This document shows, one piece after another, positions 1 through 64,000 of a DNA stretch of 64,000 nt. The position numbers and the translations under genes are program-made. The stretch spans positions 1 through 64,000 of the forward strand of contig JANQRB010000013.1 of assembly GCA_028284775.1 (NCBI GenBank), given 5' to 3'. This stretch comes from Candidatus Kapaibacterium sp. (GTDB lineage: Bacteria > Bacteroidota > Ignavibacteria > Kapaibacteriales > UBA7675). The notes under the pieces are model-generated. The model ran no database searches. It worked only from the letters and a program-made list of their open reading frames with translations, and was not told the origin of the DNA. The first letter of the stretch is position 1. Each line of letters begins with the position of its first letter.

Positions 1-301
1 TGGTTACCGTCGCCGGTGCGCAGGGCACGAAATAGATCGTTGGGTCCACGTCGATGGATTCGCTGAATTGACTCGGCGGCGTGTCGTGATAGGCCTGAAG
101 CTGGCTGTGCTCCAGCTCGAAGGAGCTCGATGAGGCCGGCGGCGTGTAGGCTTGAAGGCGGTCGCCGCCGCCTTTAGCTTCAACTTCCTGGCCCGACAGT
201 TGCATCGCCGCGCAGAGCAACAGCGTAAGGGACAACAGCAGGCTCTGCCGAAGTATTGACGAAAATCCGCCGCCACGCTGGTATGTTTTTGCTCGATCCA
301 T
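1..301 (-). CDS. Secreted protein, N-terminal 100 residues (truncated by window edge)
   Basis: An open frame starts with ATG at 301 and runs without a stop off the left end. The first 38 residues have the form of a signal peptide: a charged n-region, a long Leu-rich stretch (ILRQSLLLSLTLLLCAAM) and a likely cleavage near LSGQ. After it comes a Ser/Pro-rich segment (TPPASSSSFELE) and then VDPTIYFVP. No family is recognised from this piece. It lies downstream of, and in the same direction as, the eight-gene surface-protein operon, but 236 bp containing a MITE-like repeat separate it from the previous gene, so it may or may not be cotranscribed. The signal peptide makes coding likely; function is unknown. 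Confidence 0.7.
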   Translation of the reverse strand, partial: MDRAKTYQRGGGFSSILRQSLLLSLTLLLCAAMQLSGQEVEAKGGGDRLQAYTPPASSSSFELEHSQLQAYHDTPPSQFSESIDVDPTIYFVPCAPATVT

Positions 302-370
302 GACAACCACTATGCTTAAATGTTTATGATTCTATGTCTGATCAGGAGATGTTTGTTAAGTCGGAGTGCG

Positions 371-533
371 TTGTCAACTAAGTTATTCTCAAGCCCCCCT
401 CTTTTTTGAAAGAGGGGCTAGGGGAGTTAAGAAGTCCTCAAATTCTCATAACCCCTCCCCGTTCGGCGCTCAGTCCGCGTCTCGCTCCCTTACTTCAAGG
501 AGAGGGGTATTCACAAAATAATTTAGTTAACAG
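371..533. repeat. MITE-like element, copy 1
   Basis: This matches a second copy at 53338-53477. Both begin TTGTCAACTAAGT and share a hairpin with CCCCTCTTT/AAAGAGGGG arms (here 396-404 and 409-417, a 9-bp stem), then AGGGGAGTTA, CTCATAACCCCTCC and a second C/G-rich stem. In this copy the ends form an imperfect terminal inverted repeat: 371-383 against 521-533, 10 of 13 positions. It carries about 25 bp more than copy 2 inside the second stem. No transposase is encoded. It sits between two minus-strand genes of the surface locus. Confidence 0.65.
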
Positions 534-537
534 AGCG

Positions 538-1302
538 CTAATTTTCACTGCGCCGCACATCCCGCACGCGCCAGGAGCGATACTCCCGTTTAAGTCGCTC
601 GCCGCCCGCAAAGAAGAGCGTGCGGGCGTGGGGACGCTCCGCGGCGCTGACGCGGAATTCGTGATAGCTGACGCGCATCGACGCCAGCTGATAGCCCTCA
701 TGAAAGGCCATCGCGATTGACTGCAGGCGGTCTTCATCGATGTTAATCAATAGCGTCGCCGACCGCACGTTGAAGGAAGGGCCGAAACGTTGCCGCGCCG
801 AAGCGCCATAGCTGAGCTGCAGTATGCGCGCTCGCTGTCCACCCGTCAGCAGGGTATCGCGGCAGGCGACCAGCCGGGAGTAGTTCATCACCGAGTCACG
901 CAGCAAATTATTAACCTCTTGCAGGCGCACACTTTCTTCGGCAGGCATGCGGTCGGCGATCATAAGCGTTTGCTGTCGCGGCATCACGCTGATCGACATA
1001 CCTTCTTCGTGATAGATCTGGAAGTCGTCGCTCAGGATGTGCATCTGGTCGCCGTGTTGATGGATGCGCATCTCCAGCTTCCGCGAGGCCGTATGAAATT
1101 CGCGCCGCCCCTCGATGTCGACGGTGTAGCGCAGGAAACAATTCGCCGGTTTGGATGCCGCCGCCTGACGAGCGTTGAAGTCGCGCAGCCATTGCAGACA
1201 TTCCGACTGCTCCGCCTTTGCGTTTTCCGCGTGAACGATTTCAGCCGGCAGTGATAGAAACAGCGCCGCCAGCAACAGCAGATATCGGCATTTACCTGTC
1301 AT
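538..1302 (-). CDS. Exported protein of unknown function, possibly LolA-like
   Basis: This 254-residue protein has a clear signal peptide (LLLLAALFLSLPAEIVHA). The mature part is rich in alternating beta-type segments (YTVDIEGRREFHTASRKLEM, DQMHILSDDFQIYHEE), which suggests a LolA-like or similar antiparallel beta fold; this is a guess from pattern only. Its ATG at 1302 overlaps the end of the giant upstream gene by 11 nt, so translation is probably coupled. It is the last tight member of the operon that begins at 15729. It has no lipobox and no T9SS tail, so a periplasmic location is the simplest reading. Confidence 0.6.
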   Translation of the reverse strand: MTGKCRYLLLLAALFLSLPAEIVHAENAKAEQSECLQWLRDFNARQAAASKPANCFLRYTVDIEGRREFHTASRKLEMRIHQHGDQMHILSDDFQIYHEEGMSISVMPRQQTLMIADRMPAEESVRLQEVNNLLRDSVMNYSRLVACRDTLLTGGQRARILQLSYGASARQRFGPSFNVRSATLLINIDEDRLQSIAMAFHEGYQLASMRVSYHEFRVSAAERPHARTLFFAGGERLKREYRSWRVRDVRRSEN

Positions 1303-4300
1303 TATTCCTCTCCGGCTGCAGTGAACGAAACGATGAGTTGATCGTGTCGACGCTATTGTTAAGATCGGGCATCAGAGAGTCGGGTAAGGACAGGCTGCGG
1401 TCGAGTTTAAACTGCCCGCCGCTGTTTTGTCCGCCCTGCGCGCCGGAAGGAGCGCGCAGGAGCCCCGGGAGCAGTCCTTCGTCCGCCGGACGCGCCGCAT
1501 CCTGCAGCCTGCCGCCGGATGGCGCACCGAGGATGCCCAGGAATTCGGCGCTGCGCTCTACCGGCGGCGTATGGTACTGCGCTTCCTGCACGGTCTTGAT
1601 GCCGCGTTCGGTCTCGCGCAGACGCCGAACGAGCTTTCCTTCTTCATCGTATTGATACATCAGACCGAAGTGCTGATCGTCGAAGACCGCCAGGACACGC
1701 AGGGTGCGATTGTCGTAAACATAGGTCGTCATCTGCGCATCGAGCGGCTGGATCCGTACATCGTCCAGACGCATACTGCCATTCGGCCCTGCGATGCCGA
1801 TCTCCACCGTGGCGTCCACCGGCAGGCCCGTCCAGCCGCTTGGCCGCACTTTTGCTTCGTAGAGCGCCCATTCGCCTGTCCGCGCAACCTGGCTGGCGCT
1901 CGTGTTCGCGCTCTGCAGGCCGGAATAGATGGTCGCCGTTGCTCCCGACAGCGGCGCGAAGGCATCGTTGCGTACCCAGAACTTCACCTGGATGCCGGCG
2001 TCGTGCAGGCGCTGCGTCATGCGGATCGTCGCAACGTCAGCCGTCCCGGAGGCGGTAAAGGCCAGCGATTGTTTGCCGGTGTGCGCATGATCGTCCTTAA
2101 TCACGCCCGTCGTCACCGGCAGATCTTCATAACTCATAAAGGCCACCGCGCCCTTCTCGGCATTCTGCGCCAGCAGTACGGGCAGCTTGCCGTCATGACC
2201 GAACTTCGCCGCCGAGGGGATGTCGAGAATGTTAAGCTCTTCCAGGGCTTCGCCGTGCGGCGAATAGGCCGTGACCCGGTTAACGCGCAGCCAGTTGGCG
2301 TCAGCGCCGGGGTTGTCCTTGTCGAACAGACTGAAAGTCGCGAATGTCCCCATTTCATAGATATTGCTTTCGCCGGAGGCATAAGTGCCGACATCCGTTC
2401 GGTAGGCATAAGTCTCCTTGGGCCGCCACTTGCCGCGTTTACCCGCAGCATAGGGGTTGGCGGGCTCGCTTGCCGCGGAATAGTCGCTCCATTCGAAGTC
2501 CCAGTCGTCGCTCCAGGTTACCGCGCCGGCAGAGAGAACCTTGTTCAGGTCGGGGCCCGCCATCGTCGGCGTGAAACCTTCGTTCGTGAATTCCAGGATT
2601 GAATCCGAGAGGTCAACCGGCACATTGCTGCCTTCGCGGTAATACACGATCTGCCCGTTGTCGTTAATCGCAAAGCGCCCGGGACCGGTACGCGATTTCT
2701 TGATCTGGACGTCCTTGAACGTCGTCGCTCCCGAGTCGAAGACACTGCGAGCAAACTGATAATCGTAGCGGTAGACAACATAGTCGTTGGGGTTGGCCTT
2801 GCCGAATTTGAAGGTAAAGGTCAGATAACCCTTCTCGTCCTGATCGAAGTAGCCGATATTATTCGTGAAAAAATCGGGATCGGAAGCGACATCGAAAAGC
2901 TGGTCGAATTGGATCGACGTCAGCGTTCCGCGGAAATCGTCTTCCGGCTGTTCTTTCTTGCGCAGGTTAGCTTTGCTGTCCGGTAGAAAACTATAATGAA
3001 TCGTGCAGGTTGTTTCCACGAATCGGGCATAACTCTGCAGGATAGGCAGCCCGCCGCTGGCCGTAAACAACTTCAGCGAGGCTAGCTTCGCGTCTCGCGG
3101 CGCCTGATCCTTGACGAGTGCAATTGCGGCGTCATTGGGAGCTAAAAGCGCTACATCAGATGGCTCATAGCGTGGCAACAGTGAGGCCCGAAGAGTTTTT
3201 AAGGCCTGACCGCCGTTGGTGACATTGCCGACCAGGCATTCGTCCGTAATCGAAGCCATGAATGCATCGATCGATGCCTGTATCGAAGCCTCCGCCGTCG
3301 TGACCGTCGCGGATGTCATGGCATAGCCCTGCTCGTAGAGCGGATTGGTACAGCCCGGTACAATCGGAAGCCCGCCCAAGGTCGCGAGCGTACTGCCCCA
3401 AGTGTCGTTGAGCAATTTGTTTAACTCGCCCACATAGGGATGCGGGTCGGGCGAATCGCACACCAGCTTGCGCGAGCGGATGTTAATTGTTTTGTTGTCG
3501 ATAAGTCCGAAAAACAATCCGAATTTTTCGTTGAGTTTGCCCGTCTCGGATGTCGCTCCCAGTAATTTGGGCCAGTTAATTTTCAAATCCGGGTACTCCG
3601 TGTACGGTTTGGCAGGCATGTCAAAATGCTGCAGCGCCATTTGTTGACAGCGGAACAAATAGTTGTTTAAGTGGTCGGCCATTTTCTGCCGCCGCTGTAG
3701 CTCCGCGCCCCATGCCAGGGCAGCGCTCAAATCTTCGCCGTAGGTCACGACCGATCCTTCGGCTGCGAGCAGATTGTTCTGCCGCGCGCTGCGCACTATG
3801 CGCAGTGAGTTGATGACAGGGTGATTGCCGGACAAGAGGTTCGGTCCGTGATCCGTCAGGCTCAGGTTTTTGTTCGGAAAGTCGATCGCGCTGATCTGAT
3901 AGGTGCCGCTGGCGGCCGACGCGCTGCGCAGCTCCACGATATCGCCGGGAATAAGGACGTCTTCCAGCGCCATCGCAGCATAGCCGCCGCCGGTGGAGCC
4001 GTCCACGATGTTAAGAGTTCCGCCGGGGCCGGCGTCGGTATAGCTGAGCGTCAGGCCGCGATCCGCTTCGCCCGGCTCATCGTTGGCATAGATTATTTTG
4101 CCCTCGTACATGGCTTTCTGCGCCAGCGCCGGATAACTGCGATAGGCCGGCAAGCTATAGGCGTAATACGCTCCGACGTGTTTGGCCGGCGCCCCGCCCA
4201 ACGTCAGATCATCGTAGCCGTCCGTCGTTCGGGTAATTGCCGGACGCCCGGTCGCCGGATCGAATGCCACATTTTCCGTGGTATGGAAGATACCGTCCTT

Positions 4301-7300
4301 AAACGACGTAACGCTCTTCAGAATCGCGGGGTAACGGATAACTTTGGAGTTAACGTAGATTTTGGATTCAGTTCGATTGTTCTTGAGTGTAGGCCACACA
4401 GTTGGATAAGGCCCGCTCACCACTATCGCCTGCACGAAGCTTAGGTCAACTTCCACGCCAAAGTCCCAGGTAAAATCATCCACGTAACGCGATTCAAAGA
4501 CAACTTCCATCTCCTTACCCGGCTGCTCCATTCGCAGTGCTTTAGCCGGTCCGTAAAACATCGGCACCCGCTCGCCGGGCTCGAAGTAATTGTAACATTG
4601 CTGCGCACTCAATACATGGGTCGCGGGGTCATCAAAGTCCCCGCTGTACGTACTGACGCTGCGCACCTGACCATGCATATTGTTCAGAATGAAGGTGTAA
4701 CCCTGCCGCTGAATAATCTCCTCACTCGTAGAGTTATACAGCGCCAGGGGCACAAGCAGGCGGTCTTTGGGGCGTTCGACCTTTGAGTATGTAATACCAT
4801 CTCTGCTGAGTTCTTGATAGTGACCGTCAAAGGGGAAATCCCTGGCGGTATAAAATTCATGGACAACGAAGCCGGCGCCGTTCAGTCCGCTATGAATATT
4901 CTCGACGACAACGCGGGCATAGCCGACCGAGGGCGAGGGAAGGATACTCTCGCCGAGCGGACCTTCGAATTGCTTTTTGTCTTCGCCGGCGGTAGCGCGT
5001 TGTTTGGAACTTTGGCCGGCGCGCTTTTTGAGCGATGTTACAAGCGCGTTCTCCTCCCGCATCCCGACCGGCTCGTTGGCGGCGACGCCTGAAGAAATAT
5101 GACGCTTTAACTCATCGTCGTACATTTCGTAGCGATAGCGGCTGCCAAAGAGATTCGCCGTTCCATCACCGTCAAGGCCGGGATCAAACATAAGCAGCCG
5201 TTTAACACGGACGCCGCCGCCTTTTTTGGGAACAGTGATGGGAACGCGCAGATAGGAATCGGCCAGCGCGATGCGGCGGCAGGACTTTTCCTCGTCAAAG
5301 AAGGTCCGGCCGAAATTGCTGAGAAATTCAGTCAGCGCCTCGGCATAATTGTTCTCGTTAATGAAGTTCTTAAAATCTTCATACTCAAGACGACCGGCCT
5401 TGTTGGCTTCCACGCGGTCGAGACAGATATTCCGCGGCGCATGCTCCAGCGTCACCCATAGCAACTCGTCGCCATCCACGCCCGGATCGGGATCGTCAAA
5501 TCCGGCATCTTTGACCGCGGAATAACCGGTGATGTATTCCGCCTTCAGTTCCGTGTCTTCAACATCGGGAATCAGGCCGGAATCAAAGAGCGAATACAGA
5601 AAACGAAAGTGCAGTTCGCGGCTGCCGTTCTCACCAAGGTAGTCGGTCCGGATCTGGTCGGCGATCTCCCCTATCAACTGCTTACGTTGAGCTGCCGTTA
5701 AGGAGGGCTGCCATCCGCCGACGTCGAGGTAAAATTTTCTGGTTCTGACAAGGTGATCGTTTCTGTTCAGGTCGGGATTATTGCTTATCAGGGGCAGCAT
5801 CGCCATCGCGCGTCGGTCCTGAACAAAGCTGTAGTCATGTTGTTCATATTGAACGTGTATTTCACCGCCGGAAGGCAGGCGTATCCATTTTAGATGCCAG
5901 GCCGCCGGGTCAAAATCAGCCGATGGATTCTGGTTCACCCAGGATTGCATGCGTTTGCGACGCTCACCGCCATTGGCCTGGTATGCACCCCAGGCGTCAA
6001 TATTGCAGGGGTCGTAGTCCGGATTCTGATTCGCGCTGCTGTACGGACTGCCATGGCTGATAACATCGCCGTATTTCTCTTCTATCAATGTTCCGCTTAG
6101 CCCCTGCTTGTAGTAGTCCGGGCTGCGGTACTCATACCCAAAGACATAGGGCGTGATTCTGGTATTAACGATACCCTCATATTCAATCCAGACTTTTTTC
6201 AGGGTTAACTTACCGCCGGTCGGAACAGAGTTGTTATGAACGCCGCCGGCAAGATGCTTGGCGACGGTCTGTTCATACTCGAAATGAATCGTACGAATTG
6301 GATTGTTTAGATCGGCCTTGGCAAATAGTTCAATTTTATCCAGTTGCTGCAGCTTTTTGCCGCCCCGGATACCCGTGGTATTGCTTAAGGCATCGACGGT
6401 ACTGGTCGTCGCCGAGAGCCCGTCGTCGCGATCGCTGCGGTGAAATTTTGCGATGTGGGTTTTTGTTTCGATCTCATCCAGATATACGATTTGTTTATAG
6501 CCGCTGCGGACGAGGCCTTTGTTATCGTCCGGCTCCGACATATCGGCTATGTCATATTGCATACCGTTGTAGGGATTGCGCCAGCGGTACCAGTTGTCCT
6601 TCAGAACTTGTTTATCTTTGCTGTAAACATTTCCGTGGATCACGTCATAATCGAATCGTACATATCCGCCAAGGTCGTCGTCGTCCGGTCCATCGCCGTC
6701 GATATCCAGGAAATCGTTACTGGTAATTTCGGTTAACATATAGCTGCTTGCATAAGGCTGGTTGCGCATCTCGCCGACCACATAGGTGGCCGTAGAAGAA
6801 GTGTTGGGTATTGGACTGCCCGTGAATTTTGCCAGGTAGCGATCGCTGTCCGGCTCCAGGAGCGGCGCATTCTCTTCGGTGTAGAGGCGATTGCCGAATT
6901 GCATATTCTCTTCGGCCGCCGCGTACACCGGCATGCCATAGACATACCGAACCCCTTGTTCATTCGTAACGGCGAATTCGCCGATTCCCTCGGGCGCCAG
7001 TGCACGAGCGCCATAGCTTTTCAGCGCCGCCTGTTGCGTATAGCCTTTGCCGGCCAGGACATCCACATTGCGCGTTGATGCGATGTGAGAGGAACGGCCG
7101 CTGCGCTGATTGTCATTGATATTGTGGCGCGCATCAACCGGAATAAAATTGTTACGCATCCCGATGAAATGATCCGAAGGGCTGGCTTCGACGCTGCCGC
7201 CCAGGTCATTGTTAAAGCGGAAGAAGTATGGTTCATCAACATAGCTGCAACTTGATGCAGTTGAATTCTTGGCGTAATCATACTTAATGCCGGTATTTGT

Positions 7301-8611
7301 ATTATTATTGACATGACGTTCCGGCCATTCGCCGAATTCAGACTTTTGTTCTCCGATACCGCCATCAAAGCCATTGCTCCAGGAGCTCGCGCCGGCGCCC
7401 CATTCGCGCGAATGATGTTGCATCGAAACGCTGCTGGATTTTTGATTGGGTCGAAAGTGCCCCACCCTGGAGTGATGCAATCGGAATCCACCGCCAAGCC
7501 CTTCACCCGTCAGTGCGAAATTGTCGAAGTTTGAAAATGGGATAGCTAAAAAATTATCTCGAATCGTGTAAGGAACGTCCTTCTCCAGGTAGTAGTCCAT
7601 CAGGTCGTCTGTATTTTCTACCGCGGTGCCCGAGTACATGTAGCCCCATGCTTTGCGCTTTTCACTTTCCATCTTGTGATAGTTAAAAGATCCCTGCAAA
7701 GTGGCCTCGACGCCGGCGAAGGGCAAGAGCTCCCATTTTCCGCCATAAGAGTAGTCTATTGAAGCGCCTGAATAAGGCTCTATATTAACAGGTCTTTCAT
7801 TATCTTCGATTTCATTATTGACATAGAAAGAAAATGCCTGGTTGGCAGCTTGTCGCAAGGATGACCTGGACTTGTCGGCCCATTTAAGTTCTCCCCTGTT
7901 CACAATTCTCGAGCCTACCATCACCTGGGCCGGTCCAACCTTATCCAAAGTAGTCCCCAGCAACAGTCCGCCGGGATTAATCTCGTGATTGTACGTTTCT
8001 TTCCCATCCGAAAGCGAATAGCCGTAGTTGGCCATCCCCAGTGCCTGAGCACTGAAGCCGAGGACATAGCCAAAACCCTTGTAGCTATTCAGTCGCAGCG
8101 AGTAGTTCGCCGAAAGGTTTAATTCCACGGGAATATCGATTTCTTCCAGCACAGGTACCGGCAGATTAATATTTCCGCTGGCCAGTTCCGTCCCGGCGGT
8201 GATGCCGACGGCGGCGGTCCAATTGGCTTTCGTTTTATTGACATATCGTACATCCGCATTGTGATAATCATCGGGAAAACCCCTTGTTCCCCGCACAATC
8301 GATCCCGGATTCAGCGTCCAGCCATAGCCCACCCAAGATGCTTCCTGCTCGGGCGTGACACCGCTGTGATAGGAGAGCGACATGGCGTAGCCGCCGCCGT
8401 TGGCGCCGGGAATATTGATGATTGGCAGGTTGTACGTGAATCCGCCCGTGAATTCATTGACCATACTGGTTGTGGCTACCGGTTCGAAGCCAGCGAATTC
8501 CTGCTGGACGGGGCCGCTGGTTAGTGCGTGGAGCGCTATCGGCGCGCAGATCTGGATCAGCAGTCCCGCGAAGGCCGTTAAGGCCGCTGTACGAAAGATT
8601 AGGGTCTTCAT
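1292..8611 (-). CDS. Giant exported YD/RHS-like surface protein
   Basis: The protein is 2439 residues. I chose ATG at 8611 because it places a signal peptide at the N-terminus (MKTLIFRTAALTAFAGLL...ALHA); an earlier in-frame start at 8644 would add 11 residues. Residues 30-110 hold the signature of large Bacteroidota RHS/YD-type proteins: FTGGFTYNLPIINIPG, then SLSYHSG, then EASWVGYGWTLNPGSIVR. Near the C-terminus is the matching YD-like module with TYVYDNRTLRVLAV and YQYDEEGKLVRRLRETERG. The last 90 residues are Gly/Pro/Ser-rich and look like linker, not toxin. No T9SS sorting tail is visible. Proteins of this class are large, extended and cell-surface or secreted, with unknown substrates. 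The preceding genes in the operon encode a Skp-like chaperone and a lipoprotein that could assist its passage. Confidence 0.8.
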   Translation of the reverse strand: MKTLIFRTAALTAFAGLLIQICAPIALHALTSGPVQQEFAGFEPVATTSMVNEFTGGFTYNLPIINIPGANGGGYAMSLSYHSGVTPEQEASWVGYGWTLNPGSIVRGTRGFPDDYHNADVRYVNKTKANWTAAVGITAGTELASGNINLPVPVLEEIDIPVELNLSANYSLRLNSYKGFGYVLGFSAQALGMANYGYSLSDGKETYNHEINPGGLLLGTTLDKVGPAQVMVGSRIVNRGELKWADKSRSSLRQAANQAFSFYVNNEIEDNERPVNIEPYSGASIDYSYGGKWELLPFAGVEATLQGSFNYHKMESEKRKAWGYMYSGTAVENTDDLMDYYLEKDVPYTIRDNFLAIPFSNFDNFALTGEGLGGGFRLHHSRVGHFRPNQKSSSVSMQHHSREWGAGASSWSNGFDGGIGEQKSEFGEWPERHVNNNTNTGIKYDYAKNSTASSCSYVDEPYFFRFNNDLGGSVEASPSDHFIGMRNNFIPVDARHNINDNQRSGRSSHIASTRNVDVLAGKGYTQQAALKSYGARALAPEGIGEFAVTNEQGVRYVYGMPVYAAAEENMQFGNRLYTEENAPLLEPDSDRYLAKFTGSPIPNTSSTATYVVGEMRNQPYASSYMLTEITSNDFLDIDGDGPDDDDLGGYVRFDYDVIHGNVYSKDKQVLKDNWYRWRNPYNGMQYDIADMSEPDDNKGLVRSGYKQIVYLDEIETKTHIAKFHRSDRDDGLSATTSTVDALSNTTGIRGGKKLQQLDKIELFAKADLNNPIRTIHFEYEQTVAKHLAGGVHNNSVPTGGKLTLKKVWIEYEGIVNTRITPYVFGYEYRSPDYYKQGLSGTLIEEKYGDVISHGSPYSSANQNPDYDPCNIDAWGAYQANGGERRKRMQSWVNQNPSADFDPAAWHLKWIRLPSGGEIHVQYEQHDYSFVQDRRAMAMLPLISNNPDLNRNDHLVRTRKFYLDVGGWQPSLTAAQRKQLIGEIADQIRTDYLGENGSRELHFRFLYSLFDSGLIPDVEDTELKAEYITGYSAVKDAGFDDPDPGVDGDELLWVTLEHAPRNICLDRVEANKAGRLEYEDFKNFINENNYAEALTEFLSNFGRTFFDEEKSCRRIALADSYLRVPITVPKKGGGVRVKRLLMFDPGLDGDGTANLFGSRYRYEMYDDELKRHISSGVAANEPVGMREENALVTSLKKRAGQSSKQRATAGEDKKQFEGPLGESILPSPSVGYARVVVENIHSGLNGAGFVVHEFYTARDFPFDGHYQELSRDGITYSKVERPKDRLLVPLALYNSTSEEIIQRQGYTFILNNMHGQVRSVSTYSGDFDDPATHVLSAQQCYNYFEPGERVPMFYGPAKALRMEQPGKEMEVVFESRYVDDFTWDFGVEVDLSFVQAIVVSGPYPTVWPTLKNNRTESKIYVNSKVIRYPAILKSVTSFKDGIFHTTENVAFDPATGRPAITRTTDGYDDLTLGGAPAKHVGAYYAYSLPAYRSYPALAQKAMYEGKIIYANDEPGEADRGLTLSYTDAGPGGTLNIVDGSTGGGYAAMALEDVLIPGDIVELRSASAASGTYQISAIDFPNKNLSLTDHGPNLLSGNHPVINSLRIVRSARQNNLLAAEGSVVTYGEDLSAALAWGAELQRRQKMADHLNNYLFRCQQMALQHFDMPAKPYTEYPDLKINWPKLLGATSETGKLNEKFGLFFGLIDNKTINIRSRKLVCDSPDPHPYVGELNKLLNDTWGSTLATLGGLPIVPGCTNPLYEQGYAMTSATVTTAEASIQASIDAFMASITDECLVGNVTNGGQALKTLRASLLPRYEPSDVALLAPNDAAIALVKDQAPRDAKLASLKLFTASGGLPILQSYARFVETTCTIHYSFLPDSKANLRKKEQPEDDFRGTLTSIQFDQLFDVASDPDFFTNNIGYFDQDEKGYLTFTFKFGKANPNDYVVYRYDYQFARSVFDSGATTFKDVQIKKSRTGPGRFAINDNGQIVYYREGSNVPVDLSDSILEFTNEGFTPTMAGPDLNKVLSAGAVTWSDDWDFEWSDYSAASEPANPYAAGKRGKWRPKETYAYRTDVGTYASGESNIYEMGTFATFSLFDKDNPGADANWLRVNRVTAYSPHGEALEELNILDIPSAAKFGHDGKLPVLLAQNAEKGAVAFMSYEDLPVTTGVIKDDHAHTGKQSLAFTASGTADVATIRMTQRLHDAGIQVKFWVRNDAFAPLSGATATIYSGLQSANTSASQVARTGEWALYEAKVRPSGWTGLPVDATVEIGIAGPNGSMRLDDVRIQPLDAQMTTYVYDNRTLRVLAVFDDQHFGLMYQYDEEGKLVRRLRETERGIKTVQEAQYHTPPVERSAEFLGILGAPSGGRLQDAARPADEGLLPGLLRAPSGAQGGQNSGGQFKLDRSLSLPDSLMPDLNNSVDTINSSFRSLQPERNNDR

Positions 8612-8664
8612 CGTTCTATGTCTATTGTTTGGCAATATGAACAATCCGCTCAGCGCAGTCCCGG

Positions 8665-9327
8665 CTACAGAGATGCGCGCCGCGGCGTTTGAAAGGGAAG
8701 ATCGGGTATGCCTTGCAGGTCGTCCCTGCGAAATGCAAAGCTGTGGACGCCGCTGCGGAAGACTTCATCGTAAAACAGCAGGTCGAGATCGTCGTGCAGG
8801 GCGAGCGCTTCTTCATCCGCCGGCGGCGTAAACAATAGCAAAAAACGGCGGCTGTCACGAAGGCTGTAGATATTTTCCATCAGGGCCAGCGCGGGTCGCA
8901 GCTGGCGTTCGCCCGCCCGCAGTTTCACGTATTCCTCCAGCCTGAAGTTCAGTGTCTTAAGCCGGGCCGCGTAGTCATCGTAGCCGCCCAGATCCTTGTA
9001 CATGATGTCGCCCTTTCCGCGGCTCGTGTCAGGTCCGATCTCCATCTGCAGCGCAATCGACTGCGCGTAGTTCGCCACCAGCTCCCGGCGCAGGCTGTCG
9101 CTGAAGTCGTCGCGAGCCGTCATTTCACGCAGGGCCAGCAGCTCGGCCGGCAGATAGGCGACGCTGATATGCAGGCCATTGCTTTTGACGTCCCTGATAC
9201 AACCGTTATCTACATTGCTCAGCCAGCGGACATAGTCGGCGCGTGTTTCAACGCGCTCCGGCCCTTGTGAACAGGCGCAGACCAACAGAGCGCCAAGCAA
9301 CAGCATCGCCCGCAGCTTAACTTTCAT
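8665..9327 (-). CDS. Predicted lipoprotein of unknown function
   Basis: This is a 220-residue protein. The start at 9327 (MKVKLRAMLLLGALLVCACSQ) gives a short signal with a lipobox ending at Cys (LVCAC), so it should be lipid-anchored. The rest is mostly helical and charged, with no recognised domain; residues around YVRWLSNVDNGCIRDVKSNG may be characteristic. The start codon overlaps the 3' end of the upstream OmpH-like gene by 11 nt, the same overlap length seen between the giant gene and its follower, so the chaperone and the lipoprotein are probably made together. Function is inferred only from position in the surface-protein operon. Confidence 0.65.
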   Translation of the reverse strand: MKVKLRAMLLLGALLVCACSQGPERVETRADYVRWLSNVDNGCIRDVKSNGLHISVAYLPAELLALREMTARDDFSDSLRRELVANYAQSIALQMEIGPDTSRGKGDIMYKDLGGYDDYAARLKTLNFRLEEYVKLRAGERQLRPALALMENIYSLRDSRRFLLLFTPPADEEALALHDDLDLLFYDEVFRSGVHSFAFRRDDLQGIPDLPFQTPRRASL

Positions 9328-9886
9328 CGGAAGCCTCCGCGCCGCCAAAATAACTGTTTAATGCTTTGAGCACTTCTTCCGTGATATCGGCGGCATCATG
9401 ACCATAGAGCAAGTTGCCCTCGGCGGTCGTTCCGAGGATCATGGTATAGCCCCGCGCCGCGCCGTAGTCTTTGACGAAGGCGTTAATTTTGTCGAGCGCG
9501 GCCTGCATCATCTCGCGCTGCTCCTGACGTGCTTTTTTACCAAGGGAGCCCGCGTAATGTACATATTGCTCCCGGCGCAGCTGCAGTTCGAATTCGCGTT
9601 CGCTGCGTCTGTCGGGCGCTAAGGCGTCCTTCTCGCTTTCATACTGCTCGATAGCCTTTTCGAGCTCCGTTCCGAGCGTTTCGATGTTCTGACGCCACTG
9701 CTGATCTTTCTCCTTAAAGCGCTCCTGCGTTTCCTGCATGGATGTAAAACCGTTGATCAAATCGGCGGAGCGTACGAAGGCAATCTTGTCCTGGCTGCCT
9801 GTGACGACCGCGAAGAGGAGTCCGATTATCAGCGCCATGCCGGCCAGAATGCCGCTTAACAACGCTTTATTGAGTCGAATGTGCAT
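9317..9886 (-). CDS. OmpH/Skp-like periplasmic chaperone
   Basis: This 189-residue protein has one N-terminal hydrophobic segment (residues 10-30) followed by the Skp/OmpH layout: a short strand (KIAFVRSADLINGF), a long charged coiled coil (about residues 50-140, rich in E/K/Q/R) and a return strand (YTMILGTTAEGNLLYGHDAADITEEVL). That last segment closely fits the family's conserved end. Skp proteins form trimers with tentacle-like helices that hold unfolded outer-membrane or secreted proteins in the periplasm. The N-terminal segment lacks an obvious cleavage site, so it may stay membrane-anchored. Its place inside an operon of very large exported proteins suggests a dedicated chaperone, distinct from a housekeeping skp next to bamA. 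Confidence 0.85.
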   Translation of the reverse strand: MHIRLNKALLSGILAGMALIIGLLFAVVTGSQDKIAFVRSADLINGFTSMQETQERFKEKDQQWRQNIETLGTELEKAIEQYESEKDALAPDRRSEREFELQLRREQYVHYAGSLGKKARQEQREMMQAALDKINAFVKDYGAARGYTMILGTTAEGNLLYGHDAADITEEVLKALNSYFGGAEASDES

Positions 9887-9933
9887 GATGCGATCCTGAG
9901 ATATGAATAGTTGTTGATACAGTTCACAATTGA

Positions 9934-10569
9934 TCAGTCGACGTATTGCGGTGTTGAATTAACCGCATTGCTGCAATCGAATAAATCGATGCGCGATTTA
10001 CCGCCGCTGCATTCGACCGTGCTGCAGCTTTCGGCCTTGCGGACCACGTATCGTTCGAAGGTACCCGGCAGCTTGCACACGCAATAGGTCACCGTGCAAC
10101 AGGAAGCGTCGTCACAGCCGATGTATTGGTAGCCGCAGGCGCTCTCAGTGTGAGGAATGCGGGACCAGCAGCTTGCACCGAGCACCACGCGGTAGATCAC
10201 GCCGCAGGTCCCCGGCAGGCCGGTACAGGGCGGATCGTCGGCCGGAAAATTCATTGGATTACTTTTAAGCAGCTCGATCGAAATCAGATCGATGATTAAA
10301 GCCATCGAATGCGCAGCCATCGGGTCAGTCGCCGGCGAGCCGACCGGGATGACCCAGTCAAGATGCACGTCATAAGTCTGTCCACAGGCAAAACGCTGCC
10401 GATACTGAACCTTGAAATTGCCGTAGCTCGTTGTTAACAGGTGGACGCGCGGAAAGCTCCAGTCAGATGCGGGGCAGTCGGGTTTACATGGAATGCGGTC
10501 CAGCTCATCAGCCGGAAGCGGCGGATGAAACAGAGCGAGAGCCAGTATAATGAGAGTGATCGACTTCAT
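9934..10569 (-). CDS. Cys-rich secreted protein, paralog of its upstream neighbour
   Basis: This 211-residue protein has a signal peptide (MKSITLIILALALFHPPLPA). The mature part has many cysteines, including CKPDCP, a GASCWSRI motif and CDDASCCTVTYCVC, so it should be disulfide-bonded outside the cytoplasm. The next gene upstream (10589-11269) shares the same order of features: a YGNFKVQY/VGNFSVEY strand, a central helix ending in SNP, the CWSRI motif, then a paired-Cys D-S-C-C segment. The two arose by tandem duplication. No known family is recognised. Confidence 0.65.
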   Translation of the reverse strand: MKSITLIILALALFHPPLPADELDRIPCKPDCPASDWSFPRVHLLTTSYGNFKVQYRQRFACGQTYDVHLDWVIPVGSPATDPMAAHSMALIIDLISIELLKSNPMNFPADDPPCTGLPGTCGVIYRVVLGASCWSRIPHTESACGYQYIGCDDASCCTVTYCVCKLPGTFERYVVRKAESCSTVECSGGKSRIDLFDCSNAVNSTPQYVD

Positions 10570-10588
10570 GATTTACACGCCGCCTGTA

Positions 10589-11269
10589 TTAATTGGTTAA
10601 CTCGTGACAATTGAAACAGGCCTCTTCGCAGGCCGACCCGCCCGCCGGCGGCGTTCCGAAGACAACGTCATCATCGCAGATTTCGCCGATCCTGCCGCCG
10701 AGAACAAGATTGCTGATCCCCTGGCTCGCAAAGTTCGTGGCACAGTAGAGATCGATACAGCAGGATACGTCCGTGCAGGGAGCATAAATGACCGGACAAT
10801 CGTCCGCGCCGACGTTAATACGGGACCAGCACGAAGCCTTCAGCACCCGAAAGCTGACATTGCAATGCTGCAGCGACTGCGAGCCGGGCGTGCCGAAGGG
10901 ATTGCTGTAGATAAGCTGCGACATTACTGCATCGATCAGACAGGATATCGAGTAGCCGGCGTACAAGTCCACGCCCGCGGCGCCATGCGAATAAATCGTA
11001 TGAACCTGCAGATCGAAGTAACCGGTCTGACAACCCAGGCTGCGCTTGCTGTATTCGACGCTAAAGTTGCCGACACCAGGTACCAGCACAACCGCCGTCG
11101 TTACGCTGCCGAAGGGATCGTTGCAATAGATAGTGCATGGGGTCCCGCTGCTTGGATTGCCCCGGTTGATACCGGCTACAAAGCCGTCGACTTGTGCCTG
11201 TATCGGCGGCCCGAAAAGCAGAGCGCAGAGCAGAGCGGCTATCAGCGTTAAGTTTCTTGAGAAAGACAT
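10589..11269 (-). CDS. Cys-rich secreted protein, paralog of its downstream neighbour
   Basis: This is a 226-residue protein. ATG at 11269 was chosen because it begins a good signal peptide (MSFSRNLTLIAALLCALLFG...IQAQ). The longer in-frame reading to 11443 would overlap the upstream gene and bury the signal. It carries about 17 cysteines in the mature part, including CTIYC, the KASCWSRI motif, TDVSCCIDLYC and CEEACFNC. Similarity to the 9934-10569 protein covers most of the length, though the C-terminus here ends in an extra Cys cluster. Gap to the next gene is 19 bp. Role is unknown; a small disulfide-rich surface protein is the best description. Confidence 0.65.
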   Translation of the reverse strand: MSFSRNLTLIAALLCALLFGPPIQAQVDGFVAGINRGNPSSGTPCTIYCNDPFGSVTTAVVLVPGVGNFSVEYSKRSLGCQTGYFDLQVHTIYSHGAAGVDLYAGYSISCLIDAVMSQLIYSNPFGTPGSQSLQHCNVSFRVLKASCWSRINVGADDCPVIYAPCTDVSCCIDLYCATNFASQGISNLVLGGRIGEICDDDVVFGTPPAGGSACEEACFNCHELTN

Positions 11270-11294
11270 ACCATTGTTCTCGAAGTGAAAATTG

Positions 11295-13559
11295 TTAATC
11301 GGCGATAATGATCCTGCGAACCAGCTCTTGTCCGTCGGCCCGCAACCGCATGAGATAGCTGCCCGGCGCCAGCCGATTGCCGTTGCGCTCATCAAGCGGT
11401 CGCCAACGCAATTGCTGCACGCCGCGATCCAGCCGACTGTCATCGATCAACGTTGCGACCAGCCGATTCTGTAAATCGTACACGCCCAGGGTCAACTCCA
11501 TCCCGGCATGCAGGCGAATACGGACCAGTGCCTCGTCCTTCACCGGCATCGGGTACACGTCAAGCTCGAGGACAGCGCGATCTCTGCCGAGGATCCCTTC
11601 GGCGTCCTCATCCAGGCTGATTTGCTCGTTAGTGCGCGGCTCTATAATACTCTCGCTGCTGCCGTCCGGCCAGTGAATGATCAGGGAATCGACAGCTCGC
11701 TCGTCGCCCATTCCGAAGTGCAGACGCGGCGCGCCCTGACGCAGCGCGCCCCGACCGGCAATGACTGTTGCGGAACGCCGACTGCCGTCCTGATAGAGAT
11801 CGACACGTGCTCCAGCGGCGACAGGGGCCGGCCGGCCGTTTAGATCCAGGCTGAGAAAATTGTTGTCATAGGGACCTTCATTTCGATACAGCGCCAGAAA
11901 GGCTCCGTTGTTTGTGGCAAGGTCAAGCCGGCCGTCGTTGTCAAGATCGATCCAGACCGCATCGCGGCTGCCTTTGATGTCCCACATACCATAGGCGTAG
12001 CTTTCATCGACAAATGCGCCACCGGGCTGTTGCAGCAAGAGGCGCGGCGACTGGCAGGTGTCCGGGCTTGCGACAAAAATATCGGGCAGAGCGTCGTTGT
12101 TAATATCCACCAGCGTGACGGAGCCGTTTACCTCGCGAAAGACAAAAGCGTGATCAGCGTCAAACTTTATATCCGAGCCGAATACAGCGGCGGACGGTAT
12201 GGGATCTCCCTCCTGCTGCGGGCCTTTGCGGGCTGTGCTAAGCCCCGCGATGAAGTCCGCTTTCCCGTCTCCATTCAGATCACCGATATCGCCGGCGCTC
12301 GTACCGGTATGGAGCGGGACCGGCGAAGCTTCCGCATTTCCATAACTTACGAATCTCTTGTCCTGACCCTGATTAAGAAGTATTTCGGGATGTTCCGCCT
12401 GAGCCCTGTTGAGAAGCAGGTCGGGCAGTCCATCGGCGTTCCAATCCTGCCAGAGCGCGGCGGGTGCGATTGCCGCTCCGCCGCCGATTGACGCAGGCAG
12501 GTAGACCTCGCCGACGTCGCTGAAGCCATTGCGTCCGTCATTCCGCAACAGGCTATGTTGAATTGTCAGATCGCCGAGCCGGCCCGCGATGTATATGTCG
12601 GGCAAGCCATCATTGTTAAAATCACTGATACTGAAGCTCTGCGGCAGAGCGCCAAGTTCGAGCATCGACGGCAGATTTGTAAAGCGGCCGTCCTGCTGGT
12701 TAAGATGAATCTGAATTTCGCTCGCGGCGCCGCCGACCGTCAGCAGATCGGGATACAAATCGGCGTTAACATCAATGAAGCAGGCCATCCCGCAGTCGGC
12801 CTCCAGGTTCAGTCCCGCGTCCTGCTCAAGAAAATAGCCGCCGGCATTTCGGTAGAGTTTGCCGCCCGCCAGCAAATCATAAAAGCCGTCCCTGTCGTAG
12901 TCGCCAAATGCAATCGAAGCAATCGCTAGCGAATCGTCGACACCCAGCTCGCGCGTAACATCGCGCAGATGCGTCTTGCTGTCTTCCGCCGGATAACTGA
13001 CCAAAGCTTCGATCGCAAAGCCACCCGTCAGATAACGCCATTCGCCCTCAGCGGATTTAACAAGCTGGTCGTAGTAGGCTTCGCCCTCCACGCTGGTACA
13101 ACAGGGCTCGCGCTTGCTGTTGTCGGAGATCAGATACACATCGCGGTCCAGGTGCTCGACAAGCACATAGAATTGAGTGCCCCGGATCAGCGGGCCGTCG
13201 TGCAGCGGGACTTCGATCCATTCCGCCCCTCGCTGTGTCTTGCGCAGGGTGAGCGGCTCGATCAGATCGCGCTCATAGAGCGGAAAGGCTGCATCGCCTT
13301 CGCTGCCGAATATCTGCAGGCGGACGCGGCCGGAGGCATTGACGCCGCCGAGTCTGATGTTAAGCTGCAGTAGCTGCGCCGGCGCCGCAAGCCGAAAGCG
13401 TCCGGCGAACTTCCGGCAGGACTCATCATGTATTTCGATGGGTTGACCGCTTTGCCGGTAGCGCGACAGCGTATCGATCGTTTCGGCAGAAGCAACAGAC
13501 GGCAGAGCAAAAAAGCTAAGCGCCAATATGAGGGCCGCAGCCGGATTATTGTTCGTCAT
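11295..13559 (-). CDS. FG-GAP/ASPIC-UnbV repeat protein with T9SS sorting tail
   Basis: The protein is 754 residues from ATG 13559, which starts a signal peptide (MTNNNPAAALILALSFFALPSVASA). The middle (about residues 150-560) has repeated Ca-binding-type FG-GAP/VCBS units such as FGDYDRDGFYDLLAGG, DFNNDGLPDIYIAG, DLNGDGKADFIAG and DLDNDGRLDLATN, predicting a beta-propeller. About residues 560-645 match an ASPIC/UnbV module (LSLDLNGRPAPVAAGARV, HFGMGDERAVDSLIIHWPDG). The last 90 residues are a T9SS type A sorting domain: DVYPMPVKDEALVRIRL, then APGSYLMRL and a basic end. So it should be exported by Sec, then passed through the outer membrane by T9SS and left on the surface. It follows the SBBP gene by only 13 bp. 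Confidence 0.9.
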   Translation of the reverse strand: MTNNNPAAALILALSFFALPSVASAETIDTLSRYRQSGQPIEIHDESCRKFAGRFRLAAPAQLLQLNIRLGGVNASGRVRLQIFGSEGDAAFPLYERDLIEPLTLRKTQRGAEWIEVPLHDGPLIRGTQFYVLVEHLDRDVYLISDNSKREPCCTSVEGEAYYDQLVKSAEGEWRYLTGGFAIEALVSYPAEDSKTHLRDVTRELGVDDSLAIASIAFGDYDRDGFYDLLAGGKLYRNAGGYFLEQDAGLNLEADCGMACFIDVNADLYPDLLTVGGAASEIQIHLNQQDGRFTNLPSMLELGALPQSFSISDFNNDGLPDIYIAGRLGDLTIQHSLLRNDGRNGFSDVGEVYLPASIGGGAAIAPAALWQDWNADGLPDLLLNRAQAEHPEILLNQGQDKRFVSYGNAEASPVPLHTGTSAGDIGDLNGDGKADFIAGLSTARKGPQQEGDPIPSAAVFGSDIKFDADHAFVFREVNGSVTLVDINNDALPDIFVASPDTCQSPRLLLQQPGGAFVDESYAYGMWDIKGSRDAVWIDLDNDGRLDLATNNGAFLALYRNEGPYDNNFLSLDLNGRPAPVAAGARVDLYQDGSRRSATVIAGRGALRQGAPRLHFGMGDERAVDSLIIHWPDGSSESIIEPRTNEQISLDEDAEGILGRDRAVLELDVYPMPVKDEALVRIRLHAGMELTLGVYDLQNRLVATLIDDSRLDRGVQQLRWRPLDERNGNRLAPGSYLMRLRADGQELVRRIIIAD

Positions 13560-13572
13560 TGCGTCTGTTTGT

Positions 13573-15729
13573 TTAATTGTTAAAACTGTTATCATAAGCG
13601 CCGGCGGGCGTCGGGAAATTGGAGGACTCGGTCGAGCCGCCGACAACGAATTTGTCGAAGTTGGGATCATAGACGATGCCAAAGCCGATGTCATCGCCGC
13701 TACCGCCGAGATGCGTCGAGTAGCCCAGGGCGGCACCGAAGTTCCGCACTTCGGTAACGATAGCATCCTCAGCGCCGGCCCTAGCCGTGCCGTTCGTCGT
13801 TGTCGGATAGTCGCTCGATGTTGTCCGCCCGGTGACACAGACCTCGCCGCTGTTGTTCGTCAAGCTCAGATCCCAGGCCGTATCGTCGGCATCGCCGCCG
13901 AGGTAGGTCGAATAGACCATTGATCCGCCCGTCGAGCTAAGACAAAAGACAAAGGCGTCGCTATTGCCGTTAAGCGCCGAGTCATAGGCCGTGGTCGAAG
14001 TCGGAAAATCGTCCGAGTTGGTTTCGCCGGCAACAATTGCTTCTTTACTCGCATTTACCTTGATCGTCAAGCCTCGGTCATGGCTTTGCCCGCCGAGATA
14101 GGTACAGTACACCGTTGCGCCGGTGGAGCCGAGTTTCAAAATAAAAGCATCCCGAAATCCGTTGCGAGAAGCCTGATAAGGATTCGTGCTGACCGGAAAG
14201 TCGTCGGACTCAGTGTAGCCGGTGACGTAGATATCGTTGTTGGTCCCGACGCCGACATCAGGCGCCAGTTGATAACCATTGTCTTTGCCTGATCCGCCGA
14301 AATAGGTTGAATACACAAGGCTTTGTCCTCCGGCGGCCAGCTTGAGAATGACGGCGTCATTATCACCGGCCCGGCTTGCCTGAACCGGATTCTGGGTTGG
14401 AAAGTTATTCGACCGGGAAATGCCCGAAACAAATACTTCTTCATTATCATTAACGTACAGCTCCCATCCCAGATCACGGTCGCTGCCGCCGACATAGGTC
14501 GAGTAGAGTAGCTGGCTGCCGTCGGAGCTCAGCTTCAAAATGAATAAGTCGTATACTCCGCCGAAGGTCCCGTAGAGGGCGCTGGCAAGCGGAAAGTTGT
14601 TGCTGTAGGTAATGCCGGTAACATAGATGTCTCCGTCCGGATCGAGGTCGCAGGCATAACCGCGATCGATGCCCGAACCGCCGAGGACGGTAGAAAAGAG
14701 AAGGTCGGTCCCATCCCCGGTCAACTTCGCGACAAAAACATCCTGGTTGCCCCTGACGGATTGATCATAAGCTCCGAGAGTCGATGGAAAGTTGCTCGAA
14801 CTCGTTAACCCAGTAACAACCGGGCGGCTGAACTCGTCGACTTCGAGATCGCGCACGGCATCGTCATTCGTACCGCCCAGATAGGTTGAATAAAAGACCG
14901 GGTCGATAATTAATGTTTTGGTGGAATCGTATTCATCCACTTCCACGCGAATCGTATTGTCCTCGTGGGCCCGAAAGCGGGCACCGACTTGCCTGCGTTT
15001 ACCTTTCTGCCGCTGATAGACAAAGAGCCCCCGCTGTTCAATCTTGCCCAGCGCCGTCCTGAATTCCAGCTCGCCCCTGGCATTCACTCTAAGATCGGAG
15101 GCCGACTCCAGCCTGATTTTGATGTCCTCCGGCTTTGCGCCCGGCTTAACGATCAGGTCGTAGCGCGCCCTGCCTTCATCGAAATATAAACGCGTGTCAA
15201 TATCCACATACACGTCTTTAATGTAAGCTTCGCGATAGGAGGCCGCATCCCGAACCCACTCGGATTTGTCGGAACCACGAAGAAAGGAATGTCTGGCTTC
15301 CGTACGGTTGAAACCAAGAGCCGAGGTAGTCCGCCTTGTTTCTGCCATCCTGCGTTTATCCTGCTCGGAGTTAACAAAGCTCATTTTAACAACGTGACCG
15401 TAACGGTGCAGGGAGTCGCCGAAAATGTAGTCGAAAGGGTCGTCATACTCTTCCATCGAACCGCGACGCTTGCCGATACGCTCTACCTTGTAGAAATCGT
15501 AGAGGATCGCATCATCAGTCACCCACATTTCAACTCCTTCCGCTTTAGCTTTGTAACGAACTTCTGCCGGCCACTGCCCCAGGTTTTCGATGAATCGCAG
15601 GGAATTGTAGGCTGAAGGCGTCAGGGATTGACCGGTAGCTGTCACACTCATTAGGATACTTACTATAATGGTAGTAATTACCTTCGGAGCGTAGCTCAGC
15701 TTCCCTGAATCATAATACGGTTTACGCAT
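13573..15729 (-). CDS. DUF7948-type/SBBP beta-propeller exported protein
   Basis: This 718-residue protein has a signal peptide ending near TATGQS. Residues 40-270 match the N-terminal domain that goes with SBBP propellers in Bacteroidota (FIENLGQWPAEVRYKA at the start, IDPVFYSTYLGGTNDD at the join). From about 285 to the end are seven SBBP repeats of about 55 residues, each with the pattern YSTYLGGS-DD-G, then D-IYVTG-T-S-NFP. The protein stops directly after a repeat (FPTPAGAYDNSFNN) with no T9SS sorting tail, which is unusual for this class. It appears to be the first gene of the operon; about 430 bp of leader separate it from a promoter-like sequence at 16165. Confidence 0.85.
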   Translation of the reverse strand: MRKPYYDSGKLSYAPKVITTIIVSILMSVTATGQSLTPSAYNSLRFIENLGQWPAEVRYKAKAEGVEMWVTDDAILYDFYKVERIGKRRGSMEEYDDPFDYIFGDSLHRYGHVVKMSFVNSEQDKRRMAETRRTTSALGFNRTEARHSFLRGSDKSEWVRDAASYREAYIKDVYVDIDTRLYFDEGRARYDLIVKPGAKPEDIKIRLESASDLRVNARGELEFRTALGKIEQRGLFVYQRQKGKRRQVGARFRAHEDNTIRVEVDEYDSTKTLIIDPVFYSTYLGGTNDDAVRDLEVDEFSRPVVTGLTSSSNFPSTLGAYDQSVRGNQDVFVAKLTGDGTDLLFSTVLGGSGIDRGYACDLDPDGDIYVTGITYSNNFPLASALYGTFGGVYDLFILKLSSDGSQLLYSTYVGGSDRDLGWELYVNDNEEVFVSGISRSNNFPTQNPVQASRAGDNDAVILKLAAGGQSLVYSTYFGGSGKDNGYQLAPDVGVGTNNDIYVTGYTESDDFPVSTNPYQASRNGFRDAFILKLGSTGATVYCTYLGGQSHDRGLTIKVNASKEAIVAGETNSDDFPTSTTAYDSALNGNSDAFVFCLSSTGGSMVYSTYLGGDADDTAWDLSLTNNSGEVCVTGRTTSSDYPTTTNGTARAGAEDAIVTEVRNFGAALGYSTHLGGSGDDIGFGIVYDPNFDKFVVGGSTESSNFPTPAGAYDNSFNN

Positions 15730-16290
15730 TGCCTGATCCTGGTTTCTAGGATTGTGTACTTATCTGTTTACCATGACAACAACATCCGCAGCACTGCCGG
15801 TAGACAGCGCCGTTTCTACGAAGTTGTGCCCTAGGTATGTATCGACTTGAAGACGGTACACGCAAAAAGGCGACCGCATTCAAGAATATCAATGTCGAAG
15901 CGAAACGTACAGCGCGGTTACGCTGTATTTCTTCGCCGCTTTGAGTTGAATTGTAATGTTAACGATTCAGTGATTTGAACACTGGCACGAATATCGTTAC
16001 CGAGTCAACGAAACGTGCTTCAATGGGGTAGCTAAAGCAGTTTGTCTTGACGGTTAGTCTTCCGGAGCTTGATTTCAGGTTGTGATCCCGATCGCTCTCC
16101 AGAATACGACTGTTTCTTCTTCAGTTGATTGCTCAGGTTGGACATCCCAAGCGTAAGGACGATGCAAATATATACGATATATCATTCGATACAAGTGCAA
16201 ATATTAATTATGTGGAAAAAATTTTCCGCGCAGCTTTGATTGTTCACGGATGGTTTTTCACTATCTGTTCTTTCAGGAGCCTGAGCAGGT
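15730..16290. other. Intergenic region upstream of the surface operon
   Basis: This stretch holds no convincing gene on either strand. It contains the promoter-like site at 16165-16194 and would form a long 5' leader for the operon. Codon use and frame lengths look random. Confidence 0.5.
16165..16194 (-). promoter_or_regulatory. Bacteroidota-type promoter for the surface operon
   Basis: On the minus strand, TATATTTG (16172-16165) fits the -7 consensus TAnnTTTG, and a TTG (16194-16192) lies 19 bp upstream as the -33 element. It points toward the gene starting at 15729, giving a leader of about 430 nt. The surrounding DNA is AT-rich compared with the window. This is a sequence match only. Confidence 0.4.
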
Positions 16291-16476
16291 TCATCTTGGC
16301 CTGTCGATGGATTGGCCGGTGATCCAGGCGTTAATTAATTCCACCCATGCCCTTCGACATTTGTCATATTCGGGATCTGCGCATTAACACTTCGGCGCGA
16401 CAGGCGGCTTCTCGATCAGCCGATAAACGAACTCCAGTTCCGAATCCGGCAACAGAGCAAGGAAGGCAGGGCAATA
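16291..16476 (-). pseudogene. Possible gene remnant with an internal stop
   Basis: One minus-strand frame reads a protein-like segment (ALLPDSELEFVYRLIEKPP, ending PKC), meets a TAA at 16386-16384, and continues in the same frame as CADPEYDKCRRAWVELINAW to a TGA at 16291. The composition resembles real protein more than the neighbouring frames do. There is no start codon or recognisable family. It may be the tail of a decayed gene. Confidence 0.25.
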
Positions 16477-16537
16477 CTAGTTAACAAATTCACGACAAAG
16501 CAATTCTAAAACACCTGAAGTATTCAAATAGCGTTGT

Positions 16538-17344
16538 TTACAACTCCGCCGCAATCCGGTCCAGATAGCCAATGGCGGCAAACTCCGCAGCATGATTGGG
16601 ATTACAAAGTGCGCCACCGGATTGATGACGCAATGAGCGGTACATCGCCGTCGCCGCACGCAGAGCTTCCACACAGCTATGTGCGTCGTAAGTGGCGACG
16701 GTCGCTTCCATCTCGCGTGCGCGGGCGGGAGCGTATTGTTCGATCTTGCGGACACCGCTGGGTCGGGCTTGCGCTTCCTGCAAGGCCAGCGGACCCAGCA
16801 CCCGGGCACGCAGGAAAGCTAAAAAATCCACCACTTCAAAGATTTCACCCCGTCCGACCTTGGCGGCGGCATAGTGCAGCCAGGTCCAGAATCGCTTTTC
16901 GATCCACTCGAGATCTGCCGGGGGAAACACGGCTTTGCCACGGCCCAATGCCGCCGCCAGACGTCGATCCCGGTCCAACAGGACCACGGGATCCTCCACT
17001 CGCAGATGAACATCCCCAAGGCTTACAAACTTCAGGTCAACATGCAGCAAGGGGTCATTGAACAGGCATATCAGCAGACGGCTTTCCCCGACGTGCTCGC
17101 CGGTGAATGATTCAAGGAGAGGACCCAATTGCGCCGCGATATGCGCGCGTTCACTCATGACAGCCTCGTAGGCTTCATCTTCGACAGCGAGTACAAGGTC
17201 CAGGTCACTAAAGCTGTCCATTGCGCCGTTACAGAACGAGCCGCCAGCCGCTATACCGACAATACGCGACTCGCGTTCAAACGCAGGAAGGGCGCGCTGC
17301 AAAAATCGGGCGTGATCCCGCGGGAGATGATCGAAGTGTTCCAT
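16538..17344 (-). CDS. Nucleotidyltransferase domain protein
   Basis: This 268-residue protein has a polymerase-beta-type nucleotidyltransferase core. GGS at residues 34-36 is followed by SDLDL with acidic residues D47 and D49, and a third acid, D102, lies in HVDLKF. These are the three metal-binding positions. The C-terminal half is helical, as in small-molecule nucleotidyltransferases related to aminoglycoside adenylyltransferases, but the substrate cannot be told. It stands alone: long non-coding stretches lie on both sides. The complete catalytic triad suggests an active enzyme. Confidence 0.8.
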   Translation of the reverse strand: MEHFDHLPRDHARFLQRALPAFERESRIVGIAAGGSFCNGAMDSFSDLDLVLAVEDEAYEAVMSERAHIAAQLGPLLESFTGEHVGESRLLICLFNDPLLHVDLKFVSLGDVHLRVEDPVVLLDRDRRLAAALGRGKAVFPPADLEWIEKRFWTWLHYAAAKVGRGEIFEVVDFLAFLRARVLGPLALQEAQARPSGVRKIEQYAPARAREMEATVATYDAHSCVEALRAATAMYRSLRHQSGGALCNPNHAAEFAAIGYLDRIAAEL

Positions 17345-18522
17345 GCCGTATTCCTGTTTGAGCGGTTACTGAGTCTCCACCGCAGCGTCAACAAGGGGTA
17401 GCCGTGATTCACGACACCGGATTGCGAGACTCTAAAATGCAACATACAATCATTTCGCCAGCAAGCCAGCACCCGGTGCGGAGGTATTGTGCGGGTATCG
17501 TGAGTTTCGCTCCGCATAGTCTCGCGGTTCATCGCGTTATGACGATTGGCGGATTCTCCAACAGGCTGAATCCAGTGGGTCAGGGTCAAGATTGTTGTTC
17601 GGTGGGTGTTGAGCTTTACGGGCTGATTTGATGAATGCGCTCACGGGGCTTTGGCGTGTTTTGTGTGTGAAGAGTCCAGGCCGGTTGATTCGCCCGATCG
17701 ATTTAGTTGTGATGTGTGTAAACGAGATGTGGCGCTTGCCGGAGGTGGCAGAGAGACAGGATAGCTGGGTGGTAGTGCGAGAGCAAGTTGGTTGCTGCAA
17801 CAACGGGTGAAGGCATTAAAGGGCCTGAAGGCCCCCACCCCCGCTCACCGCCGCCAACTTCAGGCATCGAGCTACAAATACAAAGCACCAGCACCAAATC
17901 CCCTTTGATTCAGTGTCATCTCCGCCAATATCGCGAACCAAGACAATCTAAATGCGCGCCGAATTAAGCTGCAACAATACTAAAACGCGATTCACAAAAC
18001 AACCGGCAATGAAGAAGTTGGCCGGTAAACATGCTCAACGGGCCATTTGAGGTGGTTAACGGTCGCAATTTTGCAATAATCGATTCAGGCTATTTAGCTG
18101 CAGCACCGAAGTTTAATCCAAAGTGATTACCCTTTTCAGAATTGCAGCCTCCGACGCTCAACCCCGCTCAGTCAGAATCGTAAGCGCCCTTGCCGATCTT
18201 AAGCACAAGACAGGCGCATCTCAATGAAACGAACAGTCAAGTAAACGCGCCCTTGCAGTTAGAATAGGCAGAGACAGCCGGGGCTGTGGAATTAAAGAGA
18301 TTTATGCGTCTCAGTAATCCGGCCTCATGCAAAATGGAATTCGATAGTCACACGACAGAGACATAGAGGTTTATAATTCCATTCACGATGTTGTCAGTTT
18401 GTAATCCCTTGTCTAAGGCTCTGAAATGCTATGGTGCTGTTGACGACGGCGATAAAATGCGGCTTGCAATGCTGAAAGACCAACGACAATAACCGATGGG
18501 TGCAACGAGACGACTATCTAGG
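17345..18522. other. Gene-free stretch of about 1.2 kb
   Basis: Only short overlapping frames of random appearance occur on both strands. Features seen are weak inverted repeats, for example ACCGGC at 18002 with GCCGGT at 18021. No RNA gene, transposase remnant or repeat copy could be supported. Confidence 0.5.
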
Positions 18523-18594
18523 AAAAAATGGAAACGGTGCACCACGGGCAAACAATTTCTCCTTCATGTTTGCTGCCTGATAGTGCACCGTTTC
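18523..18594 (-). terminator. Long-hairpin terminator after the 18688 lipoprotein gene
   Basis: A perfect 12-bp inverted repeat, GAAACGGTGCAC at 18531-18542 and its complement at 18583-18594, encloses a second 7-bp stem (GCAAACA/TGTTTGC). Read on the minus strand, the stem is followed by CATTTTTTCC. The T-run and position about 95 bp after the stop codon fit a factor-independent terminator with an unusually long stem-loop. Confidence 0.5.
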
Positions 18595-18687
18595 ACAACA
18601 CAAACGTCACTTTCTAATGTCGAAATGCAAGCGGTGGATTTTCGAGCGCGGTCGGGTCCTCACGCACTTGTTAACTGCTGTCATCAA

Positions 18688-19287
18688 TCAATCCGATGTG
18701 GCGATGAGGACCTCCGTGAATACACCGTTAGTGATTTCGCGTGTATTCGACTCATCGGTGTTGCTGGCGGTAATCATTGAGACGGTACCGGAAAGCAATA
18801 CAATTTTTAACTGGCCGGCAGCCGAGCCCGGCTTATCCCTGATCTCGGTGATCCTGACTGTTCCGCTGAGCGAGTTAAACATCTTCGCGCCGTCACTGAC
18901 TGTTACCTGTCCGCCGGCCTGTCGTTCATTGTCTGGAATCTCACTGATATCCTGAATCGGATAGCTGGCCCCAACAACAATGTCGTCAATGTTCTTGTAA
19001 ATCGTGACGCCGATGATGATGGTATTGTCCGCATCGGTGGCAAGGAAGCTCGTCCGGCTGCTGGAAGTCCCCGATGCCTGGGATGCTTCAAAAGCGCTGC
19101 TGCCGGAAGGCGAAACAACCAGGGCCGTCATTTGCCCCTGACATTCCTCGCTCGCATTATTATTACCGCTGGGGCTGTCATCGTCGTCCGAACAGCCGAT
19201 TGCCAGCGCACAGCACAAGGTCAGATTCAACAGCAACAACATTCCAGGACGCACTCGTCCCGCCCGCCGCAGAGTTGCAGGTTTCAT
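18688..19287 (-). CDS. Predicted lipoprotein of unknown function
   Basis: This is a 199-residue protein. ATG at 19287 is preferred because it gives a charged n-region, a hydrophobic core and a lipobox (CALAIGC) followed by SDDDD. Acidic residues just after the lipidated Cys fit surface-exposed Bacteroidota lipoproteins less well than a simple anchor, so side of membrane is unclear. The mature part is Ser/Thr-rich with beta-strand patterns (DNTIIIGVTIYKNIDDIVVG; LSGTVRITEI) and may form a small beta-sandwich. The N-terminus resembles that of the DUF3500 lipoprotein at 41299 only in its Asp-rich stretch. It is divergent from the next gene. Confidence 0.6.
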   Translation of the reverse strand: MKPATLRRAGRVRPGMLLLLNLTLCCALAIGCSDDDDSPSGNNNASEECQGQMTALVVSPSGSSAFEASQASGTSSSRTSFLATDADNTIIIGVTIYKNIDDIVVGASYPIQDISEIPDNERQAGGQVTVSDGAKMFNSLSGTVRITEIRDKPGSAAGQLKIVLLSGTVSMITASNTDESNTREITNGVFTEVLIATSD

Positions 19288-19483
19288 ACAACAGTTCTCG
19301 TTGATTGTGTATTGAGGTCGCTCTTTCGTCTCGCCGATTGACAGTGCCAATATACGTGTGGCAATAGCCTTACGGTAGTCTGAAAAATCGATTTTGTGAT
19401 AAAAGTCTCGCGTGATATTTTTCACCGAAACGGCAGCGTAACTGCCGGTCAAAACCTCCAGAAATCGTTGAATTTACTACAGA

Positions 19484-20947
19484 ATGAAGACTTTAGCGCT
19501 AATTGACAGTCTGACGACGGGCGAGCGGAAGACTTTTGAATCTGTGATAAAAACACACAAACGGCAGAGTTTGCAAAAGCTGTTTCGGCACCTTTGCAAA
19601 TTGAAGCGCGGCAAGGCTTCGCCCGACAAAGCCAGGATGTTCGCTGCCGCATTTGACACGGCATATAGTCAGGCAAAGGACTATCTGCTGCGGAATGAGC
19701 TGCGCCTTTTGAATGACAGGCTCCAGGCATTCCTGGTCAACAGGGAATTCGAGCATGCCTGCGGCGAGAACCGGCACCTGTTTAAGCTGTGGCTGCTGAA
19801 GGCGCAGCGGCGGCGTAAACTCAAGCAACAGTTCGAGCTCAGCTATCGGTCAGCATATCGCGCGGCCTGCGAGGATCAGCAGGATGAGCTCGCGACGGAG
19901 ATGCTGGAGCTGCAGTTATACGAATTAGTCAATGAACGCGAAATTACCGACGAAGGCTATGCGCGTGTCGTTGACCTTACGAATAAACAACTGCGGCATA
20001 TCAAACGAGCCTTTATCCAGGGGCTGCGGCCAAAGGAGCTTCGACGCGCCTGGGTTGTTGATACGCTGCGATACTTCGACAGCCAGGAGCCCGCGCCCGC
20101 GCCCGCGGAGTCGCTTGACCTGTTAAGTCCGGACTTGAACAACCCCTATACCTTAAGCACCTACTACAATGCGCTTTCCTATCGCCATGAGGACATGCAA
20201 AGGGTGGCGGTTTGTGAGAAAGCCTTGGAGCATCTCATGCAGTGTAAAGACAAAAATAACAATATGCGAAAGCTGGTATTGTTCACGAATATGGCGCTGG
20301 AATGCCGGCGACTTAACAAAATCGATGACGCCGCGCGCTATTATGCCAAGCTGCTGCAAACTTCACAACGCTACCGGGAACCTTTGCAAGCCTCAGCGGT
20401 GTACAACTACTTCAGTTTCCTGATCTTCCAGGACAAATATCGCGATGCGATCCGCTTTTACCATGAGCAGCCGAAAGAAATGCAGGACAATCCGCGCATC
20501 GGCCACAAACTGCGCTGCAAAATGGGCATGTGCCATATCTTGCTGAATGATCCCGACACCGCGCTGGAATTCCTGGAGACTTCGCTGCGCGAACGACCGG
20601 CCCGCGTGCAATTCTACTTTCGCTTTATTCCGATTTGTGCCCTGTTCCTGCGCGGCGACGCAGAGAGCGCGCTGCGCGAGTGCGGCAATCTGATCGGCAG
20701 CATTCGATACAAAGACCAACGCGCGACTATGGAGGAATTTTATCTGGCGCTCCTGCGACAATACAGCTCTTACTTCGAAGCAGTCCTCGGCCCTCCCGGC
20801 GACTGTCCGCAGCGTTGCGGGCGCATCGCCGCCAAACTGACGCAGTTCCACGCCGACTACGGACCGGAATACAAGGATGACCTGCCTCTGTTATGGCTGA
20901 GCCGGCAATGTGAGGAGCGGAGTACGCAGGGCGAGAAGCATCAATAG
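19484..20947 (+). CDS. Helical-repeat (TPR-like) cytoplasmic protein
   Basis: This 487-residue protein has no signal peptide. It is almost entirely helical with tandem helix pairs; clear TPR-like units occur at YYNALSYRHEDMQRVAVCEK, TNMALECRRLNKIDDAARYY and CHILLNDPDTALEFLE. The N-terminal 100 residues are very basic and rich in Leu/Arg (LQKLFRHLCKLKRGK). Proteins of this general build occur in Bacteroidota without known role. Its stop overlaps the convergent outer-membrane gene by 7 bp, so transcription from the two directions collides with no spacer for a terminator. Confidence 0.6.
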   Translation: MKTLALIDSLTTGERKTFESVIKTHKRQSLQKLFRHLCKLKRGKASPDKARMFAAAFDTAYSQAKDYLLRNELRLLNDRLQAFLVNREFEHACGENRHLFKLWLLKAQRRRKLKQQFELSYRSAYRAACEDQQDELATEMLELQLYELVNEREITDEGYARVVDLTNKQLRHIKRAFIQGLRPKELRRAWVVDTLRYFDSQEPAPAPAESLDLLSPDLNNPYTLSTYYNALSYRHEDMQRVAVCEKALEHLMQCKDKNNNMRKLVLFTNMALECRRLNKIDDAARYYAKLLQTSQRYREPLQASAVYNYFSFLIFQDKYRDAIRFYHEQPKEMQDNPRIGHKLRCKMGMCHILLNDPDTALEFLETSLRERPARVQFYFRFIPICALFLRGDAESALRECGNLIGSIRYKDQRATMEEFYLALLRQYSSYFEAVLGPPGDCPQRCGRIAAKLTQFHADYGPEYKDDLPLLWLSRQCEERSTQGEKHQ

Positions 20948-22248
20948 GCATAGCGCAAACGAAGATACACATTTGAATTGTCCGCCAACTGGCCGAAAAA
21001 GCGATGGTCATCGCCCCACATCAGATTGGCGCCGAGAGCGAACGTGAGGGCGTCGCTCCAGCTTCGCGTCAGCGAGGGTCGCAGGTGGAAGTCCCGCTCG
21101 CCGATCGTGACAAAAGCGAAGAGGGAGAGCGTCAGTGTTTCCTGCATCGTGCGCCATTGCAGCCGCGAGGTCAGGAGATGACGGAATTCCTCGGGCTCGA
21201 ACTCCGCAAAGGCTGAGTTGGCGAGCAGGGCGTCGTGATCCTGCGTCCATTCCAGGTAGTATTGCAGGCCAAGGTTTAGCTGCGCCGCCAGCGATCGTTC
21301 GTGTCCGGCCAGCAGACGCATCTGAGAATTGGGCAGATTTGGATCAGTACCCCGCTTGTCGCGTCGCGAGTCATAGTATGCGCCTTCGAGGGAGGCAATG
21401 CCGCCGAAGAGACTGCCGCGCAGACTCGCTCCATAGACATTGAGGGCGGCATAGCTCTGTATGCTGTCCCGGCTGTCAAATGCCAGCGGCTGTTTGCTGA
21501 AGCCGCGATACAAGTAGGCTGCCAGCTCCACGCCGCCGAGCCGACGGAACAATCGCAGGGCCAGCTCGGCATTGCCGAAGCTTCGTGTCGGCAATCGGGC
21601 CTCTAGAGGCTGTGGCATATTGACGCGACCCAGGCGCCCCGGCAGCATTGGACTGAAAAATGAGAGGCGGGCGCCGCTGATCGCGCGATCCGGTGTGAAA
21701 ACGGGCGTAACAACGATATCGGCATTCAGCGCATCCGAGAAAAGGCTCAATTTAAGCGCATTCGAAGGCGCTTTCAGATACTCATCCGCGCGGCCGATGA
21801 AGAAGGAGACAAAATCCTTTGGAAAGAGATCGTTCAGAAAAAGAAGATCGCCGGTACCCCAGGTCAGGATCTGCCGGCCGGCACGAATGTCCAGCCAGGA
21901 CGCGGCGCGCAGCGTGATGAGCGCCTGCCTGATATCGATATCGACATGGTCGCCGACCTCATCGGCGTTGAAATCGGCTTTCAGACGCAAATCCGCTTCG
22001 TCGATGCTCTGCGCCAGTTCCAGACGAAAGCGAACTTCGCTCAACAGGACGTCATCGGGCTGAACGGGGTCCTCGACGCTGCGCAGGCCCAGCGCGGCTT
22101 CCGCGAAGCCATGCATCGTCAGCGACGGCAACTCTTCGTCGTCCCAATCATCGTCCCAGTCATCCTGGGCGGAAGTGAGTGCTATGCTGCTCAGGAAGCA
22201 CAGGACATACATCAATGCCGACCAAGAGCGCCCGGAGGGAATGAGCAT
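20941..22248 (-). CDS. Outer-membrane beta-barrel protein of an RND/LolA-like operon
   Basis: The protein is 435 residues. I chose ATG at 22248 because it overlaps the previous stop as TAATG, a sign of coupled translation; it starts a signal peptide ending at LTSAQ. An acidic linker (DDWDDDWDDEE) precedes alternating amphipathic strands to the end, and the protein closes with YLRLRYAY, an aromatic C-terminus typical of barrels. The segments FAEAALGLRSVED, DIRAGRQILTWGTGD and FLNDLFPKDF resemble DUF1302-type outer-membrane proteins. The two genes before it, an RND permease and a LolA-like protein, form the usual set with this barrel, pointing to lipid or hydrophobe transport across the envelope. 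Confidence 0.75.
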   Translation of the reverse strand: MLIPSGRSWSALMYVLCFLSSIALTSAQDDWDDDWDDEELPSLTMHGFAEAALGLRSVEDPVQPDDVLLSEVRFRLELAQSIDEADLRLKADFNADEVGDHVDIDIRQALITLRAASWLDIRAGRQILTWGTGDLLFLNDLFPKDFVSFFIGRADEYLKAPSNALKLSLFSDALNADIVVTPVFTPDRAISGARLSFFSPMLPGRLGRVNMPQPLEARLPTRSFGNAELALRLFRRLGGVELAAYLYRGFSKQPLAFDSRDSIQSYAALNVYGASLRGSLFGGIASLEGAYYDSRRDKRGTDPNLPNSQMRLLAGHERSLAAQLNLGLQYYLEWTQDHDALLANSAFAEFEPEEFRHLLTSRLQWRTMQETLTLSLFAFVTIGERDFHLRPSLTRSWSDALTFALGANLMWGDDHRFFGQLADNSNVYLRLRYAY

Positions 22249-23054
22249 TAGCGGCCTCGCAACCATTGACGCGGCGGATTGCGCAGCGAGCGTTCGCTAA
22301 AGACATCAGCCGGAAAGTTAAGGTCGTATTCGATCTTGCGAAATTCCGATACCGTGTATGTGCCGGACCGCAGGTCGCTGACCTTCATCTTGCTCACGGT
22401 CGGATAGGCGCCGACATTGCGCACTTCAAGCGCCTCGATACGGCGGTAGACCTTGCCGGTGTTATCCAGGTACTCCATTTTGCGGGGCAGATAGCTTTGC
22501 TTGTCGATCCAGGCGGTCCAGGAGCTGAATTCAACCGTCCCCGGATCGATCGGCGTGTTTTTAACGACGTAGTACTCCGAGCTCGTTTCGATCAGCTCAT
22601 GATGATCTTCCTCGACGCCGCGCCCTGAAACATCTTCATAGAAAAAGTCCGATCCCACAAAGCTTGTTCGTTTATCGCCGGCGGCGATCCGTTTAACCAG
22701 GTCCAGCCCCGGCAAATAGAGCCAGCGATCATCGTCCCGCGCGACATGTTTATTCACCAGAAAGACCGTGCCGCGCAAGTCGGCGGGACGGCTGAAATGC
22801 AGGAGATACTCCTGGTCGCCGCCGTCGTTGATGTCGCGACGCAAGATCGTGAATTGTCGCACACGCTCTCGTCCCTGCGCATCCGTGATGGTCATGCGGA
22901 CGCGCGCCCGTCCGTCGGTACCGGCATAATAGGCTGCCAGGTTGGCCTTGCCGACGATCGCATCCGCTTCGCCGCCTTTGGGGGCGCTGCCCTCAATTCG
23001 ATCGACGCCCAGGCTGCAGATGAGAAAAAACAAGATTGAAACAATACGTAGCAT
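22248..23054 (-). CDS. Outer-membrane lipoprotein-sorting (LolA-like) protein
   Basis: This 268-residue protein has a signal peptide (MLRIVSILFFLICSLGVDRIEGSA). Segments typical of the LolA-like family associated with RND transporters are present: RVRMTITDAQGRERVRQF, RPADLRGTVFLV, DDRWLYLPGLDLVKRIAAGD, FVGSDFFYEDVSGRGVEED and WIDKQSYLPRKMEYLD. The fold is an open beta-barrel that binds acyl chains in the periplasm. It lies between the permease (48-bp gap) and the outer-membrane barrel (TAATG overlap), consistent with a periplasmic carrier linking the two membranes. The cargo is unknown. Confidence 0.85.
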   Translation of the reverse strand: MLRIVSILFFLICSLGVDRIEGSAPKGGEADAIVGKANLAAYYAGTDGRARVRMTITDAQGRERVRQFTILRRDINDGGDQEYLLHFSRPADLRGTVFLVNKHVARDDDRWLYLPGLDLVKRIAAGDKRTSFVGSDFFYEDVSGRGVEEDHHELIETSSEYYVVKNTPIDPGTVEFSSWTAWIDKQSYLPRKMEYLDNTGKVYRRIEALEVRNVGAYPTVSKMKVSDLRSGTYTVSEFRKIEYDLNFPADVFSERSLRNPPRQWLRGR

Positions 23055-23102
23055 GGTTCACCTTTTTCGTGAAATGTCGGACCGTGTTCCGGTCGTCGCC
23101 AA

Positions 23103-25661
23103 TTAGGTCTTTGTGCGGACGGCGAGACGCTTCCCGGTCATTCGCAGCAGGCCGGGCAACAGGACCAGGGTTGCAAAGCATGATGTCGCCATGATCGCCG
23201 CCAGAAAGAATCCGACTGTGTTATAGGGAATGAGCGGTGAGGCGAGCAGAGGTAAAAACCCGATCGCCACCACAATCGCATTCCGTGTAATCGCGCGTGC
23301 CGGCTCTTGAAACAGTTGTCCGACAGTCGCCGGCCAGTCGCCCAGTTCGGCGTATAGTGTCCGGGCACGTTGCAGAAAATGGATCGAAAAGTCGACCGAC
23401 AGACCGAGCGTCAGGGAGCTGAGGACGGCAATCGGCATGTCGTAATCTTTGCCCAGTAATCCGATCAGACCGTAGATGAAAGTGATGGTAATCGACAGCG
23501 GCAGCATAGCCAGCAGGCCGAGCCACAGCGAACGAAAGAGCAGCAGCATCATGAGAAATACGATCAGGAAGCTGCCCAGCAGCGCTTCGAGCATTCCCTG
23601 CACCATCGCCTGCTGCCACACGACATTGAGATAGGTCAGGCCGGCCCATTGCAGCCGGACGCCCTCGGGCAGCGGCTGCCGCTCGAGATAATCGTCGACG
23701 TGACGCGTAAGCGCCAGCATGTCCTGATTGTCGCCGCTGCGCAGTTGCAGCCAGAGCACGGTAGCGCGAAAGTCGGGCCGCACGAAGTGCCAGACATCCT
23801 GAGGACGATGCGAGGACTGATAACTCAGCAGGGTCTGCGCAATTCCCGCGGCGCTGCCGGGAAGACGGAAATATTCTTCGGCGCCCTCGCGCAGCTCGCG
23901 GTGGACGGTTTTTACAATATCGACCAGCGAATTCGATTTGCCGACCCGGCCGGATTGCTGCAAATCCGTCTGCAGCGCTTCGACATAGCGCAATGCCGAA
24001 GGTGTCTGAAAATATTTGGCGGCCGACTGCTGCTCTTCAAGCAGGAGCAGCACTTCATCCCACAGCTCAGCGGCGACATCATCAGCTTCGTCCATCAGGC
24101 TCAGGACGGCATCGATGCGGACATCGAACATGCTTTCCGCCGGCAGAGAAGCCGTTGTGGCCATTATCGCTTCCCATTGCGGACGCAGGTCGATCCCCTG
24201 TTCCCGCTGTCCCTCAAGGAGCAGAGTGTCAATGGGCTGTGGGGCGGCGGGCGCGGCGGCAGAATCTACCGTGAGTACCAAATAGGCGTCGTAGGTACCG
24301 CCGAAATGCTTGTTGAGGACCCGGTCGGCCACCCGAATACGGTGATCGCTCTCGAACCAGCGGACCGGATTGTCATTGATACGAATGCGGCTGATGCCGA
24401 CCACGCTGAGGGCGAGCAGCAGCAGCGCTGCCACCAGCAGCGGTTTCGAGGCCGAAAGCGTCCCCGGTCCGATACGCGCCAGCCAGGATGCAAGGCGCTG
24501 ACCCTGCGTTTGAGGCGCTTGACGAAGCCTGGCAATCCGCGCATCACTCAACAGCATGATGTAGGCCGGAATGAATGTAATTGTCAGCAGAAAGGCCAGC
24601 AGAATGCCGATGGCGACAAAAATACCGAAAACGCGTACCGGCGGTATCGGCGCCAGTGCCAGCGACGCAAAGCCGGCCGCCGATGTGAGCGAGGTAAAGA
24701 GCATCGGCCGAAACAGGTGCTCCAGCACCCGGACGATTGTTGCGCGCCGTTTCCCGATACGCGGGTATAGATCGGCGAATTCGCTCAGGATATGAACGGC
24801 ATCGACAACGGCAATCGGCATCAGGAAGATTGGTATCATCGAGCTCATAATGTGCACGGTGTAGCCCATCCCGATCAGCAGTCCCATGGTGGCGCCGACC
24901 GTGATAAAGGCTACGATCATTGGCGAGATTATAAGGGACAGACTGCGGAAAAAGAAGAGCATCAGCAGGAAAATGATCAGACCGGCCAGGGGCGCGGCGA
25001 TGCCCATCTGCCGGAACATCTCGACGCCAAAGGTATCTTCGGCCACCGGCAGGCCGCTGATGAAATACTGCTCCTCGCCGGTGAAATCCGCGATAAGAGC
25101 TTCGATCGCGCTGGCGATACGATGGCTGGCGCTTTTGTCCCGGATCGGCACATAGATTGCTATCGCCTTGCCGTCTTCGCTGATCAGCGTGCCGTACAGC
25201 AGCGGATTGCGCTCAAGGGCCGACCGGATGCTGTCGACGGCGGCGGGTGTGGTCGGCGCTTTGTCCATCAGCCATGCGAAGCGCACCACGCCCGGTCCGT
25301 CGGGCTGGATGTCGTCAACGGTTGCCGGCGATAGCAGTTCCTGGCGCACCACGCCGTCGATGCTCTCGATGCCGCGTGTCAGCTCGTAAACACGGCTCAG
25401 CGAGGCGGTGTTGAAGACGCCCTCCGCATGCCGCTCGTTGACGACGCCGACGACGATCAGATCGTACAGCGCAAAATCAGCCTTGACCTTTTTATGGAAA
25501 AGACGCTCGGCCTGATCGGCCGGCAGCATGTTTTCGGGGTCGGTGTCGATGCTGATCCGCGGAATCTGCGACCCCAGACCGACAAAGAGCAAGCCGGCGA
25601 GCAACATGAGGGTTTTGGGATAGGCAAGCGAAAGATGAATAACTCTGGCGCCCAGGCTCAT
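23103..25661 (-). CDS. RND/MMPL-family transporter
   Basis: This 852-residue inner-membrane protein has the layout of the hydrophobe-exporting RND branch: one N-terminal membrane helix, a large periplasmic domain starting near DTDPENMLPAD, five helices, then the whole unit repeated. The sterol-sensing/MMPL segments are seen at AFITVGATMGLLIGMGYTVH with PIAVVDAVHILSEF in the first half, and at MPIAVLSSLTLGLSVDFSIH in the second. Acidic and polar residues in these helices would carry protons. It is the first gene of a three-gene operon with a LolA-like carrier and an outer-membrane barrel. Family members move lipids, hopanoids or similar molecules; which one cannot be told here. Confidence 0.9.
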   Translation of the reverse strand: MSLGARVIHLSLAYPKTLMLLAGLLFVGLGSQIPRISIDTDPENMLPADQAERLFHKKVKADFALYDLIVVGVVNERHAEGVFNTASLSRVYELTRGIESIDGVVRQELLSPATVDDIQPDGPGVVRFAWLMDKAPTTPAAVDSIRSALERNPLLYGTLISEDGKAIAIYVPIRDKSASHRIASAIEALIADFTGEEQYFISGLPVAEDTFGVEMFRQMGIAAPLAGLIIFLLMLFFFRSLSLIISPMIVAFITVGATMGLLIGMGYTVHIMSSMIPIFLMPIAVVDAVHILSEFADLYPRIGKRRATIVRVLEHLFRPMLFTSLTSAAGFASLALAPIPPVRVFGIFVAIGILLAFLLTITFIPAYIMLLSDARIARLRQAPQTQGQRLASWLARIGPGTLSASKPLLVAALLLLALSVVGISRIRINDNPVRWFESDHRIRVADRVLNKHFGGTYDAYLVLTVDSAAAPAAPQPIDTLLLEGQREQGIDLRPQWEAIMATTASLPAESMFDVRIDAVLSLMDEADDVAAELWDEVLLLLEEQQSAAKYFQTPSALRYVEALQTDLQQSGRVGKSNSLVDIVKTVHRELREGAEEYFRLPGSAAGIAQTLLSYQSSHRPQDVWHFVRPDFRATVLWLQLRSGDNQDMLALTRHVDDYLERQPLPEGVRLQWAGLTYLNVVWQQAMVQGMLEALLGSFLIVFLMMLLLFRSLWLGLLAMLPLSITITFIYGLIGLLGKDYDMPIAVLSSLTLGLSVDFSIHFLQRARTLYAELGDWPATVGQLFQEPARAITRNAIVVAIGFLPLLASPLIPYNTVGFFLAAIMATSCFATLVLLPGLLRMTGKRLAVRTKT

Positions 25662-25766
25662 AGATCCCCGATGTTATGAGAAAGGCACAAAGCTACGCAC
25701 AATAATCCGTCCCGCAAATGACCGCTATCATAGTTGGCAGATCTGCTCACCTGCCGGCTGCGCGCT

Positions 25767-26477
25767 CTACTCAACGATATAGACAAAGCTGAGCTTCACA
25801 CGGGCATCCACAAAATTAGCGCTCGCCGCGCTGGCCTGTCCGCGGCCGTCATGACGGCTGCCGCGCGCGCCGAAGCCGCCGCCGGAGCTAGATCGCTGCC
25901 CAAGATATTCGATGCTGATAATTTTTCCCAGGGCCCAATCGAGCTGGTCGGCCGTAAAAGCTGCCTTGCGCCGGGCATCGGCAATTGCCAGCTCTTTGGC
26001 TTCATCTTCGAGCGCGCGCTGCTGCGATGAAAACAAATCGACGCTGATAATTTCATCGACACCCAGATTCACGAGGTCGGCCTGCAGATCGCTGAGGTCC
26101 GCTATCCGCTTGCTGCGGATAGAAAACACCGAATTCGAGAGATAAAAGTCATCATCGAGCCTGTCGCTCGACCTGCTCTTGCGGGTCAGCCCGGTTGACT
26201 CGAGCTTAATAATATCCGCCGTATAGTTCTGCGCGACCAAATACTGCTCCAACGCCGCCACGATACGGTTATGGGCGTCTCGCGCCGCCGCCGCCGAACT
26301 GTCACGCGTAGAAACACTGAATTTCACGTCGGCTACATCGACAGTAAAAAACTTCTTGCCGTAACCGATCACACTGAAACTGAGCAAGTCACGCGTGTCC
26401 GAAGTGGTCGCGAACTGGCCGAAAGCCACGAGATTGCCGGCCAGGAACGCCAGCACAAGGAATGGTAAACATTTCAT
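25767..26477 (-). CDS. SIMPL (DUF541) domain exported protein
   Basis: This 236-residue protein starts with a signal peptide (MKCLPFLVLAFLAGNLVAFGQ). ATG at 26477 is preferred over a GTG two codons earlier. The SIMPL fold is indicated by FSVIGYGKKFFTVDVADVKFSVSTRD, then NRIVAALEQYLVAQ, SIRSKRIADLSDL and ARRKAAFTADQLDWALGKIISIEY, ending with DARVKLSFVYIVE. Family members are periplasmic or membrane-associated proteins that can form oligomeric rings; their role is poorly defined. A Gly/Ser/Arg-rich loop (SSSGGGFGARGSRHDGRG) is inserted near the C-terminus. The gene stands alone, 105 bp after the RND operon promoter side. Confidence 0.85.
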   Translation of the reverse strand: MKCLPFLVLAFLAGNLVAFGQFATTSDTRDLLSFSVIGYGKKFFTVDVADVKFSVSTRDSSAAAARDAHNRIVAALEQYLVAQNYTADIIKLESTGLTRKSRSSDRLDDDFYLSNSVFSIRSKRIADLSDLQADLVNLGVDEIISVDLFSSQQRALEDEAKELAIADARRKAAFTADQLDWALGKIISIEYLGQRSSSGGGFGARGSRHDGRGQASAASANFVDARVKLSFVYIVE

Positions 26478-26821
26478 AGCCACTCTTTGATTGGTTCTGT
26501 CAGAACTGATGAATTTAGGATGCGCAGTGGCGCCGAGCGGCAGCCGGCACTCTTGCCGGACGGACCGCTATTGGCGTATCGGTAATTTTGACAATCGGCC
26601 GGGGTGTATGTTCGGACTGCGACTGCTGCCGAATGCTGTCAGGCAGCCGACATGCAGGAAAATATCGGGCCCAGGGCGGGACCCTCTCTTCTGGCGGGTT
26701 CAGCGCCTGTGAGGCGACAACTCGGGCAAGAAGCATCGCGCGGCGCAGACGGCAGAAATAAGCGGTCGGCGAATGCTGTCAGCAGACGCCGCCGCCTTAT
26801 TATTTACGAATTAGGGAGCAC
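26478..26821. other. Intergenic region with a weak repeat
   Basis: No gene is visible. A perfect hairpin (CCGGCA at 26544, TGCCGG at 26554) and the direct repeat described at 26714 are the only structures. GAATGCTGTCAG occurs twice, near 26631 and 26772. Confidence 0.4.
26714..26744. repeat. Degenerate repeat flanking a VOC gene, left copy
   Basis: GCGACAACTCGGGCAAGAAG and the following CATCGCGCGGC match 27406-27434 at most positions apart from a 2-bp gap; the shared core is GAAGCATCGC. The two copies lie on either side of the VOC gene at 26822-27196, in the same orientation. Confidence 0.35.
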
Positions 26822-27196
26822 TCAGGGGGCCTGATGCAAGGCCACACGATTGCCCTCCGAATCCTGGAAATGAGCGATCCAGCCGTACTCACCGATACTC
26901 ATTTTCCCCACCAGCGTGCTGCCGCCGTGTTCGCTGATCTTGGCGAGGGTCACTTCAATATCGGGAACGGTGAAATAGACGAGACTGCCGGCATGCGAAG
27001 GTGTGTAGCCTTCAGACTTAATCAAGGTGCCTGTCGCGCCCGCTCCGTCCGGAGACATGGGAAACCAGGCCATTTCGGCGCCGCCCATTTCATTGACCGA
27101 CAGTTCGTAGCCCAAGACGGACTCGTAGAAGTTTTTAGCCCGAGCTATATCGTTTACCGGAATCTCAAACCAGTTAACGGGATTAGGTGCTGCCAT
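26822..27196 (-). CDS. VOC-family (glyoxalase/bleomycin-resistance fold) protein
   Basis: This is a 124-residue protein. ATG at 27196 has GGAGGA placed 4 nt upstream, so it is preferred over two earlier in-frame starts. The VOC pattern is clear: NWFEIPVNDIARAKNFYESVLGYEL forms the first beta-alpha module and VYFTVPDIEVTLAKISEHGG the second, ending with GYGWIAHFQDSEGNRVALHQ-type sequence. Proteins of this small family bind metals and small molecules; the reaction is unknown. A relative lies at 30873-31244 on the other strand, sharing NWF at the start, the G-TGTL/SGAI segment and the E-GN end. Degenerate repeats flank the gene. Confidence 0.85.
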   Translation of the reverse strand: MAAPNPVNWFEIPVNDIARAKNFYESVLGYELSVNEMGGAEMAWFPMSPDGAGATGTLIKSEGYTPSHAGSLVYFTVPDIEVTLAKISEHGGSTLVGKMSIGEYGWIAHFQDSEGNRVALHQAP

Positions 27197-27794
27197 TGGT
27201 TCCTCCATTGGGATTCTATATCGCAAAGTTATGACCGCACAAGGATGTTTCAGGCAGTTGGCCCTGCGCGGCCCTTGATAGTTTCGAATGTTCTGAGTGT
27301 CCAGTCTGCAGGATGCAGCCTCTAAGTCGGGAGCGCCGCAGCTTTGGACGTGCCAAATCCGGAACCGGCAAGCCGAGACGGATCGTGTCGTGACAGTTCA
27401 TCCCGGCGAACTCGGCCAGGAAGCATCGCTCGGCCGGATCGCGCCCTTAACTGTTTACGGGGTGGCAGGCCGCTTCCGCAAGCGCCATTGCCCGGGTTCC
27501 GCCGCAGGGTACTCGATCAGCAGAATTTGGTGCGAGTCACCCGCAGCGTCCGTCCACTACTGCAGAAATCCTCGGAATTGGTCCGCTTAATTGTTGGTAA
27601 AGTGTTCGGATGTCCGGTATTCGGAGTATACCGGCGTCCGTCGTCCATCACATGTCCATTGCAGCGCTTCGAAGTTGTAATTTACAAAAAAATCTTCGTC
27701 ACAATGTTGGCGGCAGATAAAATCTTGTCATGAAAAAATTTTGTAGCGAATCTTCTCCTTTGGGGCTCGCGACAGCAGACAACTAGATTCAACT
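27197..27794. other. Gene-free stretch of about 600 bp
   Basis: Frames here are short and random in composition. It contains the right copy of the degenerate repeat at 27406. The part from 27600 to 27794 becomes AT-rich before the DUF2071 gene's 3' end. No RNA gene or terminator could be supported. Confidence 0.4.
27406..27434. repeat. Degenerate repeat flanking a VOC gene, right copy
   Basis: This is the partner of 26714-26744, with the core CAGGAAGCATCGCTCGGC against CAAGAAGCATCGCGCGGC. It is probably an old, decayed interspersed repeat. Confidence 0.35.
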
Positions 27795-28523
27795 TTATAC
27801 CAGCGTGCGCGCCCGTCTCACCAGCACCGGCGATCCCTGCGCCAGAAAGGCGGAGTGTGGTGCGCGCTCCAACACCTCGGCAAATGCTTCGGGATAGGTC
27901 GCCGGAACATCGCAGTCGAACTCGGATTCAACCGCTCGCCACACTTCCCAGGGCGGATGTTCCACCCGATATTCCAGCGTGCCGCCCTTACGTTGTCGGG
28001 CATAGCCCCAGTAATGCTCGCTGATAAAGGATTCTTCCGTATCGGCTTCCGGCAGATAGGCCCTGCCGCCGACCCGCAGCCCGAGACGATTCCAGCGTCC
28101 GGCCTGCCGCCATTCGTAGCGCACAATGCCACTGCCGTTTTCGCCCAGCTCGTCCTCTCTGCGCATCGGCCGCCTGACGTAGTTTTCGTTGTAGCAGCGC
28201 CGCGCCAGCCAGGCCGTCATCCGTTGCGGCACGATCTCCTTGATGAAGACCACGCCGCGTCGCTGTCCTTCCGGGCCGTACCGACGCACATAAAAACGCA
28301 GATTCACTTCCTCGAAGTCCTGGTATCCGGGAACACGCAGGCCAAGTAAACGGGTATCGAGAAACTGGAAGCCGACGATACTGACATAGTGGCCGCCGCG
28401 ATAGTCGTCCAGCTCGGTGCCCGCCGGCAGGTAGGGTGCGAGCAGATGCGGATCGACTTCGTAATTGAGCATCGCCAGATGGATCCAGCGCGCCGTCAGA
28501 AAAACACCTTTTTGACCTTCCAA
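27795..28523 (-). CDS. DUF2071 (YqjF-like) family protein
   Basis: This 242-residue cytoplasmic protein matches DUF2071 along its length: FLTARWIHLAMLNYEVDPHLL at the N-terminus, YLPAGTELDDYRGGHYVSIVGF, FEEVNLRFYVRR, GVVFIKEIVPQRMTAW, LARRCYNENY, and SEHYWGYARQRKGGTLEYRVEHPPW. The family's role is not established. The frame opens with TTG at 28523; the first ATG (at residue 18) would remove the conserved FLTARW segment, so TTG is the likely start. It lies alone between long non-coding stretches. Confidence 0.8.
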   Translation of the reverse strand: MEGQKGVFLTARWIHLAMLNYEVDPHLLAPYLPAGTELDDYRGGHYVSIVGFQFLDTRLLGLRVPGYQDFEEVNLRFYVRRYGPEGQRRGVVFIKEIVPQRMTAWLARRCYNENYVRRPMRREDELGENGSGIVRYEWRQAGRWNRLGLRVGGRAYLPEADTEESFISEHYWGYARQRKGGTLEYRVEHPPWEVWRAVESEFDCDVPATYPEAFAEVLERAPHSAFLAQGSPVLVRRARTLV

Positions 28524-28641
28524 TAAGCCCTGGCCCCCGCGTTAAGTCCGTGTCGTTCGCCTCTCGCTGACGCCGGCCGGCTACTAAGATTGTGGCAGTG
28601 ACACTGAAAAGCGGAGGGCGGCGAAGCCGAGCCAAACCTGT

Positions 28642-29457
28642 TTACACATCGCGCGCATCCACAGGCAGGCGGACAATGAAAGCCGATTGCCCCTCATCCT
28701 GTCGTTCGTACCTGATGCAACCGCTCATCTGAGCGACAAGCTTACGAACGATCGTGAAGCCGGGTCCGGAGGAATTGCCACTCTCCGCGAGCAGCGACGC
28801 AGGATATGCTTTTCCTGCGGCCATCCCGGACCAGGACGCCGTGGCAGTCTCGGCGCCCTGGTCGATGACATTGAGACAGAGGCATCGGGCCCGTTCGTCG
28901 ACACCCATTTCCAATTCTACCCTGAGGACAATCCGACCGCCGCGCGAAGTCGATTTTATCGCGCTGATGATTAAAGATTCCAGTACATGAGTCAGCGTTT
29001 TACTATCGATAAAGACGGGAACCGAGTCATGCGGGCTTTCAACTTGCAGCTCGACGCCTTTGCGCCCCGCCCGTTCCGCGTAGTCATCCCGCAATTTGCG
29101 AATCGCCTTCAGCACATCGACATAGTGTGGCCGCATCCTGGCGACACCCTGGATAAGCGCTTCCATTTCGAGCAGGCGGCCGAGTGATTCCTTGAGCCGG
29201 GTGGCGACCCGGTGAATGTTCATCGCAAGCATAGTATCGTCAGATGCCGACTTATCGCGACCTTTTTGTAGCAAACCGTGCGCCATGCTCTGGATGATGC
29301 CGAGCGGCTTTCGCAGATCTTCATTGATGAGATTGAGTACCTCGTTCTTTTCCAGTTCGCTTTCGTGCAAGAGCCGATTCAATTCGACCACTCTCTGATT
29401 GTTCAGACTGAGGCTGTGAACATCGGTTTCGGATATTATGTCGGCAAGTCTGAGCAT
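28642..29457 (-). CDS. Histidine-kinase-like protein lacking catalytic residues
   Basis: This 271-residue protein has the two-part transmitter layout but no sensor or membrane segment. In the dimerisation helix, EVLNLINEDLRKPLGII aligns with the usual S-H-D-L-R-x-P-L, putting Glu46 where the phosphorylated His should be. In the ATPase half, LTHVLESLIISAIKSTSRGG replaces the N-box (N-L-x-x-N-A-x-K) with Ser at both Asn positions. The G1 region (NVIDQGAE) keeps D and G, while the G2 motif is altered (GPGFTIVRKLV). So it should neither bind ATP normally nor autophosphorylate. It may act by binding partners. The ECF sigma factor gene is divergent from it, 467 bp away. Confidence 0.7.
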   Translation of the reverse strand: MLRLADIISETDVHSLSLNNQRVVELNRLLHESELEKNEVLNLINEDLRKPLGIIQSMAHGLLQKGRDKSASDDTMLAMNIHRVATRLKESLGRLLEMEALIQGVARMRPHYVDVLKAIRKLRDDYAERAGRKGVELQVESPHDSVPVFIDSKTLTHVLESLIISAIKSTSRGGRIVLRVELEMGVDERARCLCLNVIDQGAETATASWSGMAAGKAYPASLLAESGNSSGPGFTIVRKLVAQMSGCIRYERQDEGQSAFIVRLPVDARDV

Positions 29458-29924
29458 CGGTCCATCTCCGCTAGGTCTTTTTTGTTTAATCCGGGCTCTG
29501 AAAGTTCGTCAAGCGCTCGCTCGCGGAACACAGCGCGCCGGCCGGACGGAATGCCGACAGACGCAGCCCGCGCTGATGACGCTGCGCCCGGCTCCACAGT
29601 TTGTGCCGGAACCGTAAAGCCGAGCGCGTAACCGTCATCAAAAGCTTGCAATACGAATTTAGCCTCTGCAGAATGTCACATCACTACTACAATCATACTA
29701 CGTTTTGCCTTGTCTCTTGCAGCCGCGAATACCGCCCCGGCGACTGACCTTTTCTTATTTTCATGTACAGATGCTAGATTGCGCCGGCCTGTAACGCGGA
29801 ATGCCGGCCGCGGCAGCCGGCATTCGGTCAGACACCGGTCTGGCCGGCGCGGGCAGACGTCGGCAGGCCATATTGAGAGAGATGAGCCTATCATATTTTC
29901 CTTTCGCTCCGAACAGTTAAGGGC
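29458..29924. other. Divergent intergenic region with a hairpin
   Basis: This spacer separates the degenerate kinase gene from the sigma factor gene and must hold both promoters, but no consensus is clear. A perfect hairpin, AATGCCGGC at 29800-29808 with GCCGGCATT at 29816-29824, lies about 100 bp before the sigma start and would be in its leader. Confidence 0.4.
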
Positions 29925-30713
29925 ATGGATATGGATAATCGCAAAGAACGACAGGCCGAATTTCTCGGCTTCCAGGATGAATTAAAATCATTTGTCTATC
30001 GCCTGCTCACTAACTACCAGGATGCCGAAGATGTGGTGCAGGACAGTTATATCCGCGCCTTCAAGTATCTCGACTCCTTCAAAGGCGATTCATCCTTCAA
30101 AACCTGGGTCTTCGCCATCGCCACTAACCTGGCCCGGGACCGCCTGAAGCATCTGGCGCGTTGGCGTGAAGACTTCCAGGACAATTGTCGTCGGGCAACC
30201 TACGCTTCGCAGGCGGTTCGCGACGAGTTTGCCGATGTCGCACAGAATTCACCGCACGGCAAATTCGTGCTGGAAGAGCATATCGACTATTGTTTTTCCT
30301 GCATGGCTAAGACCCTACTGCTGGAAGAACAGATCTGCCTGATCCTGAAGGAGGTGTATCAGTTTAAGGTGCAGGAGATCATGCACATTACGGCGCTGAG
30401 CGAAGGCAAAGTGAAACACGCGCTGGCCGATGCGCGCAAACGCTTTCATCGTATCTTCGACGGACGCTGCTCGCTGATCAGCAAACAGGGCGCCTGCCAC
30501 CAGTGTACGGAATTGAACGGCATCTTCAACCCGCGCCAGAATGCCGAGCAGGAAACGCGCAAAATCAAGATGGTAAAGGAACGCGAGAGCGCGGATTTCG
30601 AAAAGCTGCTCGACCTGCGCTATGAATTGGTCCGTAATATCGACCCTCTCAAGGCCGAGGGCTTCGACCTGCACAATTTCATGATCGAGAATTTGCCGCG
30701 CCACTCGGAGTAA
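29925..30713 (+). CDS. ECF-type RNA polymerase sigma factor with two CxxC pairs
   Basis: This 262-residue protein has sigma region 2 at about residues 12-80 (QDAEDVVQDSYIRAFKYLDSF, then SSFKTWVFAIATNLARDRLK) and region 4 at about 120-178 (QICLILKEVYQFKVQEI, then LSEGKVKHALADARKRF). It is longer than most ECF factors, with a charged C-terminal extension of about 80 residues. Two CxxC motifs, C123/C126 (YCFSC) and C191/C194 (ACHQC), could bind a metal or sense redox state; this is inference. No anti-sigma gene is adjacent. A second ATG lies at 29931. Confidence 0.85.
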   Translation: MDMDNRKERQAEFLGFQDELKSFVYRLLTNYQDAEDVVQDSYIRAFKYLDSFKGDSSFKTWVFAIATNLARDRLKHLARWREDFQDNCRRATYASQAVRDEFADVAQNSPHGKFVLEEHIDYCFSCMAKTLLLEEQICLILKEVYQFKVQEIMHITALSEGKVKHALADARKRFHRIFDGRCSLISKQGACHQCTELNGIFNPRQNAEQETRKIKMVKERESADFEKLLDLRYELVRNIDPLKAEGFDLHNFMIENLPRHSE

Positions 30714-30803
30714 GCGCGGCATATCTTTCGTCCATCGGCAGCCATCCGGTGCTCCCCGGTAAAAACTTCGTCCGTTTTTGCGCGTGCTTCAGTCTAAGAA
30801 TTG

Positions 30804-30826
30804 TCGCGACCTGTGTCCGGTCGCGA
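30804..30826. promoter_or_regulatory. Inverted repeat upstream of VOC gene
   Basis: TCGCGACC (30804-30811) and GGTCGCGA (30819-30826) form a perfect 8-bp inverted repeat with a 7-nt spacer, 46 bp before the start codon. The half-site CCGGTCGCGA recurs inside the palindrome at 42462. It could be an operator or a leader hairpin. Confidence 0.35.
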
Positions 30827-30872
30827 AGTAGACATTTTCGTACAATACAGTCAAGGAAAGGAAAACAACGCG

Positions 30873-31244
30873 ATGAAAAGTATCATCAACTGGTTCAACC
30901 TGGCGAGCAGCGACATTGATAGGGCGATAAGCTTTTACAGCGGCGTCCTCGCTATCGAAATGCAACGCTTCACTTCACCCGACGGCTTTGAAAATGCCTT
31001 CTTCCCCACCCTCGCGGGCGAAGGGTTCAGCGGCGCCATCAGCGCGAATCCTCAATTCAAAGCCGGGGCTCAAGGCGCCACGATCTACTTCGATGTCGAC
31101 GGCCGGATGGAAGAAGTGCTGGCCCGAGTGGGGCCGGGCGGCGGACAGGTTGTCATGCCCAGAACGAATATCGGTGAATTCGGATTTATCGCGATGGCGC
31201 TCGACACCGAAGGGAATATGATCGGCTTTCATTCGACCAGCTAA
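30873..31244 (+). CDS. VOC-family protein
   Basis: This is a 123-residue protein. ATG at 30873 follows AAGGAAAGGA and starts directly at the conserved NWFNLASSDIDRAISFYSGVL module; the longer reading from 30801 would run through the inverted repeat. The second module includes IYFDVDGRMEEVLARVGPGG, and the end has FIAMALDTEGNMIGFHS. It is a relative of the VOC protein at 26822-27196 but is not adjacent to it. The ligand is unknown. A strong terminator follows at 31266. Confidence 0.85.
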   Translation: MKSIINWFNLASSDIDRAISFYSGVLAIEMQRFTSPDGFENAFFPTLAGEGFSGAISANPQFKAGAQGATIYFDVDGRMEEVLARVGPGGGQVVMPRTNIGEFGFIAMALDTEGNMIGFHSTS

Positions 31245-31265
31245 GAAAGACAGCGGCATTAGCTA

Positions 31266-31310
31266 AGGACCTCGCATCGTCTGACTCGCGGCGAGGTCCT
31301 CCCGTTTTTT
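31266..31310 (+). terminator. Factor-independent terminator
   Basis: A perfect 10-bp stem, AGGACCTCGC at 31266-31275 and GCGAGGTCCT at 31291-31300, is followed by CCCGTTTTTT. It lies 22 bp after the VOC gene stop. Confidence 0.85.
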
Positions 31311-31477
31311 GAGAGACAGAGCAATGCCCGACCGAAGGACTTCTGCCAACTCAGTGTCTGCTTAGCCGGCAGTCGTAGGGCGCATCCGCTGCTCTTTCAG
31401 AGAATGCATTTGCGAAAAATGCGTTTTAAGACCAAATTAAGCGGTATTTCGTTCCAATAATATTTGTATGGATTACG

Positions 31478-31894
31478 ATGGATTTTGCGAGTGTTAATTT
31501 TCTTGCGGTGGCGGTAGCGGCTATCGCCAGTTTCGCTTTGGGCGCTCTTTGGTATAGTCAGGCGCTCTTCGGCAAGCTCTGGCAACAGGAGCTCGGCTTT
31601 ACGGATGAGTATCTGCAAAGCGCTAACCTGGGAAAAATTTTCGGCTCAAGCTTCGTCCTGATGTTCATCATGGCTTTGGGCATGGCGCTCCTGCTCGGCG
31701 CGCATTCCCCCGACAAGGTCAATCTGATGTTCGGCCTCAGCCAGGGATTGTTCATCGGCCTGATCTTTGTCGGCACATCGATGGGGATTAATATGCTGTA
31801 TCAACGCAAGTCATTCAAGCTCTGGCTGATCGACGCTCTTTACCAGATTGTTTTCCTGACGATTATGGGTACGATCCTCGGCGCCTGGCGTTAA
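31478..31894 (+). CDS. DUF1761 family membrane protein
   Basis: This 138-residue protein has four predicted membrane helices, at about residues 7-27, 53-75, 83-103 and 117-136. DUF1761 features are the N-terminal VNFLAVAVAAIASFALGALWYS, the LFGKLWQQELGF segment, and paired Gly-rich helices. The family is widespread and of unknown role. It is a single-gene unit between two terminators (31266 and 31933). Confidence 0.8.
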   Translation: MDFASVNFLAVAVAAIASFALGALWYSQALFGKLWQQELGFTDEYLQSANLGKIFGSSFVLMFIMALGMALLLGAHSPDKVNLMFGLSQGLFIGLIFVGTSMGINMLYQRKSFKLWLIDALYQIVFLTIMGTILGAWR

Positions 31895-31932
31895 TGTTGC
31901 GGCCGTGAATTGCAGCATGTTTGAATATTCAG

Positions 31933-31970
31933 AGCCCGGAGATTATCCTCGTCTCCGGGCTTTTTGTTTT
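31933..31970 (+). terminator. Factor-independent terminator
   Basis: The arms AGCCCGGAGA (31933-31942) and TCTCCGGGCT (31952-31961) form a perfect 10-bp stem followed by TTTTGTTTT, 38 bp after the DUF1761 gene. Confidence 0.85.
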
Positions 31971-32070
31971 GACGGCCAAAAAATATGTCAATGTCGATCT
32001 GCGCCATTACAGGCGATCCATCGTTCTCTGGCATCATAGGGTCACAACTTCCATGCGGAGGCTGAGTAGA

Positions 32071-32334
32071 GTGGTCTTCGGCTTCGCTCTGACCTCCGGG
32101 TAGGAAGCTTCGAATACTTTTTGCCGTCGGTAAGCGGCGGTCTTCGGCTCCGCTCTGACCTCGGGGTAGGAAGCTTCGAATACTTTCTACCGTCGGTACG
32201 TTGCGGTCTTCGGCTGCGCTCTGACCTCGGGGTTTGAAGCTTTAAATTCTTTCTGACGTCGGTAAAATGCGGTCTTCGACTTCGCTCTGACCTCAGGGTT
32301 TGAAGCTTTAAATTCTTTCTGACGTCGAAACTCC
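32071..32334. repeat. Four tandem 66-bp repeats
   Basis: Units start at 32071, 32137, 32203 and 32269, each exactly 66 bp. Every unit begins with GCGGTCTTCGGCT-type sequence, then CGCTCTGACCTC, GGAAGCTTCGAA or GAAGCTTTAAAT, and ends with GTCGGTA. Units 1-2 and units 3-4 form two similar pairs. A reversed half-unit follows at 32337-32358. Since 66 is 22 codons, the minus strand stays open and would read 22-residue repeats, rich in Arg and Ser, but no start site or neighbour supports a gene. It lies between two convergent genes. Confidence 0.85.
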
Positions 32335-32336
32335 GC

Positions 32337-32358
32337 GGTCTGAGCGGAGCCGAAGACC
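32337..32358. repeat. Inverted half-unit closing the 66-bp array
   Basis: GGTCTGAGCGGAGCCGAAGA plus CC is the reverse complement of the first 22 bases of a unit (32139-32160) with one mismatch, so the array could fold back on itself. The following stretch to 32674 contains nothing I can identify. Confidence 0.7.
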
Positions 32359-32674
32359 GAAGCTCGGGCACGCGCAACAGTGTCACCGTTCGTCGCACAT
32401 GTTAACTGCGTATTTGCATTGCGGCGGGAGCCTGAACCGTCCTTTTATGCTTGCCGATACATTCATTCGATGAAGTCGGCGGGAGCGCTTCGTGCACAAG
32501 CCCTGCATCGGCGCAATCTGAATCAAGCATCAGCGTAACGACCGCGACCTGGCAGTTCCGACCTTAAGCAACTGCAAAAGACGCCTCCGCATCGCCGTGC
32601 ACAAGACAGAAAACAATACCGGCCGGGCATCACGCCACAGCCGGCATCAGCCATACAAAGGGCTCCTCCTGCGC

Positions 32675-34981
32675 TTAACGCGCTATCATCAGGCGCAGCG
32701 ACTGCGTGCCGTCGGCCTGATGCAGACTGCACCAATAAATGCCGGCGGGCAGGCCGCTCGCATCAAAGGTCAGCCGGAAAGTGCCGGCCCGGTGCAGCGG
32801 AATGTCGATCAGCTCAGCGACCTGCTCGCCGAGGAGATTGCTGACGAGGATGCGAACCGGTCCTTCGCGCTCCACGCGGTATTCGATTTCCGTCGCCGAG
32901 TTAATGGGGTTTGGCGTGCAGCGCAGCATGCGTTCCGGCCCTGTTATTCCGTCGGCGGACGAAAACTCCGTATCAGCCTGAGGCGGCAACGAGGCGCCTT
33001 GTTTGGGGATGTAGCCGGGGCTGCATTCGTCGATGTAGGCGGTGAATTCGCTGCCGACTTCGGCGGTGAAGCCGGATTGCAGACAGATTTCGCCGAATGA
33101 TTTAAACACGGTCTTGCTTCCGCTGTTAACAGTTGTCAATCCGGGCGCGGGGCAAGTTATCGTACGCAGGCTGCTTTGCAGCAGGTGCTCGCCCGTAAAG
33201 CTGCCGCAGGCTTCGACAAAAATTCCCGGCGTCATTCCATGCACGCCGACGGCATCCCAGGCATCAGCGACCATTTTAACTTCTTCGGCGCAAGTGCCGA
33301 ATCGATCAACTGCCGCCTTGATTGTTGCGCTGCGAACATCCTGGAAATCGGAGCTGCTCCCCATGTATTCCGACAGCGCGCGATACAGTACCTGCTGTGC
33401 ATGATGCCGTCCCATTCCGGCAATGGCGTAGGCAGGTGCCTGCGGATTGTCATCGACATTTCCACTACCTCCCTCTATCGTCAGGTAAAACCAATAGGCA
33501 ATGACATTCCCGTTGGTATGAGGATCGCTAAGGCTGAAGTCCCAATGCATGCCTTCATAGGTATTAGGACTGTTTTTACTCTTTGGATCTGACATATCGC
33601 GCTTCACATTGTCAAAATTTGCCGGCAACTGGCCTCCGATTTGATAATCGGCCAGATGACCGGCGCCTAGGCCACGATCCAGAATCGCATAATGCTCGGC
33701 CATGCTGCCGAAAATATCGGCGATGCCTTCATGCAGGGCAAGATGTTCGCCCTCTAACAACAGGCTTGTTTCCGAATCAATCACACCATGACTGAATTCG
33801 TGCGCCATTACGTCCAGCGGAAGGTCGCGGCCGGAACCGCCATTGAACGTTCCGGGAACTCGAATTCGCTTATTCCTTACGTCATAGTTTGGGCTACCGT
33901 CGTCAAACGTAAAGATTCGAACATCCAGCTTTGTGCCCTTACCGTCAATGCTGTTGCGTTCGAATGTGGCAACATCTGCAAAATAATCGTGGGCCATTGC
34001 CGCCCCCCAAAATTCGGATGTGCCGCTGTTGGTGTTGTTCGCCCAGTTATTGTTATCATCCTTAAAGTGTCGCCACGCCGGAAAAATGCCGAATACCCTT
34101 CGGGTCTCGTATTTGAGTTCAATGCCGCCGCCACGACATTCGTCAATGCTCCGGTACTTTCCACTCCGGTGTTTGGTCTGAACTTCCTGCCAGCCGTTGT
34201 GTTTGGTGTTTACATCTCCGTCATGACAGTTAAGACCAAGGCTAGAGACTTGTTCCTTAATGACGCTGCCGTTAAGTGCGTCTATATAAACATAGCGCTG
34301 GCTCAGGGGCTCGAAGGCATAAATGTAAAATTTGTACGCCAGTCGATAATTTGACGGCGCAAAGCCGACCTGAAAATCGACCCGTGCGTACATTAACTCT
34401 CCCTGTGGAATGTTCGCGTAATCAGTATGATCAAACTCTTCGTCTTCAAAAAGTTCCGCTTCTGCCTGTACCAGTTCTTCTTGAGTTTCCCAGATGTAAA
34501 CATCGGCTCCGACGTAGTCCTTCGCTGACTGAAGCGCCTGCGCCTCGCTGATGGAGGGAATGCCCGTCATGTCCAATCCCACAATCAGTCGTCCGTTGGC
34601 GGATTCGCAGCTTCCGTTTGCATCCGCGTGAACGATGTAAAAGCCGCCTTCGACCGGAAAAGATTGATATGTCTGGTAGTAACGATAATAGTCATGGCCT
34701 TCAACATTAACTTTCTGCGCCTCCTCAACGAGGTCGTCGAGAAGACCGAGTCCTAATTCCGTATGGTATTGATCCACGAAAGTGCCGGCCGGAACATTTG
34801 TCGCTGCGCGGAATTCCATCCACCGCAGGTTTGACTCGGGCTTGATTATTGTGACCAGCGGCGGCAATTGCGCCCGGCAACACTCTGCCGAAATGCTGAA
34901 AATGGAAACAGCCGACAAGAGCCCCATCAGACGTTTCAGATTCACCGGCAGCCGCTTGATTTGTTGATTGAAATATTTCAT
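32675..34981 (-). CDS. M4-family (thermolysin-like) metalloprotease with T9SS sorting tail
   Basis: This 768-residue protein starts at 34981 with a signal peptide ending near ECCRAQ. Residues 50-240 fit an FTP-type propeptide. The catalytic domain follows: zinc ligands H394 and H398 in HEFSH (E395 catalytic), third ligand E418 in LHEGIADIFG, and the transition-state His H488 in DPHTN. All the essential residues are present, so the enzyme should be active after removal of the propeptide. The last 80 residues are a T9SS type A sorting domain (CTPNPINSATEIEYRV, then GLPAGIYWCSL and a basic end). It should be exported to the surface or the medium. A coiled-coil surface protein gene precedes it by 46 bp, probably in one transcript. 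Confidence 0.93.
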   Translation of the reverse strand: MKYFNQQIKRLPVNLKRLMGLLSAVSIFSISAECCRAQLPPLVTIIKPESNLRWMEFRAATNVPAGTFVDQYHTELGLGLLDDLVEEAQKVNVEGHDYYRYYQTYQSFPVEGGFYIVHADANGSCESANGRLIVGLDMTGIPSISEAQALQSAKDYVGADVYIWETQEELVQAEAELFEDEEFDHTDYANIPQGELMYARVDFQVGFAPSNYRLAYKFYIYAFEPLSQRYVYIDALNGSVIKEQVSSLGLNCHDGDVNTKHNGWQEVQTKHRSGKYRSIDECRGGGIELKYETRRVFGIFPAWRHFKDDNNNWANNTNSGTSEFWGAAMAHDYFADVATFERNSIDGKGTKLDVRIFTFDDGSPNYDVRNKRIRVPGTFNGGSGRDLPLDVMAHEFSHGVIDSETSLLLEGEHLALHEGIADIFGSMAEHYAILDRGLGAGHLADYQIGGQLPANFDNVKRDMSDPKSKNSPNTYEGMHWDFSLSDPHTNGNVIAYWFYLTIEGGSGNVDDNPQAPAYAIAGMGRHHAQQVLYRALSEYMGSSSDFQDVRSATIKAAVDRFGTCAEEVKMVADAWDAVGVHGMTPGIFVEACGSFTGEHLLQSSLRTITCPAPGLTTVNSGSKTVFKSFGEICLQSGFTAEVGSEFTAYIDECSPGYIPKQGASLPPQADTEFSSADGITGPERMLRCTPNPINSATEIEYRVEREGPVRILVSNLLGEQVAELIDIPLHRAGTFRLTFDASGLPAGIYWCSLHQADGTQSLRLMIAR

Positions 34982-35027
34982 TGAATTCTCGTCAAACAAA
35001 GTGTATGATCATTCAGTTGATTGGGTT

Positions 35028-36104
35028 TTACTCTGTCAATTGCGCTTGCAGCTCTTCAATCATCACACGTAGCGCGGCGTTTTCAGCCTGTACATCCGCA
35101 TTGCTCTTATTCAGCTCGATCAGGTACAAGGTCAGCTCTTCAATTTTTTGCAGTAGTTTAACCTGCATCGCTCCCAGGTCGACGCCGTCAGCCGCATTCA
35201 TTGCCGCCGCCGAAGGAATATCGGGCAGGTGTTTATTGACGCTCACAAAGCGCGCGAGCTCTTCCAGACTCGGACGTTGGTAGTCTTCTTCAAAGACGAA
35301 GTCGGGCCAGCTCGCATAGAGCTTTACCTTGATGCTCTCGCATATTACATTTCCGCGGACGGCCAGCTTATAACCCTTCGGATCGGTTGTGCCGATGCCC
35401 ACGTTGCCGTTGCGCGCCAGGTGCAGCGCGTCGACAAAGGATGTGCCGTTGTCCCCCGACATTTCAAAGCGGAGCCCCTGCGGCCCGAGATTGGTGCTGA
35501 TGCCGAGCTTGGCAATCGTATTCTCCCAGACCGGCGAACTGTTGTTTTCGATAATCAGCGCCTCCACCCCGTCGATGTTCAGCTTGCCCTGCGGATTTTC
35601 CGTCCCGACGCCGACCGAGCCGTTGTTTAATACAGTCAGTCCCACATGCGAGACGCCACCCGGATCGATCTGTCGGATCCTGAACATCGGCAGAACCGGC
35701 GGAGAAGTCGGCGAGCCGGTATTGTCCTGCACAACATCAAGCTCGCAGGACGGACTAGTAATGCCGATTCCGACCGACCTCGTGGTGGATAGGGATGCGG
35801 ATCCGATCGTCCAGTCGCCGTCGTTGGTCAGCGAATGCCATGCGCCGTTAACATAGCCCTGCAGGTCGCTGCCGTCGTAGTGAATTGTTCCATCATTCGT
35901 CAATGCTGTAGTGCCCAGCAGGATGCCGCCATTAACACTCAGTTTCTCCTGTAATCCGCCGGCAGGCAGATCGATGCCCACGAGGTCGCCGGGGTCACTG
36001 ACAATTGTACCGCTACCGACAGACCAGCCGGCCTGCAGCATCGGGCTGCTCACAACGATGAATATTGCGCTTAGGCAAATGGATAAGACAATAGTTCCTC
36101 TCAT
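35028..36104 (-). CDS. Exported tail-fibre-like protein with C-terminal coiled coil
   Basis: This is a 358-residue protein. The start at 36104 has AAGGAG 8 nt upstream and opens a signal peptide ending at LQAG. The body has the repeats found in Bacteroidota surface fibres: SVGIGITSPSCELDV, SVGVGTENPQGKLNID and NVGIGTTDPKGYKLAVRG, each a short turn of a fibre. Then comes WPDFVFEEDYQRPSLEELARFV with HLPDIPSAAAM, a common cap region, and a C-terminal coiled coil of about 55 residues (KLLQKIEELTLYLIELNK). It resembles S74/tail-fibre proteins but lacks the usual catalytic Ser-Lys pair as far as I can see. It precedes the metalloprotease gene. Confidence 0.75.
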   Translation of the reverse strand: MRGTIVLSICLSAIFIVVSSPMLQAGWSVGSGTIVSDPGDLVGIDLPAGGLQEKLSVNGGILLGTTALTNDGTIHYDGSDLQGYVNGAWHSLTNDGDWTIGSASLSTTRSVGIGITSPSCELDVVQDNTGSPTSPPVLPMFRIRQIDPGGVSHVGLTVLNNGSVGVGTENPQGKLNIDGVEALIIENNSSPVWENTIAKLGISTNLGPQGLRFEMSGDNGTSFVDALHLARNGNVGIGTTDPKGYKLAVRGNVICESIKVKLYASWPDFVFEEDYQRPSLEELARFVSVNKHLPDIPSAAAMNAADGVDLGAMQVKLLQKIEELTLYLIELNKSNADVQAENAALRVMIEELQAQLTE

Positions 36105-36697
36105 TACTAATTCTCCTTGGAATAGCAAAGTGTTAAAAATTCGATGTATTGTTCGCCGAGTTAACAGACTCGTCTCTCGGCAGAGCCCTAAGGGGGTGTC
36201 TACGAAATCATCCTTTTGCGATCCGGCCGGCAGATGCGGATTGCCGGTTTCGTGATCAGATTATCAGGGGCGCGGAGTGCAATCTGGCACGGATGTCCAC
36301 GACTTGCAAGCAAAGCGGGGGGGTGAAAAAGCGGGGACGAGGCAGATAAATACAAGTATATCAACAGCTTAAGGATTGCAGAACCGGTGAACGATTCTGG
36401 GGAATCGGATGTCAGGGCCGTCGTATGCTTCGATAGCGACTCTTGATTCGAACGAATCATCACGTTTCACACAAGGCACAGTCGCGTCTGAAGGTAGGTA
36501 CGAAATTACTGTGGAATTGAAGCGCGACGCAGGCGAGCGGCGTTTGCGCGCTTTGAGCAAATGGTAGCTAGCCGGTTGGAACTGCCTGCGACCAAACACT
36601 GCGCTGCGTCCGAAAATTGCAGGTTCAGATGTCGCTTGAATTCACGATGATGTGTATCCGCGTAAGCTTTAGCCTAAGCTTTTGTCCTAACCGGCCT
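36105..36697. other. Intergenic region of about 600 bp
   Basis: It must hold the promoter of the fibre-protease pair at its left side. No coding frame, repeat copy or RNA could be supported. Short frames are present but have random composition. Confidence 0.4.
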
Positions 36698-38338
36698 CTA
36701 GGGATTTGACGCGGAAGGATAGTCCACCATTCTTCCGAAATCCATTTTCACGATGCGATCGGCAGCATGGAAAAAGTTGTCATCGTGCGAGACGGCAATG
36801 ACGGTCTTGCCTTGATCCTTTAACTCAGGGAGCAGGTGTTCATAAAAAAACTTCTTGAACTCGGGGTCCTGATCCGCCGCAACTTCGTCGAATATGAGAA
36901 TCGGCTTGTCTTCGATCAGGGCGGCAATGATTGCCAGTCGTTTACGCTGGCCGGTGGACAGGTTCAGATTGCTGAAGCGGCCGTCGGCAAAGGAAGTCTT
37001 ATGATCGAGATCCAGCAACTGCAGTAGTCGCGCTACCAGCTCGGGCCGCTGTACCTGCACGCCGTAGAGAAATGTAAACAAATGAAAATCGGTAAATATC
37101 GATGAGAAGAGTTCGCGATAGCTCGGGTAGTCGAAGGTCCCGATCTGACGACCGTCAATGTCAATGATTCCGCCGAGGGGAATGTAGAGACCGGCAATGA
37201 GTTTAAGCAAGGTGGACTTGCCGCTGCCGTTGCCGCCGATGATAAACAGGATTTCGCCTTTGTTGACCTGCAGATCGACCGGGCCGGTACAGAAAGCAGC
37301 ATGACTGGCTTCGGCTTCGTATTCGAACAGGAGCTGACGAAATGTAATCTTATCGTTAAACTCCGGCGGCTTGACATTGAGCGGATCGGTCGGATAGGCA
37401 ATTCCACTGCCTTTCTCGAGTTCGCCTTCGAGCTTTTCAATATTCTGCGCCGCCGCATTCGCTTTGGTGAAGAGCTGCACGCTGCCTACCAGGGATTCCA
37501 TCGGACCGACAATGAACAGCAGCGCCGTCACTATTCGCGCGGATGAGCCATCGGGTAGTCCGCCAAACTTCGGCAGAATAAAAATGATACTGCCGATTAA
37601 CAGGTAAAAGAAGAGCTGTGAAAAGGTCATGTTGTGCACATAGTGAAAGCCCGTCCTGATCTTTATCGCTTCGGTCTCCCGGGCCAGCGTGCTGAATTCA
37701 TCGAAGAGGCTTTCGTTCTTGCGGTGGTGGAGTTTCAGCTCCTTGATGCCGGCCAGGATTTCGTGCAGCGACTCGAAAAACTTGGTCTCTTTGGCGAACA
37801 TCAGGCGAATATCACTTCTGATCCGTTTTTGTTTGGACATGTAATACACAAAGCCGAGCGCGACGGCGATCAGAACTATAACAAAGGCCGGCAAGGCAAG
37901 ATAAGCCAGATACAAGATGCAGGCGCTGATCATTATCGCAGCCTGGCAGGCATTGATAAGGTAGGCCGCCGTTTGTGAAATGTAATTGGCATCCTGTGTG
38001 ATGCGGGCATAAATGTTGGCGGAACCCATGCCTTCGATAACGGCGAGCTCCGATTTGCGAATCTTGTCGGCCAGGCGCAGCCGCAGCTTCGAAACGACTT
38101 TTTCCACAATAATCGTCGAACGCCGCAGAATGTCTTTTTTGGAATAATAGAAGGACAGCACCACAGACAGAAAGAGCGCGAAATGTTTAAAGCCGATGTC
38201 GTCCGCGTTCTGCTCGCCGATGATCGAATTGATGATTGCCAGCAACAAAGCATTCGTGATGCCCGAGAACGCCGCCATGGCGATTAAGGAACGGAATGAA
38301 GTCTGCGACTCTTTTCTGATCAGATGAAGTATTTGCAT
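36698..38338 (-). CDS. ABC exporter, fused permease and ATPase (PvdE/cyclic-peptide type)
   Basis: This 546-residue half-transporter has six membrane helices in the first 300 residues and a nucleotide-binding domain after about 330. The Walker A motif is at 369-376 (GNGSGKST), the signature is L460-STGQRKR, Walker B is ILIFDE with E485, and the switch His is H518. The variant signature STGQRKRLA and the overall form resemble PvdE/SyrD-type exporters of peptide siderophores and related molecules. No peptide synthetase is nearby. The gene starts 9 bp after lpxD, so they are almost certainly cotranscribed; export of a lipid or acylated peptide is one possibility. Confidence 0.87.
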   Translation of the reverse strand: MQILHLIRKESQTSFRSLIAMAAFSGITNALLLAIINSIIGEQNADDIGFKHFALFLSVVLSFYYSKKDILRRSTIIVEKVVSKLRLRLADKIRKSELAVIEGMGSANIYARITQDANYISQTAAYLINACQAAIMISACILYLAYLALPAFVIVLIAVALGFVYYMSKQKRIRSDIRLMFAKETKFFESLHEILAGIKELKLHHRKNESLFDEFSTLARETEAIKIRTGFHYVHNMTFSQLFFYLLIGSIIFILPKFGGLPDGSSARIVTALLFIVGPMESLVGSVQLFTKANAAAQNIEKLEGELEKGSGIAYPTDPLNVKPPEFNDKITFRQLLFEYEAEASHAAFCTGPVDLQVNKGEILFIIGGNGSGKSTLLKLIAGLYIPLGGIIDIDGRQIGTFDYPSYRELFSSIFTDFHLFTFLYGVQVQRPELVARLLQLLDLDHKTSFADGRFSNLNLSTGQRKRLAIIAALIEDKPILIFDEVAADQDPEFKKFFYEHLLPELKDQGKTVIAVSHDDNFFHAADRIVKMDFGRMVDYPSASNP

Positions 38339-38347
38339 CGCCCGGAT

Positions 38348-39319
38348 TCACTTTTTAAGCGTTGCTGGCTCTAATGCTGCGAGCGACTGACGCACCTTGC
38401 GGGCATTGCCCGCCAATTCCTTCACCAGGGCCAGCTCTCTCATCACCTCGCGCGCCGCGCGCGCCGGCGTCCCGAAATAACGTTTGCCGCCTTCGATCGA
38501 GCTAAGGACAGCACTTTGCGCCAGTATTTCGGCGCCCTTTCCGATTGTCACGCTGCTGTTGACACCGGCCTGCCCCCAGATGACGACCTCATCTTCGATC
38601 GTGACGCAGCCGGCGATCCCCACGCAGCCGCCGATCAGGCAATTGGCGCCGATGATGGTATCGTGCCCGACCTGCACCTGGTTGTCAAGCTTGCTGCCCC
38701 TGCCGATTCGTGTTGCGCCCGTGACGCCGCGATCGATGGTGCAGGCGGCGCCGATCTCAACATCACTCTCGATTACACAGATGCCGCCGGAGGGCATTTT
38801 GCGAAGCCGGCCCTGCTGCCGCTGAAAATAAAAGCCGTCCGAGCCAATCACGCTGTTGGAATGGATGACGACGTTGTCGCCCAGGACAACGTCGTTGTAC
38901 AATACCGCATTGCCGTGAATAACGCAGTTCCGGCCGATCCGAACACCCGCGCCGATGGTGGCGTCCCGGTGAATCCGGCTCGTCGGATGAATTGAAGATC
39001 GGTCTTCGCCATCGGCATCGGGCGCCGCAGAGGGCTGCAGCAGCGTGATAAGCCGCGCGAAATCGCCGAAGGGGTCATTGGAAACAATCAAAGCCTTGCC
39101 GGGCGCCAAAGGCAGTTCCTGTCCTGCCAGAATACTTGTCGCCTGCGATTGTCGGGCTCGTGCATAGTACTTGGGCGTATCGGCAAAGCTGAGGTCGCCG
39201 GCGCGAGCCTGCGGTAACAGACTGAGGCCGCTGATGACATGATCCTTATCGCCTAGGTATTTGCAAGATCCAATTATTTCGGCAATCTCTTGAAGCCGGT
39301 AGTGACGTTGTAACACCAT
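38348..39319 (-). CDS. lpxD: UDP-3-O-acylglucosamine N-acyltransferase
   Basis: LpxD adds the N-linked acyl chain during lipid A synthesis in the cytoplasm. This 323-residue protein starts at 39319 (MVLQRHYRLQEIAEII), the normal position for the family; a longer frame to 39451 is unlikely. The uridine-binding N-terminal domain (LSFADTPKYYARAR) is followed by hexapeptide repeats forming a left-handed beta helix. SNSVIGSDGFYF is the family hallmark, and the predicted catalytic His is in VQVGHDTIIG. The end has YFGTPARAAREVMRELA. It lies outside the usual lpxD-lpxC-lpxA cluster and is paired with an ABC exporter, so it may be a second copy with a specialised role. Confidence 0.9.
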   Translation of the reverse strand: MVLQRHYRLQEIAEIIGSCKYLGDKDHVISGLSLLPQARAGDLSFADTPKYYARARQSQATSILAGQELPLAPGKALIVSNDPFGDFARLITLLQPSAAPDADGEDRSSIHPTSRIHRDATIGAGVRIGRNCVIHGNAVLYNDVVLGDNVVIHSNSVIGSDGFYFQRQQGRLRKMPSGGICVIESDVEIGAACTIDRGVTGATRIGRGSKLDNQVQVGHDTIIGANCLIGGCVGIAGCVTIEDEVVIWGQAGVNSSVTIGKGAEILAQSAVLSSIEGGKRYFGTPARAAREVMRELALVKELAGNARKVRQSLAALEPATLKK

Positions 39320-39597
39320 GGACTGGCTTGTCCTGCAATTATAGCTGAAACTCCCGGCCGGCACCCGGGACCTGTTTCCAAAATGTTTCCATGCCAAAAT
39401 ACAAAAACATCTGAAATGTTTCTGTCTGCGCCAGATCGACGGCAAGCGCACAAAAAATTTTCAGGAAGCGCTAATCAGCGTATATTCATCGGGCATACCG
39501 GACACTGCGCCGCGGATGGAGGCAGCGGAGCAAGAGGCCGGCGGCTAACGGGGCCGCTGTGATTTCCACGTATTGCAACAAACGAAGAGTCCTCAAT

Positions 39598-40557
39598 ATG
39601 CATCGACGACAATTTCTCAAGGGATCCGCTATTGTAGGCGCCACGCTGGCCGCGCCATCGCTGTTGACGGAGCATTCGGCGATGTACGCCTCCGCCGCAA
39701 ATCGCAAAGTATATCGTATCCTGGACGCCAACCGGACCAAGGTCGGCACGCTGCCGATAATGCGGGCCTTTGCCGGCGACCATCAGGACTATGTATCGCC
39801 CTTCGTGCTTTTCGATGAATTTGGCCCCGTCAGACTGCGTCCGGGCAGTGATCCGCTGCGCGTGGACGCCCACCCGCATGCCGGGGTGACCCCCACGACC
39901 TATTTCCTTGCCGGCAGCGGTCACCACAAAGACAGTTTGAATTACGACTTCCAGGTACAGACGGGCGAATTCATGCTCTTCAGCTCCGGGCGCGGCGCGA
40001 TTCACATGGAAGAATCGGGACAAAATCTGAAAGACAATGGCGGAACGCTGCACGGCTTTCAAATCTGGCTCAACATGCCGGCCCGCTATAAGTACAACGC
40101 CCCTACGACAGCGGTTTTCCGCGGCGATCACATGCCCCGCATCGTGAACGAATCCTTTACAGCCAGAGTGGTGCTGGGAGAACTCTTCGGCTTCACATCG
40201 CAGGTCGAGACTCTGTCGCCGGCCTTTTACTATTATCTTAAACTGCAGCCCGGCTGCCGGCTGGACATTCCTACCGACCCGACCCACAATGCCTTCATCT
40301 ATACCGTCAGCGGCGCCCTGGAGCTTGCGGATCGACAGGCATTGAAGACGCATCAGATCGCGCTTTATCAACGCGGCGCCGTCAACATCAACATCCACTC
40401 CGAAAAAGGGGCGGAGATATTTCTCTTAGGCGGCCAGGTGCTTAACGAGCCCGTGTTTTCCTATGGTCCGTTTGTGATGAACAGCGAAGCGCAGATTCGT
40501 CAGTGCATCGCCGACTATCAGGCGGGCAAAATGGGCGATCCGGACAAGGTTAATTGA
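39598..40557 (+). CDS. Pirin-family protein with Tat signal
   Basis: This is a 319-residue protein. ATG at 39598 opens a twin-arginine signal (HRRQFLKGSAIVGATLAAP). The bicupin follows: the metal ligands of pirin, in HPHAG (H92, H94) and GRGAIHMEE (H136, E138), are all present, so it should bind Fe. The C-terminal cupin includes AFIYTVSGALELAD and GAEIFLLGG. Most pirins are cytoplasmic, so export by Tat would place this one in the periplasm in folded, metal-loaded form. Some pirins act as quercetinases; the reaction here is unknown. It is divergent from lpxD with 278 bp between starts. Confidence 0.85.
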   Translation: MHRRQFLKGSAIVGATLAAPSLLTEHSAMYASAANRKVYRILDANRTKVGTLPIMRAFAGDHQDYVSPFVLFDEFGPVRLRPGSDPLRVDAHPHAGVTPTTYFLAGSGHHKDSLNYDFQVQTGEFMLFSSGRGAIHMEESGQNLKDNGGTLHGFQIWLNMPARYKYNAPTTAVFRGDHMPRIVNESFTARVVLGELFGFTSQVETLSPAFYYYLKLQPGCRLDIPTDPTHNAFIYTVSGALELADRQALKTHQIALYQRGAVNINIHSEKGAEIFLLGGQVLNEPVFSYGPFVMNSEAQIRQCIADYQAGKMGDPDKVN

Positions 40558-40821
40558 GCAGACCGTTTGAGATTCCCGAGCCTTTCCGGCTGTCAAAGAA
40601 TCGTCATACCTTGCGTTGTTCGCGAACGAGCAGTGCAGCACGGCTGTTTTTCACATTTTGTACATCCGAATTGGAGGCAATTGCAGTTTAATACCCTGTG
40701 GATGCCACAGTAATTATTTCTCTATCCTTTCTTTCACATTTACTCTCTTCATCTCGTAAAGCAGTCTTTTGCTGCACTATACCCGTACGAAGCGGGGAGT
40801 TTGTACTCAAGGAGCTTTTTA

Positions 40822-41160
40822 ATGTCGAACAGCCAATTCATGCTGGCCTCGTATCAGGTTCCGGTGGAAAAGCAAGAGGCCTTTCTTGAAGAGTTAATCG
40901 CAACAGAGCGGGCATATCGCGAAGAAGCACTCATCAGCGATAGTCCGATCTTCAGAATGGTCAGCAAAATCGATCCCGAGTTTATTCTTGAAATTATCGA
41001 ATGGCAAAGTTCGCAGGCTCTTGCCAAGGCGCAAAACAGCAATCGCGTTATGGGCCATTGGAGCAGACTCAAGGATATGTGGAAAAACGGCGGTTTCGGC
41101 GCCGCTGATATTCCTGAAACGCGTGTCTCATGGGCCCTGATGGATGCCCTGAGCTCCTAA
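40822..41160 (+). CDS. Small ABM-like (dimeric alpha-beta barrel) protein
   Basis: This is a 112-residue protein. ATG at 40822 follows AAGGAG at a spacing of 8 nt, so the start is well supported. The pattern FMLASYQVPVEKQEAFLEELIATERAY, then RMVSKIDPEFILEIIEW, fits the ferredoxin-like fold of antibiotic biosynthesis monooxygenase-type proteins, with strand, helix, two strands and a helix. It is a weak match and the function is open. It has no signal peptide. Confidence 0.6.
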   Translation: MSNSQFMLASYQVPVEKQEAFLEELIATERAYREEALISDSPIFRMVSKIDPEFILEIIEWQSSQALAKAQNSNRVMGHWSRLKDMWKNGGFGAADIPETRVSWALMDALSS

Positions 41161-41298
41161 GTCAGTATGCAATCGTCGATGAGGGCGCACTTGCTCCGCG
41201 CAGTTTTTGCTTTACAGACAAATCGATTGATGGCGTATTTAACACTGCCATTGTGCCAGGTGCAGTAAACAAGAATTCATACACAAAAGGTTAATAAA

Positions 41299-42378
41299 AT
41301 GGAAACGAAGCGGATATCGTGGCGAGGGCTGATCATCGTACTATTGAGCTGCGTATTGACGATTAGTTGTTCCGATGATGACGAAGAAAGGATGGGACCG
41401 AATACGAACTCTTCTACCGACTTTCCTTCTTCAAACGCTGTCCCCGGATTTTGCTCAACGTCACAGCCGGAGAGCGTTAACGCTATGGAGTCGGCCGTAG
41501 CGGCATTGATTTCCGCTCTCGGCGCCGAAGGGCTCGTCTTCAGCCTGGAAGCCTCGCAGCGCTACACCTGGTCGGTGTTGCCGGTGCCTGTGGTAGAGCG
41601 CGATGGCGAAGGGGTGCGTCTGGGCGACATTAACGCGGAACAAAGAGAGCTGGTCTGCGAATTGATCGACGCTACCTTTCCGGCTCTGGGCGTGGGAGCC
41701 ATAGCGGGCGGAATGAGCAGTGACGAGGTGCTGGGCGCTACCAGCAACAGGAGCGATCGGGATTACAGTAAAGACAACTATTGGCTGTCGGTGTTCGGTG
41801 CGCCGGGCGGCGCCGATATGTGGGCATACCAGATCGAAGGGCATCACCTGGGAGTTAACGTCGCCGTTAAAGGGGCGAAGCTGAGCATCGGTCCGATTCT
41901 GATTGGCGGCGCTCCACTCGAAGACGAAAGCGGCGTCCCCCTGCTGGATGAACAAATTAACAGTATGATCGACTTCGCTGCAAGCCTGAGCGCCGATCAG
42001 CGTTCGGCGATCATCATTGCCGACAGCCCATCTGAAGTCGATGTCAACTCCCGGGATGCGTCCTACTCCTTTCAGCAGCCGTCGAGTGCGGGCCTAGCTG
42101 TCGCGGCGCTCCAAGCGACGCAGCGCGTCTCCTTACGACAGGTTCTGGACAACTATCTTAATTTTTTGCCTGATGATTATGCGGAGCGAAAGCGATTGGA
42201 GCTGGACCAGGCATTCAGCGAGGCGATTGTCTCCTGGGAGGGCCCGCTGGACGCCAAGCCTTTCGGTTTTCAATTTCGTTCGGATGCAATGCACATCATC
42301 TTCAGCGGCGAAGACGATGCCGAACATGCACATTGCCTGATTCGTTTTCCGGACGATGATTATGGCGCTGATTTGTAA
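41299..42378 (+). CDS. DUF3500 family lipoprotein
   Basis: This 359-residue protein has a lipobox in the first 24 residues (CVLTISC) followed by SDDDEE. DUF3500 features are NYWLSVFGAPGGADMWAYQIEGHHLGVNVAVKG and IGPILIGGAPL; in the family, the EGHHL motif is conserved and may bind metal. The role of DUF3500 is not known. The gene has its own 138-bp upstream spacer and ends opposite the two-component operon. Confidence 0.85.
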   Translation: METKRISWRGLIIVLLSCVLTISCSDDDEERMGPNTNSSTDFPSSNAVPGFCSTSQPESVNAMESAVAALISALGAEGLVFSLEASQRYTWSVLPVPVVERDGEGVRLGDINAEQRELVCELIDATFPALGVGAIAGGMSSDEVLGATSNRSDRDYSKDNYWLSVFGAPGGADMWAYQIEGHHLGVNVAVKGAKLSIGPILIGGAPLEDESGVPLLDEQINSMIDFAASLSADQRSAIIIADSPSEVDVNSRDASYSFQQPSSAGLAVAALQATQRVSLRQVLDNYLNFLPDDYAERKRLELDQAFSEAIVSWEGPLDAKPFGFQFRSDAMHIIFSGEDDAEHAHCLIRFPDDDYGADL

Positions 42379-42461
42379 GGCATCGTGATGATCGGGATAT
42401 GAACTGATCCGGATTCAGCGAAAATCGACGTCGCGTCGTGATGAAATTTTTGGCAGTCCGG

Positions 42462-42477
42462 TCCGGTCGCGACCGGA
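42462..42477. other. 16-bp perfect palindrome between convergent genes
   Basis: TCCGGTCGCGACCGGA is fully self-complementary. It lies between the DUF3500 gene and the response regulator gene, which converge. It has no T-run, so it is not a standard terminator; a protein-binding site is possible. Confidence 0.5.
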
Positions 42478-42526
42478 TCGGACATGTATTTCGAAGATTA
42501 TTGAGCTTTGGATCGCAGACCGGTCC

Positions 42527-43249
42527 CTAGGGCCCGACGATAAAGGACAAAAAGGCGTCGCGCCGACGGGAAGAGACCTGCACTCTGCTGCCGTCTATCA
42601 TCTCCACTTCGCCGCCCCGACCCCTGAGATACTTCTTAACGAAGACCAGATTAATCAGGTGCGACATGTGAATGCGGTAGAAGTTATCGTTAGCGATCAG
42701 GGATTCAATTTCACCGAGATTACGCGACACAACAAGGTCTTCGGCATTTTTCAACAACAGCCGGGTGTAGTTACCTTCAGCCCGGCAGCGAATGATATCC
42801 ATGATTCGCACAAACTCGAATCCCTGCTCGGTTGGCAGCACCAGCTTGCGAATCGGAAGATACTCATGCTCGCGTTTCTTTGCGGGTCGCGGCTCCAGCA
42901 AGCGCTGGGCTTTGGCCACAGCAGCCTGCAAGTCCTGCGGGTTGACGGGCTTTAACAAATAGTCCAGCGCCGAGTGTTTAATCGCCCGGAGTGCGTATTG
43001 TTCAAAGGCAGTGACAAACACGATGTTGCAATCGAATGCACCCAGGGTTTCGAGCATCGCGAAGCCTCCTTCCCCCGGCATCTCGATATCCAGAAACAGC
43101 AGATCGGGAGAATTGACATGAATGGCAGTGATGGCCGTTGCCGCTGAATCGATCAGATCCAGCACCTCAACTTCGGGACAGTACTTTTGCAGCTTCAGCG
43201 CCAGGGCCTTTCGAGCATACAGTTCGTCATCGACAATCAGAGCGCGCAT
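42527..43249 (-). CDS. LytT/AlgR-type response regulator
   Basis: This 240-residue protein has a receiver domain with acidic D7/D8, the phosphorylation site D54 (LLFLDIEMPG), T80 and K100 (YLLKPVNP), so it is complete. A LytTR DNA-binding domain follows (about residues 135-238): FVRIMDIIRCRAEGNYTRLL, RNLGEIESLI, FYRIHMSHLINL. These proteins bind direct repeats as dimers. The start overlaps the sensor gene stop as TAATG, with AAAGGAGG upstream, so both are translated together. Targets cannot be read from the window. Confidence 0.93.
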   Translation of the reverse strand: MRALIVDDELYARKALALKLQKYCPEVEVLDLIDSAATAITAIHVNSPDLLFLDIEMPGEGGFAMLETLGAFDCNIVFVTAFEQYALRAIKHSALDYLLKPVNPQDLQAAVAKAQRLLEPRPAKKREHEYLPIRKLVLPTEQGFEFVRIMDIIRCRAEGNYTRLLLKNAEDLVVSRNLGEIESLIANDNFYRIHMSHLINLVFVKKYLRGRGGEVEMIDGSRVQVSSRRRDAFLSFIVGP

Positions 43250-46200
43250 TATGAAGTCCTCCTTTCATTGTCCGAGCGCCGGCCTTCAAGTGGAATCCGC
43301 AGTTCCACCCGCGTACCGCAGGGACTACCGTCAGATTTATACAGGTCGCGAATGGTTGAACTGACCTGATCACGGCGGGTGTGATTCAGGAGTTGCAGTC
43401 GTTCGCCGCAGAGACTCATTGCAAGCGGCGGATGTACCCGGCGTTGGCGTGCACGAGCGCGGGCCCGTCCAATGCCGTTATCTTCAATGACACACTGCAG
43501 GACGGTACCGAAACGCCGCAAACTGATGGTAACGCAGCCCTGTTCAATCGTGTGAATCATGCCGTGGCGCAGTGCGTTTTCCACATAGGGCTGGATTAAC
43601 ATCGAAGGAATCTGATCTGTGTGAACGTCCAGCCTCGGGTCGATACGGATGTCATAGTGGAAAGCCTGTTGAAACCGCAGTGCTTCCAATTCGAGATAGA
43701 GCTTGAGATTGTTTATTTCCTCGGCAATCGGAAGCGTACTGCTATTAGCATTGTCGAGGATGCTGCGCACCAGTTGGGCAAAGCGATTCAGATATTCCCC
43801 GGCGCGATCGACATCCCCGCTCATCATGAGATATTCGATTGACGTCAGCGAGTTAAAAATAAAGTGGGGATTCATTCGCAGCCGCAGCGACAATAAACGA
43901 TATTCGAGCATCCTGCGCCTGAGCAGGTTGCGGCTCAGGCTGGCCCGGACACGAACAAGGATCGTAAGGCCGATAATCAGGATGCCGCCGCCGATCGTTG
44001 CGACCCGAAACCACAGGCTTAACCAAAAAGGCGGATGAATTATCAGCGTCAGGGCGACGCCCTTATTGTTCCATACGCCGTCGTTGTTTGATCCTTTCAC
44101 GCGAAAGGTATACGTACCCGGGTCCAGGTTGGTGAACTCAGCCCGACGACGCGCGCCACTGTAGACCCAGGTCGTATTGAATCCCGTCAGTTGATAAGCA
44201 TATTGATTCTGACCGGGGTCGCAGTAGTCCAGGGCGGCGAACTCGAAGGAAATAAAGTTCTGGCGGTAGTCAATGGCGAGCGTATCGCCGTCCCGGATCT
44301 CCGAACACCACAGCGAGTCAAAAACGTTAAAAGCTGTGATGATAATCGGCGGAACATGCGGATTATCCTGTATCTCTTGCGGATGGAAGTCACTGAGTCC
44401 TTTAACGCCGCCGAAGTACAACCTGCCATCAGGACCGGCAGCGTGGGCATTAAAGGTAAATTCATTGCTTTGCAGCCCGTCGCGATCCGTGTAATTGCGG
44501 AAAATTTTTTCCTGCGGCCGATAACAACTCAATCCTTTGTTGCCGCTGAGCCATAATGCGCCGCTCGCGTCCTGCAGCAAGCCATACACCGCATCTTCCG
44601 GCAAGCCGTCGCGTGTCGTAAGCGGCGTAAACGAATCGCGTTCGCGTTCATAACGGTTAATACCGGCGCCATGTGCCACCGCCCACAGCCGGCGATCCCG
44701 ATCTTCGAAGAGCGCACAGATGTTTTCACCGCTCAGGGCGTCCCGCCGCTGCGAATCGGGCTGATAGACGACAAAAGAGCGGGTTCCGGGAATGAGCCGG
44801 TTTAAGCCGTTCGAAGTGCCGACCCAGAATTGGCCGAAACTATCGCGCTGCATGCACCAGACCAGTCCGCCGGAGTAATCTCCGGAAGGATCGGCCTGAA
44901 TACGGCCGACTCTCCGCTTGTTCCAATCGTACAAAATGATGCCCCGTTGAAGCGTCCCTACCCAAAGTAAACCGGTCGAATCACGGTGCAGCGCAAAAAC
45001 ACGTGAGTAATCATAGCCTTCGTTGTCGCTGCCGTGGTAGCCCGCATCGGATAAAACACCGTCTTTGCGATTCAAACGCTTAAGCCCGGCATTACTGCCG
45101 AGCAGCAGTGACCCGTCGCGGTCTTCGTGCACGACGTTGATGGTATTGTGATCGACCATTGCCGCTTCACGTTGGCTAACCGTCTCCGATGAATAAGTAA
45201 AGCGTTGCCATGTGCGCGTCGAATCAGACCAGCGATTGAGTCCCAACCTGGTGCCGACCCAAAGCGTCCCCCGGCTGTCGACATAGACCGATCGAATGAC
45301 GTCATGGCTCAGACTGCCTCGGTCCGCCGAATGCCGATGCGTCGTAAAACGGCTGTAGTTCGGCGGCAGCTTGACTAGGCCGCGCGACCCGCCAATCCAG
45401 ACGATACCGTCCGTGCTGTTGAAAAAAGAATGGTCCATGCCGTCGGCCTGACAAGCTTCATCGATTGGCCCGAAAGCGGGCTCGCCCCTACCCGTCAGAC
45501 GAAAGATGCCACCCGTCTGCAGACGATCAAGGTTGAGCTGAGCCGGCAGTATCCGCAGCCAGAGAGCGCCGCGCCGATCGATGCCCAGAGTATGAATTTC
45601 ACATGGCTGCTGAAGAAGATCCGGCAAAGGCGCAAATTCCGACAGCAGGGGCGTACATCGTCCGCTCCGGGGATCAAAGCTGTAGAGCAGTGGATCGCCC
45701 GGATCGTAAGTACCATTGTGTGAACCCAGATACAATGCGCCGCTGCCGTCCTCACCGAGGATCTGGTATCCGCCTGTTTCCGGCTGCACCAGCTCCAGCG
45801 TCTGAGTAGCCGTCTGCAAACGGTAAAGATTGTGGCTGTGATCACTGACCCACAGTGTTCCCTTCCGATCTTCAAAAATATCCGCGACACTAACCGGCGC
45901 AGACGTTCCCTCCAGTCCCACGCGGCTGAATCTCTCACGCCGCGGATGATAGCTAAACAGGCCATTGTCGGTACCGACCCACAGTCGCTCGGCTCTATCC
46001 ACCCGCAGACATGAGATTTGTTTGCCGCTGAGCTTGCGCGGATCGTCCTGCTCGAAACGGTAAAGTGTACAGCGGCGGCTGCGCCTGTCCAGACGATTGA
46101 GTCCCAGGCTACCAACGCCGATCCAGATTGCCCCATCTGCGGTCTCTGCAATCGCCCTGATGCCGGAATTGGCCGGTGAACTGCTGTCAAATGGAATATG

Positions 46201-46452
46201 GCGGAATACCGTAAACTTGTAACCATCGTACAGATTAAGCCCGTCGCGGGTGGCAAACCACATCAGGCCGCGGCTGTCCTGCAGGATATGGTAGACATGA
46301 CTCTGCGAAAGACCGGCGCCGCCGCCGATGTGTTCGACACGATAGGGCGGTGCGGCGTGAAGCGCGGTCACAGCCAGTAACAGGATGAACGGCATCCAGG
46401 GACCACACACGGACCCGACACCTGCCTTCGCATCACTGTTGCCTTTACTCAT
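43249..46452 (-). CDS. Sensor histidine kinase with two-component propeller (LytS-like kinase)
   Basis: The protein is 1067 residues from ATG 46452, with a signal/anchor (MPFILLLAVTALHAA). Repeats such as DSRGLMWFATRDGLNLYDGY, DGAIWIGVGSLGLNRLD and DSRGTLWVGTRLGLNRWSD build two seven-bladed periplasmic propellers. A Y_Y_Y domain follows (AYQLTGFNTTWVYSGARRRA, then LDPGTYTFRVKGSNNDGVW), then a membrane helix, and a His_kinase domain with the phospho-site in RMNPHFIFNSL and an ATPase lobe (IQPYVENALRHGM, DNGIGRARARA). This is the form of hybrid-like polysaccharide sensors, but here the regulator is a separate LytTR protein. No polysaccharide-utilisation genes are adjacent. Confidence 0.92.
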   Translation of the reverse strand: MSKGNSDAKAGVGSVCGPWMPFILLLAVTALHAAPPYRVEHIGGGAGLSQSHVYHILQDSRGLMWFATRDGLNLYDGYKFTVFRHIPFDSSSPANSGIRAIAETADGAIWIGVGSLGLNRLDRRSRRCTLYRFEQDDPRKLSGKQISCLRVDRAERLWVGTDNGLFSYHPRRERFSRVGLEGTSAPVSVADIFEDRKGTLWVSDHSHNLYRLQTATQTLELVQPETGGYQILGEDGSGALYLGSHNGTYDPGDPLLYSFDPRSGRCTPLLSEFAPLPDLLQQPCEIHTLGIDRRGALWLRILPAQLNLDRLQTGGIFRLTGRGEPAFGPIDEACQADGMDHSFFNSTDGIVWIGGSRGLVKLPPNYSRFTTHRHSADRGSLSHDVIRSVYVDSRGTLWVGTRLGLNRWSDSTRTWQRFTYSSETVSQREAAMVDHNTINVVHEDRDGSLLLGSNAGLKRLNRKDGVLSDAGYHGSDNEGYDYSRVFALHRDSTGLLWVGTLQRGIILYDWNKRRVGRIQADPSGDYSGGLVWCMQRDSFGQFWVGTSNGLNRLIPGTRSFVVYQPDSQRRDALSGENICALFEDRDRRLWAVAHGAGINRYERERDSFTPLTTRDGLPEDAVYGLLQDASGALWLSGNKGLSCYRPQEKIFRNYTDRDGLQSNEFTFNAHAAGPDGRLYFGGVKGLSDFHPQEIQDNPHVPPIIITAFNVFDSLWCSEIRDGDTLAIDYRQNFISFEFAALDYCDPGQNQYAYQLTGFNTTWVYSGARRRAEFTNLDPGTYTFRVKGSNNDGVWNNKGVALTLIIHPPFWLSLWFRVATIGGGILIIGLTILVRVRASLSRNLLRRRMLEYRLLSLRLRMNPHFIFNSLTSIEYLMMSGDVDRAGEYLNRFAQLVRSILDNANSSTLPIAEEINNLKLYLELEALRFQQAFHYDIRIDPRLDVHTDQIPSMLIQPYVENALRHGMIHTIEQGCVTISLRRFGTVLQCVIEDNGIGRARARARQRRVHPPLAMSLCGERLQLLNHTRRDQVSSTIRDLYKSDGSPCGTRVELRIPLEGRRSDNERRTS

Positions 46453-46738
46453 AGTGCCATGCTTAAAAGTTGTATGCCGGGGCACGAGGGCATCATCCTG
46501 GTAGTACGAATTGACTGGTGGCCCCATCTAGCGTACCAGCACGATATAAAGCGATGCCGGCCATGGCAGCGATAGGCGGACATCGATGCGGAATGTGAAA
46601 TTATGCCGGTCGGTGGGCAGACGCAAGGATCACGAATGGTGAAAAAATGGTGAAAGAACCAAGACCCGGCCTGCGTGGCGACGGCAATTGACCGCTCGCA
46701 GTTCAGGCATAGCTTGAAGACGGGACTTCCGGGGCGTT

Positions 46739-48238
46739 TTACTCCTTCGTAATCGAGGCTTCCAGCTCACGGAAGCTAAAGACCGATTTGACGCCATAAG
46801 AGTCCGCTGTCGGCCAGTGTTGAACGATAGTGTCGACATCCAGTCTCAGCGATCTGATCGTGTCATAGAGCGCCTTTTGCCGTTTGCCGGCAGTGCCCGG
46901 TCCGTCAAGCCTTCTGATCCAGGCCTGGTCCCCTTGAAAGAGAATGCCGGCCGACGGCAGATAGAAATAGACATAGTCATTTGCGTGCAGTGAAGCGGCC
47001 CCGACAAAATGGATGTGCAGTTCCAGGCTTCCATCGGTGATAATGCTGAGGCTGTCAACCAGTTGGGTACGCAGTGGCATCGGCTGCAGCTCCAGGCTGT
47101 CGGGCTGCAGGCTGTGACTGGCGCCGGCAATGTACCTCAGGTAGTCCAGGCTTTCTTTGCGGCACAGTATCGTTGCGCCGCGGTGAATAAATGGACGGAC
47201 GCCGCCCAGCGACCAGGGGTGATGATGCCCGACGGCATAGTAGCGGATGGGTTTGTCCGGTGCAATATCCCGGCAACACTTGATAATCGCTTCGCCGTTG
47301 GCGCTGTTGAGCGGGGCTTCGAATACAAGCAGAAATTCATCGAATTCGATCACGCCTGCGCGTGACTTCGCCTGCGGCAGATTGATGAGGTAGACCCTGT
47401 CCGCAATATTCCAGATGTCCGTCAGCACTTCACCACGGCAGGCGGGTTCTTCCCGGATAAGATAGGATTCCGGTCTTGTGAGCGCAGCTTGGGCCGATGC
47501 TGTGAATTCTGCCGCCGCGAGGGCGATCGTGTCCTGCACCCCATGCAATTTGCCTATGTGGATCGTATGAGCTATGTGCAATCCTTCGATAGCCCTGTAG
47601 TCGCTGAAGCGGTAGGTATGAGTCTCATCGCCCAACATATCGTGATAGCTGCTGCAAGTGATTCGCGCAAGGAGAAAATCACTTGTTCGGATAAAGAGTT
47701 TAACGATCGTATGATGAATCGTTAACTCGTAGATTGCCATGCCGGCCATGCTTATGCTGTCTACGGTCGGCGCCTGACGGTTAAAATAATCGAGGAGCAT
47801 TATCGGTGTGTAGCGCGCTGTTTTGTACAGCTGTTCCTCTACCATCTTGCGGCTGACATCAAGCAGTTGCTGTGAGCGGTAGGGCTGGATCAGAAGCTCG
47901 CCGACGCTGAATTGAATCTTCGCCTGATGTATCTTGCCCCGCCTTACGAGCGTGTCGATTTTGCTGAAGCTGCTAAGGTCGCAATTTATTCGCCCGTGCC
48001 GACGACTGTTTATTGTCTGCCAGGGTTCCGCGGAATGATAAAAACGATATCTGCTCTCGCGATAGTTAAAACTCAGGCAACGACCCCGCAGCGCTTCGAC
48101 TTGCCGTTGATGGCAGAGCTGCAAGGCTCCGGCACTATATCCCTGTACTTCTGCAACAAGGAAGAATGGAAGCAGAAATACGACAAATCTTATACAGAAC
48201 AACAGTATTTTTCTCCTCGCTCTGTGACAGAGATACAT
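46739..48238 (-). CDS. Exported LolA-like / metallo-beta-lactamase-fold fusion with altered metal site
   Basis: This 499-residue protein has an N-terminal signal segment. Residues 40-250 look LolA-like (INCDLSSFSKIDTLVRRG, TIVKLFIRTSDFLLARI, TYRFSDYRAIEGLHIAHTI). Residues 280-485 follow a metallo-beta-lactamase layout: VGHHHPWSLGGVRPFIHRGA, then SLHANDYVYFYLPSAGILFQGD and TIVQHWP. In active relatives the first motif is HHHxDHSGG; here the Asp and following His are Trp and Ser, while the other His and the later Asp remain. So one metal site should be lost. It may bind a ligand, or be inactive. It lies behind the sensor kinase gene in the same direction with a 286-bp gap. Confidence 0.65.
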   Translation of the reverse strand: MYLCHRARRKILLFCIRFVVFLLPFFLVAEVQGYSAGALQLCHQRQVEALRGRCLSFNYRESRYRFYHSAEPWQTINSRRHGRINCDLSSFSKIDTLVRRGKIHQAKIQFSVGELLIQPYRSQQLLDVSRKMVEEQLYKTARYTPIMLLDYFNRQAPTVDSISMAGMAIYELTIHHTIVKLFIRTSDFLLARITCSSYHDMLGDETHTYRFSDYRAIEGLHIAHTIHIGKLHGVQDTIALAAAEFTASAQAALTRPESYLIREEPACRGEVLTDIWNIADRVYLINLPQAKSRAGVIEFDEFLLVFEAPLNSANGEAIIKCCRDIAPDKPIRYYAVGHHHPWSLGGVRPFIHRGATILCRKESLDYLRYIAGASHSLQPDSLELQPMPLRTQLVDSLSIITDGSLELHIHFVGAASLHANDYVYFYLPSAGILFQGDQAWIRRLDGPGTAGKRQKALYDTIRSLRLDVDTIVQHWPTADSYGVKSVFSFRELEASITKE

Positions 48239-48889
48239 CGACCGGGTTGAAAGACAGACATGAACTGAGATGCAGGGTATGGGATGTTAAAAAAAATCGA
48301 CTACAGCTCTCCTGTCGTCAATTGTCCACGCGAACGGAGCAGGCTTAAGAAAGGGACGTAGGAAATGCTCGAAAAGACAAGCGCATACAATTGCTGCAAC
48401 AACCATTAAGGTTATTACGACCTGCAGCAAGAGGCTCAAGGCCAGAATGTCTATCTGATTATCGCGGCATTAGACGACGGCGTTTCCCGGAAGGTTTACA
48501 TCTTACAGTGGGTAAACATTGAATTGGCGGGCCGGACTTCGGTAGTGAAACTTCAAGGATCGTCACAGATTGAATAATCTCCCTTCTCTCCCGAAGAGTG
48601 CCATCGCGGGCAAGGGTCGGGCCCGGTCTTCGCAATGAACCCCCGCCATAGACTTGCGTGGATACCAAGAGCGAATGATTGCATTGCGGCATCATCCGAC
48701 AGCCGTCGCGCCTGCCCCGGTACTGTAGAGCCGCGAAGCGAAACGATCTGAAACGCTCGGAGTTCACTGCAATACTCGAAAGTGACTCCGGTGCTTTGCG
48801 GCGATCCTGATCGGCGGTCGTGACAGCGACGCGTCGGAGTCCGGCAGGAATAGTTGGCGGCGGCATTTCGATCCATCCGCGGAGGAATT
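48239..48889. other. Gene-free stretch of about 650 bp
   Basis: There is no convincing coding frame. A 43-codon frame with GGAGG upstream begins right after it, at 48890, and ends at 49021 directly before the first MKFQ peptide; it could be a leader but has no relatives here. Confidence 0.35.
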
Positions 48890-48963
48890 ATGCAGCTTGC
48901 ATCAGCCTTTCGACCAGCAGCGCGATTTTTTTGCCGAACATACCAACCTTTGATTCGAGCGAC

Positions 48964-48971
48964 TGTATTTG
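48964..48971 (+). promoter_or_regulatory. Possible -7 element of first MKFQ peptide
   Basis: TGTATTTG differs from TAnnTTTG at one fixed position and is followed by TCCT, like the TTTGTACT seen at the other two copies. It lies 63 nt before the start codon, close to the 70 and 73 nt found at the others. Confidence 0.3.
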
Positions 48972-49026
48972 TCCTCAACGACGCCTTATGGCAATGTTCA
49001 TTCGGATTTCAGCTCAGGTGAATGTT

Positions 49027-49194
49027 ATGAAATTCCAGCTTGTTTACGGACTTCTCGTCTTGACTTTCCTCGCAATACTGAATGTCTGTGCCCTGGTGAG
49101 TAACAGCACGCTGAGTACGGTGACGCCGGGCGTCGAAAAGACTGAAACTCTTGTGATGGCTCAATCCACACTCAGTGCCGAAGATGTGGATTGA
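49027..49194 (+). CDS. MKFQ-family small membrane or secreted peptide 1
   Basis: This 55-residue peptide starts MKFQLVYGLLVLTFLAILNV. It shares its first 23 residues, almost position by position, with the peptides at 49692 and 56820; the tails differ. One hydrophobic helix (residues 5-24) is either a membrane anchor or an uncleaved/cleavable signal, with a Ser/Thr-rich acidic tail (ending SAEDVD) outside. In-frame ATG codons occur upstream (48994), but MKFQ is the start shared by all three. The DNA before the start, ATTTCAGCTCAGG, is shared with the second copy, so they come from a recent local duplication. Nothing similar is known to me. Confidence 0.6.
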   Translation: MKFQLVYGLLVLTFLAILNVCALVSNSTLSTVTPGVEKTETLVMAQSTLSAEDVD

Positions 49195-49621
49195 GACTTC
49201 ACAGGAATTCGCCGGCGGGGCCGAGCTGTCAAGGCTGGTTCCGCTTCAACAATCGGCTGCAAACAACTAATGAGCTACCGTTCGGGCGTGAGAGAGCGAT
49301 TTTTCCCCTGGCCTTGCGGCGAGAGATTCCCGGCTCGGTGCCGAAGTCGCGGATCGGATTTCCGCAAGGTCACGCAGCTCGATTCACGAATAGCTGAGCG
49401 AACTCTGTGTTCGAGGAATCGGTTCCCGGCCGGGGGAAGACAAGACGGGAACCGGGCCGACCCGGCGAAATCCGACTGAAGTTATTGCAGACAATCAAGC
49501 GCTGACCCAGCTCGCCTCAGCGCATCCCGTATTCGTATTGTTCGTGCTGTTCCTGGCAGCGGCAGGATTTATTCTGCCGCTGTTGAAGTTTTGTTGTAAA
49601 CACCCGCCAACAATTTGACGC
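49195..49621. other. Spacer between two MKFQ peptides
   Basis: No gene is visible. It holds the hairpin at 49557 and the promoter element of the second peptide. Confidence 0.4.
49557..49582 (+). terminator. Hairpin, possible terminator of first MKFQ peptide
   Basis: CAGCGGCAG (49557-49565) and CTGCCGCTG (49574-49582) form a perfect 9-bp stem with an 8-nt loop, followed by TTGAAGTTTTGTTG. The T-run is broken, so termination would be weak. It lies 360 bp after the first peptide and 40 bp before the next -7 element. Confidence 0.4.
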
Positions 49622-49629
49622 TAGCTTTG
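49622..49629 (+). promoter_or_regulatory. -7 element of second MKFQ peptide
   Basis: TAGCTTTG is an exact TAnnTTTG match, followed by TACTTG; the third peptide has TATCTTTGTACTGT at nearly the same distance (73 nt against 70 here). No good -33 TTG lies at the right spacing. Confidence 0.45.
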
Positions 49630-49691
49630 TACTTGAAATCGACAGCGATCGACAAACAACGTCAATGTCAAATTTCAGCTCAGGAACCGCA

Positions 49692-49865
49692 ATGAAATTC
49701 CAAGCCATCTACGGACTTCTCGTCTTAGCATTCCTCGCCATTTTGAATATTTATGCCCTTGCAGGCGGCAGCGACCCACGGAATGAATCAGCAATTCCCG
49801 CATCGTCCGATCATATCGAATTGCCGGGCGCGACGCTGAAGATGGAAGCGACTTATGGAGTCTGA
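49692..49865 (+). CDS. MKFQ-family small membrane or secreted peptide 2
   Basis: This 57-residue peptide starts MKFQAIYGLLVLAFLAILNI, the same N-terminal helix as the peptide 665 bp upstream. After a Gly-Gly (YALAGGSD) the sequence diverges into a polar tail ending MEATYGV. No Cys is present after the helix, so it is not a lipoprotein. With only one charged residue before the helix, the N-terminus probably stays inside and the tail faces out, or is released. An in-frame ATG nine codons earlier (49665) is possible. Conserved start plus variable tail is what one sees in precursor peptides, but no processing enzyme is adjacent. Confidence 0.65.
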   Translation: MKFQAIYGLLVLAFLAILNIYALAGGSDPRNESAIPASSDHIELPGATLKMEATYGV

Positions 49866-49895
49866 ATCTCAATTCCACCAGGGTCGAAGATCAAA

Positions 49896-50399
49896 TCACA
49901 GCAGCAACCTTTCCGTCAGGATTTCATCGATGTATCGACCCGCAACCAGGGCGTGATCCCGCGCTGTCCCGATTATCCTGAATCCCATCTTCAGATAAAA
50001 TCCCAGGGCTTGATGATTGTCGGCCCGAATATTTGCCATCAGCTTACGGTAGCCTCGCCCTTGCGCCGCCAGAAAAGTTGCCTCGCACAATTGGCGCCCG
50101 ATTCCCTGTCCCCGATACCCCATAGCTACAAAGCTGCCAATTGCGCCGACGTGCCGAAATGCGCTTTCATCCGTGCAGAGCGGCAGCACCTCCTGTAATC
50201 CATACAATTCGGAACTTCCTGAATCGAACGCAAGGTGATAAACAGCCGGCTCGGGCAGAGCGCGTATGAAGCCTATCTGGTCTTCCGTAGAAAGTTCCCG
50301 GTCCATAATCGTAAATCTGCCGTCCCGAATGATGGGATTCAGCAGATCGACAACCGCGGCCGCATCTTCTTCGCGCGCAGATCTGATTTTGAGATTCAT
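49896..50399 (-). CDS. GNAT-family N-acetyltransferase
   Basis: This 167-residue cytoplasmic protein has the acetyl-CoA-binding signature in AMGYRGQGIGRQLCEATF (R/Q-x-x-G-x-G form), preceded by a beta-strand (VGAIGSFV) and followed by KLMANIRADNHQALGFYLKMGF, the usual last strand and helix. The N-terminal LKIRSAREEDAAAVVDLLN is also typical. The acceptor cannot be told. It stands alone on the minus strand, close to the second MKFQ peptide whose stop lies 31 bp away on the other strand. Confidence 0.9.
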   Translation of the reverse strand: MNLKIRSAREEDAAAVVDLLNPIIRDGRFTIMDRELSTEDQIGFIRALPEPAVYHLAFDSGSSELYGLQEVLPLCTDESAFRHVGAIGSFVAMGYRGQGIGRQLCEATFLAAQGRGYRKLMANIRADNHQALGFYLKMGFRIIGTARDHALVAGRYIDEILTERLLL

Positions 50400-50507
50400 A
50401 GGGTGATTCAGGATTGGGGACGGTCGAGATTATCTGGCGAAAACGAGGACTGCCGCGACCGTCACTTTGGGCTGAGGGCGAGCTTCGTGATGGCCTTGCG
50501 TACTGAG

Positions 50508-51326
50508 TTATTGTTTTCTCGCGTCCTCAAGTATCGGACGTACCTGTGGGCTGGCATCCTCAAGCAGGCGCCGGTAGTAAGTATCCTGATCCGGGGTATC
50601 GGGATAGTGTAATCTGGCGCCCGCAGCAAGCAGCATACGGACCAGCTCAGTATAAACATCCTGGCGTTCGTCCGCGCCGCCCGAATAGCGCGAACCGTGC
50701 ACGGCCCAGCCCAAGGGCGAACTCTCATGAACGGGATCGAATACTTCGAGTGGCGCGCCGGCGTCCAGCAGCAGTTGCGCATTGGCGGGCTGGCCGAACC
50801 AGGCAGTCTGGTGAAGCGGAGTGCCGCCGTCCAGGGCCGGTGCGCTGAGATCGGCCCCGCTGCTGATCAACAATTGCACGGGCTCGCTCGGATTGCGTCC
50901 GGCGACGTCCGCCAGCAGGCGATCCTCTTCGGGATTGCCCGTCCGGACAATGCCCGGCTGAGCCGCGATCAGCGCCCGCGCCTCGTCCAGACGACCATTG
51001 ACGATCGCTACGGCCAGGCGGTCGGCATCATTGAGCTCGGTGCTCGCGCCGCGTGCCTGCAGTGCCTCGGCGACTTCATCAAAGCGACGGCGGATGGCAT
51101 GAGCATAGGCCGTTTTGCCTGCGGCAGAGCCGGCGTCGACATCGGCGCCGGCATCGAGCAGAATCTCCACTGCAGCAAGCCGACGACGACGGGTAGCCAC
51201 ATGAAGGGGCGTCTCTGCCAGGGCACCTTCCCGATTAGCGAGATTCGCACCCGCCGCCAGCATTCGGCGCAGCTTATCATCACCGTCAGGGCCGTAGTGA
51301 AAGTCGAGAAAATCATGTAAAGTCAT
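50508..51326 (-). CDS. Ankyrin-repeat protein
   Basis: This 272-residue protein begins at ATG 51326 (MTLHDFLDFHYGPDG). Ankyrin units are clear: AETPLHVATRRRRLAAVEILLDAGADVDAG, then KTAYAHAIRRRFDEVAEALQARGA, DGGTPLHQTAWFGQPANAQLLLDAGA, and SPLGWAVHGSRYSGG ending with VRMLLAAGARL. There is no signal peptide, so it probably acts in the cytoplasm as a binding protein. Its partner is unknown. Confidence 0.9.
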   Translation of the reverse strand: MTLHDFLDFHYGPDGDDKLRRMLAAGANLANREGALAETPLHVATRRRRLAAVEILLDAGADVDAGSAAGKTAYAHAIRRRFDEVAEALQARGASTELNDADRLAVAIVNGRLDEARALIAAQPGIVRTGNPEEDRLLADVAGRNPSEPVQLLISSGADLSAPALDGGTPLHQTAWFGQPANAQLLLDAGAPLEVFDPVHESSPLGWAVHGSRYSGGADERQDVYTELVRMLLAAGARLHYPDTPDQDTYYRRLLEDASPQVRPILEDARKQ

Positions 51327-51456
51327 TGTACATTCCAGCAATGCTGATCGGAGTTTTAGCTAAAGATAGCCTCGCTTCGTTGATAATTCCTTATCTCTGC
51401 CTAGATTGCCCTGCGTTTCCGGCATAATAGCTCTTATCGCATTACCTAGCTTCGAA

Positions 51457-53175
51457 ATGATTAAACTGTTCAGACTGCTGACGGCTTCTCTGCTGGCGTA
51501 TGGAATTCTGGTACTCTTCTCCGACCGATTGATGAGGGCTAACTCATCGGCCGCAACCGGACCCGAGCGAAGCCGCGTTTTAGCTGCCACCGGCTCCAAG
51601 GCTTTCACCGACCTCCAACAGTCGGCTACATCGTCAATTGCCGCACAGGCCGATTGGTATTCGGCGGCCCTCTACCCCGTCTGGGGCGCCGACAACATTA
51701 CAGGGGCACAGGACATCGCTGCCAGCGCCAGCCTCTACTGCACGGGCGACAGCATCATCGTTGAAGTCCGGGTTATCGATGATGTACTGATCGAAAATGA
51801 CGACCCACTGCATTGCGATCACGTTGAAATCTGGTTTGCCCTGCCTGACATTCAAAACAGCGATTATCTGGCTTATGGGACCGGACTCTTCCGGCATAGG
51901 GACAATCCCGATTCCAGCCTGGATCCCGTACAATTCGCGCGCGAGCACGAGTTTCCACAGTCAGAGGAAGAGTTGCGAAGATATGGCATCTATGAATATG
52001 AAATAATCGATCCGGCCCGCTTTTATCGTCAGACGGTCTTTTTCGGGATGGTCCACTATGGCCTGTTTCCCGGCGGTCGCGACCCACTGCGATATGATAA
52101 TGAGTTTTATGCCAGGTCCGGAATGCCGGCCGATGCCGCGACAAGCATCCGCCACCAGCTGCGCCGCAGTGCCAATGGCTACCATCTGAGGGCCGCCTTC
52201 CCGCCGGCCGCTCTGGCTTTCCTGCAACTGCCGGAGATGCAGGACATACGCGTGATGATCGACGTCATCGATGTCGATCACGCCGGCGGACGGCAGGAGT
52301 CGCTCCTGTCTAGCGCACCGAAGCACGAATGGGGGCAGCCGCGCAGCTTCGAGCGGGTGTCGCTGGCGCGTCCGCTGGCCGCCAACATGTCGTCGCTGCC
52401 CGATTCGGTCTTTCATATCGTCGAAAGGCGACCCGTGATGCAGTACTTCGGCCCCGGCGATTGGCGTTTTGTCGCATGGCGGGAGCTCTGGCCGGATTAC
52501 TATCCGAGCAAGGTATGGGATATGCTCGGCCTGATCCGCTACGAATGGGACGACTACCGCTATGAGCTACGCGATACGACAGTCGACGGTGTTCAACTGT
52601 CCGAGCTGCGTGAATTCGACAGCCGTTTCAGTTCCGAGGATTCCCGATTTGTCAGCTATATTATCAACGGCAATGCGATTAAAGGATTCAGCCACCCCGC
52701 GATCATGGCCCCTGATGGAATTCCGGCATACATCCGGCGCTCCGATTATGAAGAAGGGAACGACGACATCGAATCCGAAAGATCCGACGACAAGGTATTT
52801 GTTCGCCTGCCCGACGGAGGGCTTGGATTTTTCCTGCTCGACAGTTTCCAGCAAAGTCCCTGGGGACGCGGCCCCTGCGGCGCTTGCATCATAGTGGATG
52901 TCAATTTTTATCGCCTGTCGGGTACCGGCATCGAACAACTTTTTGGCTTGGAATACAATCTCGGCAATCTCTGGCTGCGCTTTGATGACGAACGGAAGAT
53001 TGGCTTCGAAGAAGTCTTCGGCCTGAATATTGCTTGGATCGAAGAGGGGCGGCACCTGCGCATTAGGTTGATGCCCGATTCCGACTTTCTCGATGAAGGC
53101 GCAAAGCCGCTTGCCCGAGTTGACTATCACTTCAGCGCCCACGGGGTCAGACGGAGCCTGCATTCGCAGGAATGA
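51457..53175 (+). CDS. Exported protein with CBM9/DOMON-like N-terminal domain
   Basis: This is a 572-residue protein. ATG at 51457 gives a signal-like start (MIKLFRLLTASLLAYGILVLF). About residues 70-290 look like a carbohydrate-binding family 9-type sandwich: SASLYCTGDSIIVEVRVIDD, DHVEIWFALPD, GYHLRAAFPPAAL, VMIDVIDVDHAGG. The C-terminal half has repeated aromatic and acidic strands (GDWRFVAWRELWPDYYP, VDVNFYRLSGTGI) and is not recognised. The protein is probably periplasmic or surface-bound. It converges on the propeller/T9SS gene, with MITE copy 2 between them. Confidence 0.55.
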   Translation: MIKLFRLLTASLLAYGILVLFSDRLMRANSSAATGPERSRVLAATGSKAFTDLQQSATSSIAAQADWYSAALYPVWGADNITGAQDIAASASLYCTGDSIIVEVRVIDDVLIENDDPLHCDHVEIWFALPDIQNSDYLAYGTGLFRHRDNPDSSLDPVQFAREHEFPQSEEELRRYGIYEYEIIDPARFYRQTVFFGMVHYGLFPGGRDPLRYDNEFYARSGMPADAATSIRHQLRRSANGYHLRAAFPPAALAFLQLPEMQDIRVMIDVIDVDHAGGRQESLLSSAPKHEWGQPRSFERVSLARPLAANMSSLPDSVFHIVERRPVMQYFGPGDWRFVAWRELWPDYYPSKVWDMLGLIRYEWDDYRYELRDTTVDGVQLSELREFDSRFSSEDSRFVSYIINGNAIKGFSHPAIMAPDGIPAYIRRSDYEEGNDDIESERSDDKVFVRLPDGGLGFFLLDSFQQSPWGRGPCGACIIVDVNFYRLSGTGIEQLFGLEYNLGNLWLRFDDERKIGFEEVFGLNIAWIEEGRHLRIRLMPDSDFLDEGAKPLARVDYHFSAHGVRRSLHSQE

Positions 53176-53337
53176 ACATCCCGGCGCTCCCGCGGACAGG
53201 TCCATTGCCGCTGGTCGGCTCCGGGTGAATATGATGGCCCTGAATGTCAGGATCAGAGAAACAGCACTGCAGTTGCGGTTTGTTCAGGCATGCCTAAAAC
53301 GCTGACCGCACTTAATGAATGTCCACAAGCTAGCGCT

Positions 53338-53477
53338 TTGTCAACTAAGTAAGTTTCAAATCCCCCCCTTTGTTGAAAGAGGGGCCAGGGGAGTTAGCAA
53401 GTCCTTAAATACTCATAACCCCTCCAAACCTCCCCTTATCTTAAGGGGAGGGTAACTATAAAAATTTTTATTGACAA
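53338..53477. repeat. MITE-like element, copy 2
   Basis: This is the partner of 371-533. It begins TTGTCAACTAAGT and ends TTGACAA (53471-53477), a 7-bp terminal inverted repeat. The second stem is perfect here: CCTCCCCTTA (53429-53438) with TAAGGGGAGG (53442-53451). It lies 10 bp before the stop codon of the convergent propeller gene and could act as a terminator for either side. Confidence 0.65.
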
Positions 53478-53486
53478 GACACTGGC

Positions 53487-55694
53487 TTATCGCCGAACAA
53501 CTACACGACGAACGAGTGTCCTGTCCCTACTTACATACCGTAAAAGGTAAACGCCGGGCGCGTAGGTGTTCAGGGGCAGTTTGAGGTACAGTTCGCCAGC
53601 GGAAGAGGAAGCATTCACGTCGACGTCGCAGGGCAGCTCCGCCAGGCGATTGCCGCGCAGGTCGTAAAGCTGGATCACGGCGCCGTCGCAAGCTGGGAGT
53701 TTCACCGTCAGCATTTCCGAGGCGGGATTAGGCTGAATCCTTATGGCGGGACGCACGTCACCTGCGCCGCTTTGTTGTTGCGAAACTGAGGTAATTCCCG
53801 TGCTGCGGACGTAATGCAGCCCGCCGTGGCTGCTGCCGATCCAGATTGCGCCGGACTGGTCGGCCGCGATTGCATTAAAGGGCGGGCCATACAAGGGTGA
53901 ATTTTCGACCTCATAGCTTTGCCAGCGGGTTCCATCGAAACGCACGACATTCTGACCTGCGAACCAGATATTGCCGCCGGGCTCCGCCGCTATGGCGCTA
54001 ACATGATGCGGATAGGGATTTGATTCGGAGGCCGCGAACAGGGTCCATTCCGCAAAGTCATACCTGGCGACGCCTTCCTCCGCCGCGACCCACAAACTGC
54101 CCTCGGAGTCAAAAGCCAGGGGGCCCAAACGCGTTTCGAGTGGCAGACCGCTATTGTCCTTGGTGAGCTGCGACCATGCCGATCCGTCGAAGCGGATAAT
54201 GCCGCCGGGCGTTGCCGAGCACCACAAAGCGCCGTCCGGGCCAATTATGATATTGAACATTTGTTGAAAATTAAAACCGGCATCGCTCACGCCGTAAGCC
54301 TGCCATGATGTGCCGTCAAAGCGTACGAGGGCTTCTGATTGACTTGGCCTTGCGATCCACAGCCCGCCGTCGCCGTCCGCCGCCAGGTCTCCGGCGCGAT
54401 CGATGGGCGCCTGATCGGTATCGTCCGGCGTCAGCACTTCCAGCTTCTCGCCGTCGAAATGCACCAGTCCCGCCCTGATGGCGGCCCAGATATGCCCCTT
54501 GTTCGGATCGATCGTCAGGCTCGTAATCGAACGGCGCGCAGGAAGGGCGGAGTTTTCCGAGGTGAATTCTCTCCATTCGCCGCCGTCGAAAGCAGCCAGG
54601 CCGCCGGAACCGCCGCCGCTGGCCCACACCGTCCCCTCGGCGCTGATCGCAATGTCGGAGATGACATCCGAGGGCACTTTGCTGTCGGAAGGCAGAATCA
54701 CGTCCCATTCACCGCCGGATGTCGAACTGATCCCCGTGCTGGTGCCGAGCCACATCCGGCCATCGGAGCGGCCGGCGATAGCCGTGACGCCGGTTTGCGG
54801 CAGAGTGGAATTTTCCGCTGTGAAGCTTTCCCAGGCGCCAGCGTCATAGACGCCCGCGCCGCCCGGCCCGCCGACCCAGACACGGCCAAGGTCATCGATA
54901 TGAATCGACAGTACAGGTAGTCGCGGAGCGACGACACCGCCGCTCAGGCCCCATCGCGCTTCAAATTTGCTCCATTGCTCGCCATCGTAGCGATAGACAT
55001 CGGCATTGGTGCCGCCCACCCAAACATTACCGTCGGCATCAACGCCGATCGATTCGGGCGAAAGACCCGGTCCGTCTGTAAACGATGCTGGATGATGTGT
55101 CCAAACGCCGCGATCTAGAGCCGAGACTGCAATTCCGTGGGTGTCGGTGAAAACCGTCATCACGATCCTGCCCGCGCTGTCCAGGGCCAGTCTGCCGATC
55201 CTGTCGTCGGCAATGTCCGAGTTGGCGGTTGACAGGATTGTCCATTCGCCGCCGGCCAAACTCGCCAGCCCGCCACTCCAGGTGGCGATCCAGATAGTAT
55301 TGTTCCGATCCTGGACAATATCGCAAACCAGATTGCTTGGCAAGGCCGAGTTCTCGGTCGTCAGGCTTTCCAGCGCATCGCCCTGGAGCAGAGCGAGGCC
55401 GCCGCCGTAAGCAGCGACCCATATATCGCCGTTCCGCGCCCGGAATACACTGCGGATATTGTTGGAAGGAAGGTCGGAGTTAGCCTCTTTAAACCACACG
55501 CGGGTGTTGCTGCTCTTGTCGATTTTCAGCAAACCGTTGCCCCTCGTTCCGACATAAAGATTGTCCTCGGTTTCGAGCAGGGCAGTGATATCGTTGCCGT
55601 TGCCGAAGTTTAACCACTCGCCGTCGAGCGTCTGGGCACCGATACAGGAGGAACTAATCAATAGCACGATGACAATGACAGAGCCTACATTCAT
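53487..55694 (-). CDS. Two-component-propeller-like surface protein with T9SS sorting tail
   Basis: This 735-residue protein has a signal peptide (MNVGSVIVIVLLISSSCIGAQ). Residues 25-620 hold about twelve propeller blades of the kind seen in two-component sensors, for example VFRARNGDIWVAAYGGGLAL, VQDRNNTIWIATWSGGLASL and AADQSGAIWIGSSHGGLHYV, with N-x-x-LP segments between. Unlike the sensor at 43249 it has no kinase. The last 85 residues are a T9SS type A sorting domain (IQPNPASEMLTVKLP, then YAPGVYLLRYVSRD and a basic end), so it should be displayed on the cell surface. Its ligand is unknown. Confidence 0.9.
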   Translation of the reverse strand: MNVGSVIVIVLLISSSCIGAQTLDGEWLNFGNGNDITALLETEDNLYVGTRGNGLLKIDKSSNTRVWFKEANSDLPSNNIRSVFRARNGDIWVAAYGGGLALLQGDALESLTTENSALPSNLVCDIVQDRNNTIWIATWSGGLASLAGGEWTILSTANSDIADDRIGRLALDSAGRIVMTVFTDTHGIAVSALDRGVWTHHPASFTDGPGLSPESIGVDADGNVWVGGTNADVYRYDGEQWSKFEARWGLSGGVVAPRLPVLSIHIDDLGRVWVGGPGGAGVYDAGAWESFTAENSTLPQTGVTAIAGRSDGRMWLGTSTGISSTSGGEWDVILPSDSKVPSDVISDIAISAEGTVWASGGGSGGLAAFDGGEWREFTSENSALPARRSITSLTIDPNKGHIWAAIRAGLVHFDGEKLEVLTPDDTDQAPIDRAGDLAADGDGGLWIARPSQSEALVRFDGTSWQAYGVSDAGFNFQQMFNIIIGPDGALWCSATPGGIIRFDGSAWSQLTKDNSGLPLETRLGPLAFDSEGSLWVAAEEGVARYDFAEWTLFAASESNPYPHHVSAIAAEPGGNIWFAGQNVVRFDGTRWQSYEVENSPLYGPPFNAIAADQSGAIWIGSSHGGLHYVRSTGITSVSQQQSGAGDVRPAIRIQPNPASEMLTVKLPACDGAVIQLYDLRGNRLAELPCDVDVNASSSAGELYLKLPLNTYAPGVYLLRYVSRDRTLVRRVVVRR

Positions 55695-56726
55695 ACGTTA
55701 TCTCACTTTGCAAATTTTTTCCAATTCAACTCGCCCCGACAGACTGATATTTCAAAAATTTGTTACGGTGAATTCCGCAGCTTTTTTCAAAACTCCGGCT
55801 GCCGGAGTATTCATCCTTCACGAATCCTGCCGTACGCTGTCCTGATCAACGACCGAATCCGGATGGACCGGCCTGACTCTTGCCATTCCGTGTTTCCGCC
55901 GCCGGAGCGATCGGTTCGAGCTCATGAGCCTCCTTTGATTGACTTGGGAATAGGCTCAAGCGACTGCACGCGAAATGATGTTTTTTGATGGAGCCGCTCC
56001 AGCCTTTCGCCTGCCGAGCACCATCAAAACAGGAAGAGCCCGTTGCGCGTCCGAATGCGAGCCGGGCTCAGGCTTGCGATGCGGATTGCGGCCTGTCAGG
56101 CCCCCTGTTTGTTTCAGGCTGCCTGACACAAGGGCGAACAGAGCGGGTTTACGGCGTCCGCTCTCCTTGCAAAGCCAGACGCTTGTAGCTGTCAGCTGCT
56201 AGCAGGTAGCAGTGCCTGATCAAGCAAGCATTTCAATTTATCCTTCATTAAGGCTGTGAGAATCATAAGTTCAGACAAAAAGCTTCCGCTACTAGTCGAC
56301 TGGACAAGGCTGATTCGTTTCGATGTATAGGTACTCACGCAGCCTCACCGCCCGGGAAAACTCACACAGACGCTCTGCCTCCGGGAGCGAACATGGAGCG
56401 TTCATTGGGTGAATTCTGCGCGGACCGGCTGGCCGAGGGGTTTAGTTGACAGTTAACGCATTCGTCACATTGTTCCGCTCGGGAATCCAATCACAGCTTC
56501 GTATTTCCGGGACGGACGAGCATCGGACTGAGCGGGAGCGCTCCGACTCTTCCTGCCACCGCGATCAATCCCCGGCCCGGCTGCCCTCTTGCAGCAGCTG
56601 AAAAATTCCTCCGAACTTTCCCAGCTCGCATACCAAACGATCAATCCGTATTTCTACGTATTATCGCATCGGAGAGAAAATTTCTTCGGCTTTGTGAGGC
56701 AATTCTGTAGTAGAACTGTAGTATAG
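55695..56726. other. Gene-free stretch of about 1 kb
   Basis: No gene can be supported. A near-perfect palindrome, ACTCCGGC-T-GCCGGAGT at 55792-55808, lies upstream of the propeller gene; read on the minus strand it is followed by TTTTG. The remainder is of mixed composition. The third MKFQ peptide lies at the right end. Confidence 0.4.
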
Positions 56727-56754
56727 TTGTGACAACATTGCGACCGTATCTTTG
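56727..56754 (+). promoter_or_regulatory. Bacteroidota-type promoter of third MKFQ peptide
   Basis: TTG at 56727-56729 and TATCTTTG at 56747-56754 are 17 bp apart and match the -33 and -7 consensus. The start codon is 73 nt downstream from the -7 element. The following TACT is shared with the element at 49622. Confidence 0.55.
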
Positions 56755-56819
56755 TACTGTCTCTATCAATGATCATAAGATGTTAATTCGGTACTGGTGA
56801 AAAGTAGACGGTGACGGCA

Positions 56820-57104
56820 ATGAAATTCCAGACGATCTATGCTCTCGTGGTGGTAGCCTTTCTGATTCTGATAAATATCTGCGCCTTTACAGGCTGTCCT
56901 GGGGACGCTGCCGATGCAGGGCCTAATGCAGACGCCGTCAGAAAGACCGAAGCCGAACAGGCGGCTGAAAACATGCGTGGGGCATGTCAGATCAGACCGG
57001 GAATACAAAGTGAGCAGGCGGCGTCCAATGCTACAATGCCGGTGCCCGACAACAAGAAACTGCATCGCAGCATTGACGAAACAGCTGGCGAAGCATCTTT
57101 GTAA
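56820..57104 (+). CDS. MKFQ-family small membrane or secreted peptide 3
   Basis: This 94-residue peptide begins MKFQTIYALVVVAFLILINI, matching the 49027 and 49692 peptides over the helix. It then has CAFTGCPGD; the Cys at residue 26 follows F-T-G and only loosely fits a lipobox. The tail is longer than in the others (about 68 residues), polar and Ala/Glu-rich, with a second Cys near the middle (MRGACQIRP). It is about 7 kb from the other two, so duplication was not only local. The clear promoter upstream supports expression. Confidence 0.65.
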   Translation: MKFQTIYALVVVAFLILINICAFTGCPGDAADAGPNADAVRKTEAEQAAENMRGACQIRPGIQSEQAASNATMPVPDNKKLHRSIDETAGEASL

Positions 57105-57234
57105 ATACTTACAATGCGGCAGGGCTCTCCGTAGGTTTTGGTTTAGTACCTCTCGGTTTTACACCCTTTTCCTGGCCGGACTATCACAAGCTGCGAAGCG
57201 GCGCGCAGGACTTAACAATTAAACAGGAAGCTGT

Positions 57235-58644
57235 TCAGAGTACTTCTACCGTTTGCTGGTCCTCAATCCTTATTCCACCCACTGTGTATTCACGGTGGTC
57301 ATTGGAGTTTAAGGTGACACGAATTTCATGACTGCCCGGCGGCAGGGGCGGCAGGTGATACCAGGGGCCGTACACTCGAGCTACCTTGCGGCCGTCGACG
57401 TACAGATGAGCGTGTCCTTCCCCTTCCACATGCACGCCATCAGCCGCGGTGGGTGCGAAGCGAAAATTTTTAACGTCGATCCTGAGCGTGATGCCGGCGT
57501 CATTAATCGACTGGATAATGAGCTTGACGGTCGGGATATCGGCTGTATTCGCAACTTCGACCTTGCCGTGGTGATTGTGACCGCCGCGGACAACAAACTC
57601 CCGATATGCGGTCTGGGCGCTGTTCACGTATGGCACCAGCATCAGTGTTAACAGAACCGCAAAGTTAAGCGCCGCGAACACGACACGCTGTACCGGCTTC
57701 TGGTGAAAGGTGTAGGGCGCCGAGTAGCGTTTGCCGGGGCCTTCGATCAGCAGCACGATCAGCGCGGCGTGAATCAGGGTATGCCCGATGACTTCAAGCT
57801 TGCCGAAGGTCAGGGTCGTCATAAAAAACACCAGCGTGATGAAGAGGGAAATCGGCCGCTGCAGTAAACCGATAATCAGGAGATAACCCAGACAAAACTC
57901 CACAAAGGCGGAGGCGGTCAGGAAGAGACTCAAATCGAGTCCCATAGCCAGATGGCTTTGCTGTTCGAGCACCGACAGCCCCCATTCAGGATAGACTACT
58001 TTTTCCAAAGCGACCCAGCAGAGCGAAAATCCAAGCGTAAAATACAGCGCCGGAAGGGCGCTGCTTTGAAACTTCGCATTGGTGTTTTCACCTGCCAGCA
58101 AGAAATAGCCGACGCCGGCATAGAGCAGATAATCCAGCATATGCAGCATACCGAACTCAATGATGCCGAATGTAAAGAGACCGATCAGGCCCAGGCCCGC
58201 CAGCGGCGTCGTTCGTTGAAACAAAAGCAGCAGCGCCAGGCCGAATTGATACCAGCCGATCCAGTCGGCCGCATGATCCAGCTCGGGCACCAGCATAGCG
58301 TTGGCCTGCCACGAGAGCAGCATGACGGCGCCGGTGCCGACACGCAGAACAATCTGACTGTAATTGCCGATTTTGCCCAGGCGTTCATCCATCCGCCGGA
58401 AATAGGGCGTATTCTGGAGTTTATAATCCAGGACAACCATCAGTGACATTACAAGCATCGCGGCAACCGCCAGCAACAGGAAGGTAGGCGTGACCGCTTC
58501 CGCAAGAGTCAGCGGCCGGTCGCCATAGCTGAAATTGCTGTACCATTTGACATGCGCCAGCAGAGCCGGTGCGGCGGTACAGAAGATAAACAGATTCAAA
58601 GCAACAAAAATTGTACGCGAGGCAGCGAGCGGCGCTTTGAGCAT
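57235..58644 (-). CDS. DoxX-like membrane protein with C-terminal extracytoplasmic domain
   Basis: This is a 469-residue protein. ATG at 58644 starts at MLKAPLAASRTIFVALNLFI; the longer frame to 58815 would overlap the divergent gene's leader. About nine membrane helices cover residues 10-345, including a DoxX-like four-helix part. Then comes a beta domain outside the membrane: PTVKLIIQSINDAGITLRIDV, EGHAHLYVDGRKVARVYGPWYHLPP and REYTVGGIRI. The same domain occurs alone in exported proteins of other bacteria; the His-rich GGHNHHGK just before it and the HAH motif suggest a metal site. Function is unknown. Confidence 0.6.
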   Translation of the reverse strand: MLKAPLAASRTIFVALNLFIFCTAAPALLAHVKWYSNFSYGDRPLTLAEAVTPTFLLLAVAAMLVMSLMVVLDYKLQNTPYFRRMDERLGKIGNYSQIVLRVGTGAVMLLSWQANAMLVPELDHAADWIGWYQFGLALLLLFQRTTPLAGLGLIGLFTFGIIEFGMLHMLDYLLYAGVGYFLLAGENTNAKFQSSALPALYFTLGFSLCWVALEKVVYPEWGLSVLEQQSHLAMGLDLSLFLTASAFVEFCLGYLLIIGLLQRPISLFITLVFFMTTLTFGKLEVIGHTLIHAALIVLLIEGPGKRYSAPYTFHQKPVQRVVFAALNFAVLLTLMLVPYVNSAQTAYREFVVRGGHNHHGKVEVANTADIPTVKLIIQSINDAGITLRIDVKNFRFAPTAADGVHVEGEGHAHLYVDGRKVARVYGPWYHLPPLPPGSHEIRVTLNSNDHREYTVGGIRIEDQQTVEVL

Positions 58645-58850
58645 TGATTTCTCGAAATTGTCGTACAAGGATTCAGCGTCAAAAATACCAAATGTTATGG
58701 AATTAAGTGAGGCGCACCCGTCGGGTCCGCCCTTTTTTCGCAATGCGTATTCCCCGCCTGCCATTCCGGGCGCCGTCGCCTGGCAATTTGCCGTTCCGGC
58801 GAATTCTGTTTGCATCGCGTGCCGAAAGCCATTATACTGCCGACCGGCAA

Positions 58851-60584
58851 ATGACCCATGCCGCAGATGTTAATATATTTCACAGCAACGTTACTTTGAT
58901 GAGCCAGGCCGTAGCAAAGGGAACAGCAAGCTTCGAAGAATTGGCCGAACGTTCGCAGGCGCTGCATGACAGAGATCTGAATGCGGCTTTGCATACGGCG
59001 CAGCAGGCCTTCGCTATCGCGCGAAAGTCAGGCGATGCAGGGCAGATTGCAATGGGACACTATATCGTCGGCCGCGCTTATCTGTCACTCAGCGACTATG
59101 AGCCGGCATTGCGAGAGCTGCTCAAGGCCAGGGACGGATTCGAACACACGAACAATCAACGATTCCTTGCCCGGAGCCTGTACTGCCTTGGCAACATTTA
59201 CTCGGGCGAAAGCGAGTTCGAGCAGGCGGCCCTGGTGCTCAATCAGGCCGTTCAGCTAGCCGTCGGGCTCGGCAACCCGGTGCTGCAGGCGCTGGCCCTG
59301 CAAGGTCTTGGCGTCCTGGCTTTTAACAAAGGCGACAACGAAGAGGCGCTTAAACATTACTTCACTATTATCGGGCTGATCGAAGGGACAGACAATGCCG
59401 AACTTATGGGCTCCACCTTTGTGTCGATCGCCCTTGTCTATAACCACAGCGGACTCCCGCTCAAGGCGCTCGAACACATGGAAAGCGCCGAACAAGCGAT
59501 GCTCAGTACCGGCAACCTCCTGCACCTGGCCAGTCTCTACTGCAACCGGGCATTAACATTCAGCAACATGGGCTATCGAAACCAGGCGCTCGAAACATAC
59601 CTGCAAAGCAGGGCGCTCTTTCATCGCCTTGGCAATACGAAGGGCTATCTCGTCAGCCTGCTGGGAATCGGCAGGCTGATGATGGAGAATGGCGAACTTA
59701 AACGCGCCGAAAAAATCTTCCTCGAGTGTAAAGAAAGCGCCGCGGCCTCCGAGCAGACCTTTGCCTGTCTCGCTGCTACTACCTACCTGGGTGAATTGCA
59801 TCTAAAGCGAGCTGAACTCGCTGAAGCCTTCAACTACTTACAGGAATGTCGTCAGGCTGTGACTGCCTATCCGAATTCCGAGTGCCTGTCGCACATTCAC
59901 AGACTGCAGGTGGCCTATTACACTGCGTCTGCGGGCGATGCGACCGGTAAACAACAGTTTAAGGAAGCGCTCGGCTTTTACCGCCAATGCGACTATGCCG
60001 TTGGTGAAGTCGAAATGCGCAGTATCTATGCCGCGACCCTTTGTGAGAACGGCAATTTCGAAGACGGCATCCGCGAATACCAACGAGCGCTGAAGCTCGC
60101 GGAAACAAGTATGTGCCAGGGTTTAAGTGCTGACATTCACTTCCGCATGCATGAATTGAATCGCAAGGCGGGCAAACACAAGGCGGCCGCCCGCCATCTC
60201 GAACAGGCCTATCGTGTCAGGGAGCAAATCGCCAGCGAAGAACGCGCTATCATCAGCGCCAGAGCTTCGCTGGCCGACGCGGGAAAAGACAGTGAACAGC
60301 AATCCTCTGCCGCCCCTCCGACAGACCCCTTCAGTGTTAAAGAGAGCAGCTATGCCCATTTGTGCCGCAGCTGCCCCCAGCTCACCCCGATGGAGCTGCG
60401 AATCGCCATCATGATTGTACACAATCTGCGCAGCAAAGAAATGGCGGAGTCACTGCATATTTCCGTTCGCACCATCGAAGGCCATCGCCGTGCCATTCGC
60501 AAAAAACTGGCCTTGCAGCCGGAACAGTCGATCCAGGCGGCCCTGGCGGTCATAATCCAGGCATCCAAATCCGAAAACACGTAG
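58851..60584 (+). CDS. TPR protein with LuxR-type DNA-binding domain
   Basis: This is a 577-residue protein. ATG at 58851 is chosen; one at 58899 is also possible. TPR units fill residues 30-430: AMGHYIVGRAYLSLSDYEPALREL, ARSLYCLGNIYSGESEFEQAA, ALQGLGVLAFNKGDNEEALKHY, SLYCNRALTFSNMGYRNQAL, and others. The last 65 residues are a LuxR/GerE helix-turn-helix (LTPMELRIAIMIVHNLRSKEM, then LHISVRTIEGHRRAIRKKL). There is no signal or membrane segment. Such proteins are cytoplasmic transcription regulators; here the divergent membrane gene is a natural target. Confidence 0.9.
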   Translation: MTHAADVNIFHSNVTLMSQAVAKGTASFEELAERSQALHDRDLNAALHTAQQAFAIARKSGDAGQIAMGHYIVGRAYLSLSDYEPALRELLKARDGFEHTNNQRFLARSLYCLGNIYSGESEFEQAALVLNQAVQLAVGLGNPVLQALALQGLGVLAFNKGDNEEALKHYFTIIGLIEGTDNAELMGSTFVSIALVYNHSGLPLKALEHMESAEQAMLSTGNLLHLASLYCNRALTFSNMGYRNQALETYLQSRALFHRLGNTKGYLVSLLGIGRLMMENGELKRAEKIFLECKESAAASEQTFACLAATTYLGELHLKRAELAEAFNYLQECRQAVTAYPNSECLSHIHRLQVAYYTASAGDATGKQQFKEALGFYRQCDYAVGEVEMRSIYAATLCENGNFEDGIREYQRALKLAETSMCQGLSADIHFRMHELNRKAGKHKAAARHLEQAYRVREQIASEERAIISARASLADAGKDSEQQSSAAPPTDPFSVKESSYAHLCRSCPQLTPMELRIAIMIVHNLRSKEMAESLHISVRTIEGHRRAIRKKLALQPEQSIQAALAVIIQASKSENT

Positions 60585-60905
60585 AAATCGCGTACCCTCT
60601 TTCCTGTAGCGCCGCCGTAGATTCGTCCGAGACAGTCGATTCATTCTCTGGCGCGTAGCTTACGGTCCGAACCGTATCGACATTCCGACCTGTCCGCTAT
60701 CCGGAAGCCACGGTATTTCTGCTGCCGCAGTGAATGCGAGCAGACCGGCTATTAGTGTCGTCGGGAGCAGCTTTAACCGATAGCAACCATTCGAAGGCAC
60801 GGGCCGCCCGACACACTCGCGGCCGCCTCATGTTCGGATTCGTCCGGCAAGTTGACTGCTGCCGCGCCGTTTTAACAATCCAAGCCTTTAGCTCCGATGC
60901 CGACT
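60585..60905. other. Intergenic region of about 320 bp
   Basis: It separates the regulator from the large adhesin-like gene. I see no clear terminator or promoter consensus in it. Confidence 0.4.
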
Positions 60906-63900
60906 ATGAGTTTCCTGAACTTCTTCTTACTAGTTGCTGCCGGCTGCCTTGTCGCCGGCCCGTCGATTGTGGCACAGACTCCTCCGGTGCAGACAAGCAA
61001 ACGCGACAGTCTGTTGGACCGCAATGGCGATGGGAAGGTCAATCCCGGCGACACAATCCGCTACACAGTTGATGTGAATACCGACAGCAATGCCAGGGGC
61101 AGCGTCTACACACTTCAGCTCGATCCCGCCGTTACGCTTGTGCCGGGCTCCATACAAAGCACGCCGATTGCCCGCGACGACAGCTATCCCTGCACCGGCA
61201 ATGTCGGGATCAGCGTCCCGGCGGGCAGCGGTCTTCTGGCCAATGACAGCGACCCGGACGACAGCGGACTGGCAGCCGTCGCCATCAGCGCATTCGACGC
61301 CGTCAGCGTCAGCGGCGGGACCGTGATTGTGACTACGACGAACGGCAGCTTCAGCTATACGCCACCGGCAGGATTTCAAGGCAGCGACAGCTTCAGCTAC
61401 ACGATTGACGACGGCGAAGGCAATGCGGACCAGGCCACGGTCAGCATCACGGTTAACAATGTAATCTGGTTTATCGACAACAGCGCCGCGCCCGGCGACG
61501 GAAGACTGGCGACGCCTTTTAACAGTTTGAGCGCATTTGTATCCGTTAACGGCAGCGGCGCAGCCGGATCGCCCGGCAGCGGCGACTGCATATTCCTGCA
61601 TGACAGCGGCGGCGGAACTTACGGCGGCGGACTGACGCTGCAAGACGATCAGATTCTCTTTGGCCAGGGTGCCAGCGCTCCATACGCAGAGATCTGCGAT
61701 TTCAGTCCCGCCACGCACAGCAATGTTCTACCGGTCCTCGGCGGCGACAATCCGACCATCGTTAATACAGCGACTAATGGGACCGGCATCAGACTTGCGA
61801 GCAACAATACGATCCGGGGTATTGACATCGGGCAGGCGGGTGACGGCGCCGCGGCCGTCAGCAACGGCATCGGCATTGCGGACAATGGCGGCAGCGTGGG
61901 CAGTCTCAGCATCAGCGAGTGCGCCGTCAGCAATCCGCAGGGCGCCGCGCTTGTAATTGCCAATGGCGGGATTCTGAGCCTGCAATTCGACGGTCTGCGC
62001 TCGGAAAATGCACCGGCGGAAGGCATAATGCTTCAGGACGTGAGCGGCAGCCTCGACGTAACAACGGCCACATCCGCTATTGTTAATTCAGGCGGCGACG
62101 CCATTGAAATCGTTAACAGCAGTGGTCTGGATGTAGACCTGGGGACAGTCGATATTGACGGCGGCGTGAAGGGCATTGACGTCGACGGCGGAATTGCTGA
62201 CTTCGACGCCGCAGTCACACGCATCGACGGCGTCAGCGGCAGAGCGATTCATCTGCGCAATGCGGCGGGCGACAGTTTTGACTTCGGTCAGACGGACATC
62301 GGGCAGACAACAGCGGTAGGCGACATCGGCATCGACCTGGGCAGCAACAATGCCGGCGCGGACTTCAGCTTTGCTCCGCGAGTCAAAACGGCCGGCGGGG
62401 CCGGCCTGCTGGCCAATAACAGCGGCACCATACGCATCACCAACTCCGACGGCAGCTTCGACGCAACAGGCGGACCGGCGCTGGACATAAGGAACACCAG
62501 TACCGGCGACGGCTGGACACTTGCCACGCTGCGCTCCGTCAACAGCGCAACACAAGGAATCTACCTCGATGCCCTCAGCGGCGACGGCATTACTGTTAAC
62601 GGCAGCGACGTGGCAACGCTGATCGACAATCCGGCCGGAGAGGGAATCGTCTGCGCCAACACGAACGGCGTCAACATCAGCTTCAGCAATGTTGATATCG
62701 ACCGTCGCGCAGGCATCGGTATCCTGATCGACAACTGCGACGGCGCCACGGCAAGCATCAGCTTCGGCGACGTCGACATTCCCAACCAGAACGGCGCGGC
62801 GGCCTACGGTATCCGCATCGAAGATTCGCAGGCCTCCTGCCGATTCGCGAGTACGGACATTAACAATACGGTGCAGGGAACGGCAACGACTGATGCCGGC
62901 GGTGACGGTATTCCCGATAATGAAGGCGACGGCGATGCGATATTTCTGATGAACAACAGTGGCGGCTTCGCCATCAGCGGCGCGGGTAGCCAAGGCAACG
63001 GCGGCACGCTCGGCAGCCTGGCAACAGACGGCATCGACATCCGCAACTCCGGCAACCTGAATATTAACAATCTCATCATCGAAGACATCGGCACAAGTTC
63101 GAGCAACCCCGCAACGATCCCAGACGCAGGCATCTTCGCGCGCAATCTCGGCGGCACGAATCTGCTGCGCAATACGATCATCCGGCGCGCCGAGACCGAC
63201 GACATCGACGAACACGTACGCATTAAAAACAATGCCGTGGATGTCGACGAGCTACGGCTTGACAACGTCGATATTTCCAATTCCACGATCGGCAGCGGCG
63301 GCGGCAGTATCCGCGGCGCTAACGGCCTTCTTTTCGAGGCGGCGGGCAATATGGACGCCAACGTCTTTATCCTTAACGGCAGCGACGCCAGCAGCGTTCG
63401 GCTCACGGCCTGGTTCTTTGCGCTGGGGACAGGCAGCGGCGGCAGTGGCGACATTAACATCGTCGTCGACGGCTCGACCTTAACAGGCGCACCGCCGGTC
63501 ATCAGCGGCGGCGTGATACAGATCGGCAGCGCCAACGATATCGCCATCGGCATTCAGGACAATTACAATGTTAACTACAATATCCTTAACAATACGATTC
63601 AGGATGTAAAGGTCGGCGCAACCCTGGCCGGCGTTATCAGCAATGTTTCCGGCGGTTCGGCTGATGTCGTCGGACGTATTTACGATAATATCATCGACGA
63701 CATACGCGGGCGGCGGGGCATCAATTTAATCGCGGAAAACAGCCTGTCGAGTTACAGCATGACACTCAGCGGCAACCGGGTCGACGACCTCGCCGCCGAG
63801 ACCATCAGCGGCGCTAACTTTTTCGCCCGGGAAGCGCTGGGCCTTCAGGTGAGGGACAATGTCGGCGCGGGCGTGGCGGACGATGCCGAGATCCGCATCA

Positions 63901-64000
63901 GCGGCAACCGCTTCGGCACAGTCTCGGCCGTCGGCGACGGCAGCAGCTCCGAAGGCATCCAGATACAGACGAAGGACAATGCCGTGGCGAACATTCTCTT
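60906..64000 (+). CDS. Large adhesin-like exported protein (cut off by the window's right end)
   Basis: A single frame from ATG 60906 stays open to the end of the window, at least 1031 residues. A signal peptide (MSFLNFFLLVAAGCLVAG...IVAQ) is followed by a perfect EF-hand/dockerin-type Ca loop at residues 38-49 (DRNGDGKVNPGD) and a strand pair. About residues 88-185 form a cadherin-like Ig domain (LLANDSDPDDSG, SFSYTPPAGFQGSDSFSYTI). From about 190 on are many short units typical of a right-handed beta-helix, with patterns such as GIRLASNNTIRGIDIGQ, GIDIRNSGNLNINNLIIEDI and NNTIQDVKVGA. Gly/Asn/Asp-rich composition fits a secreted adhesin; a T9SS tail may lie beyond the window. The opposite strand shows long open frames only because of GC bias. 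Confidence 0.88.
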   Translation, partial: MSFLNFFLLVAAGCLVAGPSIVAQTPPVQTSKRDSLLDRNGDGKVNPGDTIRYTVDVNTDSNARGSVYTLQLDPAVTLVPGSIQSTPIARDDSYPCTGNVGISVPAGSGLLANDSDPDDSGLAAVAISAFDAVSVSGGTVIVTTTNGSFSYTPPAGFQGSDSFSYTIDDGEGNADQATVSITVNNVIWFIDNSAAPGDGRLATPFNSLSAFVSVNGSGAAGSPGSGDCIFLHDSGGGTYGGGLTLQDDQILFGQGASAPYAEICDFSPATHSNVLPVLGGDNPTIVNTATNGTGIRLASNNTIRGIDIGQAGDGAAAVSNGIGIADNGGSVGSLSISECAVSNPQGAALVIANGGILSLQFDGLRSENAPAEGIMLQDVSGSLDVTTATSAIVNSGGDAIEIVNSSGLDVDLGTVDIDGGVKGIDVDGGIADFDAAVTRIDGVSGRAIHLRNAAGDSFDFGQTDIGQTTAVGDIGIDLGSNNAGADFSFAPRVKTAGGAGLLANNSGTIRITNSDGSFDATGGPALDIRNTSTGDGWTLATLRSVNSATQGIYLDALSGDGITVNGSDVATLIDNPAGEGIVCANTNGVNISFSNVDIDRRAGIGILIDNCDGATASISFGDVDIPNQNGAAAYGIRIEDSQASCRFASTDINNTVQGTATTDAGGDGIPDNEGDGDAIFLMNNSGGFAISGAGSQGNGGTLGSLATDGIDIRNSGNLNINNLIIEDIGTSSSNPATIPDAGIFARNLGGTNLLRNTIIRRAETDDIDEHVRIKNNAVDVDELRLDNVDISNSTIGSGGGSIRGANGLLFEAAGNMDANVFILNGSDASSVRLTAWFFALGTGSGGSGDINIVVDGSTLTGAPPVISGGVIQIGSANDIAIGIQDNYNVNYNILNNTIQDVKVGATLAGVISNVSGGSADVVGRIYDNIIDDIRGRRGINLIAENSLSSYSMTLSGNRVDDLAAETISGANFFAREALGLQVRDNVGAGVADDAEIRISGNRFGTVSAVGDGSSSEGIQIQTKDNAVANIL

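Follow-up and report, generated by a model that had tools for sequence, protein, structure and literature searches.

Three tiny genes with a common N-terminal helix form an orphan family of putative exported peptides in a Candidatus Kapaibacterium genome

Are three short open reading frames (ORFs) that all begin with MKFQ, and that lie in intergenic gaps of a Candidatus Kapaibacterium genome, real genes, and if so, what might their products do? The ORFs encode peptides of 55 amino acids (copy 1, 49027–49194), 57 amino acids (copy 2, 49692–49865) and 94 amino acids (copy 3, 56820–57104), and all are on the plus strand of the window, by which we mean the whole 64,000-nucleotide stretch of DNA that was analysed. 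The window is taken from a contig of 71,432 bases, in a genome of 7.9 Mb and 190 contigs that is 91.6% complete and in which T9SS sorting domains are present, as fits a genome from the Bacteroidota sphere. An initial annotation had proposed that the ORFs, at these coordinates and lengths, belong to one family whose members share an N-terminal helix and upstream elements but have unrelated tails. Our analysis bears out the ORFs and supports the proposal: by sequence comparison, they are a real new orphan family of duplicated tiny genes, and most likely encode small exported peptides. Selection has retained their N-terminal 23 residues, an export or membrane helix, together with the control regions upstream, whereas the remainder of each peptide has diverged.

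The three peptides share an N-terminus of about 23 residues, which in copy 1 makes up the helix (residues 1–23) and is followed by an acidic tail. Eleven positions of a 27-residue alignment are invariant in all three copies (M1, K2, F3, Q4, Y7, L9, V11, F14, L15, N19 and A22), and across these 27 residues copies 1 and 3 are 70% and 56% identical to copy 2. Profiles made from two copies recovered the omitted third from a background of 6,529 ORF N-termini, drawn from approximately 480 kb of the same genome, with E values of 8e-13 for copy 1, 4e-14 for copy 2 and 3e-9 for copy 3. The best unrelated match in these searches had an E value of 0.45. Because of these values, which place the common MKFQ segment far above chance, we take the N-terminal likeness to be homology and not merely a common hydrophobic composition.

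The pattern of substitution within the helix is that of a coding sequence. Copies 1 and 2 differ at 16 of 69 bases of helix DNA, distributed as five, two and nine over the first, second and third codon positions (pS 0.61, pN 0.11, dN/dS about 0.10). Copy 3 is more divergent, with a pS near 0.9 that is saturated. Equally few amino-acid changes were rarely obtained when the same base changes were placed at random (P of 0.0026, 0.0106 and 0.0024). Since the base differences are mostly synonymous and the amino-acid changes few relative to random placement, the N-terminal helix has been translated and retained under selection, whether or not this still holds today.

Beyond the helix the likeness ends. 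In a search, the DNA of copies 1 and 2 is similar only between 49006, which is 21 nucleotides before the start, and 49094, at codon 23. Pairwise comparison of the three tails revealed no significant protein similarity, with all scores at chance level, and kinship of the tails was rejected at the protein level; local DNA similarity between them is at most marginal (P of 0.004, 0.036 and 0.38, using simple shuffles). The tails are thus unrelated as originally described. With synonymous sites mostly diverged, a tail without constraint is expected to be unalignable, as these are. The copy 2 tail also has a 25-base match on another contig (C125); the larger reading frame around it is unrelated, with a short SDH-ELPG likeness, and we took the match as chance. 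All three tails are acidic, with net charges of -4, -3 and -4. The tails of copies 1 and 2 use codons in the manner of coding sequence, and their own frame scores best of the six. In copy 3 the coding character of the tail is uncertain: at 0.04 bits per codon it falls below 97% of coding pieces, and nevertheless its frame is the top-scoring of the six. This tail may be young, decaying or of unusual composition.

Likeness is also found upstream of the ORFs. TAnnTTTG is a known Bacteroidota promoter element, and a promoter-like box of this type precedes each copy on the plus strand. The boxes are TGTATTTG (48964–48971), with one mismatch, located 63 nucleotides before the ATG of copy 1; TAGCTTTG (49622–49629), an exact match 70 nucleotides before that of copy 2; and TATCTTTG (56747–56754), also exact, 73 nucleotides before that of copy 3. 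This arrangement of two exact boxes and one with a single mismatch, 63–73 nucleotides upstream, confirms the earlier description. The genome has 1,384 forward and 1,389 reverse TAnnTTTG sites in 7,906,247 bases. From the forward-strand density we estimate that a site occurs by chance in about 1.2% of 70-nucleotide stretches, and at two of three copies with a probability of about 4e-4. The element is enriched before genes, with 23 occurrences in the 200 nucleotides upstream of 199 genes versus 10 in the reversed control and approximately seven expected from density. A survey of approximately 480 kb of the genome counted just 16 short ORFs that are signal-like and lie outside genes, and of these only copies 2 and 3 have TAnnTTTG 20–110 nucleotides upstream.

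Copies 1 and 2 had also been reported to share sequence upstream, and indeed the 13-mer ATTTCAGCTCAGG is located just 5' of both starts on the plus strand (49006–49018 and 49672–49684) and is exact nowhere else in the whole 7.9-Mb genome. Seven genomic sites match it with one mismatch, which is the number for the reversed control, and no similar ORF follows them. In direct alignment approximately 100 nucleotides upstream of copies 1 and 2 are homologous, with none of 2,000 shuffles aligning as well. Copies 2 and 3 align upstream over 54 nucleotides ending in CTTTGTACT (P 0.0025). The similarity between copies 1 and 3 is weaker (P 0.03, or 0.06 against random window pairs). As judged from these alignments, the unit that extends from promoter to helix is homologous among the copies, with the upstream part of copy 1 versus copy 3 only marginal.

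Copies 1 and 2 reside within a 1.66-kb gap (48239–49895) flanked by a gene weakly similar to metallo-beta-lactamases on one side and a GNAT gene on the other. The 1.54-kb gap around copy 3 (55695–57234) is bordered by a propeller gene, which has a T9SS tail, and by a gene for a DoxX-like membrane protein. The surroundings, said to be otherwise gene-poor, are so in these two gaps and not between copies 2 and 3, where there are four ordinary genes. The neighbours comprise GNAT, ankyrin, CBM9-like, propeller and DoxX-like genes. Those located 3' of copy 2 (49896–50399) and copy 3 (57235–58815) are on the minus strand, and therefore these copies head no operon and have no cis-regulated gene or dedicated maturation gene behind them. 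A terminator-like hairpin on the plus strand (49554–49585, z -3.6) is situated after copy 1 and ahead of the promoter box of copy 2, so copies 1 and 2 are probably transcribed separately. The DoxX-like gene (57235–58815) has within this genome a paralogue that is 52% identical (G000 C84:17059-18426), and one family member (G001) carries a relative at 48%; the gene is absent from the other genomes of the order that were tested. No MKFQ-like short ORF is present near the relative in G001 or the paralogue on C84.

Other features of the window and genome were observed in passing. In an intergenic region at 32073–32327 of the window, a 66-base unit (GGTCTTCGGCTTCGCTCTGACCTCGGGG...) is repeated in tandem about four times, and the repeats are 88% alike. 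Two adjacent ORFs (9934–10569 and 10589–11443) resemble paralogues in tandem that encode a secreted, cysteine-rich protein, with a common ...ASCWSRI... stretch. Elsewhere in the same genome, three short cysteine-rich proteins with signal-like starts, at L103:18246 (+), L114:6225 (-) and L096:6463 (+), share 22–24% identity and are too divergent to call a family.

A profile search of the genome itself recovered only the three copies, a 400-kb sample of it contained no further one, and other ORFs in it that start with MKFQ are unrelated. We found no relative in 98 further genomes from the family and order (including two of the same family and none of the same genus), among 396 genomes sampled from the phylum, in named genome contigs searched by profile and DNA pattern, or in IMG/VR viral contigs, plasmids and phages. 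Twenty exact pattern matches in named genomes, where we estimate that about 15 would occur by chance, have unrelated translations. Pfam, NCBIfam, PHROGs, PADLOC and PDB yielded no useful match to the three peptides. The initial annotation had held that a lack of copies in related genomes would refute a family. Related genomes yielded no copies, but the test is a weak one because the set contains no genome of the same genus, and the purifying selection seen between the paralogues speaks against ORFs that arose by chance. On present data, the MKFQ peptides appear to be an orphan family of this lineage.

Three roles had been suggested for the peptides, of which secretion fits best; the anatomy would also suit a leader-bearing precursor, but no maturation or dedicated export gene adjoins any copy, and a membrane toxin has neither an antisense promoter nor an antitoxin in its favor. 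By rule-based analysis, the N-terminal segment has the positive n-region, hydrophobic core and small residues at (-3,-1) of a Sec signal peptide. K2 provides the n-region, residues 5–18 have a mean hydropathy of 2.7–3.0 in all three copies, and V/I-x-A at positions 20–22, present in each, is the only (-3,-1)-compatible site that is common by position. The single lysine makes a weak n-region and counts against export by Sec. The peptides are unlikely to be lipoproteins, and we rejected this reading because a cysteine is not a feature of the family: no lipobox cysteine is conserved, only copy 3 has T-G-C (24–26), and copy 2 has no cysteine.

We favor, with a probability of slightly less than one half (about 0.48), a set of lineage-specific, monocistronic small peptides with a Sec-type signal peptide ending in V/I-x-A and fast-diverging acidic tails of 33–72 residues. 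The gene unit would consist of a promoter, a 5' untranslated region of approximately 55–65 nucleotides and a short coding region, and would exist as three lineage-restricted paralogues. Each copy would be transcribed alone from its Bacteroidota-type promoter. The N-terminal segment (K2, hydrophobic residues 5–18, N19 and V/I-x-A) would act as a Sec signal peptide, signal peptidase I would cut after A22, and an acidic, mostly disordered peptide of 33, 35 or 72 residues would be released to the periplasm or the outside. Since the tails change freely, they may act via composition or simple presence, or each copy may have taken its own target. In support of export we count the homology of the copies, the dN/dS of 0.10, the upstream boxes, the V/I-x-A site, the helix models, the acidic tails and the monocistronic setting, together with the coding-like codon use of tails 1 and 2 and the position of copies 2 and 3 as the sole boxed signal-like short ORFs in the approximately 480 kb surveyed. 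Against it we count the codon use of the copy 3 tail, the single-lysine n-region and the absence of an orthologue from everything searched.

Such peptides resemble known small Sec-secreted or periplasmic peptides in having a short monocistronic ORF, a lysine start, a hydrophobic core, a V/I-x-A site and a disordered tail. However, they differ from the named small secreted families in their lack of any database match and in their single-lysine n-region. The NVEALA-type peptides of Bacteroidales are also short and exported, and we take N-V/I-x-A-L/F at positions 19–23 to recall the NVEALA motif. The NVEALA family model gave no match in Pfam or NCBIfam at an E value of 0.1, and, unlike in NVEALA peptides, the motif of the MKFQ peptides is located at the end of the helix.

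The main rival is an uncleaved membrane peptide, held in the inner membrane by its helix, with the acidic tail exposed outside and a larger membrane protein as a possible binding partner. AlphaFold models predict a confident helix from residue 3 to 24 or 25 (3–25 in copy 2), with little confidence in the tails that follow. A helix of this length could span a membrane. Its 19-residue hydropathy is 2.3–2.6, selection is seen on the helix only, and a single confident N-terminal helix of approximately 22 residues with a short polar tail is typical of small single-span membrane proteins. In contrast to such proteins, the MKFQ peptides have a polar N19 and a cleavage-like V/I-x-A after the core, resembling the c-region of a signal peptide, and no linked or co-transcribed membrane partner. 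We consider an uncut anchor unlikely, and the strongest of the alternatives.

The peptides could instead be relics: an exported protein that used to be longer would have had its 5' part duplicated, and the tails would be mere read-through to the next stop in unrelated DNA. The end of likeness at about codon 23, the tail of copy 3, which is not coding-like, the intergenic setting and the lack of relatives are all as such an origin would predict. However, the helix has been retained in all three copies through near-saturated synonymous change, which relics would not be expected to sustain; the codons of tails 1 and 2 are used as in coding sequence, with their own frame best of six; and the genome contains no longer parent gene with this N-terminus. 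Relics are, in our judgment, quite improbable.

Membrane type I toxins, which are silenced by antisense RNA, usually have fewer than 60 amino acids and one helix, and most have cationic tails, while the periplasmic C-terminus of HokB is acidic (PMC8309996). The MKFQ peptides are like Hok and other such toxins in their small size, single helix and multiple copies. In addition, the last codons and stop codon of copy 1 are included in a strong hairpin (49146–49209, plus strand; -29.7 kcal/mol, z -4.5) with 25-base arms that are 84% complementary. However, this hairpin is not common to copies 2 and 3 and has no second copy in the genome. An Rfam microRNA-family match to the same bases is far under the gathering score and reflects merely this hairpin. 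Moreover, no minus-strand TAnnTTTG is present between 48000 and 57659 to serve as an antisense promoter, no antitoxin supports this role, the 5' regions of the copies are no more structured than shuffles, the tails are acidic, and copy 3 is 94 amino acids long. A toxin function is very unlikely.

Precursors of RiPPs or bacteriocins likewise combine a conserved leader with a variable core, as the constant N-terminus and variable tails do here, and an ABC transporter gene (36698–38338) scoring over the cut-off of TIGR01194 (cyclic peptide export) is found in the window. This nearest peptide-type exporter is approximately 11 kb before copy 1 and is not linked; the neighbour genes are not maturation enzymes, neither a maturation nor a dedicated export gene adjoins any copy, and the leader is a hydrophobic helix with no double-glycine or match to a known leader family, leaving a precursor role highly improbable. 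Short ORFs behind their own promoter boxes, and the strong hairpins near copy 1, might suggest regulatory leader peptides acting in cis on a gene downstream, but this reading is already contradicted by gene orientation, with opposite-strand genes after copies 2 and 3 and with copy 2, the next ORF after copy 1, having its own box.

If the MKFQ peptides are exported, the promoter, untranslated region and signal peptide may constitute a fixed cassette behind which the mature peptide diversifies, giving signals or antagonists with a constant leader and variable cargo; we offer this as a speculation with a low probability. The family is ordinary in kind and new in sequence, and the constant leader versus the drifting tail is the part worth following. 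At present, it represents another orphan family of small proteins. Its paralogues nevertheless show that a single genome can suffice to recognise a short-gene family under selection, where family libraries see nothing. Should the tails prove to be released and to diversify, these genes would offer a way into the peptide traffic of a lineage that lacks experimental work.
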